This document shows, piece by piece, positions 1 to 55,555 of a DNA stretch of 55,555 bases (position 1 is its first letter; each line of letters opens with the position of its first letter). The notes beneath the pieces were generated by a model. That model was given only the letters and a program-made list of their open reading frames with translations, ran no database searches and was not told the origin of the DNA. Origin of the DNA: Prevotella sp. (lineage in GTDB: Bacteria > Bacteroidota > Bacteroidia > Bacteroidales > Bacteroidaceae); contig JAFSKJ010000101.1 of NCBI GenBank assembly GCA_017449025.1, positions 1 to 55,555 on the forward strand, written 5' to 3'. The translations under genes and the position numbers were made by a program.

Positions 1-23
1 AGTGCCCCAGCAGCAGTATAGGG

Positions 24-84
24 CGACCCCTTCAGGGTCGTTGTCCTCCCCTCTGCTTCTCCGGGGGTGCTTCGCACCACCCGG
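24..84. repeat. Cluster of short perfect hairpins
   Basis: Two small palindromes are visible. The first pairs CGACCC (24-29) with GGGTCG (35-40). The second is a 10-bp stem at 61-84 (CCGGGGGTGC with GCACC-a-CCCGG) closed by a TTC triloop. They abut the 59-bp repeat at 81-139, which adds a GACCGC-GTT-GCGGTC hairpin (97-111). The style, a 5-10 bp GC-rich stem with a three-base loop, recurs at the right end of the window. They look like REP-type extragenic palindromes. No coding function is supported here. Confidence 0.6.
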
Positions 85-139
85 TTATTTAGAGGTGACC
101 GCGTTGCGGTCATACTGCTGTTCAACCGCACAGCACGGA
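81..139 (+). repeat. 59-bp repeat, left copy (inverted partner at 55497-55555)
   Basis: These 59 bases match the reverse complement of the last 59 bases of the window exactly by eye. The repeat contains two internal palindromes: GACCGC-GTT-GCGGTC at 97-111 and GCTGT...ACAGC at 117-134. The right copy runs off the end of the window, so the true repeat may be longer on that side. On the other side identity stops at base 139. Confidence 0.85.
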
Positions 140-192
140 ATCTTTCCCAGTGCGTCGCTCACCGTGCCTGCCTTTTCCAATATGGCACCACG

Positions 193-318
193 AATGAATC
201 AGTTACCCTCGACATTTCCCACCTATTATATATAGAGGCAGTAGGCAACTATGTTAAGTTGATGCAGATTCAAGATGGTGAGGTGAAGACAAGCAAGCTG
301 AAGGAATTGTTGGAATAG
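193..318 (+). pseudogene. LytTR DNA-binding domain fragment
   Basis: The reading frame translates to about 41 residues ending in a TAG stop. It contains LLYIEAVGNYVKL, the hallmark start of the LytTR DNA-binding domain found at the C-terminus of Bacteroidetes LytTR response regulators, followed by GEVKTSKLKELLE. A LytTR domain is about 100 residues, so this is only its middle part. The N-terminal side is replaced by repeat-like sequence (81-139 and beyond). The C-terminal half is lost: the frame stops at 318 and the next bases are a different repeat. I call it a remnant of a regulator, not a functional gene. Confidence 0.6.
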
Positions 319-323
319 GTAGG

Positions 324-380
324 TGGGGCGGGCGTGTGCGCCCGCGTTCCGAATTGGTGTGGGGCGGGCGTGGGCGCCCT
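324..380. repeat. Two tandem GC-rich REP copies
   Basis: A full unit at 324-354 and a partial one at 361-380 share the stem GCGGGCG / CGCCCGC around a 4-base loop. The full unit also has the tail CGTTCCGAATT. The same unit with the same tail lies inside the beta-galactosidase gene at 1056-1086. These two copies sit just past the stop of that gene (minus strand), where they could act as 3' hairpins on its mRNA. Confidence 0.7.
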
Positions 381-389
381 CCTTGTGTA

Positions 390-7009
<6,620 letters not shown>

Positions 7010-7015
7010 CTTCTT

Positions 7016-10000
7016 CTATTTCAAGAACAGCCAGTCAACCTCGCTCGACGGCCCGTTGAGGGTGCAGTCGCGGGGCTTGATGTGGCTTTGGGTAAAACCG
7101 GCCACCATGAGTATGCCCTTAGGCAGGCGGATGGTGTTACGTCCTGCCGGCAGCGCATACTGGTGGATATTGACTTTCGGCAGCTGGACTATGCTGATGG
7201 CATTGGTCAGGATAGGCTCTGCCTGTCCGTATTCATTGCCAGTAGCGTCGATCTCAAGCTTAGGTGCCTTGGCAAATTTGATGTCATCGTCGTTGAATAA
7301 CCCGACAAGCAAATTGACGGGCTTGTCACTCTTGTACTCGATGGTCGTGCCGACGATGCGGGTGGTGTCGCGATTCAGAACAAGGGCTTGCATACCTTCC
7401 AGTTCCGGTGCAACGGAGTCGACTGGGGTGTCTGGCCGGTTTTCAAAGAGGATGGCACCTTTCTGAAGGGGAACGGTAGTGCCCGAAAAAGTGACGTTGG
7501 CGGGCTTTGCCGGCAGAATCTTGACATCTGTGTGTGCCACAGGATGCTTCAGCTTCCCGATGTTGGCCTTGAAGGCATCAAGCTCTGCCTGATAGACGTC
7601 AGCCAACTCGCCCCACGTCTTCATCCTGCCATTGTCGCCACCCACGGGGATGCGGCGCTGGGCGGTCTGCATGGAGTTGGCGTAGAGGTAGGTGGAGTCA
7701 GCCCGTTGGGCTAACTTGTTCCAGGTGTGCATGCTCTTCTCAAGCAGGGGCACGGCAGCATCGAGGTATTTCACATCCTTTGTCCATCGGTAGTTCAGCA
7801 CTTGCTGGGCTGCAAGTACCTTGTCGCGGAATGACTGTGCAAACAGGGAGTAGCACATGATGTCGTTACGAACACGCTCATACTCGTCGGCATGGCGCAG
7901 CGGCTTCACATCGGCAATAGCATTCAGTGCCTCGATGGCTTTCTGCTGGTGCTCCACGCACTGGTTTACGATGTCAATGGGCAGCTCACCGGCATGTGGC
8001 TCATGTTTCCACTCCTTCTCCACATACTCTATGAGTTTTTCGCCCTCTGGCCCACAGCTCTCATAGAAACCGGGATAGATGGTGTATTTGTAAGGGTTCA
8101 CCAGTTGGCCCATCGTCATGCCGAGCAACAGCGTTTGGCGGTTGCCTTCGGTTATGCCGAAACGTCGCAGCAGCTTGGGGGCAATCTCGCCCGTCTCGTC
8201 GTAGGCTGTCAGCAGGTGGTCTGCGGCCTTGTTGTCTATGCCGTAGTAGTCGGAGAGCTGTTGCCTCCAGTAATCCTTGTCGTCTCCGCGCTCGCTGTTC
8301 CATGCAAATCGCCCCCAGCCACGATACCACATCCAGTCGCGGTCAATCTGCAGGAGCCTCTCTCCGTTGGGCAACTTGTCGGCGGCATAGGGCCAGTCCC
8401 AATACGACGCCTGGGGGTAGAGGTGCAGGCCCTTGGAGTGGTGCACGCGGTGCATGGCCTGCACCGTTTTCTGGATGAAGGCAGGACTGCTCCAGCGCCA
8501 GGGTTCGAGGTTGGCGAGAATGTGTACGTTGTCGATGTGTATCGGGGCGGCAGCGGCCAACTGTCGATGCGTCTCGCCCCAAGGCCCTCCCGGCTCGTAG
8601 GTGGTGAGGCTTTCACCCGTGTATTTCGACATGGTGTAGATGTTGGGGTAGAGGGGCAGGCTCTCCTTCAGCACCAGCGGCCCGTCGGTGTCGTGAGAGC
8701 GGAGAACAATTGGTGGAAGGCTTGTGGTGGTGCTTAGTCCGTCCTTGATGCCGGGGATAATGGTTTCCTTCATCCACTTGACATCGTCATCGATGGTGGC
8801 CATGGCCTCTCCGAGACAAACGAGGAGTCCCACGTTGGGGTACTTCCTGATGAAGGCGGCTATGCTCTTGCGGGTGTAGTCGGCTATGAGCGGCGTGATG
8901 GGGCGGTGGCGGTCCTGCGTCTTCAAGCCGTAGTGTTCGGCAAAGGGCTTGCTCAGGATGATATTATAGAACATCTGTATCACCCAGATGCCGCGGCGGT
9001 CGGCCTCGTGGGTCAGGAAGGAATACATATCCTCGTTCTTGCGGAACGTCTCGTCGTCCACCTCCACGGCGAAGGGGTAGTCTTCCAGACGTACGAGCGA
9101 AGCGAAAGGATGGCCATTCCAGAGGTAGAGGGAATTGAACCTGTTCTCCACCATCATGTCTAAGTAGCGTGTCCATTGCTCCTTGTCGTAGAACCAGGGG
9201 AAGTTCTCAGGCGTGTAGGGATATTCGTAGACGGCATGGCCAGGCAGGTAGGTGGTCTTCTGCAGGCCTATGCATGTGCCGCGCATAACCATCTGCGGCG
9301 ATTCCTCTATCTGTTGTGTGGTGAGGCGGCCTGCAAGCAGACGTTCGGCCAGTTCCACGGCTCCGTAGATGACGCCCGACGGGTCGTGGCCCTCAATGGT
9401 TATGCGTTTGCCCTGCTGCCTGATGCGATAGCCTTCGGCAGCGAGACCGCCCGTGTCGTCGGCAAGACGTAGGCTGATGGTGTAGTCGTCGAAGGCATGG
9501 CCGGCGAGTTTCCTGCGTAGGTACTCCGCGGCATATTGCTCTCGCTCGGTGGCTTTGCTTCGCATGTCAATGTTGAGCATGGTCACGCCCGCCTGTCGTT
9601 TTATGCTGTCGCTCACCTGTGGACCGTTGTTTTCCCATACGTTCCCCGGCCCATTGGCATTCTTCAGGAATTTCTCAGAGGGTGTCCAGTTGTCGCGCAG
9701 GGTGATGTTCGAGGAGCCTTCGTCGGTGTAGAGATAGAACCAGTGGTTGGGGTCGTGGACATACGACGGCTTGGCAATGTCGCGCACCACGTTCCTGCTG
9801 ATTACGGTGCCGGGCTGGTTGCCGAGGGTGTAGATGCCCGCACAGTCGTACATATGGCGGGCGTAATTATATATAAGGTTCGCGTGAACCTTATTATTTT
9901 TCATGCATACCAAGTCACGGTTCCAGCCCCAGCCCAAGGAGATTCCCGTATACGACACATCGTGGATGGTGTTGTGGCTAATGGTGATGTCGGAGACATA

Positions 10001-11344
10001 GCCCGCCGCTATGGCCACACAGCCCCAGTCCTCGTTGCTGACATTGAAGAACTCCGACTGCTCTATGGTTTGTCCGCTGCAAACCTCACGCATGTCGGCT
10101 GGCAGATAGGGGCGGTGGGTCTCCAAGCCTTCGGGCGAGAAGCTGCCTACCACCAGTCCGTTCATGGCTATGTCGCTGAACATGCAGTCGCTCACCCTCC
10201 CGCCCTTGCAGCCAATCACATAGTCAAGGCCAGAGCCACCAAGGTGCTCGAAACGGCAATTCTCGAAACTAACGTTGTTGCCGTAGCTTACCTCCACGGC
10301 GGCATCGGCACGGCCTAACCAGCCTTGGTTGTCCAGCTTGTGGTTGTTAGGGCGGTCAATCTGCGGACGCAGCTTGTAGGCCTCCGTAAGATACATGCCG
10401 GCCTGCAGTGGCACATGACCTTTCTCCGTGGGTCGCATCCACGTGGTGTGGCTGAAGGTGATGCCTTTTATTGTGATGTCGTGCACAGGGTGATCGGCTG
10501 TGCCTACCACCTCGATGAGTGTCTCAACGACAGGATAAGTTACATTCAGGCCTTTTCCCGTACGTTCATTGTCGCGCGGAGAATAGTAGAGCTTGTGTTC
10601 CACAATGTCATGATACCATTCTCCTGGGGTGTCGAGCAGCTCTCTTGCATTGGTGAGATAGAACGGTGAGGGATGGCCGGTATTAGGTGTCATGGGCGAG
10701 GGCCACGGATGCTCAAACTGCAACTTCGCCTCAGGGGCGTGGAAGCGTACGGCAACGGAGTCGCCCTGGGGGGTCAGTGACTTGATGCGAAGGTTCGATG
10801 TACACCACATCTCGTGCAACACCATCTCTGCGTATGGGGCTTTCAATATCTTTGAAACAGCAGCCTTGGGCACCCATAGTATCTGGTTTTTCTTGTCGTA
10901 AGTCAGGATGCGGTACATCTGCTCGAAGTCTACTACATCGCGGGCACGGACGGCTTTCTGGAAGGCTCCCCTCTCATGGGAGGTATGGAGGGGGCTTATC
11001 CACAACTGCCGGAAGTCAACGGGTCGTCCGTTGAAGTCGGGTATGTCTGCGGTACATAAATTGTCTTGTGCTTTCCTGACGTTTATCTCTTTGCCTCCGC
11101 TGATGATGGCATCTTTGCCCTCGATGGTAAGGCTACTATCCTCAGGACGCAGGCGAAGCGGTTCATAGAGGTGGTAGGTACCTGGTGCCAGTTGGATAGT
11201 CACTTGGTTGGCCTTTCCTGTGCGTCGTAGCTCACGGGCATGTCTGACAGCATCAGCCAGCGAAGAGTCTGGCGTAATCTTGATATCAGTTGCCAACGCA
11301 TGCAAGCACCAGCAGCAAACAATTGCTAATACCCCACTTCTCAT
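7016..11344 (-). CDS. Beta-helix (GH141-like) fused to alpha-glucuronidase-like hydrolase
   Basis: About 1442 residues. I take the ATG at 11344 over a TTG 18 bases upstream, because it gives a good signal peptide (MRSGVLAIVCCWCLHALA) and a 4-bp ATGA overlap with the upstream GH127 gene. Residues about 20-590 form a right-handed parallel beta-helix; LLDTPGEWYHD followed by KLYYSPRDNE is typical of GH141-type proteins. Residues about 590-1250 resemble the N-terminal domain plus TIM barrel of GH67/GH20-like alpha-glucuronidases (GVIYGAVELAERLLAGR, then MVENRFNSLYLW). A C-terminal beta-rich domain follows. Both halves are predicted secreted catalytic modules. Family assignment of the second half is tentative. 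Confidence 0.7.
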   Translation of the reverse strand: MRSGVLAIVCCWCLHALATDIKITPDSSLADAVRHARELRRTGKANQVTIQLAPGTYHLYEPLRLRPEDSSLTIEGKDAIISGGKEINVRKAQDNLCTADIPDFNGRPVDFRQLWISPLHTSHERGAFQKAVRARDVVDFEQMYRILTYDKKNQILWVPKAAVSKILKAPYAEMVLHEMWCTSNLRIKSLTPQGDSVAVRFHAPEAKLQFEHPWPSPMTPNTGHPSPFYLTNARELLDTPGEWYHDIVEHKLYYSPRDNERTGKGLNVTYPVVETLIEVVGTADHPVHDITIKGITFSHTTWMRPTEKGHVPLQAGMYLTEAYKLRPQIDRPNNHKLDNQGWLGRADAAVEVSYGNNVSFENCRFEHLGGSGLDYVIGCKGGRVSDCMFSDIAMNGLVVGSFSPEGLETHRPYLPADMREVCSGQTIEQSEFFNVSNEDWGCVAIAAGYVSDITISHNTIHDVSYTGISLGWGWNRDLVCMKNNKVHANLIYNYARHMYDCAGIYTLGNQPGTVISRNVVRDIAKPSYVHDPNHWFYLYTDEGSSNITLRDNWTPSEKFLKNANGPGNVWENNGPQVSDSIKRQAGVTMLNIDMRSKATEREQYAAEYLRRKLAGHAFDDYTISLRLADDTGGLAAEGYRIRQQGKRITIEGHDPSGVIYGAVELAERLLAGRLTTQQIEESPQMVMRGTCIGLQKTTYLPGHAVYEYPYTPENFPWFYDKEQWTRYLDMMVENRFNSLYLWNGHPFASLVRLEDYPFAVEVDDETFRKNEDMYSFLTHEADRRGIWVIQMFYNIILSKPFAEHYGLKTQDRHRPITPLIADYTRKSIAAFIRKYPNVGLLVCLGEAMATIDDDVKWMKETIIPGIKDGLSTTTSLPPIVLRSHDTDGPLVLKESLPLYPNIYTMSKYTGESLTTYEPGGPWGETHRQLAAAAPIHIDNVHILANLEPWRWSSPAFIQKTVQAMHRVHHSKGLHLYPQASYWDWPYAADKLPNGERLLQIDRDWMWYRGWGRFAWNSERGDDKDYWRQQLSDYYGIDNKAADHLLTAYDETGEIAPKLLRRFGITEGNRQTLLLGMTMGQLVNPYKYTIYPGFYESCGPEGEKLIEYVEKEWKHEPHAGELPIDIVNQCVEHQQKAIEALNAIADVKPLRHADEYERVRNDIMCYSLFAQSFRDKVLAAQQVLNYRWTKDVKYLDAAVPLLEKSMHTWNKLAQRADSTYLYANSMQTAQRRIPVGGDNGRMKTWGELADVYQAELDAFKANIGKLKHPVAHTDVKILPAKPANVTFSGTTVPLQKGAILFENRPDTPVDSVAPELEGMQALVLNRDTTRIVGTTIEYKSDKPVNLLVGLFNDDDIKFAKAPKLEIDATGNEYGQAEPILTNAISIVQLPKVNIHQYALPAGRNTIRLPKGILMVAGFTQSHIKPRDCTLNGPSSEVDWLFLK

Positions 11345-13410
11345 AATCCCCTGTTTAGCCAAACACTCATGTCCTGAATCCCACGATTATCCCATGCATA
11401 GTAGGGAATCAGCCGAATACGTACTTTCTGCTGCTTCCTCAGACGCAGGTCGCGATAGAGGCTGTTGTTGTCCCAAAAATCCTGGTTCACCAACACAGCA
11501 TCGCCCTCAAGGGCTATCATCTCATGACCGCTGATGGTGACCTTCTTTTCCGTAAACTGGATGTCGGTGGGAATGGCGATGTCGTTGATACGATAGTTGC
11601 CTTCGATATCCTGTCCTTCAAGACAATAGACGATTGGGCCACGCATGACGGCAACCTGGTTCTTGGATTCTTCAACAAGCGGATTGGCTTCCACGAGACG
11701 GGCTTTCATGGGGAGGTCGAGTTCTATGACGTCGCCCTTCTTCCACTTGCGGGGCTGACGCAGATCCTCTGCCAGTATCGGTGCTCCATTTAGCGTCAGC
11801 GTCATGTCCGTGCTCCAGCCTGGGATATGCATACGGATGCTCTTCAACGTCTTCGCCTTTTGGATGGTCAAGGTGATATGACCGTCCCAGGGATAGTTGC
11901 TCTGCATGTCTACTTCCAGGTCTTTGGTCTTGAGCGAGTTCTGACCGTAGAGGTTCACCCAGAGCGTGTCCTTGTTGATGGAATAAACGTACTCCTGCGC
12001 CTCGCAGAGGGTTCGCACCGTGTTTGGCGGACAACAGAAACACGAGATATAGTGCTGACGGTGCTTGGGCCAGCGCATGGTATAGGGAAACTCCTTGTTG
12101 CGACGCAGGGCTTCGGTATAGAAGTAATCCTTACCGTCAAGGGAGATACCGCTGAGGATGCCGTTGTATAATTCATTCTCGATATTGTCAACGTATTGAG
12201 GATCAACGGTGGTCTGGAACATGCGCCACGAGAACAACAGCATACCAATCTGTGCACAAATCTCGTTGTGGGCAGCCTCCTGCGGCAACTGGAACTGCCG
12301 GCCGTAAGCCTGATGGATTTGTTGAATCGAGGGCTGGTCGTAGGTAGTTCCGTCGGGTGAGACACCGTCGTAGAGGGCTCCGCACCCGCCCGTAATGTAA
12401 ATCTTATGATGAATGATGTCGTTCCAAATGGCTGTGAGGTTCTTCATCAGTTGTTCCTCGCCAGTCTCTGCATAGAGGTCGGCCACACCGGCATAGAGAT
12501 AGTTTGCTCTGACGGCATGCCCCATAGCCTCGTATTGGTCGCGCAGTTTGTGGCGGTCCTGATTGTGGTCTTCGCCATTGGTCACAGAGTCGCGGATGGC
12601 AATCAAGCCTTTGGCCAGCGTGAGATATTTCTCTTCGCCCGTCTCGCGGTACATCTCTGCAGCACCCATGTAGTGACTGGGACAGATGGCATTGCGTGAG
12701 AGTTCTGCGGCATCGCTGGTCAGGAAGTTATACAGGAAGTCGGCGGCTTTCTTGCTGCAATCAAAGAGGTTAGTCTTGCCGGTAGCACGCTTATGCACGA
12801 TGCCTGCCGTCATCAGATGGCCCAGATTATAGGTCTCGAAGTTCAGGCGTGAGGCGAAGGCCTTCTTATGGTCGTTGCCAATTTCGATGCCGACATTCGT
12901 GTTGTCTCCAGCATGGGAGTCAATGCCCGCATTACGTTCGGAAATGACGACAGGTGTATGGATATAGCCATCGTTGCGCTGGCTCAGAGCCACCTGTTCA
13001 ATGAATTGGTCCATCAGCGCATCGAGTTTGGGATCTTTGGTCACGGCATAGACGGCTGCACAGGCTTCCAGCCATTTGTACATGTCACCGTCATGGAAAG
13101 GAGGACCGTGGTGCTTACCCTTCACGGTACCCGCTGCTACCTCGAAATTACGGAAGCCATTGCTGCCGTGGGCACCTTTCTCGTCGAGCGTCTCCCAGGG
13201 AGTGTTCCAAGTATTCCACATATCCCAGATGGTGGTGTTGCTAAGCACACCGAAACGGTCGCCCCAGAAACCGCCCGTCCACTTCACACTGCCCAATGGC
13301 AGATTCTTCATCTTGGCCTGCCGACTGTTACCCATGTCCGTCAGACCGCTTTGTGCCATAGCCGCTGTGGCACAGTATATCATTGCTATAATAGTCAATA
13401 TCTTTCTCAT
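11341..13410 (-). CDS. GH127-family glycosidase (beta-L-arabinofuranosidase type, DUF1680)
   Basis: 689 residues with a signal peptide (MRKILTIIAMIYCATAAMAQ). The (alpha/alpha)6-barrel family is recognisable from SVKWTGGFWGDRF, HDGDMYKWLEAC, ITGGCGALYDG, the metal-ligand cysteine motif CFCCPPNTVRTLCE and the C-terminal VAVMRGPIVYCLEG. Family members remove beta-L-arabinofuranose, and one branch removes aceric acid from rhamnogalacturonan II. Which sugar is used here cannot be told from sequence alone. It overlaps both neighbours by 4 bp (ATGA), so it is probably translationally coupled. The nearby GH141-like, GH43-like and GH2 modules fit a complex pectin or arabinose-rich hemicellulose. Confidence 0.88.
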   Translation of the reverse strand: MRKILTIIAMIYCATAAMAQSGLTDMGNSRQAKMKNLPLGSVKWTGGFWGDRFGVLSNTTIWDMWNTWNTPWETLDEKGAHGSNGFRNFEVAAGTVKGKHHGPPFHDGDMYKWLEACAAVYAVTKDPKLDALMDQFIEQVALSQRNDGYIHTPVVISERNAGIDSHAGDNTNVGIEIGNDHKKAFASRLNFETYNLGHLMTAGIVHKRATGKTNLFDCSKKAADFLYNFLTSDAAELSRNAICPSHYMGAAEMYRETGEEKYLTLAKGLIAIRDSVTNGEDHNQDRHKLRDQYEAMGHAVRANYLYAGVADLYAETGEEQLMKNLTAIWNDIIHHKIYITGGCGALYDGVSPDGTTYDQPSIQQIHQAYGRQFQLPQEAAHNEICAQIGMLLFSWRMFQTTVDPQYVDNIENELYNGILSGISLDGKDYFYTEALRRNKEFPYTMRWPKHRQHYISCFCCPPNTVRTLCEAQEYVYSINKDTLWVNLYGQNSLKTKDLEVDMQSNYPWDGHITLTIQKAKTLKSIRMHIPGWSTDMTLTLNGAPILAEDLRQPRKWKKGDVIELDLPMKARLVEANPLVEESKNQVAVMRGPIVYCLEGQDIEGNYRINDIAIPTDIQFTEKKVTISGHEMIALEGDAVLVNQDFWDNNSLYRDLRLRKQQKVRIRLIPYYAWDNRGIQDMSVWLNRGL

Positions 13411-14861
13411 AGTTCTCCTCCTCTTGCTTTTACCCGCTCATACCAGGCTTCGCGCTCCTTCGTCAGGTCGTAGCCCCGCTTGGAGAGGTAGTTGTTGATG
13501 CGGCCCTTGTATTTGCCGAACACCTCATGCTTCTTTTTCGAACTCTCGGCATCCATGGCCAGCTCACGTGCTTCGATGAGCCAGGCCATGATCTGTTGCT
13601 TCTCCTCTTCCTTGAGCGTGGGAATCATGTCGCACTGGGCGTCGTAGGTCACCTTCACCACGTTGAAGGTCATCACGTCCTTCACCTTGTCAATCTCCTC
13701 CGGCGTGATGTACATCGACAGGTCGGCGAGGAAACCGTAGTGCGAACGGTATAGGCGTGAGTCGCACAGGGCTTCGGCCAGCTGCCTGTTGGTCTTCTTC
13801 AGGGAGTCGCGCTCGCTGTATATGTCGTTGAGCTTGAAGTAGCGGTTGCAGATAATGTTCAGCACGTTTCTGCCTGATGGTGTCCAGGTGATGCCCAGCT
13901 CGTCGGTGGCCTTCCGGCTCCGGTCTAAGATGGTCTCCACATACTTAGGGTCGCGGCCTGCGCTGTCGAGGGCTACTGCCGGTACGGGGTTGCTGTTGAA
14001 AATCTCCTTTAGATAGTAGACGTTGGCGCTGTAGTTCATCTTCACGTTGCGCACCATGCTGACGTCTCTGCTGCGCTCCACGAACAGCCATCCGCTCCAG
14101 CCCGCCTCGTCAAGGGCTTTCTTGATTTTGGGCACGTCTATTGTGGAGTCGTTGCGCAGCCACACACGGTCGGTGTTCGAGGCATGTATGGCGTAGATGT
14201 TCTTGGCACCCAGCGTCTTGATGTCCTTGGCAATGTCCCAGCCGTTTTCTGCTATAGTCTGCCATTTGTAGAAGATGCCGATGCCGCTGCTCCTTATCTC
14301 CTTAAGCAGTCTCAGGTTGCCCTTGGCATCGAGGGGCGTGTCTATGCCCACACGCTTGCCACGGGCTTTGGCAGCCTCGCCGATGTTGTGGAGACGCTCC
14401 ACAATGGCAGCGCGCTTCGCCTTGTCTGTGGCCCAGTCGTTGCCGCAGCCGCCAAGGGGCAGGAAAGCCACAGTGGTGCCTCCCATGCGGTCCATGGTGT
14501 CGAAACAGTCCTCTGCCAATGCCATGTAGTTGTCGCGTGCCGTCAGGTCCTGGGCGTAGAAGCCGCTCATGGCTATGGCTCCTATTTCTATGCCTAAGCT
14601 GTCGGCAACATGCCTGAAGTGGGCTGCCTCAACGGAGTCGCGCATCTTGTTGTCGAACATCTCGCGCTGCCCCAGTCCGCCCATGTCCATCTCTATGCCG
14701 TCGCAGCCCAACTGCTTGGCCAAGTTGAATTCCCCTAACTTCTGGCGCTTGAGAATCATCCAGTCGCAGACTCCCACCTTGTACCTTTGTGCCATCAAAG
14801 CCTCTGTTCCTAATAAACTGAGAACAGAGGCCATGACCATAATCTTGCATGCCTTCTTCAT
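13407..14861 (-). CDS. Secreted sugar-isomerase-like TIM barrel fused to DUF3826
   Basis: 484 residues with an N-terminal signal peptide (about 1-24, ending ALMAQ). Residues about 27-300 have the xylose-isomerase/AP-endonuclease-2-like TIM barrel pattern (LAKQLGCDGIEMDMGG, GKRVGIDTP, YAIHASNTD). Residues about 310-484 match DUF3826 in style (YVETILDRSRKATDELG, NRYFKLNDIYSERDSL), a domain common beside Bacteroidetes plant-glycan genes. First large gene of the glycosidase operon; its stop overlaps the GH127 start (ATGA). A secreted isomerase-like barrel is unusual, so it may be a lyase or a binding protein. No reaction is claimed. Confidence 0.72.
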   Translation of the reverse strand: MKKACKIMVMASVLSLLGTEALMAQRYKVGVCDWMILKRQKLGEFNLAKQLGCDGIEMDMGGLGQREMFDNKMRDSVEAAHFRHVADSLGIEIGAIAMSGFYAQDLTARDNYMALAEDCFDTMDRMGGTTVAFLPLGGCGNDWATDKAKRAAIVERLHNIGEAAKARGKRVGIDTPLDAKGNLRLLKEIRSSGIGIFYKWQTIAENGWDIAKDIKTLGAKNIYAIHASNTDRVWLRNDSTIDVPKIKKALDEAGWSGWLFVERSRDVSMVRNVKMNYSANVYYLKEIFNSNPVPAVALDSAGRDPKYVETILDRSRKATDELGITWTPSGRNVLNIICNRYFKLNDIYSERDSLKKTNRQLAEALCDSRLYRSHYGFLADLSMYITPEEIDKVKDVMTFNVVKVTYDAQCDMIPTLKEEEKQQIMAWLIEARELAMDAESSKKKHEVFGKYKGRINNYLSKRGYDLTKEREAWYERVKARGGEL

Positions 14862-14865
14862 GTCA

Positions 14866-14988
14866 TCAACTTTGTGAGAAATGCCAATACTCCGACAACC
14901 CTATGGCAATCGATATACGCAGCTTCAGCTCTTCACGTTCTTCCCGTGAGAGTGGAATGTACTTTGTTGATGTCTTTTTGCCTGCCAT
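14866..14988 (-). CDS. Possible 40-residue ORF ahead of the glycosidase operon
   Basis: An ATG at 14988 opens 40 codons (MAGKKTSTKYIPLSREEREE... ending SQS) and stops 4 bases before the ATG of the next gene. The N-terminal half is basic and then strongly charged, predicted helical. There is no family I recognise. Spacing and orientation fit a short first cistron or leader peptide of the operon, but a chance ORF in a 177-base intergenic gap is also possible. Confidence 0.3.
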   Translation of the reverse strand: MAGKKTSTKYIPLSREEREELKLRISIAIGLSEYWHFSQS

Positions 14989-15038
14989 GGTTCGTCTTTA
15001 TTATATTGACGAGCCACGGCCTTTGGTGTAACCAACGC

Positions 15039-15551
15039 CTATACGCTGATTTGCATCTGGCCGGCGTATTCTCTGAGCCTGCTTATGCTGCGGTGCATCA
15101 GGTTGCGCACACTTTGGTAGTTGATGCCCATGATTCGGCAGATGTCATCATACTTGCAGTGCTCCATATAATAGAGGTTGATAATCTGGCGCTGCCGGGG
15201 CGACAGCTTGACAAAGAACTGCTGCACGGCGTCGGAGAGTGTCTGCCGGTGCTCCATCTGCTCGCGGTTGTATTCGTCGTTCTCGGCTATCACCTGCATG
15301 CTGGCATCGGTAATCTCGCTGTCGCAGAGCTTAGTGTTGAAGCGGAACTCGTCGTTTATGCGGTTGCGAAGTGATATGTAGAGGTAGCTCTCTACATTGC
15401 CGATGGTGCCGAGGCCCGCCTTGCGTGTGTACAACTTAACGAATACGTCTTGTATGCAGTCTTTCAGTGCCTCACGGTCGGCCATTAGACGTGAGCCGAA
15501 AGCAAAGAGGCCGTCGATGTGTTTGTCATATAGTTCAGAGAAGTCTTCCAT
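15039..15551 (-). CDS. ECF-type RNA polymerase sigma factor
   Basis: 170 residues with the sigma-70 region 2 pattern (ELYDKHIDGLFAFGSRLM, DCIQDVFVKLY, VESYLYISLRNRI) and region 4 (FFVKLSPRQRQIINLYYM, YDDICRIMGINYQSVRNLM). This is the Bacteroidetes ECF sigma class that usually works with a FecR-type anti-sigma factor and a SusC-like receptor. Neither is in the window, so its control is either orphan or in trans. It reads toward the glycosidase operon, with a 177-bp gap, and is the obvious candidate regulator of it. A TACTTTTG promoter box lies upstream. Confidence 0.9.
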   Translation of the reverse strand: MEDFSELYDKHIDGLFAFGSRLMADREALKDCIQDVFVKLYTRKAGLGTIGNVESYLYISLRNRINDEFRFNTKLCDSEITDASMQVIAENDEYNREQMEHRQTLSDAVQQFFVKLSPRQRQIINLYYMEHCKYDDICRIMGINYQSVRNLMHRSISRLREYAGQMQISV

Positions 15552-15596
15552 CTCTTTTGGCTTTAGCAGGTTTGTTGTATTAGTAGTAAGTCAGTG

Positions 15597-15604
15597 CAAA
15601 AGTA
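15597..15604 (-). promoter_or_regulatory. -7 box upstream of the ECF sigma gene
   Basis: On the minus strand this reads TACTTTTG, matching the Bacteroidetes -7 consensus TAnnTTTG, 45 bases before the ATG. No convincing -33 TTTG is seen at the expected distance. Confidence 0.55.
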
Positions 15605-15732
15605 GTAACATTTTTTGAGATACACCCCTAATTATCGATTTTTAACTATTGGCGTGTGTTGAGAATCTACTCAGCACCCTCAAGAAGAGTGCCCCATCCG
15701 ATGCCGTAGGCATAGTCTTCCTGCCCCCAATC

Positions 15733-15812
15733 GTAGAGTGGCACTTTACGGAGCTAAAGTGGCACTTTTTTGAAATTAAGTGCCACTTTACAATCGTAAA
15801 GTGCCACTCTAC
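15733..15812. repeat. 80-bp nested palindromic element (second copy at 47036-47103)
   Basis: The outer arms are perfect 18-base inverted repeats (GTAGAGTGGCACTTTACG at 15733-15750 and its complement at 15795-15812). Inside is a second inverted pair of 13 bases (TAAAGTGGCACTT / AAGTGCCACTTTA). The same core word AGTGGCAC thus occurs four times, twice on each strand. It lies in the 603-base gap between the sigma factor and the YhcH-family gene; the rest of that gap holds only the promoters noted. It looks like a non-autonomous mobile or REP element; no transposase is near. Confidence 0.75.
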
Positions 15813-16087
15813 GGATGAGGCATGTTTCATGTATGACTTCAATAAATACAAGAAACGTGTATCTCCTGTCCTACTCCGTCAGGTGCTCCGTTCGGTGGCA
15901 CTTCAGGTTGCCAACAAGTTTGTGTATTAAGTAATCTTGAACTGTAAGGCATCTCGACAATGAGCCGTGTCCTTACAGGCTAATGGTGTGGCCACAGCAA
16001 CGCTTGACCTGGGTACAGTTGGAAAGATTGTCCTGTACCTCTTTGGCAGAAAGAACCTGGCGCAAAAGTAAAAAAACGGGGGAAAAG

Positions 16088-16118
16088 TTGCATAGTTATA
16101 TAAGATTTTGTAATTTTG
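16088..16118 (+). promoter_or_regulatory. Promoter of the YhcH-family gene
   Basis: TTG at 16088-16090 and TAATTTTG at 16111-16118 are separated by 20 bases, fitting the Bacteroidetes -33/-7 pattern. The ATG follows 36 bases downstream. Confidence 0.65.
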
Positions 16119-16154
16119 CAGCTGAATTGACAAACCAAATAAAAGAATACTAAT

Positions 16155-16601
16155 ATGATTATCGACACACTCGACAACCTGAACAAGTACGTAGGTGTGA
16201 ACCCGCTGTTCGCCGACGTAGTAGAGTTTCTGAAAAACAACGACCTCAACTCCATTGAAGAAGGCAAGCACTTCATAAAGGAGAAAGACCTCTTTGTGAA
16301 CATCACCACGGCCAAGGGCCGCAGCCGCGAGGCCGCTACGCTTGAGACCCACATAAACATGATAGACATTCAGATTCCTCTCGACGGTGAGGAGACCTTT
16401 GGCTATACGCCGCTCTGCGACCTTCCCGCATTTGAGTATAACGCCGAGAAGGACATAACGAAGTATGGTGATACCATGGCCCAGACATATCTGACTCTCA
16501 AGCCCGGACAGATGGGCATTTTCTTCCCTCAGGACGGCCATGCCCCCTGCATCTCAGAAAAGGAGGGCATCAGGAAAGCAATCTTTAAAGTAAGAGTTTA
16601 G
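16155..16601 (+). CDS. YhcH/YjgK/YiaL family (DUF386) cupin-like protein
   Basis: 148 residues, the usual size of the family. Family signatures are EEGKHFIKEKDLFVNITT, ETHINMIDIQIPLDGEETFGY and the C-terminal LKPGQMGIFFPQDGHAPC, which carries part of the putative metal-binding beta-barrel. Members are linked to sugar, sialic acid or uronate metabolism, some as proposed anomerases. It sits alone between a repeat-bearing intergenic region and the branching enzyme gene (49 bp downstream) and has its own promoter. The exact substrate is unknown. Confidence 0.88.
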   Translation: MIIDTLDNLNKYVGVNPLFADVVEFLKNNDLNSIEEGKHFIKEKDLFVNITTAKGRSREAATLETHINMIDIQIPLDGEETFGYTPLCDLPAFEYNAEKDITKYGDTMAQTYLTLKPGQMGIFFPQDGHAPCISEKEGIRKAIFKVRV

Positions 16602-16650
16602 ACTTAAGGGAAAAACGTAATTTTTGAACCTAAGAATCAGATATAAGACT

Positions 16651-18765
16651 ATGGCAACGACAAAGAAAGAGACAGCAGCCAAGAAGGCACCGGCAGCGAA
16701 AAAGACAACAGCCAAGAAGGCAGTGAAGACAGTGGCGAAGAAGGTTGAGCAGGCTCCACTGCATATAGGACTTGTGGAGCACGACTCATGGTTGGAACCC
16801 TTTGAGGGAGCCATCCGCGGCCGCCACGACCACGCTTTGTGGAAGATAGGACAGTTGACGCAAGACGGCAAGAAGAAGCTTAGCGACTTTGCCACCGGAC
16901 ACCTGTATTACGGCCTTCACAAGCTCACCAAGGGCTGGGTGTTCCGCGAATGGGCCCCTAATGCCACGGAGATTTACCTCATTGGTGACTTCAACGATTG
17001 GAAGGAGACAGACAAATACAGGTGCAAGCGCATTGAAGGCACAGGCAACTGGGAGTTGAAGCTCTCGGAGAAGGCCCTCAAGCACGGCCAGCTCTACAAG
17101 ATGAAGGTTCACTGGAACGGTGGCGAGGGGGAGCGCATTCCTGCATGGTGCCGCCGCGTGGTGCAGGACGACCAGACGAAGATATTCTCGGCGCAGGTGT
17201 GGAACCCGGAGAAACCCTACGTGTGGAAGAAAAAGGCATTCAAGCCATCGAAGTCTCCACTTCTGATTTATGAGTGCCATGTAGGCATGTCGCAGGATGC
17301 AGAGAAGGTGGGCACATACACCGAGTTCAAGGACAATGTGCTGCCCCGCGTCAAGAAAGACGGCTACAACGCCATTCAGGTGATGGCCATTCAGGAGCAT
17401 CCCTACTACGGAAGCTTTGGCTATCACGTCTCCAGCTTCTTCGCTCCCAGTTCGCGTTTTGGCACTCCCGAAGAGCTTAAGGCACTCATCGACGAGGCAC
17501 ACCGCATGGGCATAGCCGTGATTATGGACATTGTACACTCGCATGCCGTGAAGAACGAGGTGGAAGGCCTTGGCAACCTCTGCGGCGACCCCAACCAGTT
17601 CTTCTATGCCGGCGACCGCCATGAGCATCCTGCATGGGACTCGCTGTGCTTCGACTACGGCAAGGACGAGGTGATGCATTTCCTGTTGTCGAATTGCAAG
17701 TACTGGCTTGAGGAGTTCCGTTTCGACGGTTTCCGCTTCGACGGTGTCACATCGATGCTCTACTACAGCCATGGCCTCGGAGAGGCTTTCACCGGCTACG
17801 GCGATTACTTCAACGGCCATGAGGACGACAATGCCATTTGCTATCTCACCCTGGCCAACTGCCTCATCCATGAGGTGAACCCGCAGGCCATTACCATTGC
17901 CGAGGAGGTTTCCGGCATGCCCGGCCTAGCTGCTAAGTTCGAGGACGGCGGCTACGGTTTTGACTACCGCATGGCAATGAACATTCCCGACTACTGGATA
18001 AAGACCATCAAGGAGGTGCGCGACGAGGACATTAACGTATGCTCGATTTTCTGGGAGGTGAAGAATCGCCGGCCCGACGAGAAGACCATCTCGTACTGCG
18101 AGAGCCACGACCAAGCATTGGTGGGCGACAAGACCATCATCTTCCGACTCATCGACGCCGACATGTACTGGCACTTCGCAAAGAAGGATGTAAACGACAT
18201 TGCTCAGCGAGGCATTGCACTGCACAAGATGATAAGACTGGTGACGGCAGGAGCCATCAACGGCGGATACCTCAACTTCATGGGCAACGAGTTCGGACAT
18301 CCGGAATGGATTGACTTCCCCCGCGACGGTAACGGATGGTCGTATAAGTACGCCCGCCGACAGTGGAACCTGGTTGACAACAAGGACCTCTGCTATCACT
18401 GGCTCGGCGACTTCGACCAGAAAATGCTTGAGGTGATAAAGAGCCAGAGGAACTTCCAAGACACGCCCGTACAGGAGATATGGCACGACGACGGCGACCA
18501 GGTGCTATGCTTCATGAGAGGCGACCTTGTTTTCGTGTTCAATTTCTCGCCTACGCGCTCGTATACCGACTACGGATTCCTGGTGCCCACTGGCAGCTAC
18601 GACGTGGTGCTCAACACCGATTCTACGGACTTTGGAGGCAACGGTTTTGCCGATGACACGATGACCCACTTCACCAACTACGATCCCCTCTACGTACAGG
18701 ACAAGAAGGAGTGGCTCAAGCTGTACCTGCCTGCCCGTTCGGCAGTGGTACTGAAGAAAAACTAA
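16651..18765 (+). CDS. glgB: 1,4-alpha-glucan branching enzyme (GH13)
   Basis: 704 residues from the ATG at 16651; an upstream in-frame start at 16624 is less likely. It introduces alpha-1,6 branches into glycogen in the cytoplasm. The N-terminus is an unusual Ala/Lys-rich tail (MATTKKETAAKKAPAAKKTT..., about 35 residues). Then come a CBM48-type domain (FREWAPNATEIYLIGDFNDW) and the GH13 barrel. Catalytic regions are FRFDGFRFDGVTSM (nucleophile Asp), ITIAEEVSGMP (acid/base Glu) and YCESHDQAL. An all-beta C-terminal domain closes it. The sequence pattern is of the eukaryote-like GH13_8 branch. Two membrane protein genes follow closely. Confidence 0.93.
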   Translation: MATTKKETAAKKAPAAKKTTAKKAVKTVAKKVEQAPLHIGLVEHDSWLEPFEGAIRGRHDHALWKIGQLTQDGKKKLSDFATGHLYYGLHKLTKGWVFREWAPNATEIYLIGDFNDWKETDKYRCKRIEGTGNWELKLSEKALKHGQLYKMKVHWNGGEGERIPAWCRRVVQDDQTKIFSAQVWNPEKPYVWKKKAFKPSKSPLLIYECHVGMSQDAEKVGTYTEFKDNVLPRVKKDGYNAIQVMAIQEHPYYGSFGYHVSSFFAPSSRFGTPEELKALIDEAHRMGIAVIMDIVHSHAVKNEVEGLGNLCGDPNQFFYAGDRHEHPAWDSLCFDYGKDEVMHFLLSNCKYWLEEFRFDGFRFDGVTSMLYYSHGLGEAFTGYGDYFNGHEDDNAICYLTLANCLIHEVNPQAITIAEEVSGMPGLAAKFEDGGYGFDYRMAMNIPDYWIKTIKEVRDEDINVCSIFWEVKNRRPDEKTISYCESHDQALVGDKTIIFRLIDADMYWHFAKKDVNDIAQRGIALHKMIRLVTAGAINGGYLNFMGNEFGHPEWIDFPRDGNGWSYKYARRQWNLVDNKDLCYHWLGDFDQKMLEVIKSQRNFQDTPVQEIWHDDGDQVLCFMRGDLVFVFNFSPTRSYTDYGFLVPTGSYDVVLNTDSTDFGGNGFADDTMTHFTNYDPLYVQDKKEWLKLYLPARSAVVLKKN

Positions 18766-18780
18766 CCATAGCTGCCAGTA

Positions 18781-19947
18781 ATGAACTTCAACCATCCTGA
18801 TAAAGGCGGTAGCACCATTGTCGTCAAGACGATGTGTGCTTTCGTCTTTATTGCCTTTTCCATTCTCTGGCTCTACACCTTCCAGTCCGACGTGCTCGCT
18901 GTGGCACAGCATGTGCTCAGCGAAGGGCATACCCGCTACGACCGCCTGGTGGGCGCCCTGCTCATCACCGCTGTGCTCTATATGCTGCAGCTGTTGGCCT
19001 ATTACTTTACGCGGTTGAGGAAGATGTTCCATGCCCTCACCTACCTGCCGTCGATGCTCGTGCTTGCGCTTATCTCCGACATCAATTCCGACATCGACCG
19101 CCACTTCTCGCTTGGAGCCTGGTGGTGGGTAGTGCCAGTGGTACTGCTGTTCTGGGTGGCGTTGGTGATTGTGGCTCGTCAGATACAGACATACGAGCGT
19201 GGCGCCGGCAACTTCTTCTCGCGCCGCATGTGGGTGAACATGCTTGTCATGGCAACAATGATTGTGTGTGTCGCCGCAGTGGGAAACACTAATGCTGTGT
19301 TCCACTTCCGGGCACACGCCGAGGTCAAACTGCGCGACGGCCTCTATAAAGAGGCTCTTGCCGTAGGCAACCGCTCGCAGGAGTCCGATGCCAGCCTCAT
19401 GATGCTTCGCATCTACGCCCTGTCACGCAGTGGAAGGCTTGGGGAGCACCTGTTCAACTATCCCATAGTGGGTGGCAGCGATGCCATGCTCCCCTTCGGC
19501 AACCCCTCGCGTACAGTTCTCTTCCCTGCCGACAGCATCTTCCGATACCTCGGAGCCATACCAAAGGGGCAGATGACCACCAGAAGCTACCTTAGTCTGC
19601 TGGAGAACAAGGGCAAGGCAAGCCCGGCTGTGGGTGACTACATGCTGGCGGCGTGTCTCATTGACGGCGATCTCGACACATTCGTCAGACTTTTGCCAAA
19701 ATACTATGAATTGGACGGCAACCTGCCACGCCATTACCGGGAGGCACTGACATTGTACACCCACCAGCGTGCCACCCCGGCCGTGACATGGCATGACAAC
19801 GTGATGGAGGAAGACTATGCCGACCTGCAGAAGCTTGAAGCCACCTGCCCAGACGCAACGGAGCGCAAGGTGAGGGTGGCGGAGAAGTACGAAGGGTCGT
19901 ACTGGTACTATTTTGAATATGTTAAGGCAATGAAATTCAAAGAATAA
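18781..19947 (+). CDS. Integral membrane protein of unknown function (DUF6057-like)
   Basis: 388 residues. The N-terminal half has about five hydrophobic helices (e.g. AFVFIAFSILWLYTF, WWWVVPVVLLFWVALVIVA, MLVMATMIVCVAAVG). The C-terminal half (about 180-388) is soluble, helical and TPR-like in texture (FHFRAHAEVKLRDGLYKEALAVG, MLRIYALSRSGRLGEHLF). I associate this layout with the Prevotella DUF6057 family, from memory only. It starts 15 bp after glgB and ends 4 bp before the next membrane protein, so the three are probably co-transcribed. No function is proposed. Confidence 0.75.
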   Translation: MNFNHPDKGGSTIVVKTMCAFVFIAFSILWLYTFQSDVLAVAQHVLSEGHTRYDRLVGALLITAVLYMLQLLAYYFTRLRKMFHALTYLPSMLVLALISDINSDIDRHFSLGAWWWVVPVVLLFWVALVIVARQIQTYERGAGNFFSRRMWVNMLVMATMIVCVAAVGNTNAVFHFRAHAEVKLRDGLYKEALAVGNRSQESDASLMMLRIYALSRSGRLGEHLFNYPIVGGSDAMLPFGNPSRTVLFPADSIFRYLGAIPKGQMTTRSYLSLLENKGKASPAVGDYMLAACLIDGDLDTFVRLLPKYYELDGNLPRHYREALTLYTHQRATPAVTWHDNVMEEDYADLQKLEATCPDATERKVRVAEKYEGSYWYYFEYVKAMKFKE

Positions 19948-19951
19948 AACA

Positions 19952-20905
19952 ATGGAACAGCACAACGATTTATCACTTCAGAAGAGCCGCTCTGCCGGAG
20001 CATGCATAAAGGCAGGCGTGTCGCTCTACTTGTCGAACTTCAGGAAAATATTCCGTCAGACATGGATTGCCGCACTGCTGTGGGCTGTGGCTTCGGTAGT
20101 AGTAGGTACCATCTCTGTCACCACCTTTCCGCAGATAATGGCCTTTGCCTCGGCTCCTGCCGGTGGCGATGTAGCCAGCTGGCTTGTTGCCATGGAAATA
20201 GTATATGCCATTCTGTCATTGATTAGCTTGGCGGCATTGGTTCTACTTACTGGCACCGGACTGGCAGTGCTTAGCCAGCATGCCGGGCAAGGCGCCATTA
20301 GTCAGCCTACCCGAATATTTGCCTTCGACCGCACCATCATTTGGCGAACTATAAAAGCAGCTGTCATGTTGGTAGTGATTGAAATAATTGTCTGCATCTG
20401 CCTGTCTCTGCTGATGGTGGCACTTATGATGCTGATGGGGCGTGGTGCAGGCTTAGGCCTTGCCATGGTGATATTCCTGATAGTATTAATACTGCTCCTG
20501 CCGATAGAATATGTTTTGATAAAGTATGTCATCAGCCGGAGCGGAAGTCTTCTCCGCCATCTGTCGGATGGCTATCCGCGCGGCCTGCGCCACTTAGGGC
20601 TGATATTCCTCGTGATGCTGGTTACAGAGATACTGGTGATGCTGGTAATGCTGGTGATAGGACTGCCGGCCTTTATCCTGGCTTCTGCCAACATAATGGC
20701 TTACGGAGGAACACTCATGGGCGACCCCCTCGGCATGCCGGGATACATATTGGCCCTGACGGCGGTTACCATGTTCATTTCTGGATTCATACAGGCCTAC
20801 GTGTTTCTTATGGCTCTCTTCCCTGCCTACTATATGTATGGTTCTATTGAGCAGCAGGAGACAGAGCGCATAGAGGCCATACGAGCCATCGGCAAGCAGC
20901 AGTAG
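19952..20905 (+). CDS. Multi-pass membrane protein, unknown family
   Basis: 317 residues with about six long hydrophobic segments (around residues 40-60, 85-110, 135-160, 165-190, 220-245 and 270-295) and short polar ends. The cytoplasmic tail EQQETERIEAIRAIGKQQ is charged. I recognise no catalytic or transport motif; the overall form recalls uncharacterised Bacteroidetes membrane proteins with a YIP1/DUF-like layout. It follows the previous gene by 4 bp. Confidence 0.7.
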   Translation: MEQHNDLSLQKSRSAGACIKAGVSLYLSNFRKIFRQTWIAALLWAVASVVVGTISVTTFPQIMAFASAPAGGDVASWLVAMEIVYAILSLISLAALVLLTGTGLAVLSQHAGQGAISQPTRIFAFDRTIIWRTIKAAVMLVVIEIIVCICLSLLMVALMMLMGRGAGLGLAMVIFLIVLILLLPIEYVLIKYVISRSGSLLRHLSDGYPRGLRHLGLIFLVMLVTEILVMLVMLVIGLPAFILASANIMAYGGTLMGDPLGMPGYILALTAVTMFISGFIQAYVFLMALFPAYYMYGSIEQQETERIEAIRAIGKQQ

Positions 20906-20961
20906 AGCCGCACAAGATAAAACAAAGACTTCATTGATTACGGATAAACAGCTCACATACA

Positions 20962-22032
20962 ATGCAAAGAATACTTTTCATCGACCGTGATGGAACGATA
21001 ATTGAGGAGCCTGCCGACGAACAGATAGACTCTTTCGAGAAGCTTGTGTTCACCCCAGGCGCCATTCGCAATCTGGCGTTCATACGCCAGAAACTTGACT
21101 TCCGTTTCGTCATGGTGAGCAATCAGGACGGACTGGGCACAGACTCCTTTCCTGAGGAGACCTTCTGGCCGGTACACAACCTGATACTGAGGACGCTTGA
21201 GGGAGAGGGCATCACTTTCGACGAGCAGCTCATCGACCGTCACTTCCCCGACGACAATGCTCCCACACGAAAGCCAGGCACGGGCATGGTGGAGAAATAC
21301 ATGAACAATGCAGACTACGACTTGGAGAATTCATACGTCATCGGCGACCGAGAGACTGATGCACAGTTTGCCAGAAACATAGGATGCAAGGCATTGATTC
21401 TTGGACGCGACGGCATGACATGGGACAAGATTGCTGAGCTGCTCTTTGCCGGAGAGCGAACGGCTGAGGTAAGGCGTACGACAAAAGAGACGGATATATA
21501 TATTAAGGTGAACCTCGACGGCACTGGAGCCTGCGACATCTCGACAGGACTTGGATTCTTCGACCACATGCTTGAACAGATAGGTAAGCATGGAGGCATG
21601 GACCTGACCATACGCACCAAGGGTGACTTGCATGTAGATGAGCACCACACCATTGAGGACACGGCAATAGCCCTGGGAGAGTGCCTGTACGAGGCATTGG
21701 GCTCGAAGCGGGGAATAGAGCGCTACGGATATTCGTTGCCTATGGACGACTGCCTGTGCTCTGTCTGTCTCGACTTTGGAGGACGGCCTTGGCTGGTGTG
21801 GGATGCAGAGTTCCGTCGCGAGCGCGTCGGTGAAATGCCAACAGAGATGTTCCTGCACTTCTTCAAGAGCTTGAGCGATGCAGCGCGCATGAACCTGAAC
21901 ATACGCGCCGAGGGGCAGAATGAACACCACAAGATTGAGGGGATATTCAAAGCGTTGGCGCGCTCACTGAAAATGGCCGTGCGCCGCGATATATACCACT
22001 ACACACTGCCGTCGACAAAAGGCACGCTTTGA
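20962..22032 (+). CDS. hisB: Bifunctional histidinol-phosphatase / imidazoleglycerol-phosphate dehydratase
   Basis: 356 residues covering two steps of histidine synthesis in the cytoplasm. Residues 1-165 are the HAD-type phosphatase ([12 protein letters not shown] with catalytic Asp8 and Asp10, then [12 protein letters not shown] and a zinc-loop region [17 protein letters not shown]). Residues about 170-356 are the dehydratase ([47 protein letters not shown]). The fused form is known from enterobacteria and many Bacteroidetes. No other his gene is nearby in this window. Confidence 0.96.
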
Positions 22033-22037
22033 ACCTT

Positions 22038-22054
22038 CCCACCCTTGGGGTGGG
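22038..22054 (+). terminator. Hairpin after hisB
   Basis: A perfect 7-bp stem, CCCACCC and GGGTGGG around TTG, begins 5 bases past the hisB stop. It lacks a strong T-run, so it may be a 3' stabilising or weak termination hairpin. Confidence 0.4.
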
Positions 22055-22063
22055 GTGGGGGCC

Positions 22064-22150
22064 TTATTTGTTTGCTTTGTTGCGATAGATGAAGATGCCG
22101 ATGACAACCAGTATCACCACGGCACCAATCTCAAGCCATTGCATATTCAT
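22064..22150 (-). CDS. 28-residue single-pass membrane peptide
   Basis: Reading from the ATG at 22150 gives MNMQWLEIGAVVILVVIGIF followed by IYRNKANK and a stop. That is a short polar start, one clean transmembrane helix (about residues 8-22) and a basic tail, so positive-inside orientation puts the C-terminus in the cytoplasm. It lies 41 bp downstream of the lipid kinase gene on the same strand and could be co-transcribed with it. Amino-acid composition is far from random, which supports a real micro-protein. No homolog family is known to me. Confidence 0.5.
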   Translation of the reverse strand: MNMQWLEIGAVVILVVIGIFIYRNKANK

Positions 22151-22191
22151 ATATATAGGTATTAGGGTTTTCGTAAAGCAGGAATGTACTT

Positions 22192-23127
22192 CTAAGCCGG
22201 GATAAGGAATTGTATGACCTCCTTCTCGATGTCAACGCGGAATGGACCTACAGGAGTCTTCATCAGTCGTCCGTCGATACCTACCAGCGCCTTCTTTGCC
22301 TCGTCGACGAAAACCTCGCTTGTGCGGAATGGATGCACGCTGCGGTGGTTGAGGAACCGGCCGGATATTAGCAGCCACAAGCCCTCTATCAGTTGTACCA
22401 CTTCGGGGTGATAGACCACGGACACGTCAAGCATGCCGTTGTACGGTACGGCATTTGGTGTCTGCCCGTAGCCGGGGCCAGAGCCGATACATACCGTCAT
22501 CACCTTTCTCTCTATGGTTTCGGTGTTTATGCGCAGTTTCATCTTGTACTCCATGCGGTGGAACAGCATGACGAAGAGCGACGAGAGGAACGAAAGCGTG
22601 CGGCTGCCGAAGAGGCGGCGCGTCTGACGGCGCAGGTTCATTATGTCTGCCGTCATGCCGATGTTCACGCAGTTGAGGAAGTAGCGGTGGCACTTCTCAC
22701 CTTTCTTGTTGGTATAGCGTATGCAGCCGAGGTCAATCTTTCTCAGGCGGCGCTTGGCAAGCCATTCCACCGTCTGCTCCACGTCGTTCTCGTCGAAATC
22801 CCAGAAGCGGGCAAAGTCGTTCATGACACCGTTGGGGACCACTCCAAGCGCAATCTCGTCGCGAACAGTCTTTTCCTCCTTCATCAGGCAGTTTACGGCA
22901 TCGTTCAGAGCCGAGTCGCCACCAACTATGATGATGGTCTTGTAGCCGTTGTTTATGAGCATGGTCATGAGGCGCTCCACGCTGTCGCTGGTCTCGCTCT
23001 GAACCATGTCGTACACCACGCCCTTGTCGTCAAGCACTTGCTGTATTCTCTCCCATCGCTTGCGATTGTTGGTTACTCCGTTCTTGGGGCAGTACAGTAT
23101 GCCCCACCGTGTAGTTTCTACTGCCAT
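22192..23127 (-). CDS. Diacylglycerol-kinase-family lipid kinase
   Basis: 311 residues. The DAGK catalytic domain occupies about residues 8-140: IIIVGGDSALNDAVNCLM is the glycine-rich nucleotide motif (GGDGTxxE type, with Ser-Ala in place of Gly-Thr), and LGVVPNGVMNDFARFW corresponds to GxxPxGTxNDFAR. The C-terminal beta-domain ends with VGIDGRLMKTPVGPFRVD. Such YegS/DgkB-like enzymes phosphorylate diacylglycerol, sphingoid bases or related membrane lipids. Bacteroidales make sphingolipids, so a sphingoid substrate is possible but not shown. It has its own promoter upstream. Confidence 0.85.
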   Translation of the reverse strand: MAVETTRWGILYCPKNGVTNNRKRWERIQQVLDDKGVVYDMVQSETSDSVERLMTMLINNGYKTIIIVGGDSALNDAVNCLMKEEKTVRDEIALGVVPNGVMNDFARFWDFDENDVEQTVEWLAKRRLRKIDLGCIRYTNKKGEKCHRYFLNCVNIGMTADIMNLRRQTRRLFGSRTLSFLSSLFVMLFHRMEYKMKLRINTETIERKVMTVCIGSGPGYGQTPNAVPYNGMLDVSVVYHPEVVQLIEGLWLLISGRFLNHRSVHPFRTSEVFVDEAKKALVGIDGRLMKTPVGPFRVDIEKEVIQFLIPA

Positions 23128-23189
23128 AGTATCGTTTCCGTTGTTTGTGCTTTATGCGCGGGACAGCAAATGTTCCCGCAAATATGCTG

Positions 23190-23221
23190 CAAAGTTACGA
23201 AAAAGTGGAGAACAACACAAA
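23190..23221 (-). promoter_or_regulatory. Promoter of the lipid kinase gene
   Basis: On the minus strand TTTG (23221-23218) and TAACTTTG (23197-23190) are 20 bases apart, an excellent Bacteroidetes -33/-7 pair. The start codon is 63 bases further on. Confidence 0.75.
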
Positions 23222-23305
23222 AGAATTGAGCCTTTTTTTTGCCAAGATGCAGTAACTTTGTGCACAAGATGCACAGAGTAGTGGAAAAAGGTTGGCAAGA
23301 AACTG

Positions 23306-23926
23306 TTACATGAGAGAGAGGCCAATAGTGCGGAGCGCACTCTCGGCGAGCCGTTTGTAGACAAGGCCGAGCTGCGAGAAGCGTGTCAAGCTGTTCATGG
23401 CAGCCTTGCTTACATATACGGGATCCTGCTGTATGGCGGCAAGGGCCTGGTCGATGAACTCGTTAATGCCGCGCTCATTAGGCTCACGGCCGTCCATGAA
23501 CAAGCGAGAAAGAATGTTGAAGCCACAGAGCTGATAGAGAGGGCGGTCGGTGGCTATCCACTTGTAGGCCTTCTCGGCAGCGCAGGGCAGGTACTGGAAG
23601 ACATTCATCGCAGTCTGTTCTGCCACCTCAATGCTCTCGGTCTGCTCCATCCACAGGTCGGCCACCTCTGCCAGCATCTCGCCCTTGGGCATGAGCATGG
23701 TGGCAAGAATCTTGCACTCGCGGATGTTTTCTTTCCACAGCTCAATGGCGAGCCGGTAGTCTGGGCCGATTTCTGTAGCCATCTCCTGCAGGCGAGGAAG
23801 GGTGACACCCCAGTTGAGGTGGTAGTCAAGGCCTTTCTGTCGCATGGACTGTGCTATCGCTCCGTCCATCACCGTGCGGAACGACAGCTTGATTTCCTTT
23901 ATCCTAATATTTATGTCTTTATCCAT
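23306..23926 (-). CDS. AlkD-like DNA alkylation repair family protein
   Basis: 206 residues, almost wholly helical, in a HEAT-like arrangement (GVTLPRLQEMATEIGPDYRLAIELW, EVADLWMEQTESIEVAEQTAMNVF, AAEKAYKWIATDRPLYQLCGFNILSRLF without gaps in pattern). This resembles the short AlkD-related 'DNA alkylation repair' proteins of Bacteroidetes. AlkD enzymes excise alkylated purines, but catalytic residues cannot be verified here, so a structural assignment is safer than a functional one. It lies 34 bp downstream of the dipeptidyl peptidase gene on the same strand. Confidence 0.6.
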   Translation of the reverse strand: MDKDINIRIKEIKLSFRTVMDGAIAQSMRQKGLDYHLNWGVTLPRLQEMATEIGPDYRLAIELWKENIRECKILATMLMPKGEMLAEVADLWMEQTESIEVAEQTAMNVFQYLPCAAEKAYKWIATDRPLYQLCGFNILSRLFMDGREPNERGINEFIDQALAAIQQDPVYVSKAAMNSLTRFSQLGLVYKRLAESALRTIGLSLM

Positions 23927-23960
23927 GCAGAAACTCTTAAATCTCGAATCTGGGATTCTT

Positions 23961-25922
23961 TTATATTAACGTGCCGTATTCAGAGCTGTAGCGCAGCATT
24001 TGGTGGGCATAGCTCTCAGAGTAATTCAGCTGAATGTCGATAATGTTGCCGTCGGCATCGGTTACTGGCAGCATCTGGGGGTTGATGAACCCCTTGTATG
24101 GAGCCAGGTTTAAGCGTTCGTAGCGCTGAAGCACCTCGGCGTGCAGGTCAGGGTCTATGTTGACGGCGTATTGTTCCACCAGCAGCCTGACAGCATTGTA
24201 GTCACCCTCGCTCTTTATGCGCTGCACCTCTGCCAGCAGCTCGGCAATGAGCTGTCGCAGGCGCTGGTAGTCGGTTATCTCTAAGTATGTCTTGCCTTGT
24301 CTTCTGACTAGAGCAAGTGTCCCCTCTCCGTGCTGATGGCACCAGTGAGCTATGAGGGCGCGGTTGCGCATGTGGGCCTCTTCTATCTTGTGTCCGGGCT
24401 TTATGCGTATGAGCTGGGTGATGAGGCCGTTCATCATGTAGGTGTAGTACTGGGCCTTGTATGCCTCTCCGTCGGGCAGCAGACCGAGCTGCAGCAGTTT
24501 CTCGTCGGCAATGTAGTAAAGTGCGAAGAGATCGGCACGAGCTTCTTCGATGGTGTTGCCATAGGCTTTCAGTACATCGGGGTCAACGCCAGGAAGCATC
24601 TGTCCGCTTCCGTGTCCGAGACATTCGTGCAGGTCTGTGTGTAGATCCTCGCACGGGTCTCCATAGCGTTCTATGAGCTGCAGTGTCGCGTTGTCAACCA
24701 CGAACTCCTGGTTGAAACCATTGCCGTGTGAGGCTCGGTTGTATGCCTCTGTAATGTTGCTGATGGTAATGCTCTTCGAACCATGCTCGGCGCGGATCCA
24801 TTCGGCGTTTGGCAGGTTGATGCCTATGGCTGTTGAAGGGTACTCGTCGCCGCCAAGCATGGCAGCGCAGATGACGTTGGCGGTGACGCCCTTGACAACG
24901 GGCTTGCGGAAGCGTGGGTCAATGGGGGAATTGTCCTCAAACCACTGAGCGTTGCTACTAATGGTCTGCGTGCGCTTTGTAGCCTTCTCGTCGCGGTATT
25001 CTACGATTCCCTCCCATGACCCTTTGAGTCCGAGCGGGTCGCCGTAGACCTCGATGAAGCCGTTAACGAAGTCGATGGTGGTTTCATGCTCTCCCACCCA
25101 TGCTATGCAGTATTTGTTGAACGTCTGCAGGTCGCCCGTGAGATAGTAGCTTATCAGCAATTCGATTACTTCGCGTTGCCGGTTGTTCTCGGCTACCTCG
25201 CATGCCTTTTTGAGCCAATAGACAATGTGGCTGATGGCATTGCCATAGCGCCCGCTGGCAGTCCACGGCGTTTCCTCTATGCTTCCGTCGTCATGCTTGA
25301 CCAGTGTTGTGTTAAGTCCGAATGACGGTGGCTGCTGCCTGTTGCCCCATTCCGCTTTCTTTCTGGCATAGAAGTCTTCTGCTTCACGCTGGCTCACGCC
25401 CTGATAGAAGTTACAGGCAGAGGTGAGCAGCAGGTCGTCGCCGTCGGCCTTGTTAACGCGTTTGGGCAGCACCTGCGGGTCGAAGATTATGGGTATCAGC
25501 TCGTCGCACAGTTGTTCACGTGTCTCGCCGGAGCGTAGAGGCAGCCGCGTCTCGTCTGTCTTCAAGATGGATTGGCGCAGGTAGTCGGCACTGAACTCAG
25601 GCACGAACTTCTCGCATCCGTAGTGGTGGTGTATGCCGTTGGAGAACCATAGTCGCTTGAGGTAAATCTCAAGAGCGATGAAGTCGGGAGTGTCGTGAGG
25701 AATAAGCATATTGGTATATACAGCCTCAAACATCTTTCTCAGTCGGAGGTTGTATCTACCAAATTGGTCGAAGGTAATGTCTCTGCCATAGAGTGTTGCC
25801 TTCGAGAGGTAATAAATTAGTGTTTTGTGTTGTAGAGACAGGCTTTCAAAACCATTGAGCCTGTAACGGAGCAATTGCAGGTCGGCAAATCGCTCGTCCT
25901 TGTAGTGTACTTCTGGGTTCAT
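23961..25922 (-). CDS. Dipeptidyl peptidase III (M49 zinc metallopeptidase)
   Basis: 653 residues, close to the bacterial M49 length. It removes dipeptides from the N-terminus of oligopeptides. The zinc motif HEXXGH is HECLGH at residues 432-437, and the second motif EExxAD is EEARAD at 459-464. No signal peptide is seen, so it is probably cytoplasmic. It follows the AraC-type regulator gene by 6 bp, so the two are likely one transcript, followed by the AlkD-like gene. Confidence 0.93.
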   Translation of the reverse strand: MNPEVHYKDERFADLQLLRYRLNGFESLSLQHKTLIYYLSKATLYGRDITFDQFGRYNLRLRKMFEAVYTNMLIPHDTPDFIALEIYLKRLWFSNGIHHHYGCEKFVPEFSADYLRQSILKTDETRLPLRSGETREQLCDELIPIIFDPQVLPKRVNKADGDDLLLTSACNFYQGVSQREAEDFYARKKAEWGNRQQPPSFGLNTTLVKHDDGSIEETPWTASGRYGNAISHIVYWLKKACEVAENNRQREVIELLISYYLTGDLQTFNKYCIAWVGEHETTIDFVNGFIEVYGDPLGLKGSWEGIVEYRDEKATKRTQTISSNAQWFEDNSPIDPRFRKPVVKGVTANVICAAMLGGDEYPSTAIGINLPNAEWIRAEHGSKSITISNITEAYNRASHGNGFNQEFVVDNATLQLIERYGDPCEDLHTDLHECLGHGSGQMLPGVDPDVLKAYGNTIEEARADLFALYYIADEKLLQLGLLPDGEAYKAQYYTYMMNGLITQLIRIKPGHKIEEAHMRNRALIAHWCHQHGEGTLALVRRQGKTYLEITDYQRLRQLIAELLAEVQRIKSEGDYNAVRLLVEQYAVNIDPDLHAEVLQRYERLNLAPYKGFINPQMLPVTDADGNIIDIQLNYSESYAHQMLRYSSEYGTLI

Positions 25923-25928
25923 GGAAGA

Positions 25929-26384
25929 TTAATCCAACTTGCGCGACTTCTTGACCGGTTTTGTTGGGGCCGCTTTCATGTGTTGCAGCCGGTAGTCGCG
26001 AGGTGTCATGTTCATGATTTTGTAGAAGGATGCATAGAAAGACTGCCTGTTGGCAAATCCCACCATGTCGCTAACTTCCTCCATGCGCAGGTTTTGGTAG
26101 CGCTTGTCCACGAGTATGTCCATAGCCTCCTCAATGCGGAACTTGTTGATGAAGGTAGTGTAGTTGGTGTGGAACTTAACGTTGACCACTGCCGAGATGT
26201 AGCGGGTGTTAGTACCCAGGTCTTCGGCAAGCCTCTTGGCAGAGTAGTCTTTGTCCTTGTACTTTTTTTGCATCACGATGATTTCCAGAATACGCTCTTT
26301 CATCTCATCCATCACCTTCGGGTTTACCAAAGTGCGATAGACGGCCTCTTTTTCTTTTTTCTCTGTAATGTTGTACTTAGCCAT
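25929..26384 (-). CDS. AraC-type helix-turn-helix regulator without a sensor domain
   Basis: 151 residues. The C-terminal about 100 residues form an AraC/XylS DNA-binding domain: YSAKRLAEDLGTNTRYISAV is the first helix-turn-helix and MEEVSDMVGFANRQSFYASF the second, with the typical NMTPRDYR ending. The N-terminus is only a short charged helix, so there is no ligand-binding domain. The tail is basic (KPVKKSRK). It is divergent from the starch-synthase-like gene and 6 bp upstream of the dipeptidyl peptidase gene. Confidence 0.85.
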   Translation of the reverse strand: MAKYNITEKKEKEAVYRTLVNPKVMDEMKERILEIIVMQKKYKDKDYSAKRLAEDLGTNTRYISAVVNVKFHTNYTTFINKFRIEEAMDILVDKRYQNLRMEEVSDMVGFANRQSFYASFYKIMNMTPRDYRLQHMKAAPTKPVKKSRKLD

Positions 26385-26424
26385 AAGCGTATGATAGAAT
26401 TCTTTTCCTATTGCAATTCAATTG

Positions 26425-26432
26425 CAAATATA
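26425..26432 (-). promoter_or_regulatory. -7 box of the AraC-type regulator gene
   Basis: The minus strand reads TATATTTG, matching TAnnTTTG, 40 bases before the ATG. A -33 TTTG is not obvious. The intergenic region 26385-26597 is AT-rich and holds this promoter and the divergent one. Confidence 0.45.
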
Positions 26433-26545
26433 GCAAATAAAACTGACATTTGAGACATTTTTATTCTAAAAAAATCTTAACTAACCGTTATTTTAAAGAA
26501 AATTGTTTGCAAAATGTCACTTTTTCCTAAAAAGAGCCGTTTTTC

Positions 26546-26577
26546 TTGCCTTATTTCAGTTTTTTTTCGTACCTTTG
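26546..26577 (+). promoter_or_regulatory. Promoter of the starch-synthase-like gene
   Basis: TTG at 26546-26548 and TACCTTTG at 26570-26577 are 21 bases apart. The ATG at 26598 is 20 bases downstream, which also decides the start: the longer frame from 26514 would begin upstream of the promoter. Confidence 0.75.
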
Positions 26578-26597
26578 CAAAGCAAAATTCAACAACG

Positions 26598-27407
26598 ATG
26601 GCAAAAAAGAAAGTTTTATTCATCAATCAGGAGATAACGCCCTACGTTCCAGAATCATATCTTGCCATGATGGGCAAGAACCTTCCACAAGTCATGCAGG
26701 AAATAGGCCATGAGATACGTACGTTCATGCCCAAATGGGGTAACATCAACGAGCGCCGTGGCCAGTTGCACGAGGTGATACGCCTCTCGGGTATGAATCT
26801 GATCATTGACGACACCGACCATCCATTGATTATAAAGGTGGCATCCATTCAGTCGACAAAGATACAGGTTTACTTCATAGACAATGACGACTACTTCACC
26901 AAGAGGCTGATGACTGTTGACGAGAATGGAAAAGACTATACCGATAACGGCGAGAGAGCAATATTCTTTGCAAGAGGCGTACTCGAGACGGTGAAGAAGC
27001 TGCGCTGGACTCCTGACATCATACACTGTCAGGGATGGATGAGCGCTGTGGTTCCACTATATCTGAAAACGGCATACAGCGAGGAACCGTCGTTTGCCAG
27101 TGCCAAGGTGGTGACTTCGCTCTTCAACAAGAGTTTCAGTACAAACCTGAACACTAACTTCAAAAAGTGCGTGGAGTTCCGCGAGACCAAGTCTGACATG
27201 CTGAAGGACTACGACGACAACTTCGGTTTTGAAGAGTTGGGGAAGTTGGCCATTGACTACAGCGACGGCGTGATAAAGGCCCATCCTGACGTCAGTGAAG
27301 ACCTCATGGAATATGCCAAGGCGAAAGGTGTTCCTGTGCTTGACTATCACGAGGACTTCGCCACATATTACGAGGATTTCTATCAGAAAATTTGCCCTGA
27401 AGACTAA
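26598..27407 (+). CDS. Short glycogen/starch-synthase-like protein (GT5 N-terminal half only)
   Basis: 269 residues, about half the length of a GT5 glycogen synthase. KVLFINQEITPYVPE, LPQVMQEIGHEIRTFMPKWG, DNGERAIFFARGVLETVKKL and PDIIHCQGWMSAVVPLYLKT match the N-terminal Rossmann domain of GlgA. The usual KxGGL substrate loop is replaced by VPESYLAMMGKNL, and no C-terminal glycosyltransferase domain follows. This short form is common in Bacteroidales. Whether it synthesises glycogen alone or is a regulator or partner is unknown. The DUF4270 lipoprotein gene starts 24 bp later. Confidence 0.75.
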   Translation: MAKKKVLFINQEITPYVPESYLAMMGKNLPQVMQEIGHEIRTFMPKWGNINERRGQLHEVIRLSGMNLIIDDTDHPLIIKVASIQSTKIQVYFIDNDDYFTKRLMTVDENGKDYTDNGERAIFFARGVLETVKKLRWTPDIIHCQGWMSAVVPLYLKTAYSEEPSFASAKVVTSLFNKSFSTNLNTNFKKCVEFRETKSDMLKDYDDNFGFEELGKLAIDYSDGVIKAHPDVSEDLMEYAKAKGVPVLDYHEDFATYYEDFYQKICPED

Positions 27408-27430
27408 GAAAGTATTTAGTTAGCTTGAAG

Positions 27431-28897
27431 ATGAAAGCAAAACACATAGCAGTGATTGCACTTATTGCAATCGCGACCGCTTGTAGTGACGACACACTCA
27501 ATATAGGAAACACGCTGATTGCAGAGAACGACAAGCTTGAAGTGACTGCAGCAACATACAATGCGCAGAGCCGTACCATTATTGCGGACTCCGTATTGTC
27601 GAGAAGCAACATCTGCTACTTCGGGCGCATAATCGACCCGGAGACGGACGCTGCGGTGACGAGCGAGTTCATGACGCAGTTCCACATCCTGGAGACAATC
27701 CAACTCTATTCCGACGACAAGATTATAAGCCGAGAGGACGGCATGGCCGTGGCCGACTCGTGCCGTATAGAACTGTACTTCAACAATCCGTCTACGGCCT
27801 GCGACACGTTGGCACCGATGAAGCTTAGAGTCTATGAACTAAGCAAGCCAATGGATGAAGCGGAGGTTTATTACTCAAACTACGACCCCATAGAGCGTGG
27901 CTATATACGCACAGGAGGCCTAACCACCGACAAAATGTTTTCGTACTCCGACCAGACCATTGTCGGTGAGAGAAAATCGTCGGCAAGCGATTACTCATAC
28001 TCCAACTACATATATATACCGCTCAACATGCCGTACACCGACCGTGAGGGGGTGACCTACAAGAATTACGGCACATACATAATTCAGCAGTATCAGCGCC
28101 ACCCTGAGTACTTCAAGAACGCATACCAGTTCATCCACAACGTATGTCCGGGATTCTACTTCCAGATTCTCGACGGCTACGGTTTCTATACTCAGGTGCC
28201 TGACATGGCTTTGCGCTTCTATTACACTGTCAACAACAATGACTCTGTATTTGCCACCAATATTGCCTTGGCCGGAACGGAGGAGGTGTTGCAGACCACC
28301 AAGATTGCCAACGACAACGAGGCTATCAGGCAGTTGGCTGCCGACAACAGTTGCACTTACATAAAGTCGCCTGCCGGACTGTTTACTGAAGTCACTATGC
28401 CTGTAGATGAGATCAAGGCCGGCCATGAGAATGACTCGCTGCTTGCAGCGAAAGTGTCGTTCATGCGCATCAATAACAAAGAGCAGAGCAAGTATTCACT
28501 CGGTGTGCCAACGAATCTGCTTCTTCTGCCCAAGGACAGCCTCTATTCCTTCTTTGAGCACAAGAGCCTGAACGACAACAAGACAACATTCTATACTACA
28601 TTCTCCAGCTCGGCCAACGCTTACACCTTTAATAATATATCCAGTCTGATAACTGCCATGTACAACCGCCGCCGTCAAGGCATGCAGGCAGACTCGCGAT
28701 GGGAAGAGAACCATCCTGACTGGAATAAGGTTGTGCTGGTGCCAGTGACACTCACTACTGTAGCCATCAACTCGTCGACTCTGACCACCGACTTGGCTCA
28801 CGACATGAGCATCACAAGTACAAAGTTGGCCGGAGGCAGCAACAATGCAAATTCACCGATTGAGATAAGCGTGGTGTACGGACAGTTCAAGAAATAA
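27431..28897 (+). CDS. DUF4270-type surface lipoprotein
   Basis: 488 residues from the ATG at 27431; a TTG 6 bases upstream is also in frame. A lipoprotein signal peptide with lipobox AIATAC puts the acylated cysteine at about residue 18. The mature protein is beta-rich and matches the DUF4270 style (ADSVLSRSNICYFGRIIDPETD, YFNNPSTACDTLAPMKLRVYEL, FYTTFSSSANAYTFNNISSLI with breaks). This family is common next to the short starch-synthase gene in Bacteroidales. It is probably outer-membrane anchored; the role is unknown. Confidence 0.8.
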   Translation: MKAKHIAVIALIAIATACSDDTLNIGNTLIAENDKLEVTAATYNAQSRTIIADSVLSRSNICYFGRIIDPETDAAVTSEFMTQFHILETIQLYSDDKIISREDGMAVADSCRIELYFNNPSTACDTLAPMKLRVYELSKPMDEAEVYYSNYDPIERGYIRTGGLTTDKMFSYSDQTIVGERKSSASDYSYSNYIYIPLNMPYTDREGVTYKNYGTYIIQQYQRHPEYFKNAYQFIHNVCPGFYFQILDGYGFYTQVPDMALRFYYTVNNNDSVFATNIALAGTEEVLQTTKIANDNEAIRQLAADNSCTYIKSPAGLFTEVTMPVDEIKAGHENDSLLAAKVSFMRINNKEQSKYSLGVPTNLLLLPKDSLYSFFEHKSLNDNKTTFYTTFSSSANAYTFNNISSLITAMYNRRRQGMQADSRWEENHPDWNKVVLVPVTLTTVAINSSTLTTDLAHDMSITSTKLAGGSNNANSPIEISVVYGQFKK

Positions 28898-28902
28898 TCC
28901 TT

Positions 28903-29031
28903 ATGGCAGACGGATTTCTGGAGAGTCATCAGCAGGCATACGAGGCACGTAAGGAGGCTTACCTTCGTAAACGCAAGCTTAACCGTGGACGGAGTCTTTA
29001 CATTGAACGTCCTGAAGACGAGGCTCTTTAG
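28903..29031 (+). CDS. 42-residue conserved-looking small protein
   Basis: An ATG 5 bases after the DUF4270 stop opens 42 codons: MADGFLESHQQAYEARKEAY, then a basic LRKRKLNRGRS and a YIERPEDEAL end. It is very hydrophilic and predicted helical. The tight spacing, non-random composition and similarity to small Bacteroidales proteins I recall beginning MA(D/E)xxLE support a real gene. Function unknown. Confidence 0.6.
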   Translation: MADGFLESHQQAYEARKEAYLRKRKLNRGRSLYIERPEDEAL

Positions 29032-29098
29032 CCTGTGGTGAGGCTGCTGTTTCATTTAATCATGTCAAGCACATTCGGAAGCCAAAGAGCAAAGAGAT

Positions 29099-29866
29099 AT
29101 GGAAGTAGTCTACGAGGACAACCACATAATTGTTGTAGCCAAGCGGAGTGGTGAGATTGTACAAGGCGACAAAACAGGCGACATACCGCTCTCCGACGTG
29201 GTTAAGTCTTACATCAAAGAAAAATACTCGAAGCCGGGAGAGGTGTTCCTCGGAGTTGTACACAGGTTAGACCGCCCTGTTAGCGGGCTGGTGGTTTTCG
29301 CACGCACGTCAAAAGCCCTTGCACGCCTTAACCGAATGTTCGTCGAGGGAGAGGTTCACAAAACCTACTGGGCTGTAGTAGAGAGAAATGAAACTGAAGA
29401 TGCACTTCTTTCCCATGACATTGATAATGATGGCTACCATACACTTACTCACTATTTGGTGCGCAACGAAAAGCAGAACAAGTCGTATGCCTACGATACA
29501 GAAAAACCCCACTCGAAGAAAGCCGTACTCCGCTATCGTTTACTGGCACATTCCGAGCGCTATTCTCTTGTTGAGGTACAGCTTGTGACCGGCCGCCATC
29601 ACCAGATACGATGCCAGCTGGCCAAGGAGGGTTTCCACATCAAGGGCGACTTGAAGTACGGTGCCCGGCGCTCCAACCCTGACGGCAGCATTTCCCTTTT
29701 GGCGCGCAGGGTGGATTTTGTCCATCCAGTGTCAAAACAAGACATCAGCCTCGAAGCACCACTGCCCGAAGCTGAGCCGTGGCCCTCGCTTGCCGTTGCA
29801 ATACATGCCCATACAATGGACCATTCACAAAACCCGAACAATGAGAAAGGCAATATATTATGCTGA
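29099..29866 (+). CDS. RluA-family RNA pseudouridine synthase
   Basis: 255 residues without an S4 domain. It isomerises uridine to pseudouridine in rRNA or tRNA. The catalytic motif HRLDRPVSG lies at residues 55-63 with Asp58 as the nucleophile. VHKTYWAVVE, VTGRHHQIRCQLAKEGFHIKGD and YGARRSNPDGSISLLAR are the other family motifs. Its last 7 bases overlap the recN start (ATGCTGA), so the two are translationally coupled. The exact target uridine cannot be read from sequence. Confidence 0.93.
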   Translation: MEVVYEDNHIIVVAKRSGEIVQGDKTGDIPLSDVVKSYIKEKYSKPGEVFLGVVHRLDRPVSGLVVFARTSKALARLNRMFVEGEVHKTYWAVVERNETEDALLSHDIDNDGYHTLTHYLVRNEKQNKSYAYDTEKPHSKKAVLRYRLLAHSERYSLVEVQLVTGRHHQIRCQLAKEGFHIKGDLKYGARRSNPDGSISLLARRVDFVHPVSKQDISLEAPLPEAEPWPSLAVAIHAHTMDHSQNPNNEKGNILC

Positions 29867-31524
29867 AACATCTGTACATAAAGAACTTTACTCTAATAGA
29901 TACCCTCGACCTTGAGCTTAACCCTGGATTCTCCGTCATTACCGGCGAGACGGGAGCCGGCAAGAGCATCATCCTTGGAGCCATTGGCCTGTTGCTTGGA
30001 CAGCGCGCTGACTCGAAGACCATCAAGCAGGGAGCAGAAAAGTGCGTGATAGAGGCCGAGTTCGACCTTAGCCGCTACGGACTCGCTGACTTCTTCAGCC
30101 TGAACGATATCGACTACGATGAAGGCACATGCATCGTGCGCCGTGAGCTTACATCCGCCGGCAAGAGCCGTGCCTTCGTCAACGACACTCCTGTGCCACT
30201 TACGCTTCTTAAGGAGTTGGGCGAGCAGCTCGTCGACATACACTCCCAGCACCAGAACCTGCTGCTGCAGACCCACGACTTCCAGCTAAATGTTATAGAT
30301 GTGATGGGAGAAAACACCTCGTTGCTCGCCGACTACCATCAGGCTTACATCCAGTATCAGAAGGCCGTTGAAGACCTTGAGGCCATGGAACGTAGCATAG
30401 AACAGAGCAGCCAGCAGGCCGACTTCCTTCGTTTCCAGGTTGAGGAGCTGACAGCTGCCGCACTCACCGACGGCGAGCAGGAGGAGCTGGAGCAGCGCAG
30501 CGATACCATGACCCATGCCGAAGACATCAAGAGCGCCCTTTTCGAGGCAGACCGCTTGCTCTCGGATGACGAGAGGGGAGCTGTTGGTAGTCTGAGAACG
30601 GCTGAAAGTGCACTTGCTGCCATTTCCCGCGTCCTTCCCGGAGCTGCAGAGCTGGCAGAGCGCCTGTCGTCATGCTATATAGAGCTTAAGGATGTGGCAG
30701 AGGAAGTGAGCCGCCGACAGGCCGACATTGATTTCGACCCTGCTGAGCTTGATACCGTTAACAACCGTCTGGACCGTATCTACGAGTTGCAGAAGAAATA
30801 CCATACTGATACCATCGCTGGGCTGTTGGAGCAGTTTGACATGATGAAACAGCGGCTCAACGCCATCGACAATAGCGACGAGGCTTTGGAGGGACTGAAG
30901 CAGCAGGTGGACAATCGTAGAAAGATGTGCAAGGATTTGGCCGCAAAGCTGACGAAGCGCCGTAAGCAGGCCTCCACTCTTGTGGAGAATGAGATGCGTC
31001 AGATGCTTGTGCCATTGGGCATGCCCAACGTGCGCTTCCAGGTGAGCCTTACTGCAACCGATCTCACGCGGACAGGTACCGACAAGGTTGCATTCCTCTT
31101 CTCCGCAAACACCTCCACGGCATTGCAACCTGTGAGCCAGGTGGCATCAGGCGGCGAGATTGCGCGAGTGATGCTATCGCTTAAGGCCATGATTAGCCGT
31201 GCCGTGAAGTTGCCGACAATAATCTTCGACGAGATTGACACAGGTGTCAGCGGACAGACTGCAGAGAAAATGGCACTGATAATGCAGGACATGGGCAAGG
31301 CTGAGCGACAGGTCATCAGCATTACACATTTGCCGCAGATAGCAGCCTTGGGTACAACACACTATAAGGTGTACAAGGAAGAGTCGGTGCATGGCACCGT
31401 CAGCCGTATGAGGCAGCTTTCCGCCGAAGAGCGCATCATTGAGATAGCACAAATGCTGAGCGGCAGCAACATCACCGGGGCGGCAATGGAAAACGCCCGG
31501 CAGCTGTTGAAAATGGGAAACTAA
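29860..31524 (+). CDS. recN: DNA repair protein RecN
   Basis: 554 residues, full length. This SMC-like ATPase acts in recombinational repair of double-strand breaks. Walker A is GETGAGKS at residues 29-36. A coiled-coil middle region spans about 150-370. The C-terminal half-site has VASGGEIARVMLSLK (signature), TIIFDEIDTGVSG (Walker B) and QVISITHLPQIAA. It overlaps the pseudouridine synthase gene by 7 bp and is followed by a protease-like TPR gene. Confidence 0.96.
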   Translation: MLKHLYIKNFTLIDTLDLELNPGFSVITGETGAGKSIILGAIGLLLGQRADSKTIKQGAEKCVIEAEFDLSRYGLADFFSLNDIDYDEGTCIVRRELTSAGKSRAFVNDTPVPLTLLKELGEQLVDIHSQHQNLLLQTHDFQLNVIDVMGENTSLLADYHQAYIQYQKAVEDLEAMERSIEQSSQQADFLRFQVEELTAAALTDGEQEELEQRSDTMTHAEDIKSALFEADRLLSDDERGAVGSLRTAESALAAISRVLPGAAELAERLSSCYIELKDVAEEVSRRQADIDFDPAELDTVNNRLDRIYELQKKYHTDTIAGLLEQFDMMKQRLNAIDNSDEALEGLKQQVDNRRKMCKDLAAKLTKRRKQASTLVENEMRQMLVPLGMPNVRFQVSLTATDLTRTGTDKVAFLFSANTSTALQPVSQVASGGEIARVMLSLKAMISRAVKLPTIIFDEIDTGVSGQTAEKMALIMQDMGKAERQVISITHLPQIAALGTTHYKVYKEESVHGTVSRMRQLSAEERIIEIAQMLSGSNITGAAMENARQLLKMGN

Positions 31525-31623
31525 GATGTTTTATTATACAACGAATCACTGAAGAGATAGACTATGTGGATGACAGATAACTACACTGATGGAAAGAAGC
31601 AACAAATAAGCGTTACTACAGGC

Positions 31624-33318
31624 ATGCACCGTAGCCGTGCAAAGCTAATGTCCCGTTTGTTCATTATCGTAATCTCTCTGTTTGTATTCCAGCAAGCAAA
31701 GGCACAGACACCGTCGTGGGCCAAGAAGGCAACGAAGAGCGTGTTCACTTTGAAGACGTTTGCCAAGGATGGTACACTTATTGGCAGCAGCACGGGATTC
31801 TTTGTCACCGATGACGGAGAGGCAGTAAGCTGCTTCACACCCTTCCGCGGAGCTTCACGTGCCGTGGTCATCGACTCTCAGGACAAAGAGATGGAAGTGA
31901 CTTATATGCTTGGCGCAAACGACACCTACGATGTGGCTAAGTTCCGTGTAGACACCAAGAAGAGCCAGCCCCTGGCAATTGCAGGCAATGCAGCTGAGGG
32001 CGACCACCTGTGGATGCTGCCTTATCGCGAGGTGAAGAATTGTCCGGAAGCAACAGTGCGCAGGGCCGAGACCTTCAGGGATGACTATGCCTACTACACT
32101 TTGTCGGCTGCCATGCCTAACGCCGAATCTGTTGGTTGCCCGCTGATGACTGCCAACGGCGATGTGGCAGGCCTCATGCAGCAGCCGGCAGGCATGCGGG
32201 ACACCTTAACCTACGCGGTGTCAGCCGCTTTCGCCGCTTCATTGAAGCTTAACGGCTTGAGCATAAACGATGCAACACTCAAGTCTACCGACATACCCAA
32301 AGACCTTCCCGACGATCTGGAACAGGCAAACCTCACTCTCTATCTTGCCTCTGCCTCTATGGACTCGCTGAGCTATGACAACCTCATTGAAACATTCCTC
32401 AGAAAGTTCCCCGCAGCTCCCGACGGCTACTACTACCGTGCCCAGCGCTCGTTGGTTGCCAACAACTTTGCTGCTGCAGCCCGAGACATGGAGACTGCCA
32501 TCGACAAGTCGTCGAAGAAAGACGAGACTCATTTCAACTACGCTCAGATGATATATCAGAAGGAACTGTACAAAAGCGATATTCCGTATGAGCCTTGGTC
32601 GCTCGACAAGGCCTTTAGCGAGGCTGGCGAGGCTTGTCGTATCAACGAACAGCCAATCTACCGTCAGCTGCAGGCTCAGATACTCTTCGCACAGAAGAAA
32701 TATTCCGACGCCATCCAGATTTATAACACCCTTGTCGGCGGAGAGCTGCGCAGTGCGCAACTGTTCTTTGAGGCTTCACGGTGCCATGAGATGCTGCGTG
32801 ACACTACGGCCCAGTTGGCAATGCTCGACAGTGCCGTGGCCACTTTCAGCCGTCCATACCTGAAGGAGGCTGCACCTTATTTATATATGCGCGCGCAAGC
32901 GAGGCTCAATGCCGGGCGCTTCCGCGATGCTGTCAACGACATGAACGACTATGAGACACTCATGCCCTCAGGACTTACCGACCGATTCTACTATATACGC
33001 TTCCAGGCAGAGGTTGGCGGGCGCCTTTTCCAGCAGGCGCTCAACGACATTGACCGTGCTGTCAACCTCAGACCCGACTATGACCTCTACTATGCCGAGA
33101 AAGCGTCGTTACAGGTAAGGGTGGGACTCTACGACGATGCCATTGTCACTTCTAAGGAGTGCATCCGCCAGGCTCCTGACTACAGCGACGGCTATCTCTT
33201 CCTCGGACTTGCGCAGTGTGCCAAGGGGCAGAAGGCTGAGGGCATTGCCAATCTCAAGAAAGCCAAGGAACTTGGCGACGAACAGGCCGACGCACTCATT
33301 GAAAAGTACTCCAAGTAG
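31624..33318 (+). CDS. Exported protein with degenerate trypsin-like domain and TPR repeats
   Basis: About 564 residues from the ATG at 31624; ATGs at 31564 and 31648 are alternatives. A signal peptide (LFIIVISLFVFQQAKAQ) is followed by an HtrA-like fold of about 190 residues: STGFFVTDDGEAVSCF and YDVAKFRV correspond to the His and Asp regions, and ESVGCPLMTANGDVAGLM to the serine loop. The usual NHV and GNSGGP are absent, so protease activity is doubtful. The rest is TPR repeats (YYYRAQRSLVANNFAAAARD, YMRAQARLNAGRFRDAVNDM). Probably periplasmic, in a binding or scaffold role. Confidence 0.75.
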   Translation: MHRSRAKLMSRLFIIVISLFVFQQAKAQTPSWAKKATKSVFTLKTFAKDGTLIGSSTGFFVTDDGEAVSCFTPFRGASRAVVIDSQDKEMEVTYMLGANDTYDVAKFRVDTKKSQPLAIAGNAAEGDHLWMLPYREVKNCPEATVRRAETFRDDYAYYTLSAAMPNAESVGCPLMTANGDVAGLMQQPAGMRDTLTYAVSAAFAASLKLNGLSINDATLKSTDIPKDLPDDLEQANLTLYLASASMDSLSYDNLIETFLRKFPAAPDGYYYRAQRSLVANNFAAAARDMETAIDKSSKKDETHFNYAQMIYQKELYKSDIPYEPWSLDKAFSEAGEACRINEQPIYRQLQAQILFAQKKYSDAIQIYNTLVGGELRSAQLFFEASRCHEMLRDTTAQLAMLDSAVATFSRPYLKEAAPYLYMRAQARLNAGRFRDAVNDMNDYETLMPSGLTDRFYYIRFQAEVGGRLFQQALNDIDRAVNLRPDYDLYYAEKASLQVRVGLYDDAIVTSKECIRQAPDYSDGYLFLGLAQCAKGQKAEGIANLKKAKELGDEQADALIEKYSK

Positions 33319-33412
33319 CCAAAACACAGCTTTTTACCGGCTTGAAGTGTGAAATAAAGCAAAACGCAGAAATAATTATTGCACAAATATCTGCTGTTTG
33401 AGCATTTTTAAC

Positions 33413-33420
33413 TACCTTTG
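33413..33420 (+). promoter_or_regulatory. -7 box of the AspT/YidE-type transporter gene
   Basis: TACCTTTG lies 24 bases before the ATG at 33445, showing that the in-frame TTG at 33418 cannot be the start. A -33 box at the correct distance is not clear. Confidence 0.6.
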
Positions 33421-33444
33421 CACATCGAAAAAGTAACGTGTGTT

Positions 33445-35127
33445 ATGGATTGGCTAATAGAATTGTTCACAACGACTGATTCTGTTGCACACATAGCGCT
33501 GCTCTACGCTGTGGTTATTGCAATAGGTGTGTATTTGGGTAAGATCAAGGTTTTCGGCATCTCGTTAGGCGTGACCTTTGTGCTGTTTGCCGGCATCGTG
33601 GCAGGGCATATAGGGTTTTCTGCTCCCACGAATATCCTTACCTTTGTGCAGGACTTTGGACTCATACTGTTCGTCTTCATGATTGGACTGCAGGTGGGAC
33701 CAGGTTTCTTCGAGAGCTTCGGCACGGCAGGCATCAAGCTCAACGGCCTTGCTGCCACCGCCATAGCTCTCAACATCGCAGTGATGTTCGCCTGCTACTT
33801 TGTCTTTTTCAACACCGACGACAAAACCACCCTGCCCATGATGGTTGGCACGCTCTATGGTGCCGTTACCAACACTCCCGGTCTTGGTGCTGCCAACGAG
33901 GCGTTGGGCACCGTCTTCGGCAGCAGTGCTCCGCCAATAGCCTCAGCCTACGCCTGCGCCTATCCCCTCGGTGTGCTCGGCATTATCGGTGCCACAGTGC
34001 TTGTGCGCTATCTCTGTCGCATAAAACTTGAGAAAGAAGAGGAACAGCTACAGGCCCAGGAGAGCGGCAACGTGGCCAAGAAACCCTATAAGATGCACCT
34101 TGAGGTAACCAACCAGTATCTGGAGGGCAAGACCCTGCTACAGGTGCACGACTTCCTCAACCGTGACTTTGTCGTTTCCCGCCTTGTTCACAACGGTGAG
34201 CTGTCTATCCCCAACCGCGACACCCTGTTCCACCTCGGCGACCAGATGCTCATCGTATGTGCTGAGGCCGACCAGGAGGCCATCATGGCATTCATCGGCC
34301 CGAAGCTCGACATCGACTTCGAGCAGCAGGACCAGCCACTTGTGTCGAAGCGAATACTTGTCACCAACCCTGCCATCAACGGCAAGACCCTGGCATCGAT
34401 GCACTTCTCAAGCGTTCATGGCGTCAACGTCACCCGCCTCACTCGCCACGGCATGGATCTCTTTGCCTCTGCCTCGCTGCCCCTGCAGGTGGGCGACCGC
34501 ATCATGGTGGTGGGTCCCGAGGATGCCGTAGACCGTGTGGCAACGAAGATGGGTAACAGCGTGCGCCGCCTTAACGCACCCAATATAGCTACAATCTTTG
34601 TAGGCATCTTCCTCGGACTCATCTTCGGCTCACTGCCAATAGCCATTCCCGGCATGCCCGTCCCGCTTAAGCTCGGACTTGCAGGAGGCCCCCTCATCAT
34701 AGCCATATTGATAGGCCGCTACGGCTACAAGATAAAGCTGGTGACCTACACCTCGACTTCGGCAAACATGATGCTGCGCGAGATAGGGCTTGTGCTCTTC
34801 CTTGCATCGGTAGGCATAAAGGCCGGAGCTACATTCTTGCAAACAGTGGTGCAGGGCGACGGCCTGTTATACGTGTTGACAGGCTTCCTCATCACCATCA
34901 TCCCCATTCTCATTGTAGGCCCTATAGCCCGTCTGCGCTTCAGGTTCAACTATTTTACCATAGCCGGCATGCTGGCAGGTACATACACCGACCCGCCAGC
35001 CTTGGCTTACGCCAACAGCATCTGTTCAAAGGACGCTCCCGCCATAGGCTACTCCACAGTCTATCCGCTGGCCATGTTCCTAAGAATATTAACGGCACAG
35101 CTCGTAGTACTCTTCTTCTGTGGCTGA
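33445..35127 (+). CDS. AspT/YidE/YbjL-family transporter with two TrkA-C domains
   Basis: 560 residues from the ATG at 33445. The family has two halves of about five membrane helices (MDWLIELF..., [35 protein letters not shown], then a second half with [14 protein letters not shown] and [13 protein letters not shown]) around two soluble TrkA-C-like domains ([36 protein letters not shown]). Members exchange or export small organic acids or amino acids, e.g. aspartate/alanine in AspT. It lies just upstream of decarboxylase subunits, so it may move their substrate; that link is inference. Confidence 0.88.
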
Positions 35128-35139
35128 CATTCACTTGCC

Positions 35140-35172
35140 CCATGAAACCCATTAGCCCCATTATCCCCATCA
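35140..35172. repeat. Minisatellite-like CCCAT repeat
   Basis: Between two genes the sequence runs through 8-10 base units of the type CCCATTAG, CCCCATTATC, CCCCATCAGA, CCCAT. It begins 13 bases past the transporter stop. The 73-bp gap contains nothing else evident. Such arrays can change copy number by slippage. Confidence 0.5.
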
Positions 35173-35200
35173 GACCCATAATAAATAATAATACACAAAC

Positions 35201-36166
35201 ATGAAGAAATTCGGATTACTTTGCGGCGTGCTGCTGCTGTCAAGTGCCTCGACGGTGTTAGGCCAAGGAGCTAAGAACATCGTCATCAACGAGGTGCTCA
35301 CCAACAACACGTCCAGCATTCAGGACGAATTTGGCGAGCGCGAAGCGTGGATAGAGCTGGAGAACACCTCGTTCACCACCTATAACATCCGCGGAATGTA
35401 TCTTACCACCGACCGCAGCGTGCTTGACCAGCAGATGAGCGTGCCGGAACGCATCAAGCGTATGAGCATCATTCCCAACGGGGATGCGCGTACCAACATT
35501 GGCGGACGGCAGCACGTGGTGTTCTTTGGCAACTCTACCCCAGCCAAGGGCAAGTTGCATCTCTCGCTCAAGGTTCCCATGTCGGAACCGGTATGGATAG
35601 CCCTCTACAATGGCAATGCCGTTGAGCTTATCGACTCTGTCACAGTGCCTGCCCTCAGTGCCGACCAGTCATACGCCCGACAGGGAAAGGAATGGGCAGT
35701 GAAAGCCGCACACAACGTGACGCCAGGCATTGAGAACTTCATCAAGACCGACGAGACCAAGGACGCCAAGCTGAAACGCGACGACCCCTATGGCTTCGGC
35801 ATCACACTCTTGGCCATGGGCATTGTCTTCACATGCTTAGCTGTGCTCTTCATCTTCTTCACCCTGTTCGGCATTCTTATGCGCCACATGGAGACCGCCA
35901 AGAAGGTGGCCAACACACAGCCCATCAAGCCCATAACCAAGACCGTTGAGAAGACAGCCGAGATTGGCCACAAGACGGGAGTCATACTTCAGGAAGGCCT
36001 GAAGACAAAGGGTATCGACCGCGAAGTTTACATGGCCGTCATAGGCATGGCACTCAAACAGTATGAAGACGACGTACACGACGTGGAGTCGGGCGTAATC
36101 ACCATCAAGCAGAAGTCCAGTAGCTGGAACGACGAATTCCTCCAGATGACACAGTTTCACCAGTAA
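35201..36166 (+). CDS. Decarboxylase gamma subunit (OadG) fused to an exported lamin-tail-like domain
   Basis: 321 residues. After a signal peptide (MKKFGLLCGVLLLSSASTVL) comes a lamin-tail-type beta-sandwich (about 25-185: IVINEVLTNNTSSIQDEFGE, WIELENTS, RQHVVFFGNST). A single membrane helix of OadG type follows (about 200-230: YGFGITLLAMGIVFTCLAVL), then a charged cytoplasmic region. OadG anchors Na+-pumping biotin decarboxylases such as oxaloacetate or methylmalonyl-CoA decarboxylase. It is 15 bp upstream of the biotin protein gene. The periplasmic domain is an addition to the usual about 85-residue OadG. Confidence 0.8.
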   Translation: MKKFGLLCGVLLLSSASTVLGQGAKNIVINEVLTNNTSSIQDEFGEREAWIELENTSFTTYNIRGMYLTTDRSVLDQQMSVPERIKRMSIIPNGDARTNIGGRQHVVFFGNSTPAKGKLHLSLKVPMSEPVWIALYNGNAVELIDSVTVPALSADQSYARQGKEWAVKAAHNVTPGIENFIKTDETKDAKLKRDDPYGFGITLLAMGIVFTCLAVLFIFFTLFGILMRHMETAKKVANTQPIKPITKTVEKTAEIGHKTGVILQEGLKTKGIDREVYMAVIGMALKQYEDDVHDVESGVITIKQKSSSWNDEFLQMTQFHQ

Positions 36167-36181
36167 AACAACAACAATACA

Positions 36182-36640
36182 ATGAACAAATATCAATATA
36201 AAGTACAGGGTGTCGACTACGAAGTAGAGATAGAAGAAGTAGAAGGCAACATCGCAAAAGTAAACGTCAACGGCATTCCGTTTGAAGTAGAGCTGCAAAA
36301 GCCCATCAACGCCGCCAAGCATCCAACCATGACTCGGCCGAAGGTTGAGACTCCTAAGCCCGCAGCCACCGTAGCCGCTCCGGCGGCTCCTGCAGCACCG
36401 GCCCAGCCCGCCGCTCCCGTAGGCGCAGGCACTCCGTTGAAGGCCCCCCTGCCCGGCACCATCACCGACATAAAGGTTCAGGTGGGCCAGCAGGTCAGCG
36501 TGGGAGACACCGTTCTCGTGCTTGAGGCCATGAAGATGCAAAACAACATCGAGGCCGAGTACGCTGGCACCGTCACCTCCATCAATGTCAAACCCGGAGA
36601 AACCGTCATGGAGGGCGCAGTGCTCCTCACTATCGGATAA
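36182..36640 (+). CDS. Biotin carboxyl carrier subunit of a Na+-pumping decarboxylase
   Basis: 152 residues. A short N-terminal domain (YQYKVQGVDYEVEIEEVEGN) leads to an Ala/Pro-rich flexible hinge (about 60-85) and a C-terminal biotinyl domain with LEAMKMQNNI, where the lysine of AMKM carries biotin. It shuttles the carboxyl group from the carboxyltransferase to the membrane decarboxylase. It sits between the OadG-like and OadB-like genes. The carboxyltransferase alpha subunit is not in the window. Confidence 0.93.
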   Translation: MNKYQYKVQGVDYEVEIEEVEGNIAKVNVNGIPFEVELQKPINAAKHPTMTRPKVETPKPAATVAAPAAPAAPAQPAAPVGAGTPLKAPLPGTITDIKVQVGQQVSVGDTVLVLEAMKMQNNIEAEYAGTVTSINVKPGETVMEGAVLLTIG

Positions 36641-36660
36641 ATGGTCAAATGAATGAATAA

Positions 36661-36694
36661 ACCGTAAATTGTAAATCGTCAAATCGTAAATTAC
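36661..36694. repeat. Short AT-rich direct repeats (CGTAAATT / CGTCAAAT)
   Basis: The 58-bp gap before the beta-subunit gene consists largely of units such as CCGTAAATTG, TAAATCGTC, AAATCGTAAATT. It looks like a slippage-prone intercistronic array; no promoter is evident in it. Confidence 0.45.
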
Positions 36695-36698
36695 AAAG

Positions 36699-37856
36699 AT
36701 GGATTTAGGACAGTTTATCATACAGAACTTCAATGAGTTCCTTACCTACACGGCGTTTGCCAACGCCACCGTGGGCAATCTCATTATGATAGCCGTTGGA
36801 GCCTTCTTCATCTGGCTTGCCATCAAGAAAGACTTCGAACCCCTGCTGCTCGTGCCCATCGGACTGGGCATCATCCTTGGCAACATCCCATTCCGAGCCG
36901 ACGCTGGACTGGAGATAGGACTCTACGAAGACAACTCTGTGCTCAACATCTTCTACCAAGGCGTTCGCCAAGGCTGGTACCCACCACTCATCTTCCTCGG
37001 CATAGGAGCCATGACCGACTTCTCCGCCCTCCTTGCCAATCCTAAGCTCATGCTCATAGGAGCCGCAGCACAGTTCGGCATCTTCGGCGCATACATGGTT
37101 GCCTTGGCACTGGGCTTCGAGCCGTCGCAGGCAGCAGGCATAGCCATCATCGGCGGTGCCGACGGCCCCACAGCCATCTTCCTCTCGTCGAAGCTCTCGC
37201 CAAACCTCATGGGAGCCATCGCCGTATGCGCATACAGCTACATGGCATTGGTGCCACTCATCCAGCCACCACTCATGCGACTGCTCACCACCCAGAAAGA
37301 GCGCACCATCAAGATGAAACCCGCACGCGAGGTGTCGCAGACAGAGCGCATACTCTTCCCCATCATCGGACTGCTGCTCACCACGTTCATCGTGCCCTCA
37401 GGCCTGCCGCTGCTCGGCATGCTCTTCTTCGGCAACCTGCTGAAGGAGTCGGGCAAGACCACCCGCTTAGCAAAGACTACCGGAGCCGCCCTCAACGACA
37501 TTGTTGTCATGCTGCTCGGTCTCACCGTGGGCTGCTCCACGCAGGCATCGGAGTTCCTCACCATGAACACCGTCTTCATCTTCATCATCGGAGCCTTCGC
37601 CTTCGCCATAGCCACGGCTTCCGGCGTATGTTTCGTCAAGCTGATGAACCTCTTCCTGCCTAAGGACAAGAAGCTCAACCCGCTGATAGGCAATGCCGGA
37701 GTCTCCGCCGTGCCCATGGCCGCCCGCATCTCCAACAACCTCGGCTTAGAGTACGACCGCCACAACTTCCTGCTCATGCACGCCATGGGGCCCAACGTGG
37801 CCGGAGTCATAGGCTCGGCCGTAGCCGCCGGAGCCCTGCTCGGATTCCTGTCGTAG
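36699..37856 (+). CDS. Na+-translocating decarboxylase beta subunit (OadB family)
   Basis: 385 residues, all membrane. It couples decarboxylation of carboxybiotin to Na+ export. Signature segments are FLGIGAMTDFSALLANPKLM, IAIIGGADGPTAIFLSSKLS (with the Asp of the ion path), VGCSTQASEF and NAGVSAVPMAARISNN. It ends the gamma-biotin-beta gene set. Depending on the missing alpha subunit, the complex could act on oxaloacetate, methylmalonyl-CoA or glutaconyl-CoA. Bacteroidales usually use methylmalonyl-CoA in propionate formation. Confidence 0.94.
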   Translation: MDLGQFIIQNFNEFLTYTAFANATVGNLIMIAVGAFFIWLAIKKDFEPLLLVPIGLGIILGNIPFRADAGLEIGLYEDNSVLNIFYQGVRQGWYPPLIFLGIGAMTDFSALLANPKLMLIGAAAQFGIFGAYMVALALGFEPSQAAGIAIIGGADGPTAIFLSSKLSPNLMGAIAVCAYSYMALVPLIQPPLMRLLTTQKERTIKMKPAREVSQTERILFPIIGLLLTTFIVPSGLPLLGMLFFGNLLKESGKTTRLAKTTGAALNDIVVMLLGLTVGCSTQASEFLTMNTVFIFIIGAFAFAIATASGVCFVKLMNLFLPKDKKLNPLIGNAGVSAVPMAARISNNLGLEYDRHNFLLMHAMGPNVAGVIGSAVAAGALLGFLS

Positions 37857-37880
37857 GAGGCAAAAATCTAAACCACGATA

Positions 37881-37974
37881 AAAGACAGAAATTACCATAA
37901 TTATCGTAATTATCCTACCAGCGGATATGCTAATACGTAGCGCAATTATGATAATTATGGTAATTTCTGTCTTT
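37881..37974. repeat. 94-bp long inverted repeat between convergent genes
   Basis: The arms 37881-37904 and 37951-37974 are perfect 24-base inverted repeats (AAAGACAGAAATTACC... and complement), extending to about 30 bases with one mismatch. The 30-odd-base centre contains no ORF. It lies between the convergent oadB-like and tatC genes. It could be a miniature mobile element or a bidirectional transcription barrier. Confidence 0.75.
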
Positions 37975-38000
37975 AAACCCAAATCGGTCGTTAGGCTGAA

Positions 38001-38897
38001 TTACCCCATGTCTTCCATCTGACTATTTGATGAATCCACCCAGCCTACGACGCGGATGCTGACTTCGTAGAGAAGATAGAGTGGGATGGTGACGAGAATA
38101 AGCGTCATCAGGTCGGGAGGAGTGATAATTGCGGCCACCAGCATGATGATGATGAACGAATGTTTGCGGTAGCGGGCAAGCATGTCGGAAGTCACGACTC
38201 CAAGCTTGCCAAGAAAGAATGCTATGACGGGCAGCTGGAACACCACGCCCATGACCAGTGTTAGCGAGACAAATGTGGTGATATATGAATCGAGCGTGAT
38301 GTTACTTACTACCTTTGCCGACACGCTATAGGTTCCGAGGAAGCGGAAGGAGATAGGGAACAACACGAAATATGTCATCAGTACGCCAAGCAGGAACAGC
38401 CCGTAGATGATTCCTGCCACCTGCACCGAATAGCGTCGCTCGTTATCATAGAGGGCGGGCGAAATGAAGCGGAACAGCTCATATAATATATAAGGTGAAG
38501 CCCCAAGTAGTCCCAAATATACCGCCGTCGTGATGTGGGTCATGAACTGGCTCGACAGGTCGGTGGCTATCAGATTTACGTAAAACTCCTCAAAGCGAAA
38601 ATCTACGCCAACATATTGCATGACAGTTTCTATCCAGCGATATGTGCAAAAGTTCCATTCGCTTGGAGCCAGCAACACTTCCCATGTCGTTTCCTTGAAG
38701 CAAAAGACAATCATTGCGATAGCGCCTGCCACCGCAATGATATGGAAAAGCATTCGGCGGAACACCTCAAGGTGTCCGCCAAATTTCAGCAGATTACCAT
38801 CATTTACAACATCGTTATATTGATGTTGTTGCTCCTGTATCAGCTCTTTTGATGTCTGCTTCTTTTCCTGCTTCTGTTTCTTGTTCTTCTTCGACAT
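38001..38897 (-). CDS. tatC: Twin-arginine translocase subunit TatC
   Basis: 298 residues. TatC is the receptor of the Tat pathway, which moves folded proteins across the inner membrane. Six membrane helices are visible. Family features include [14 protein letters not shown] (first loop Glu), [38 protein letters not shown] and [18 protein letters not shown]. The N-terminus is an unusually basic, Lys/Gln-rich tail of about 30 residues ([12 protein letters not shown]). Its first 83 bases overlap the end of tatA in another frame. No in-frame start exists between the tatA stop and the first helix, so the overlap looks real. Last gene of the RiPP operon. Confidence 0.94.
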
Positions 38898-39069
38898 TCT
38901 CTTCTGGCTCCTCTGGCAACGGTTCGTTCATTCCCTTTTTGAAACTCTGCACACCCTGCCCCAGGCCTTTCATCATCTCGGGCAGTTTCTTTCCGCCAAA
39001 CAATAGCAAGGCAAGACCGCCAATAAGCAGAAGCTCGGTGGTTCCGATGAATAATAGTTGTGATGCCAT
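38815..39069 (-). CDS. tatA: Twin-arginine translocase subunit TatA
   Basis: 84 residues, TatA/E type. A membrane helix ([14 protein letters not shown]) is followed by the conserved [23 protein letters not shown] amphipathic hinge in two overlapping parts, then an acidic tail ([14 protein letters not shown]). TatA oligomers form the transport passage for Tat substrates. It begins 4 bp after the stop of the 92-residue CXXX-system protein and overlaps tatC by 83 bp, so it belongs to the same transcript as the peptide-maturation genes. Confidence 0.93.
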
Positions 39070-39073
39070 ACGT

Positions 39074-39352
39074 TTACTGAGTTACCAAGAATATTTCACA
39101 AGTATCAAAGTTGATTTCCCAGTTTCCACCGTAGGCAGACTCCCACTTGTATTTCTCTGCCATACGGTCCCACCAGCCTTGGAACTTCGTACCAGTCTCA
39201 CCCAAGTCCTTTACCAGTTTCTCATACAACTCGGCATTTTCTGCGGTCAGAATCTTTGCCAGTTCATTCAGTCCGTTGCGACGTTCGAAGAGCGTCTGAA
39301 TCTCTGTACGCTCCTCTGGTGTCACCTGCCCTACAAGTTTCTTTGTTGTCAT
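39074..39352 (-). CDS. CXXX-repeat peptide modification-system protein (small)
   Basis: 92 residues, soluble and mostly helical ([34 protein letters not shown]) with a C-terminal aromatic/beta part ([32 protein letters not shown]). I associate this size and sequence with the small protein family that accompanies CXXX-repeat peptide maturases in Bacteroidales, from memory and not by search. It may bind the precursor as a recognition partner. It sits between the SH3/outer-membrane-like gene (11 bp) and tatA (4 bp). Confidence 0.65.
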
Positions 39353-39363
39353 AGTGTTATAAT

Positions 39364-40692
39364 TTATAAATTGCTTCTTTGCTCAAAAACCTTTTTCGAC
39401 CTTTCGCCCTGCCTTTTCATCCTTTCTTTCGACTCTTCTGAGTTCTTTTTCTGTTTTTCGCGCTGCTTGTTCTTAAATTTCCGGTACTCCTCCTTGGAAA
39501 CATATTTCATACCTTTGCTTTGCTTTTCCCTAAGCCAATTTATCTTTTGTTCCCACAGTCTTATCACTCCACTATAGTCTATGCTAGCATGGCGCATTTC
39601 ACCAATTTCTTTCTGGAGTCTTGCAATTTCCTTGGCAATTAGGATGTTTCCATCGCCAGACTCTTCATCTTGCATTTCTTCCATTTCTGAATCACCGGCA
39701 ATCCAGCCTCCCTGGCCATTACGGCCTAGAAGGCCGCTGTTCACGACAGCTTCCGACACATTGCCAATGGCCATCAGAGTGTTGCCAATGCCAATCCATG
39801 CTTTGCCACCAAAGCGAATGGAGAGGTTTATCATAGCTATACTCTTGCCACCACCTGCGTAGCTTGTGTAAAATGGGACAGAATAATACAGTCCCAAGCC
39901 AATTTTCTTGTAATTCAAGGATATCGCAGGTTCAATGCCAACCCCCAATCCACTTTCTTCAGAAAACATATACGAGAAGTAAGGACCTGCTCCAATCCTT
40001 AAGTTGAAATTGGAGTCGCCCAGAGGAATGTCATATGCCAGCCTGGCTGGTATTTCCAAATAGTTGACGTCTGAGAACATCTCATCATCTTTATCCAGAA
40101 AGACATTTCTGTACAGATAGCGCAGTCCTGTCTCTAACGTCAGACTTGCATCACCAATATTTAGGGGGATGTCACCACCAAGCATAGCTGACAAATCGAC
40201 CATCGAGCCATAGCCGTAGTCTGGAAGCCCACTCTGTGGCATTGCTGACGCGTCGAAGCGCCACAGAGCCTTGCGGTTGTGATTGTAGCTTGTGGCATAT
40301 TGACTGTCATAGTAACGCGAGCTATTCACATTGCTGCTATTACTTCCTCGCGGCTTGCTTGGCTGAGCCAAAGGCTGATCATTATAATGGCGTGCAGGAG
40401 CCTTGCTGCTCTCTTCGTTGTGACGAGCGGGCTCTTTCTCCAACAGGGAAGAGCTGACATAACATTTCTTTCCGTTATATGTAATTGTTGCCCACCCATT
40501 ACTTATTGACGTGACAGTAACAATAGTTCCTATAGTCAGTGATCCCACTATCGACGATTTCGTGGAAGGCTGCATCCTGACATTTGCCTTTTGCACCTTC
40601 ACCTTGTAGCTGTCTTGTGAAAACATGGCCATTGGGATGAGCGAAAAGATTATTGAAAGCAGACTTTTCAAAACTATCGGTTTCCAGTACAT
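39364..40692 (-). CDS. Exported SH3-domain and beta-barrel-like protein
   Basis: 442 residues. A signal peptide (LLSIIFSLIPMAMFSQ) precedes a bacterial SH3 domain (about 28-85: VQKANVRMQPSTKSSIVGSL, GWATITYNGKKCYVSSSLLE). A Ser/Asn-rich linker follows, then a beta-strand-rich region like an outer-membrane barrel (about 150-300: GDIPLNIGDASLTLETGLRY, FNLRIGAGPYFSYMFSEE, NYKKIGLGLYYSVPFY). The C-terminal about 90 residues are a highly charged coiled coil (EYRKFKNKQREKQKKNSEE). SH3 domains often bind cell-wall peptides. In the RiPP operon it may act at the envelope in release of, or protection from, the product. Confidence 0.65.
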   Translation of the reverse strand: MYWKPIVLKSLLSIIFSLIPMAMFSQDSYKVKVQKANVRMQPSTKSSIVGSLTIGTIVTVTSISNGWATITYNGKKCYVSSSLLEKEPARHNEESSKAPARHYNDQPLAQPSKPRGSNSSNVNSSRYYDSQYATSYNHNRKALWRFDASAMPQSGLPDYGYGSMVDLSAMLGGDIPLNIGDASLTLETGLRYLYRNVFLDKDDEMFSDVNYLEIPARLAYDIPLGDSNFNLRIGAGPYFSYMFSEESGLGVGIEPAISLNYKKIGLGLYYSVPFYTSYAGGGKSIAMINLSIRFGGKAWIGIGNTLMAIGNVSEAVVNSGLLGRNGQGGWIAGDSEMEEMQDEESGDGNILIAKEIARLQKEIGEMRHASIDYSGVIRLWEQKINWLREKQSKGMKYVSKEEYRKFKNKQREKQKKNSEESKERMKRQGERSKKVFEQRSNL

Positions 40693-40715
40693 AGTAGTTT
40701 CTTCTTGTTAATGTT

Positions 40716-41447
40716 TTACTCAGAGTGTTTCGTTGCGTCTTTCTTAGGTTTTTCCTTTTCTCTAAAGCACAAGTTCGTGAGCAAGATCGATATTACGAAT
40801 GCTATGGCGAGAGCAATATATGCTGGCAAACCATCTTTGACGAAGAACTTCTGCAGCATTGTCAGCGGAAGTCCGTCCACTCTAATGTATTCATCTTCAT
40901 AGTTACCGTCTTCTGTTTTCTTAGAGTAGTGTTTTATATCTCCTCGCCATATAGTCCTTATGTCACTGGCTTCTTTATTGCCAATCATCCTTGCACTGTC
41001 ATTTTCCACCATGTATAAATCCGTCTCGCCGTCAGCGTTGGGGCTACATTCTGCAATTACTGTACCATCATGCATACTTAGGTGAATAGTATAATAGTGT
41101 TCCTCTCCGCCAGTCAGTATTTTCCAAGTGTCTGTGTCCTCTAACAATTTTGGATGAAGGCCGCCAGAGCCGTCCTTTGCCGCATCATATCGCGACATGT
41201 CATTTCTCACTACATAGCGGTCTTCCCTGTAGGGTCGATGGTCATGATAAGGCCCCAGCACTTTGTCCTGCCATGCCTCTCCTAATGGAAACAACACTTT
41301 CGTTGAGAAAAAAAATGTTAAACCTATCGTCATGCCTATTTTCCATAGTTTCCTTTTTGTTTGACCCATGAGAATAAAAACCACAAAGGCTAAGACAGCA
41401 AGGAAACCGATAATGAAAACCAAATATCTACTGTCAAAAGAATCCAT
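40716..41447 (-). CDS. Membrane protein of unknown function in the RiPP operon
   Basis: 243 residues. Two N-terminal hydrophobic helices (YLVFIIGFLAVLAFVVFIL and IGMTIGLTFFFSTKVLFPLG) and one near the C-terminus (GLPAYIALAIAFVISILLTN) enclose a soluble domain of about 130 residues rich in charged and aromatic residues (HYYTIHLSMHDGTVIAECS). No family is recognised. Position between the Sel1-repeat and SH3 genes (26 and 23 bp gaps) suggests an envelope role in export, processing or immunity. Confidence 0.65.
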   Translation of the reverse strand: MDSFDSRYLVFIIGFLAVLAFVVFILMGQTKRKLWKIGMTIGLTFFFSTKVLFPLGEAWQDKVLGPYHDHRPYREDRYVVRNDMSRYDAAKDGSGGLHPKLLEDTDTWKILTGGEEHYYTIHLSMHDGTVIAECSPNADGETDLYMVENDSARMIGNKEASDIRTIWRGDIKHYSKKTEDGNYEDEYIRVDGLPLTMLQKFFVKDGLPAYIALAIAFVISILLTNLCFREKEKPKKDATKHSE

Positions 41448-41473
41448 AATATCTGTCTATTGAATAAGCAATG

Positions 41474-42484
41474 TTAATTGTGCAAAACATTCTCTCCGTT
41501 GATAGAAAAACTCCACTTCACTTTGTGTTCATCAAGATACTTCTGGGCATCTTCACTGCCGTTCTTTGCAGCTTCCTTGAGCAATGCTTCCCCTTTCTTC
41601 TTTTCCTTCTTTATGCCTTCCCTTCCCTCATAATACATCATTCCTAGTCTGTATCGTGCAGAATTGCTTCCCTTTTTGTCGATGGCCTTCAAGTAATAGT
41701 CTTCTGCCTTTGAGTAATCCTTTTCAGTTCCACGTCCCGTCTCATACATGAATCCAAGGTTGAAGAAAGCATCTTTTGATCCCAATTCAACAGCTTTGTT
41801 CAAATAATACATTGTATGAACATAATCCTCTTTCTCGTTATGATATATTACGGCCAGTTTGTTGCAGGCTGATTCATGACCATTGTCTGCTGCCATTTTA
41901 TACCAGTAGGCCGCTTGGTCCTTGTCCTCTTTCACACCCTTTCCATTGTTATATTCACCACCTAATTCATATTGGCATTCTGTATGACCGTGTTCTGCCC
42001 CCATTCGAGTCCATTTCAGCGATTCCTCGATGTTGTCTTGGTTACTATAGAGAATCCTTAGGTTGTTCATCGCATTAGTGTCGCCTTGATTGGCAGCTTT
42101 CACATACCAGTAAACGGCCTTGTCTGTGTTTTGGACGGTTCCGTTTCCATCATGATAGCAAACGCCAACTTTGTTCTGTGACTCAGCATCGCCCATCTCT
42201 GCGGCTTTGGTCAGCCATAAAAGATAGTCTTTCAGACTCTTCTCAACCACTTCTCCACGGTAATAGAATCCTGCAACCTTATGGATTGCGGGGATATAGT
42301 CTCTCTCTGCTGCCTGAATATAGAGCTGCAAGGCTTTCTCCTTGTTAAGGAAAGCCCCGTTAGTGCCCGTATAGGCATTCTCTGCTTCCTTGCACAACCT
42401 GACTGCCACGGAATCTTCTGGCGATGCAGCGACTTTGGTCAAGCAGCCAAGCAATGCCGCTAACATCAATAATCTCTTCATCAT
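41474..42484 (-). CDS. Exported Sel1-like repeat protein
   Basis: 336 residues. A signal peptide (MMKRLLMLAALLGCLTKVAA) is followed by about seven Sel1 repeats of about 36 residues (e.g. AESQNKVGVCYHDGNGTVQN, TECQYELGGEYNNGKGVKED, SARYRLGMMYYEGREG). These helical solenoids mediate protein contacts. Its ATG overlaps the TGA of the first CXXX precursor by 4 bp (ATGA), so it is translationally coupled to it. A periplasmic role in binding or trimming the peptide is a guess. Confidence 0.8.
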   Translation of the reverse strand: MMKRLLMLAALLGCLTKVAASPEDSVAVRLCKEAENAYTGTNGAFLNKEKALQLYIQAAERDYIPAIHKVAGFYYRGEVVEKSLKDYLLWLTKAAEMGDAESQNKVGVCYHDGNGTVQNTDKAVYWYVKAANQGDTNAMNNLRILYSNQDNIEESLKWTRMGAEHGHTECQYELGGEYNNGKGVKEDKDQAAYWYKMAADNGHESACNKLAVIYHNEKEDYVHTMYYLNKAVELGSKDAFFNLGFMYETGRGTEKDYSKAEDYYLKAIDKKGSNSARYRLGMMYYEGREGIKKEKKKGEALLKEAAKNGSEDAQKYLDEHKVKWSFSINGENVLHN

Positions 42485-42816
42485 TTTACCTTTATTGTAT
42501 CGTTTTTCTGTTTATGACATTTACATTTGCAAGTGTCACTTTCTTGGGATTGTTTTCTAATAGTACCAGCATTTGACATTGTGCAGGTTCCATAACAATT
42601 ATGCCCGCATGAACCAGTGCAAGAATTTCTACAGGACTGTCTGCACGCATCTTTACAGCCTTCAATGCAAGAATTATCGCATCCTCCTTTGCAAGATTTA
42701 CGGCATCCTTTGGGAACTGATTCTGCAATCGTTATGACTGGAACTGACGCAAGGGCAATAACAGGAAGTAATCGCCAAGCTGTTTTGAAAAAATCTCGTC
42801 TACTCAATATTTCCAT
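42481..42816 (-). CDS. CXXX-repeat RiPP precursor 1 with Tat signal
   Basis: 111 residues from the ATG at 42816, which follows GGAGTGGGAG; an upstream TTG is also in frame. A twin-arginine signal (SRRDFFK at 5-11, then a hydrophobic stretch to about residue 31) precedes a core in which cysteine falls exactly every fourth residue from 38 to 78: 11 cysteines, spacers mostly small or polar. After a 17-residue gap the tail has an off-register CKCKC (96-100). The regular array suggests thioether or similar cross-links made by the adjacent radical SAM system before Tat export. It overlaps the upstream maturase gene by 17 bp and the downstream Sel1 gene by 4 bp. Confidence 0.85.
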   Translation of the reverse strand: MEILSRRDFFKTAWRLLPVIALASVPVITIAESVPKGCRKSCKGGCDNSCIEGCKDACRQSCRNSCTGSCGHNCYGTCTMSNAGTIRKQSQESDTCKCKCHKQKNDTIKVK

Positions 42817-43771
42817 ACTCCCACTCCTTTCTTTTATCAAACGGGTCTAAATAGTCTATTTCCTTAATCTCCTTCTCAGGCAAGAATTCACCCAACTCAC
42901 GCCCTCTTTCCAGGAGGTCGCGTGAAGCGTTTCGCTCCAAATGAGCCAAGACACATTGCTCGTGCGACGGTGTGTTCACCTCCAGGGTCATTTTCTTGTT
43001 AAGCCAGACACAACGGCGGCACTGGTAAGCATCGCAATGCCGACAAATCGGAGCGTAGGCCAACTTATACAGCTGCGGATTCTTGATGTCCGGTCCATCA
43101 GCCAGTGAGCCAATTGAGGAATCCTGCTCATAGTAGAATGCAGGACAGACATAGAACTTCCCGTCTGGAGCAAGCGTTATACTCTCGCAACCGGCATTAC
43201 AGTTGTTCATACCGTCGAGCATCATGATGTCTGTGAGAATGTTCAGTTGAGGAGACTTGCCTTCTTTGTAGAGGGTTATCATGTTATCTGAAAGATGCTG
43301 AAGGATTTGCTTATATTTGGCAAAATCCTTTTCTCCAAATCTCTCTACATCAGTAAGCACAATATTCAGTCGCACAACTTTCCCCAGCACATTTTTTAGG
43401 AAACGGTAGCGGTCAAAGAAATCGTCTTTTGTAGTCCTTAGTGCATAGAGTTTATCGATGTCAAACACACATTGTTCTAACGATTTCCAGTCGTGGAACA
43501 CGATGACATCAGCATCCTCTTTCAGTTCCCCATCCTCGCACAATGATGATACAATCTTACTATGGTCTATCGTCTCTATCACATCTTTGTACTCTGATGA
43601 CAATTCGTAGTCGGGAAAGACAAACTGAATCATCAGGTTTTCTTTCATGCCAAACAAAATGCCGTCTCTTAGCATCTGAATGGGAATCAGTCGAGACGTT
43701 TTGGCTGTGTTCTCATAATGACAGAACGATATGCTTGTATCATCTAATAATATAATAAGGTATTGCAGCAT
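42800..43771 (-). CDS. CXXX-repeat peptide maturase, SPASM type without CX3CX2C
   Basis: 323 residues. No CX3CX2C radical SAM triad is present anywhere. The C-terminal third instead has SPASM-like cysteines at about 191, 195, 209, 243, 246, 251, 254 and 273 (NNCNAGCESITLAPDGKFYV, ICRHCDAYQCRRCVW), expected to hold auxiliary Fe-S clusters. The N-terminal part is alpha/beta (LQYLIILLDDTSISFCHYE). I associate it with the 'CXXX repeat peptide maturase' family of Bacteroidales, from memory. It lies between the radical SAM gene (6 bp) and precursor 1 (overlap), and is probably the partner of that radical SAM enzyme. Confidence 0.75.
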   Translation of the reverse strand: MLQYLIILLDDTSISFCHYENTAKTSRLIPIQMLRDGILFGMKENLMIQFVFPDYELSSEYKDVIETIDHSKIVSSLCEDGELKEDADVIVFHDWKSLEQCVFDIDKLYALRTTKDDFFDRYRFLKNVLGKVVRLNIVLTDVERFGEKDFAKYKQILQHLSDNMITLYKEGKSPQLNILTDIMMLDGMNNCNAGCESITLAPDGKFYVCPAFYYEQDSSIGSLADGPDIKNPQLYKLAYAPICRHCDAYQCRRCVWLNKKMTLEVNTPSHEQCVLAHLERNASRDLLERGRELGEFLPEKEIKEIDYLDPFDKRKEWEYGNIE

Positions 43772-43777
43772 AATAAT

Positions 43778-45016
43778 TCAGCAGACTAATGGTTTAACTG
43801 ACTTCTTATTCTTCTCGTATTCTTCACGCTCTCCTTCCAGCTCCAGTTTCCGATATAGCTTGTTCCAATAGTAGTTGTTGGCACGGACGCGAGCCTTGTG
43901 CATTTTGCAGATAGCTGTCGAACGTTGATAAATCGTATTTGTATCTGCTGCATCATAGTTTTCACCCTGACACCAAGCGCAACCACTCGCAACTTCACAA
44001 TCAATACATTCTTGCTTGCTTTGGGTTGTTCGGTCAAGAGTTAAGAACGGACGGAGTTTGTTCTTGTCAATACCGTCATTAACGTTACCAATAACCCATG
44101 CATTCTTTTCACGAAGAGAGTATTGGGCAAAGCGGGTGCAAGGATAGAAGTTTCCTGCTGCATCCAAAGCCAGCATCATACCTGCTCCACACCAATTTTG
44201 GTTCTCCAAGATACTATCCATCGGCTTGCCGATATACTCAGAAAAGAAGGAGCAACTGTAATTGGAATATAATCCGTTGTCAATTATAGAATCAGCCAAT
44301 TGCATGAGTTGATCCTCAAACAATAAGTCATCTCCCTCTTTCCACACATCTTCAAAAACACAATTGATGTTTACTTCGTGTATTCCCTGTGAATAAAGAT
44401 GCAATACGCTTTCCTTGATGTATGGAATATCTGCACTACTGATAGTAACCTTTGTACCACCTTTTGGGAATTGTTCCAACCACAATGGTATGTTACGTAC
44501 GACATCAACGTATGATCCACGTTCTGAAGAGTCCTTCTCGCTTTGAGGCTTGTAGATTCTGTTTAGGTCGTGCTTTTGTTGCGTTCCGTCAATGGTAATA
44601 CCAATGCTAAGATGCTGATGATTTTTCTGAATAAAGTTCTGCACCTTGGGGGTGTGATAGTTAATGCCATTGGTAGAGAAAGAAAACCGATAGGAGTTGA
44701 ACCAGTGATGGCTTAGCCGATACATCTCTGTTTTTATGTAGTCACATATCATATCGATTAAATCAATCTCAAGGAATGGCTCTCCACCAATGAAATCCCA
44801 TACGACGCTTTCTTCTTCGTACTCATTTTCATGACTAAGAATATAATCAATAGCAAGTTTTGCCACCTCCCAGGACATACGCTCTTTAGAATTCTTGCCT
44901 ACGAGATAACAATACTTACATGCCAGTTGACAGTCTTTTGTGACAATGAACGTGATGTTCTTTGCCATGCCATTCTTCCATGAGCTATCACCTTGCTTAA
45001 TCGTTGAATCAATCAT
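43778..45016 (-). CDS. Radical SAM/SPASM peptide maturase of the CXXX-repeat system
   Basis: 412 residues. The SAM-cluster motif CX3CX2C is CQLACKYC (Cys29, 33, 36). The barrel continues with WDFIGGEPFLE (GGEP, SAM binding) and FSFSTNGINY. The SPASM region has Cys276, 293, 337, 340, 346, 349 and 370 (WCGAGMMLALDAAGNFYPC, CIDCEVASGCAWCQGENYD). Such enzymes build Cys-to-carbon thioether links in ribosomally made peptides. Neighbouring precursors on both sides supply an obvious substrate. A -7 box and a hairpin lie between precursor 2 and this gene. Confidence 0.92.
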   Translation of the reverse strand: MIDSTIKQGDSSWKNGMAKNITFIVTKDCQLACKYCYLVGKNSKERMSWEVAKLAIDYILSHENEYEEESVVWDFIGGEPFLEIDLIDMICDYIKTEMYRLSHHWFNSYRFSFSTNGINYHTPKVQNFIQKNHQHLSIGITIDGTQQKHDLNRIYKPQSEKDSSERGSYVDVVRNIPLWLEQFPKGGTKVTISSADIPYIKESVLHLYSQGIHEVNINCVFEDVWKEGDDLLFEDQLMQLADSIIDNGLYSNYSCSFFSEYIGKPMDSILENQNWCGAGMMLALDAAGNFYPCTRFAQYSLREKNAWVIGNVNDGIDKNKLRPFLTLDRTTQSKQECIDCEVASGCAWCQGENYDAADTNTIYQRSTAICKMHKARVRANNYYWNKLYRKLELEGEREEYEKNKKSVKPLVC

Positions 45017-45077
45017 TTATCCAAGTGTGAGTATTCTTTTTCATTAAAATAGGATTTGTATAGATTTGCATGTCGCA

Positions 45078-45115
45078 TATTTTGTAAGAACAGTTTGCAC
45101 CGTTCTTACAAAATA
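45078..45115 (-). promoter_or_regulatory. 14-bp stem-loop in the leader of the radical SAM gene
   Basis: TATTTTGTAAGAAC (45078-45091) and its exact complement (45102-45115) enclose a 10-base loop. It lies just downstream of the TACCTTTG box at 45121-45128 on the minus strand, so a transcript from there would begin at or near this stem. It could protect the 5' end, or attenuate read-through from the precursor 2 gene so that peptide is made in excess over enzyme. Confidence 0.65.
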
Positions 45116-45120
45116 CGAGG

Positions 45121-45128
45121 CAAAGGTA
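45121..45128 (-). promoter_or_regulatory. -7 box for the radical SAM gene
   Basis: The minus strand reads TACCTTTG, the most common Bacteroidetes -7 form, 8 bases past the precursor 2 stop. No TTTG is seen at -33, so strength is uncertain. Confidence 0.5.
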
Positions 45129-45135
45129 AAAATGG

Positions 45136-45444
45136 CTATCTGCTACTACCTTTGCATCCACCTTGGCAGGAGGTTTTACATGTTCCTTTACAACGGTCAT
45201 AGCAGGTATCATTGCAAGACCCCTTACATGTGTGTTGACATGTGCCATAGCAATTACCAGTACAACCACCAGAGCAACCGCCTGAACAGCCTTTAGGACA
45301 CCCCATCGGTGTATCTGCTGCTTTGATTACATTAGGCATTCCTGCAAGTGCTACTGCTGCAATAATTGGCAGCACTCCCTTTGCGGCCTTCTTGAAGAAT
45401 TCCCTCCGTGACTGGAGCTCTTCATTCTTTTTTGTTTTCTTCAT
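45136..45444 (-). CDS. CXXX-repeat RiPP precursor 2 with Tat signal
   Basis: 102 residues. A twin-arginine signal (SRREFFKK at 12-19) and hydrophobic stretch (VLPIIAAVALAG) end near a likely cleavage site at VIKAA. The core has cysteine at 49 and then every fourth position to 97: 13 cysteines, 12 perfect CX3 periods with mostly Gly/Ser/Thr/Lys spacers (e.g. CPKGCSGGC, CNDTCYDRC). A five-residue KGSSR tail follows. It shares GNCYGTC-like units with precursor 1. Expected product: a heavily cross-linked peptide exported by Tat. First gene of the maturation set; a 119-bp gap with promoter and hairpin separates it from the enzyme gene. Confidence 0.87.
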   Translation of the reverse strand: MKKTKKNEELQSRREFFKKAAKGVLPIIAAVALAGMPNVIKAADTPMGCPKGCSGGCSGGCTGNCYGTCQHTCKGSCNDTCYDRCKGTCKTSCQGGCKGSSR

Positions 45445-45475
45445 AACCTTATAATATTAAATTGTAACTATTGAA

Positions 45476-45495
45476 GGGAGAGAGTATCTCTTCCC
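45476..45495 (-). terminator. Hairpin between the secreted-protein gene and precursor 2
   Basis: GGG plus AGAGA pairs with TCTCT plus CCC around a 3-base loop with one bulge. It begins 2 bases after the stop of the 45498-45941 gene and ends 31 bases before the precursor 2 ATG. There is no strong T-run, so it may be an attenuator or processing site. Confidence 0.35.
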
Positions 45496-45497
45496 CG

Positions 45498-45941
45498 TTA
45501 TTTGCTTGGCATAATCATTTGCGGTGATTGCTTTTTTTGTGGAGCCTGGCGTTTGTACACATTGGTATTAACACCGTCTATTGTCTCATTTATTACAGAC
45601 AAATCATTGGTCACGGATAGTTGCCAGTTGCCATACAAAGCATTATTTAAACCTATAGCAAAATCACTGTTCTCACTTGGTCTTACCTTATAAATCTTGA
45701 ACCCGTTTTGCTGGCTATGGAATCTCCATACTATACTATTTTTCGCATTTCCATTTGCATCCGACTCGTAACAAATGTTTCCATAAAATGTATAACAACT
45801 ACTGCGGTCTTGCTTGTGCTTCACACCATTATTATCATAAAACTCATTTGACACATAATAATATGTGTATCTTTGAGCCTTTACTGGGTTAACAATAGCA
45901 GATGCCACTAAAAACAGTAATACCAAATAGATTTTGCTCAT
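45498..45941 (-). CDS. Small exported protein of unknown function
   Basis: 147 residues from the ATG at 45941; a TTG 9 bases upstream is in frame. A signal peptide (MSKIYLVLLFLVASAIVNPV, cleavage near KAQ) precedes a beta-rich domain with many Tyr and Asn (RYTYYYVSNEFYDNNGVKH, SVTNDLSVINETIDGVNTNV) and a Gln/Pro/Lys tail. It contains only two cysteines. The base composition is AT-rich like the RiPP genes it precedes, so it may belong to the same island. I recognise no family. Confidence 0.65.
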   Translation of the reverse strand: MSKIYLVLLFLVASAIVNPVKAQRYTYYYVSNEFYDNNGVKHKQDRSSCYTFYGNICYESDANGNAKNSIVWRFHSQQNGFKIYKVRPSENSDFAIGLNNALYGNWQLSVTNDLSVINETIDGVNTNVYKRQAPQKKQSPQMIMPSK

Positions 45942-46005
45942 AGCTTTCAATTTTCTATCCTATGAACTCCCAAATTCAGCGTTAATATTCTGTATCATGC
46001 CTGGA

Positions 46006-46403
46006 AATAAAAAAGACGTGGGAGTTTGTTCCTCCGCGCCTATCCCTATAGTCAGGCTCTCGCATTGCCCCATCGTAAGGATAAGCAACGCAAGCCAGCC
46101 CACGCCGAGTGACATTATATAGTTCGGCGTAGACGTAAACTACCATCATATTATGATAGAAACGAATAGCCCGGATATAATACACCCACGCGAACGCTTC
46201 GTTGCATTACCGCTGTACGATGATTCAAATTTGCGAGATTTGACTATACAGACAGGTAACGTTCAGAAAACGTCCTTTCCCTTCGGCTGTCCTTACAAAT
46301 GGTGTTCTCAGCCTCTGGATTCCATAGATATTTATTTAGCCCGCCCTGACTTGTCTTACCTTTACGGACATTTTGCCCTTTCGGTGAGCATGACTGGCTT
46401 GGT
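46006..46403 (-). ncRNA. Candidate structured RNA of about 400 nt
   Basis: On the minus strand a TAATTTTG box at 46417-46410 is followed by about 400 bases with no convincing ORF but many stems. Examples are GGCTG...CAGCC, ACGTT-loop-AACGT, ACGCCGA...TCGGCGT and GGCT/TGCGTTGC paired with GCAATGCG/AGCC. A closing CGTGGG / CCCACG (46099-46104 with 46017-46022) comes just before a TCTTTTTTATTT run (about 46015-46004) like an intrinsic terminator. I have seen very similar spurious translations in other Bacteroidales, which suggests conservation at the nucleotide level. It is not recognisable to me as RNase P RNA, tmRNA, 6S or SRP RNA. Confidence 0.4.
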
Positions 46404-46409
46404 CGACGG

Positions 46410-46417
46410 CAAAATTA
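46410..46417 (-). promoter_or_regulatory. -7 box upstream of the candidate RNA
   Basis: The minus strand reads TAATTTTG. A transcript would begin close to 46403 and run through the structured region to the T-run near 46006. A clear -33 is lacking. Confidence 0.4.
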
Positions 46418-46586
46418 CACAAAAGAAATGAAACGCGCCCTCTTTGAATCCTTAAAAAATCAAAAAACTGGCATAATGGAAGAAAAACGCGCAGAAAGGT
46501 TAGTGAATCTCGGGAAAACGCCAATTATTATTTGTAAAAACTGTAAAAAAGGAATAACAGGAAAGTGTAAGCTGAATATAATCAGA

Positions 46587-46697
46587 TTACAGCAGTTTGA
46601 CGGCATCGCTCAGTTTCATAACTTCCATTCGTGGAAATTGCAGTCCATCCAGTACATCATAATGGTGGTCATCAGTTACGATATATTTGTGCCATGA
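46587..46697 (-). pseudogene. C-terminal remnant of a PIN-domain toxin
   Basis: Directly after the stop of the 46698-46904 gene, in the same frame, 36 codons read SWHKYIVTDDHHYDVLDG then LQFPRMEVMKLSDAVKLL and a stop. KYIVTDDHHYDVL and FPRMEVMKLSD resemble the last part of PIN-domain ribonuclease toxins (xxIVTxDxHFxxL). There is no start codon and the first about 100 residues are missing, so this is a deletion remnant of a toxin gene. Confidence 0.55.
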
Positions 46698-46904
46698 CTA
46701 ATGAGCATGAAGGTCTTCACATGCAATTCTGTCTAAAGCCTCTTGGTCGAGAACACTCTTATCCCATAGACGGTCGGCTTCCTCGTCAAGCTGCTTCTGG
46801 AAGTACTGTGTCAGTACCAGCTGAATCTCCTTTGCGTAATCTTCACTGTTGTTATATGAAAAGAGCTTCAACAAGTGCTTCTGTATAGCATCTTTCAACC
46901 ACAC
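46698..46904 (-). CDS. Antitoxin-like small protein (orphan, probably 5'-truncated)
   Basis: 68 residues, helical and acidic (YAKEIQLVLTQYFQKQLDEE, RLWDKSVLDQEALDRIACED). I associate this pattern with Bacteroidales antitoxin-like proteins encoded just upstream of PIN-domain toxins. Only a GTG is available as start, and the gene begins 16 bases from a repeat element (46921-47003), so its 5' end may have been replaced. The toxin partner is reduced to 36 codons downstream, so the pair is presumably dead. Confidence 0.5.
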   Translation of the reverse strand: MWLKDAIQKHLLKLFSYNNSEDYAKEIQLVLTQYFQKQLDEEADRLWDKSVLDQEALDRIACEDLHAH

Positions 46905-46920
46905 GGATTTTTCAGAAAAA

Positions 46921-47003
46921 GGGTGTCAGGGTGACAGAACGCCGATGCACAAAGGGTTTGCACCCTGTTTGAGGGTGACAGAGGGTGACAGGAGGGTGTC
47001 AGG
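46921..47003. repeat. GGGTGACAG repeat element (inverted copy at 55253-55336)
   Basis: Five units of GGGTG(A/T)CAG, two at the start and three at the end, flank a centre containing CACAAAG and GTTTGCACCCTGTTT. The reverse complement of 55253-55336 aligns along the whole length, with differences mainly in the 10-base centre. Placed between the antitoxin-like gene and another repeat. Confidence 0.75.
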
Positions 47004-47035
47004 ATTTGCGGGCTATGAGATAGCAGCGGCGCTTT

Positions 47036-47103
47036 CACTTTACAATCGTAAAGTGGCACTTAATTTCAAAAAAGTGCCACTTTAGCTCCGTAAAGTGCCA
47101 CTC
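47036..47103. repeat. Second copy of the AGTGGCAC palindromic element
   Basis: This is the inverted counterpart of 15733-15812. About 56 bases match exactly. The TTTACAATCGTAAA segment is present in flipped orientation relative to the first copy, and one outer arm is lost. It lies upstream of the promoter of the GH2 gene; the rest of the 46905-47314 gap holds only repeat and promoter sequence. Confidence 0.7.
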
Positions 47104-47267
47104 GGCCTTTGCAAGTCGGCTTTGTATGAATTTTTGCAAGTGTGCGGGTGGGGTCATGCAAGGCTAAACGGGGGAAAAAGTGCTTGCCTGCTGGTTAGCG
47201 AGAACAGCGAGGGTGGCTTTTTTACAAAAAAACGGACGGGAATGCCTGTTGCTACAAGAAAAAGTTG

Positions 47268-47275
47268 TACCTTTG
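47268..47275 (+). promoter_or_regulatory. -7 box of the GH2 gene
   Basis: TACCTTTG lies 39 bases before the ATG at 47315. A TTG at 47249-47251 is a possible -33, with 16 bases between, shorter than usual. This supports the ATG at 47315 over any earlier in-frame start. Confidence 0.6.
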
Positions 47276-47314
47276 CAACCGTTAAGTGTGTCACCAATCA
47301 AAAAACAAGCTAAT

Positions 47315-49132
47315 ATGAAGTTCAAAGGAATAACTGCGTTGGTCTTTGTCGCCCTTGCGGCAGTGCAGGCCACGGCTCAGAAGGAGGTGCCTGCTCCACA
47401 GAATGTGTATGCACGACAGAGCGTTTCGCTAAATGGCGACTGGAACTATATTGTTGACCCGCAGGAGATGGGCTACTATGACTATCGCATGAAGCCCATG
47501 TCGCATGGCTTCTTCTCCAATGCGAAGCCCCGCTGGAAGAGCGACCTTGTGGAGTACGACTTCGACACCTCGCCCACCATCCGCGTGCCTGGCGACTGGA
47601 ACACTCAGGTGGAACAGCTGTTCCTGTATGAAGGTACGGTGTGGATGAAGCGCGACTTCGACTACACGCCACAGGAGGGTAGGCGTGTGCTGCTATACTT
47701 CGGGGCGGTGAACTACGAGGCCATAGTCCATGTGAACGGACAGATGGCAGGCCGCCATGTGGGCGGTTTTACGCCCTTCTGCTACGACGTGACCGACATG
47801 GTGCATGAGGGGAAGAACTTCGTTAGCGTGAAGGTGGACAACAAGAGGCATCAGGACAATGTGCCCACCCGCAATTTCGACTGGTGGAACTACGGCGGAA
47901 TCACCCGCGACGTTATGCTGGTCAGCGTGCCGGAAATCTACATAGATGACTATAGCCTCTCCTTAGCCCCCTCCAAAGGGAAGGGGAACCAGATGGCGTT
48001 CTCTGTGAAGCTCAACCATCCTGTTGCAGGGCGAAAGGTGACACTAAGCATTCCTGAACTGAAGATCACCAAGATTGTCGAGACAAACAACGATGGCGAG
48101 GCATCAGCACTGATTGCCCCCTCACTCAGAAAGGGGAAGGCTCTACAGCTCTGGTCGCCCGACTCTCCTAAGTTATATAAGGTGGAGATTGCCTGTGGCA
48201 ATGAGGTGATTAGTGACGAGATAGGCTTCCGTACCATAGAGACACGGGGGCGACAGCTGCTGCTCAACGGCAAGCCCATTTTCCTGCGCGGGGTATGCGT
48301 TCATGAAGAGACGGGCTACACCAACCGCCGCTGCAATAGCACCGAGGATGCCGACACGCTGCTGGCTTGGGCCCGCGACTTGGGCTGCAACTTCCTGCGT
48401 CTGGCCCACTACCCCCACAACGAGCTGGCTGTGCGCGAGGCCGAGCGTCAGGGATTCCTGCTATGGTCGGAGATACCCGTCTACTGGACCATCTCCTGGA
48501 CTAATGGCGACACCTACGCCAATGCCGAGCAGCAGCTGAAGGACATGATACGCCGCGACCATAACCGCGCCGCCGTCATCATCTGGTCGATGGCCAATGA
48601 GACACCTCACGGCAAGGAACGCGACTCCTTCCTCTCGCGTCTTGCCACTACGGCACGCAGTGAGGACAGCACGCGCCTCATCTCGATGGCTATGGAGATG
48701 ACAGGAGCCTCCAACTATGTGAACCGTCTGCAAGACAACATGAACAAGTATGTAGATGTGGTAAGTTTCAACCAGTACGTGGGCTGGTATCGCGACGTGA
48801 ACGATGCTCCGAAGATGACGTGGGAGGTGCCCTACGAGAAGCCCGTCATAGTAAGCGAGTTCGGCGGCGGTGCCAAGGCTGGCTATCACGGCGACAAGGA
48901 TCAGCGCTGGACGGAGGAGTTCCAGGAGAATCTATACCGTCAGAACCTGCCCATGCTCGACAAGATAGAGGGGCTTGCCGGCACCTGCCCCTGGGTGCTC
49001 AAGGACTTCCGTTCGCCTCGCCGTCCGCTGCCCGGCATCCAGGATGGTTTCAACCGCAAGGGCCTTGTTAGCGACCAGGGACAGCGCAAGAAGGCTTTCT
49101 ATGTCTTACAGGAATGGTATAAAGGAAAATGA
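47315..49132 (+). CDS. Secreted GH2 glycosidase (beta-glucuronidase/galactosidase type)
   Basis: 605 residues. A signal peptide (MKFKGITALVFVALAAVQ, cut near ATAQ) precedes the GH2 sugar-binding domain (VSLNGDWNYIVDPQE, GRRVLLYFGAVNYEAIVHVN), an Ig-like domain and the TIM barrel. The barrel has LRGVCVHEET, CNFLRLAHYPHNELAVREAE, the acid/base motif IIWSMANETP and the nucleophile motif VIVSEFGGGAKAG. The short length without extra domains resembles beta-glucuronidase-type GH2. Two linker-like patches (LAPSKGKGN, IAPSLRKGK) are encoded by CCCCTC..AAGGGGA sequences that recall the GC-rich repeats elsewhere. It starts a five-gene block; 37 bp to the barrel protein gene. Confidence 0.88.
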   Translation: MKFKGITALVFVALAAVQATAQKEVPAPQNVYARQSVSLNGDWNYIVDPQEMGYYDYRMKPMSHGFFSNAKPRWKSDLVEYDFDTSPTIRVPGDWNTQVEQLFLYEGTVWMKRDFDYTPQEGRRVLLYFGAVNYEAIVHVNGQMAGRHVGGFTPFCYDVTDMVHEGKNFVSVKVDNKRHQDNVPTRNFDWWNYGGITRDVMLVSVPEIYIDDYSLSLAPSKGKGNQMAFSVKLNHPVAGRKVTLSIPELKITKIVETNNDGEASALIAPSLRKGKALQLWSPDSPKLYKVEIACGNEVISDEIGFRTIETRGRQLLLNGKPIFLRGVCVHEETGYTNRRCNSTEDADTLLAWARDLGCNFLRLAHYPHNELAVREAERQGFLLWSEIPVYWTISWTNGDTYANAEQQLKDMIRRDHNRAAVIIWSMANETPHGKERDSFLSRLATTARSEDSTRLISMAMEMTGASNYVNRLQDNMNKYVDVVSFNQYVGWYRDVNDAPKMTWEVPYEKPVIVSEFGGGAKAGYHGDKDQRWTEEFQENLYRQNLPMLDKIEGLAGTCPWVLKDFRSPRRPLPGIQDGFNRKGLVSDQGQRKKAFYVLQEWYKGK

Positions 49133-49169
49133 TTGTCACGCAAAACCAGCGTGCGAAAATGGAATGTCA

Positions 49170-49880
49170 ATGAAAAAAAGAATACTGTGGGCCTTACTTC
49201 TGTTAGTCTTTGCAACATGGACTGAAGCCCAGACATATAGTGGGATGCATAAGTACGACGGGGAACATCGGAACGAACTGTCGGGCTACCTGATGGGAGG
49301 CAACAATGTGGTGAGCGACGCCTTCTTCGGAGTGGAACTTTCCTATCAGAGGCATCTGTCCGACCGCTGGCACATAGGCGCCGACGCCCAGGCTCAGTGG
49401 GGCAAGAAACTCTACAGCGTAGACGTGCAGGGCGGCTACCGGCTGCCGGTTAAGTGGATGGACTTCTATGTGGATGGAAAACTCATGTATAATCGCTACA
49501 GTCGCTGGCATACCAACGAGACCATAGGCAACCTCTCGCTGACATGGGAGACTCCTTATTTCCAGTTGCGCATTGGTGAGTCGCTCATCACCATGCAAGT
49601 GCTGCATTTCCGCTACACTGAGCCGCTGACCTTTACCTTCGGCACAAGTGTGAACATACGTCCGAGGTGGAATCCGTGGAATATCGGGCTTTTCTTCCGC
49701 AACTACGACGACTTCTACTACGAGAACTGGAACATCAACTGGGGCTTGAGCTTCTATGCCAAGCTGACAAAGGATATGCAGCTGTTCGGCCAGTTCAACA
49801 TCCGTCCTGCTGGCAGCATGAGCCAGTTGGCAAGTAAATACGAGACATCGGGCAAGTTAGGAATAAAATATGTTTGGTAA
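49170..49880 (+). CDS. Outer-membrane beta-barrel-like protein
   Basis: 236 residues from the ATG at 49170; an ATG at 49164 also fits. After a signal peptide (MKKRILWALLLLVFATWTEA) the sequence alternates amphipathic strands (LSGYLMGGNNVVSDAFFGVE, WNIGLFFRNYDDFYYENWNI, DMQLFGQFNIRPAG) and ends in GIKYVW, a terminal aromatic typical of barrels inserted by the Bam machinery. No named family is recognised. It is followed one base later by the metallophosphoesterase ATG (TAATATG), so the two are coupled. Confidence 0.72.
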   Translation: MKKRILWALLLLVFATWTEAQTYSGMHKYDGEHRNELSGYLMGGNNVVSDAFFGVELSYQRHLSDRWHIGADAQAQWGKKLYSVDVQGGYRLPVKWMDFYVDGKLMYNRYSRWHTNETIGNLSLTWETPYFQLRIGESLITMQVLHFRYTEPLTFTFGTSVNIRPRWNPWNIGLFFRNYDDFYYENWNINWGLSFYAKLTKDMQLFGQFNIRPAGSMSQLASKYETSGKLGIKYVW

Positions 49881-49881
49881 T

Positions 49882-50940
49882 ATGAAAAAGTCTGAATACA
49901 TCTTACTCATCACCCTTCACCTCTCACTTGTCACTCTTCTCGCCTCCTGTGAGAAGGTGAGTCCCATAGGTGTGCTCGTAGCGGGCACAAGCGTGGAAGA
50001 CCGTGTGAAGATGTCTAACATCTATTTCCAGAAGCAAAAGGCTGAATTTACCCACTTCTCCGTGGATGCCGATGAATACACATTCCTGGTTGGAGCAGAC
50101 AGCCACATGACCACTGATGCCGGACGCATGGAAGAGATGTTCCAGATTGGGTTGGACAACAACGACCTGTTGTATGCCCATCTGGGCGACATTGCCGACA
50201 CCAAGACCGAGTACTATGTGAATCTGGATAATGTAATAAGAAAGTATAAGAAGAAATACGCCCAGAAGTATTATCGTGAAATCTATATTGGCGAAGACGA
50301 TAATGAATTTCAGTTGAACAGCGACAAATACTATCTCTATGAAGACACCGTTAATATTAAACTATACGATGTCGAGTCGGTGCCGCTGCCGTTCTTCCCT
50401 GTGGTTGGCAATCACGACATCACCCATAATGGCTGGGCGCTGTGGTCGAACATCTTCCATTCGTCATTCTATAGTTTCTATGTCAGCGTTGCAACGGAGG
50501 GACATAAATCCTATTATGACCATTTCATCTTCCTCGATACGGCCAGTGGCACGCTTGGGCAGGAACAGGTGGACCTGATCGAGGCCGACGTGTTGGATGA
50601 CAAGATGTTTGAACAATATGGCATCTACAACCGACACACCTTTGTGTTCAGTCACACCAACATCTTCCGCCCATCGTCGTTGCAGTTTGCCTCCACCTTC
50701 CCCCGCGAAGAGACGTTCTTCTTGCTTAACCAGTTTGCCGAGTGGAATGCCACTATTGTATTCTGCGGCCACGTGCATAAGTGGGACGAGCAGGAAGTTG
50801 GCGGTGTCCGCTACATCACCCTCGACTCCATGAGCGAGCGCAACAGTCCCAAGCCGGGCGACTACCTTGTCCGCATCCACGTCAAGAGAGACGGTACGCT
50901 CTCGTGGGAACGGGTTCGCATGAATTATACGGTTAAATAA
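49882..50940 (+). CDS. Calcineurin-like metallophosphoesterase lipoprotein
   Basis: 352 residues. A lipoprotein signal peptide with lipobox TLLASC precedes a phosphoesterase domain. Metal motifs appear in order: GADSHM (D-x-H), HLGDIAD (GD), VVGNHDITHN (GNHD), VFSHTN and FCGHVHKWDE (GHxH). All metal ligands are present, so activity is likely on a phosphodiester or phosphomonoester at the envelope. Substrate unknown. It lies between the barrel protein gene (1 bp) and a small secreted protein gene (6 bp). Confidence 0.85.
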   Translation: MKKSEYILLITLHLSLVTLLASCEKVSPIGVLVAGTSVEDRVKMSNIYFQKQKAEFTHFSVDADEYTFLVGADSHMTTDAGRMEEMFQIGLDNNDLLYAHLGDIADTKTEYYVNLDNVIRKYKKKYAQKYYREIYIGEDDNEFQLNSDKYYLYEDTVNIKLYDVESVPLPFFPVVGNHDITHNGWALWSNIFHSSFYSFYVSVATEGHKSYYDHFIFLDTASGTLGQEQVDLIEADVLDDKMFEQYGIYNRHTFVFSHTNIFRPSSLQFASTFPREETFFLLNQFAEWNATIVFCGHVHKWDEQEVGGVRYITLDSMSERNSPKPGDYLVRIHVKRDGTLSWERVRMNYTVK

Positions 50941-50946
50941 AAAACA

Positions 50947-51324
50947 ATGATAAAGAATCTTTTCACCTCAATTATTTCCATCCTTGCAGCCACAACGATG
51001 TGGGCACAGGACGAGGTTGTTGACTTCACATTACAGAACCTGACGAATGCAGAGAGCGTTGCCAGCATTGAGGGCACTGGGTGCACCGTCGGTTTCACCA
51101 ATGCCAAGTGGTACGACAACGGTAGCGCCATCCGCGTGTACAACGGCGGTTCGATGACCGTCATTTCAACGAACAATGCCGCCATCGAGAGCATCACGCT
51201 GACACTGATGGAGGAGGTGCTCGACATGGCACAGTCGCCCGCCGCAAAGAACGACACGACGCACTTCTGGTACGACGACGTGCAGTTCAAGATTGATAGG
51301 TGCGACGGGAAATGCTATTTGTAA
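50947..51324 (+). CDS. Small secreted protein, possibly a truncated surface protein
   Basis: 125 residues. A signal peptide (MIKNLFTSIISILAATTMWA) is followed by a beta-rich stretch (VVDFTLQNLTNAESVASIEG, GSAIRVYNGGSMTVISTNNA) of the type found at the start of much longer Bacteroidales secreted proteins. It ends abruptly in CDGKCYL and overlaps the end of the convergent glycosidase gene by 10 bp. The last residues may therefore be out-of-context sequence after a deletion. Function unknown. Confidence 0.6.
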   Translation: MIKNLFTSIISILAATTMWAQDEVVDFTLQNLTNAESVASIEGTGCTVGFTNAKWYDNGSAIRVYNGGSMTVISTNNAAIESITLTLMEEVLDMAQSPAAKNDTTHFWYDDVQFKIDRCDGKCYL

Positions 51325-53099
51325 TCGTATAATCTTACGTGCAGTATCTTCCATTCCCCGCAGGCTATGCGGACGTGGCGGCCTTGATGGTCCTGGTCGC
51401 CATTCTGTCGGCGCAGATAGTGCATCTGTCCTTGTCTGTCAACACTCACCTCGTCGACACTGGCTATGCCCTTGCGACTGCCTTGGAATAAGTCGCTTTT
51501 CGCCTTGCTGTGGTCGGTGGAATCGCCTGCTGCCACGAATCCGTCTTCGCCAAGCACCTGTTGCTTTTCGTGTGCTTTTTCGTAGGCCGACGCAAACGTC
51601 ACGACAACGCCTGTTCCCGCCACTATATAATCGTTGTTGGCAAGTTTCAACAGTATGGCACCGCCTTCGGGCCATGTAGAGCCGTCAGTGGCGCGAGGGT
51701 CCCAAGGCAGGGTATAGTAGTGGCGGCAGGTGATGACCATATCGTCGTCCGCGATGATTCTTTCCTTGTCTTCTTGGTCAAAGAGAAGCCCCCATGAGGC
51801 CCCCTCCCGACCTCCAGCCCCCCAACCCCCTAAAGGGGGAGTGACAGCGCATCCATTAGCTCCCCCTTTAGGGGGCTGGGGGGCTTGGGGGGCTACTTGA
51901 CGCATGAGGGCGTAGGCTTTCGCCACGCTTTCCGTCTCTTGCGGTGATGCCTGGTCGATGGCGAATGGCGAGAAACCGAGGGCGTTGTGCTCGCCGAAGG
52001 CATAGAGAGCGCGGGCTCCGCTGTTCTCGCAGCAACGGCTTTCTGGTATGAAGAGCTGGTTGTTTGGCAGGTCATATTGTGCTGCCCAACCCTTGAAGCC
52101 TGTATCGTAGATGTCGGGAGCCAGGCAGAGCAGTTGCGGAGCGCCACAATGCCACAGGTCGATGAGGTGCGCCAACGGCCCTGCTGACGGGTATTGTCCG
52201 GGCATCCGGCCACGACTGTTCATAGCCGCATTCACATAGAGAGGCATCTGGGTATAACGGCGGGCAGTCTCGCACAGCCTGCCCACATACTTGGCATAGT
52301 TGTAGGCCATGAATATCTCGTCGGTATAAATGTCGTCGCCAAACACTTCGGTCCATGAAGCCCCCTCCCGACCTCCAGCCCCCCAACCCCCTAAAGGGGG
52401 AGTGACAGCGCATCCATTAGCTCCCCCTTTAGGGGGCTGGGGGGCTTGGGGGGCTAACCTTTCCTTCATCCACGGGTGCAGGGTCTTCCGGTTCTTCTTC
52501 AGATAGCTGATAAGCTCTTGTGGCACACCTTTCTTATATACATCGTTTGCCAAAGGCGAGTGGTCGCGGGCGTCTTCCAGCATGCCAATCTCGTTCTCCA
52601 CCTGAATCATCGTCACCACGTCGCTGCCTGTCTCGCTGATGTGCCTTACCAGCGCCTCGAACGCCTTGTTGTCTGCCTGAAACACCTGTTCTGAAAAGCA
52701 ACTGGCTATCTCTAATGGCTTGCCCTGCTTCGTCCTGGCCCGAGGAAATCGCTTGGTGTCCTGTTTGAACCATAGCGGCGCATAGCACGACATGGAGTTC
52801 TTCCACGCGCCAAACCACAGGAACACCACCTTCAGCTGCAGGTCGCGTGCCTGGCTCACGGTGCGGTCGATGAGGGTATAGTCGAAGTTTCCTTCCGTGG
52901 GCTCCATCAGCTCCCAATAGGCAGGCACCAATACCGTGTTCAGTCCAAGCGCCTTCATGCGTGGCATCACCTCGTCTATATCCTCTACACTTGTGGCAGC
53001 CGAGTTGCTCAGCTCACCACCTAAGATTCTCTCCCTTGTCTGAGTCCACCCAGTCAGGGAAATCATCAATGCCGTTATGACAACAGACAGTCTTCTCAT
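51315..53099 (-). CDS. Secreted GH35/GH42-like glycosidase carrying two repeat insertions
   Basis: 594 residues. A signal peptide (MRRLSVVITALMISLTGW) is followed by a TIM barrel of the GH35/42-like type with a C-terminal DUF5597-style domain. LNTVLVPAYWELMEPTEG starts the barrel, VTMIQVENEIGML carries the acid/base Glu and LFIPESR the nucleophile Glu. Two near-identical 34-residue inserts (beginning APQAPQPPKGG and ending GGREGASW) are encoded by repeat copies at 52360-52455 and 51799-51894. Removing them restores a normal-looking alignment. Whether the inserts are tolerated loops is untested. Convergent with the small secreted protein gene (10-bp overlap). Confidence 0.82.
   Translation of the reverse strand: MRRLSVVITALMISLTGWTQTRERILGGELSNSAATSVEDIDEVMPRMKALGLNTVLVPAYWELMEPTEGNFDYTLIDRTVSQARDLQLKVVFLWFGAWKNSMSCYAPLWFKQDTKRFPRARTKQGKPLEIASCFSEQVFQADNKAFEALVRHISETGSDVVTMIQVENEIGMLEDARDHSPLANDVYKKGVPQELISYLKKNRKTLHPWMKERLAPQAPQPPKGGANGCAVTPPLGGWGAGGREGASWTEVFGDDIYTDEIFMAYNYAKYVGRLCETARRYTQMPLYVNAAMNSRGRMPGQYPSAGPLAHLIDLWHCGAPQLLCLAPDIYDTGFKGWAAQYDLPNNQLFIPESRCCENSGARALYAFGEHNALGFSPFAIDQASPQETESVAKAYALMRQVAPQAPQPPKGGANGCAVTPPLGGWGAGGREGASWGLLFDQEDKERIIADDDMVITCRHYYTLPWDPRATDGSTWPEGGAILLKLANNDYIVAGTGVVVTFASAYEKAHEKQQVLGEDGFVAAGDSTDHSKAKSDLFQGSRKGIASVDEVSVDRQGQMHYLRRQNGDQDHQGRHVRIACGEWKILHVRLYDYK
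51799..51894. repeat. GC-rich palindromic repeat, copy 1 (in frame in the GH35/42-like gene)
   Basis: Arms AGCCCCCCAACCCCCTAAAG and CTTTAGGGGGCTGGGGGGCT (with flanking bases) form a long imperfect hairpin around a centre containing GTGACAGCGCATCCATTAG. It matches copy 2 at 52360-52455 essentially base for base. It is read in frame by the host gene, downstream of the nucleophile motif. Confidence 0.85.
52360..52455. repeat. GC-rich palindromic repeat, copy 2 (in frame in the GH35/42-like gene)
   Basis: Same 96-base element and same orientation as copy 1, inserted about 560 bases away in the same gene and again in frame. It lies between the acid/base and nucleophile regions of the barrel. The host protein gains 34 residues rich in Pro and Gly. 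Confidence 0.85.
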
Positions 53100-53126
53100 G
53101 TTCGTTTTCAGCTGTGGCGTTACATC

Positions 53127-54902
53127 TTAGAACGATATGGCAAACGAGCCGCCGACAGTGATATAGTGCATGTTCTTCGAGCGTTCGAACACTTGAGGGT
53201 CGAGCTTCACATCCATCGTCTCAAAGAGTGCACCCAGGTCAGGGGCCGTCACTTTCATAAAGCGCAGGGGGTCGTAAGTCAACTTGAATTTCTTCTTGGA
53301 GAAGTCGTAGTCCACGAAGGCCTTCCACAGGAAGTTCGACTTGTGCCTATACGTCAGCGACAATCCCGTGCCGAAGGTGGTGGAATTGTTGCCGCCCAGC
53401 GTCAGGTAGTCCCACTCTATGTCATATTTTTCACCATCCCTGAGATTGCTGATAGAAAGGTCCGACAGCTCGCCATTGTCAAACACTATGTGGGTGTCCA
53501 TATTCTTGGTAGTGCCCTTATAGGCGGCATTGATGTCAAGTTCCTGAGTCATCGTGCGACCCGCGAGAAACTTCGTGCCCAACGAGAAGCGGCGGCTCAG
53601 TGGCAGGTTAAGATAGAGGCCGACATTGGCAGAGAACTCCGTCAGGTGGTCGCTCTCCACAGTAATTTCCTCATCGCTGATGATACCGTTCAGGAGTCCG
53701 TCGACATGCTCCTCGGTCACGGGCGTCGGCGAGAACATGTTATACCAGTCGTTAATAGTCTGTATGGTCATGTCGCGGTCTTCATGGGCTATGCCTATGA
53801 AGTCGCTCCAGCCCTTGGCGGTCATAGCCCTCACGCGCAGGCGTCCGCCTATGCCCACGTATTTGTTGAAGAAGTAGGCACCCTCGGCATCTACCGCCGT
53901 GGCTGTATGGAAGTCTATTTTGAGCCTCTCGTCGTCTTCAACATCAAAGTCCAGATCCTCGGAGTTCTTCAAGTTCTCATATCCGAAGTCGAGGCTCTTG
54001 GAACCGAAGCTCATGCCCATTGAGATGGCGAAGAACGACGGGTTGTCGCTGAACCCCTGCAAGTCGTTGCGTAGCAGACCACGGCCCTTGAAAAGCACGT
54101 CGCCCAGGGCATAGCCCAGCTCTGTCGACATGATACCGATGCCGGCACCAGACAGCACGTCGCTTATCCAGTGGCGGTTGTTAAGAATGCGCATCACACC
54201 CGTGGCAGTGGCTACGCCGTAGCCTGCCACGGAAAACCAGGGCGAGCGCGTCAGGCCGTACTCCTTGTGCAGAATGGTGGCACCAACAAACGAGGTGGCG
54301 GTGTGGCCTGAGGGCCACGAGTTGGCAGTAGAGCCGTCGGGGCGCATCTCACTGGCTGTGTACTTGATGCCGTTGACAAAGGCGGCCATGATGGCATACG
54401 ACATCAGCGACGACCCCAACAGGCGACCCCAGTCGCTGCGTCCCTCGTAGCCGCCCAACTTCAATCCAACCGTCATCACAGGGCCAAAGTACTGCGTATA
54501 GTCGTCTATGCCTGTCTTGAAGTTAGTAATCAGTCGGGTATTGCTGTGCGGATTCTTATAGTCCTGGCGGAACAAGGCCTTTTCACTCTTGATAATCCAT
54601 CCGGCAGCGAATACGGGTATGCCCACAAAGCTCAGGTCGTCCATCACCTTATAGGGCTTCACGTTGTCATTTGTGCGCATCCACGTCCAGTTCTTTCCTG
54701 CCGACGCGTCAACCCTTTCCTGTGCTACGAAAGCATTGTCACCCTGCCGCAATTCCAGCTCAGGGTGGTAAGAGCCGTTTGTTTCGTATGTCAGTCGAGG
54801 CTCCATTGCGGGCGTTGCCAGTTTCATAGCATTGTCAGCCCTTGCCTGTAAACACATTGCAGCCATCATGGCGGCTGCGGCCATCAGTAAACACTTTCTC
54901 AT
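53127..54902 (-). CDS. PAP2-family phosphatase fused to an outer-membrane barrel-like domain
   Basis: 591 residues from the ATG at 54902; an ATG at 54917 is also in frame. A signal peptide (MRKCLLMAAAAMMAAMCLQA) and a linker lead to the PAP2 domain: KYTASEMRPDGS (first motif), NSWPSGHTATSF (PSGH) and RILNNRHWISDVLSGAG (third motif with catalytic His). Residues about 290-591 are strand-rich with alternating patterns and end in GGSFAISF, an outer-membrane barrel-like C-terminus. PAP2 enzymes remove phosphate from lipids such as lipid A or undecaprenyl diphosphate. A phosphatase tied to a barrel would act at the outer membrane. It has its own promoter and a repeat-derived leader. Confidence 0.8.
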   Translation of the reverse strand: MRKCLLMAAAAMMAAMCLQARADNAMKLATPAMEPRLTYETNGSYHPELELRQGDNAFVAQERVDASAGKNWTWMRTNDNVKPYKVMDDLSFVGIPVFAAGWIIKSEKALFRQDYKNPHSNTRLITNFKTGIDDYTQYFGPVMTVGLKLGGYEGRSDWGRLLGSSLMSYAIMAAFVNGIKYTASEMRPDGSTANSWPSGHTATSFVGATILHKEYGLTRSPWFSVAGYGVATATGVMRILNNRHWISDVLSGAGIGIMSTELGYALGDVLFKGRGLLRNDLQGFSDNPSFFAISMGMSFGSKSLDFGYENLKNSEDLDFDVEDDERLKIDFHTATAVDAEGAYFFNKYVGIGGRLRVRAMTAKGWSDFIGIAHEDRDMTIQTINDWYNMFSPTPVTEEHVDGLLNGIISDEEITVESDHLTEFSANVGLYLNLPLSRRFSLGTKFLAGRTMTQELDINAAYKGTTKNMDTHIVFDNGELSDLSISNLRDGEKYDIEWDYLTLGGNNSTTFGTGLSLTYRHKSNFLWKAFVDYDFSKKKFKLTYDPLRFMKVTAPDLGALFETMDVKLDPQVFERSKNMHYITVGGSFAISF

Positions 54903-54938
54903 TTTTAATATATACATTTTTTAATTCTTCAACAAACC

Positions 54939-55034
54939 AGCCCCCAGCCCCCCAACCCCCCAACCCCCTAAAGGGGGAGTGACAGCGCATCCATTAGCTC
55001 CCCATTTAGGGGGCTGGGGGGCTTGGGGGGGGCT
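54939..55034. repeat. GC-rich palindromic repeat, copy 3 (leader of the PAP2 gene)
   Basis: The same element as at 51799 and 52360, with an extra CCCCAAC unit and one changed base in the arm (CCCCATTTAG). Like copy 1 it is followed on the plus strand by GGCTACTTGACG. It lies wholly between the promoter (55046-55077) and the start codon, so the mRNA leader would fold into a long hairpin. Confidence 0.85.
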
Positions 55035-55045
55035 ACTTGACGTTG

Positions 55046-55077
55046 CAAAGGTAGTTCATTTTGAGCGAAACACCAAA
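55046..55077 (-). promoter_or_regulatory. Promoter of the PAP2-phosphatase gene
   Basis: On the minus strand TTTG (55077-55074) and TACCTTTG (55053-55046) are 20 bases apart, an ideal Bacteroidetes pair. Transcription would start near 55040, just before the repeat that fills the leader. Confidence 0.75.
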
Positions 55078-55252
55078 GGAAAACTTGTTTTTCTTTCTGT
55101 TTGCCTTATATGGGACTTTTCAAACCCATTGTTAACAGGTGTGTCTGAACTCGACGATGCCGAGGCATCAGATAGGGGTAGCCAGCCATACAGCCATGCC
55201 GTAGCACGCCCGTTACCATCACCGTCTTCCCATAAAGCCATAAGCCCCCCAA

Positions 55253-55336
55253 CCTGTCACCCTCCTGTCACCCTCTGTCACCCTCAAACAGGGTGCAAAC
55301 GCTTTGTGGCAGGACATTCTGTCACCCTGACACCCT
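55253..55336. repeat. GGGTGACAG repeat element, right copy
   Basis: Inverted relative to 46921-47003, with the same five CTGTCACCC units and the same AACAGGGTGCAAAC centre. The two copies bracket the 47.0-55.2 kb gene block. The region 55078-55252 upstream holds nothing I can identify. Confidence 0.75.
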
Positions 55337-55359
55337 ATTTCATAAAAAAACTGTAATAT

Positions 55360-55367
55360 TACCTTTG
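55360..55367 (+). promoter_or_regulatory. -7 box reading into the right-end repeat
   Basis: TACCTTTG, 31 bases before an ATG that opens only 15 codons. No -33 TTTG at the right distance. Possibly the promoter of a gene that was cut by the repeats. Confidence 0.4.
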
Positions 55368-55398
55368 CCCCGCGCCGGGCACCACCACTATTTTTACA

Positions 55399-55446
55399 AT
55401 GCAAAAGAAATCACAATTCATTGTACCGACAAACCTTTTGCACTGA
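55399..55446 (+). other. 15-codon ORF after a promoter box
   Basis: ATG at 55399 reads MQKKSQFIVPTNLLH and stops. It could be the N-terminal stump of a lost gene or a leader peptide, since a stable hairpin (AGACGCT-GAA-AGCGTCT, 55464-55480) follows. Too short to judge. Confidence 0.25.
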
Positions 55447-55496
55447 GCTACGGTTGAAAAAAGAGACGCTGAAAGCGTCTTCGCTCAATAAAAAAA

Positions 55497-55555
55497 TCCG
55501 TGCTGTGCGGTTGAACAGCAGTATGACCGCAACGCGGTCACCTCTAAATAACCGG
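55497..55555 (-). repeat. 59-bp repeat, right copy (inverted partner at 81-139)
   Basis: Exact inverted match to 81-139, continuing to the last base of the window, so the real repeat may extend further. A separate 7-bp hairpin with a GAA triloop lies just before it (55464-55480). Confidence 0.85.

Follow-up and report, generated by a model that had tools for sequence, protein, structure and literature searches.

A CXXX-repeat modification cassette with a linked Tat exporter in Prevotella: a candidate pathway for modified envelope proteins

Introduction

The locus described here raises the question of what is made from precursors that carry a cysteine at every fourth residue and by which route the product leaves the cell. 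The window, meaning the whole stretch of DNA analysed, comprises 55,555 nt of a gut-type Prevotella sp. (GCA_017449025.1, contig JAFSKJ010000101.1, forward-strand positions 1 to 55,555).

Gene layout

The open-reading-frame list, with translations, places eleven genes at 38001–45941, all on the minus strand; they are given below with one inverted repeat and with bit scores against curated cut-offs.

45498..45941, minus: secreted 147-residue protein, accessory, family unassigned; no Pfam match; relatives in 2 of 80 loci
45136..45444, minus: precursor 1, 102 residues; Tat motif ELQSRREFFKKAAKGVLPIIAAVAL, then 13 Cys at exact four-residue spacing; TIGR04117, 52.3 bits (cut-off 50)
45071..45122, minus: inverted repeat between precursor 1 and the radical SAM gene; 24 nt arms, 83% complementary
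43778..45016, minus: radical SAM/SPASM peptide maturase; TIGR04115, 631.8 bits (cut-off 350); CxxxCxxC (DCQLACKYCY) in the translation
42800..43771, minus: partner maturase, radical-SAM fold and SPASM, without CxxxCxxC; TIGR04119, 253 bits (cut-off 150)
42481..42816, minus: precursor 2, 111 residues; Tat motif MEILSRRDFFKTAWRLLPVIAL; 11 Cys spaced by four and three more Cys
41474..42484, minus: Sel1-repeat protein, accessory; Pfam Sel1, 151.6 bits
40716..41447, minus: membrane protein, accessory, family unassigned; no Pfam match; relative in 1 of 80 loci
39364..40692, minus: SH3 and outer-membrane-barrel-like protein, accessory; SH3_3, 41.6 bits (cut-off 27); OMP_b-brl_2, 24.8 bits (below the cut-off of 27)
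39074..39352, minus: TIGR04116 CXXX-repeat modification system protein, 102.6 bits (cut-off 50)
38815..39069, minus: cassette TatA; TIGR01411, 57.0 bits (cut-off 53.9)
38001..38897, minus: cassette TatC, the second TatC of the genome; TIGR00945, 152.8 bits (cut-off 132.7); PF00902, 194.4 bits

The genes named in the sequence-only reading are all present in the single orientation and at the places that it had given them; the 147-residue secreted protein is an addition to its list. Counted upstream from tatC by ORF coordinates, the spacings are −83, 4, 11, 23, 26, −4, −17, 6, 119 and 53 nt, with overlaps of tatC with tatA (83 nt), of the Sel1 gene with precursor 2 (4 nt) and of precursor 2, starting at 42816, with the partner gene (17 nt). 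The spacings of 119 and 53 nt therefore flank the upstream precursor (45136–45444), which corrects the earlier description of gaps of 0–26 bp except around precursor 2. The inverted repeat would form a stem-loop in the transcript, without a run of T, and the 119 nt gap folds at −29.9 kcal/mol, a value without a shuffled control.

Maturation proteins

NCBIfam profile searches place the radical SAM enzyme, the partner, the TIGR04116 protein and precursor 1 above their curated cut-offs, in agreement with the sequence-only assignment to a CXXX-repeat modification system. The enzymes are those of a known NCBIfam system that lacks functional characterization; the sequence-only reading had described these families as known only bioinformatically.

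The partner retains the radical-SAM fold and the SPASM cysteines with the SAM-cluster motif missing: none of the 80 partner ORFs from the best 80 of 370 loci contains CxxxCxxC within its first 80 residues (0/80), and the partner is likely to be a pseudo-enzyme. CteB (PDB 5wgg, 5why) is the closest solved structure to the radical SAM enzyme by sequence and to the partner by fold, although the partner differs from it in lacking the SAM-cluster motif. An AlphaFold2 model of the TIGR04116 protein (pLDDT 92.0) consists of two long helices and a β-hairpin. Natural fusions of the radical SAM enzyme with the partner (locus L178) and of the partner with TIGR04116 (L143) argue that the three proteins would act as one complex.

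Precursors

Precursor 2 scores 25.8 bits against TIGR04117, under the cut-off that precursor 1 passes; its 11 cysteines in unbroken four-residue spacing were counted by eye in the translation. In the comparison set, the best 80 of 370 related Bacteroidales loci, 147 of 156 precursor-like ORFs begin with a twin-arginine (Tat) motif; substrates of this route carry an N-terminal motif of the RRxF[FL]K type. The form [STNDG]RRxF[FL][KR] is found in 134 of the 156, compared with three among the 7468 remaining ORFs that these loci contain. A [LIVM]-Pro element starts 11–12 residues past the first arginine in 142 of the 147 Tat leaders.

Beyond the leader, cysteines are spaced by four residues in 2389 gaps, the next commonest spacing being three (200 gaps). 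No residue between the repeat cysteines is fixed across the 2389 units, positions 1–3 containing 4–5% Asp and 2–4% Glu, so that no crosslink acceptor can be named.

The Tat motifs on both precursors, on which the sequence-only reading was silent, are the main result of the analysis.

Twin-arginine export

The locus combines TatA and TatC, both above their NCBIfam cut-offs, with precursors bearing Tat motifs, and the claim that the island encodes its own export machine is supported by this combination and by the linkage described below. A further TatC is encoded on another contig (C89) of the same genome; the housekeeping Tat of this genome adjoins a lipoprotein gene bearing the RR motif ITRRDFLKLFSGG. 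Of the 36 cassette genomes tested, with all candidates scored, 25 encode at least two TatC proteins, compared with three of 296 genomes of the phylum, with at most ten candidates scored per genome; one of these three is the genome of the window. The presence of a housekeeping TatC proves little, since 295 of the 296 phylum genomes have TatC. Phylogenetically, a single clade free of housekeeping copies (SH-aLRT 99) unites 33 of the 37 cassette TatCs sampled, and the other four fall outside it; a single clade of all 37 is not rejected (p-AU 0.56).

Wherever a tatC-linked locus has a readable precursor (60 of 60), its leader is of the Tat type; three further tatC-linked loci, at or near contig ends, have no precursor in view. 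The four loci with an ABC exporter (L145–L147 and L178) have non-Tat leaders in every case, three of the four with KTLPG. Leader and exporter thus change together.

Conservation of the cassette

Among the best 80 of 370 loci, the order rSAM–partner–TIGR04116–tatA–tatC is kept in 63 of the 73 with room; in these 63, tatA and tatC lie within 2.5 kb downstream, and all 63 loci holding the five core genes have them in the same order and on the same strand. Of the other ten, eight lack both tat genes and two lack tatC only. All ten nevertheless keep Tat leaders; a private Tat is therefore not essential, and in these loci the housekeeping Tat must serve. Seven other genomes with TIGR04116 in an order-wide sample of 295 comprise four with linked tatAC, two without and one without a maturase nearby. 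The full cassette is found in Xylanibacter rarus (L045), and Bacteroides congonensis (L055) has it without linked tatAC.

The sequence-only reading took the full gene set as one pathway and proposed a search for the same ten genes across Bacteroidales. The modification system with its own export survives that comparison as a recurrent five-gene core, whereas the ten genes are not conserved together: among the best 80 loci, relatives of the secreted protein are present in 2, of the membrane protein in 1, of the SH3/outer-membrane protein in 6 and of the Sel1 protein in 4, and the SH3 and Sel1 matches may be due to a shared domain alone. In the closest locus (L033), the secreted, membrane and SH3/outer-membrane relatives are present without a Sel1 gene and without a precursor between the partner and membrane genes. 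Judged by this distribution, the four accessory genes are local additions.

Proposed pathway and alternatives

From these comparisons, the cassette probably encodes a RiPP-like pathway whose products are envelope proteins exported by Tat. The precursor would carry a two-part leader, with an S-R-R-x-F-F-K Tat motif followed about 12 residues on by the conserved Leu-Pro element, probably read by the maturases, and then the core, in which every fourth residue is a cysteine. A cytoplasmic complex of the radical SAM/SPASM enzyme, the partner and TIGR04116 would modify this repeat, most likely through thioether crosslinking into a rigid structure. The folded product is proposed to leave through Tat because a rigid crosslinked protein would be poorly suited to Sec; the usual exporter would be the second, cassette-encoded TatAC. 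Signal peptidase would then release the product, and the lipoprotein pathway would anchor about a quarter of the precursors. The best reading is thus of repeats that are modified in the cytoplasm, probably crosslinked, and exported folded to the envelope, partly as lipoproteins.

Plain metal binding or disulfide formation by the repeat cysteines is a possible alternative to crosslinking. Tat is known to export Fe–S enzymes loaded in the cytoplasm, and the repeats might likewise be metal- or cluster-binding proteins, loaded before Tat export, with maturases that touch few residues or help loading. Unbroken runs of up to 52 cysteines (L043) and the RR-motif lipoprotein gene beside the housekeeping Tat favour this alternative, as do bufferins, which are also exported Cys-rich RiPPs and chelate copper (PMC12452194). 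It is nevertheless rather unlikely: the precursors adjoin a thioether-branch radical SAM/SPASM enzyme (CteB, 129.6 bits; PapB, 186.6 bits; the loci were, however, chosen by this enzyme), and neither a metal-transport nor a chaperone gene is present in the core of the window.

That the product is a secreted antibiotic peptide or signal of the conventional kind, with sequences diversified by selection, is less probable still. In its favour, leaders are conserved and cores diverse: in 107 pairs of same-locus paralogues, a median of 54% of leader residues is shared, compared with 21% of core residues other than Cys. In related loci with short precursors, moreover, the exporter is of the ABC type, in one case together with a subtilase. 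However, the Tat precursors range from 80 to 470 residues (median 117), 39 of 147 contain lipobox-like sites, the core has no recurrent peptidase or immunity-like gene, and four precursors contain a FISUMP-like signature (of two scanned, L099 scores 37.3 bits against a cut-off of 41.65 and L050 has no FISUMP match).

A chance position of the tat genes beside the cassette, or a role for them with other substrates, is very improbable: the ten of 73 loci short of one or both tat genes, and one of two same-genus relatives (L171), which has none, would allow it, but the linkage in 63 of 73 loci in one fixed order, the largely separate TatC clade and the Tat motifs of the neighbouring precursors argue against it.

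A tentative extension of the RiPP-like pathway is a RiPP class in which the leader is the Tat signal and the dedicated, co-inherited TatAC is a checkpoint passing only a crosslinked, folded cysteine ladder. Within the ladder, crosslinks might run from one cysteine to the following one (i to i + 4), giving long rigid rods on the cell surface. Such a checkpoint, if it exists, would explain why a precursor bearing an export signal does not leave the cell unmodified.

Comparison with known systems

Three enzyme-side families and precursor 1 match the NCBIfam CXXX-repeat system (TIGR04114, TIGR04115, TIGR04116, TIGR04117 and TIGR04119); compared by model names only, that system differs in that the names are silent on Tat export, a dedicated TatAC, a partner without the SAM motif and an ABC alternative. 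The new part is the Tat export, which may possibly have been noticed earlier.

PapB, a ranthipeptide maturase, is the second-best NCBIfam model for the radical SAM enzyme; it likewise acts at a four-residue distance, linking Cys to the residue four on, and needs Asp or Glu there (PMC9413430). A ranthipeptide of the PapB type was rejected, as the score of 186.6 bits lies under the cut-off of 340 and the fourth position here is the next Cys instead of the Asp/Glu acceptor of a Cys-X3-Asp/Glu motif. As a parallel to the proposed complex, TrnC and TrnD of thuricin CD are two radical SAM/SPASM proteins in one tight complex, of which only one strictly needs its SAM chemistry (PMC12093266); there both are described as active radical SAM enzymes, unlike the cassette partner.

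Bufferins (PMC12452194) and DAG-RiPPs (PMC12636315) resemble the cassette in that their precursors are modified, bear an export signal, include lipoprotein forms and may be long or fused, and differ in using MNIO enzymes and Sec or lipoprotein signals in place of radical SAM enzymes and Tat. Identity with an MNIO RiPP was rejected, with no MNIO match to Pfam or NCBIfam among ten island proteins and none to Pfam for the eleventh.

A dedicated Tat exporter appears to be an unusual route for such modified peptides. In favour of the proposed route, one review describes the display of mature nisin through Tat, a Sec-exported peptide not being reached by the tailoring enzymes (PMC11048544); against it, another group mentions failed preliminary attempts at lanthipeptide display through Tat (PMC5686179). 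The cassette offers a natural comparison of the same enzyme families with Tat-type or ABC-type leaders, together with a likely pseudo-enzyme partner and the named isolates X. rarus and B. congonensis.

Gene content and conservation of the cassette

The transcription order of the cassette, read from the ORF coordinates, begins with a secreted 147-residue protein, precursor 1, the radical SAM/SPASM enzyme (TIGR04115), its partner (TIGR04119; a radical-SAM fold without CxxxCxxC) and precursor 2, and continues with a Sel1 protein, a membrane protein, an SH3/outer-membrane-like protein, the small modification-system protein TIGR04116, tatA and tatC.

38001–45941, minus strand, eleven cassette genes

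In a profile search the cassette enzymes pass the NCBIfam curated cut-offs for the CXXX-repeat system. An inverted repeat with 24-nucleotide arms and no T run (window 45071–45122) lies in the 119-nucleotide gap between precursor 1 and the radical SAM gene and may control how much precursor is made relative to enzyme.

A scan of GTDB genomes produced 370 loci with relatives of the radical SAM enzyme, of which the best 80 were used, biasing the sample towards close relatives. The locus titles are mostly Bacteroidales groups; two (L040 and L042) are titled Clostridia/Clostridium yet bear a Bacteroidales-type cassette, and are probably misbinned metagenome contigs. Besides the radical SAM enzyme (80 of 80, by choice), relatives of the partner occur in 79 loci, of TIGR04116 in 77, of tatA in 67 and of tatC in 63. 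Excluding seven loci too short for judging tat linkage, both tat genes lie within 2.5 kb downstream in 63 of 73, and all 63 loci with the radical SAM enzyme, partner, TIGR04116, tatA and tatC share a single order and strand. Neither tat gene is present in eight of the 73 (L051, L054, L055, L060, L067, L070, L075 and L104), and in two (L074 and L099) tatA is present with tatC not detectable; all ten of these loci carry at least one Tat-motif precursor. Natural fusions join TIGR04116 to the C-terminus of the partner (L143:6439–7968; residues 419–507, 86.8 bits) and the radical SAM enzyme to the partner (L178:5101–7263; 721 residues).

A sample independent of the radical SAM enzyme was obtained by searching 295 genomes of the order for TIGR04116, which scored above cut-off in eight, including that of the window. 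Of the other seven, four have tatAC linked to precursors of the Tat type, L179 has such a precursor with no tat genes in view, and L178 has an ABC exporter. The seventh, G691, has two TIGR04116 genes (L175 and L176), and 15 kb around them showed neither a maturase nor a Cys-rich precursor.

The GC content changes from 0.52–0.57 at 34–38 kb of the window to 0.38–0.48 at 38–46 kb, is 0.44 at 46–47 kb and is 0.51–0.58 farther on (0.38–0.48 over 38000–47000 versus 0.51–0.58 on either side). Five flanking genes have no match in any of the 11 fetched loci compared, and the TIGR04115 enzyme is above cut-off in three of 30 same-genus genomes, the window's own counted. These observations suggest that the cassette is patchy and probably mobile.

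Tat motifs in the leaders

The N-termini of precursor 1, MKKTKKNEELQSRREFFKKAAKGVLPIIAAVALAGMP, and precursor 2, MEILSRRDFFKTAWRLLPVIALASVP, fit the Tat consensus. In the 80 loci, 156 ORFs were counted as precursor-like, either for at least five four-spaced cysteines or for matching a precursor, and 147 of them contain xRRx[FLMVI] within the first 90 residues; among the nine that lack it, one lies at a contig end (L107), another is encoded on the opposite strand (L084), and some are short or may have a wrongly called start. A stricter Tat motif is found in 134 of the 156 versus 3 of 7468 other ORFs. Among 143 distinct leaders picked for RR, a choice that fixes RR itself and the class of the residue two positions on, F stands third after RR in 96%, K or R comes next in 97%, and Pro occupies +14, counted from the residue preceding RR, in 93%. 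An [LIVM]-Pro element lies 11–12 residues past the first Arg in 142 of the 147 Tat leaders.

A second TatC

The window's own genome encodes two TatC copies. TatC is present in all 36 cassette genomes tested, picked from the 80 loci (seven without linked tatC at the locus), and 25 have at least two, counting a split frame in G396 as one and excluding a sub-threshold row in G404. In a phylum control with up to ten candidates scored per genome, TatC is present in 295 of 296 genomes and duplicated in three (the window's own, G157 and G269).

In a first TatC tree, 28 of 30 cassette TatCs formed a group (SH-aLRT 98) that also took in a single copy from the other set, L137, which turned out to belong to a second complete cassette (L148). 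With this copy relabelled and six more added (37 cassette and 26 other copies), a second tree places 33 of 37 cassette TatCs in one group (SH-aLRT 99) containing none of the others. Outside it, L061 and L180 are long branches and L109 and L173 lie near housekeeping copies; a single clade of all 37 is neither rejected nor shown (p-AU 0.56). The second TatC of G420 also sits in a further cassette, L149, which ends at a contig edge. L148 (in G422) and L149 are second CXXX cassettes with tatAC, each additional to one elsewhere in its genome. The housekeeping tatA-tatC of the window's genome (L151:4963–8913) is followed by a 495-residue gene and a gene for a lipoprotein that carries an RR motif (ITRRDFLKLFSGG), an order also seen in L150.

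Exporter exchange

Leader type and exporter type shift together between Tat and ABC. An ABC exporter adjoins the maturases in L145–L147 and L178. A domain scan of those in L145, L146 and L178 identified ABC membrane domains together with ATPase domains, and a peptidase domain in none of them; the L147 exporter is called by position and similar start only. L178 also has a subtilase gene and a 70-residue Cys-rich precursor. All precursor ORFs of these four loci are short (66–94 residues) and lack a Tat motif. With two of these exporters as queries (E 1e-20, >450 residues), the 80 loci gave one match, 5.9 kb from the radical SAM gene. Three of four non-Tat leaders contain KTLPG which, with the [LIVM]-Pro element of the Tat leaders, suggests that Leu-Pro could be part of maturase recognition and RR part of export. 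In L143 and L144 the precursors carry both a Tat motif and a lipobox-like site, and the 16 kb fetched contains no tat genes.

Precursor cores and comparison with known systems

Paralogous precursors in the same locus have leaders with a median identity of 54% and cores with 21% outside cysteine (107 pairs). Lipobox-like sites occur in 39 of 147 precursors under a stricter rule and, when the rule is relaxed, in 56 of 143, and a FISUMP-like signature (DLGLxVKWA) follows the cysteine repeats in four:

L099:4429–5652, precursor with FISUMP-like signature
L050:8708–9955, precursor with FISUMP-like signature
L045:8739–9458, precursor with FISUMP-like signature
L064:8595–10004, precursor with FISUMP-like signature

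Such features make envelope proteins a likelier product than a diffusible antibiotic. One precursor (L043:9085–9981) has 52 cysteines in uninterrupted four-residue spacing.

Across 2389 four-spaced units no residue between cysteines is fixed: position 2 is Gly in 35%, position 3 is Ser, Gly or Thr in 69%, and Pro makes up at most 0.4%. Thus, no constant non-Cys acceptor is seen, in contrast to the Cys-X3-Asp acceptor of the ranthipeptide maturase PapB, and the bond may be blind to side chains or may run from Cys to Cys. How the products are modified and exported, and what they do, is inferred. The CXXX-repeat modification system itself is already recognised from profile models. What appears to be new, with no describing paper found in the open-access PMC literature, is its Tat arm, the paired switch of leader and exporter, and a partner that lacks the SAM motif.
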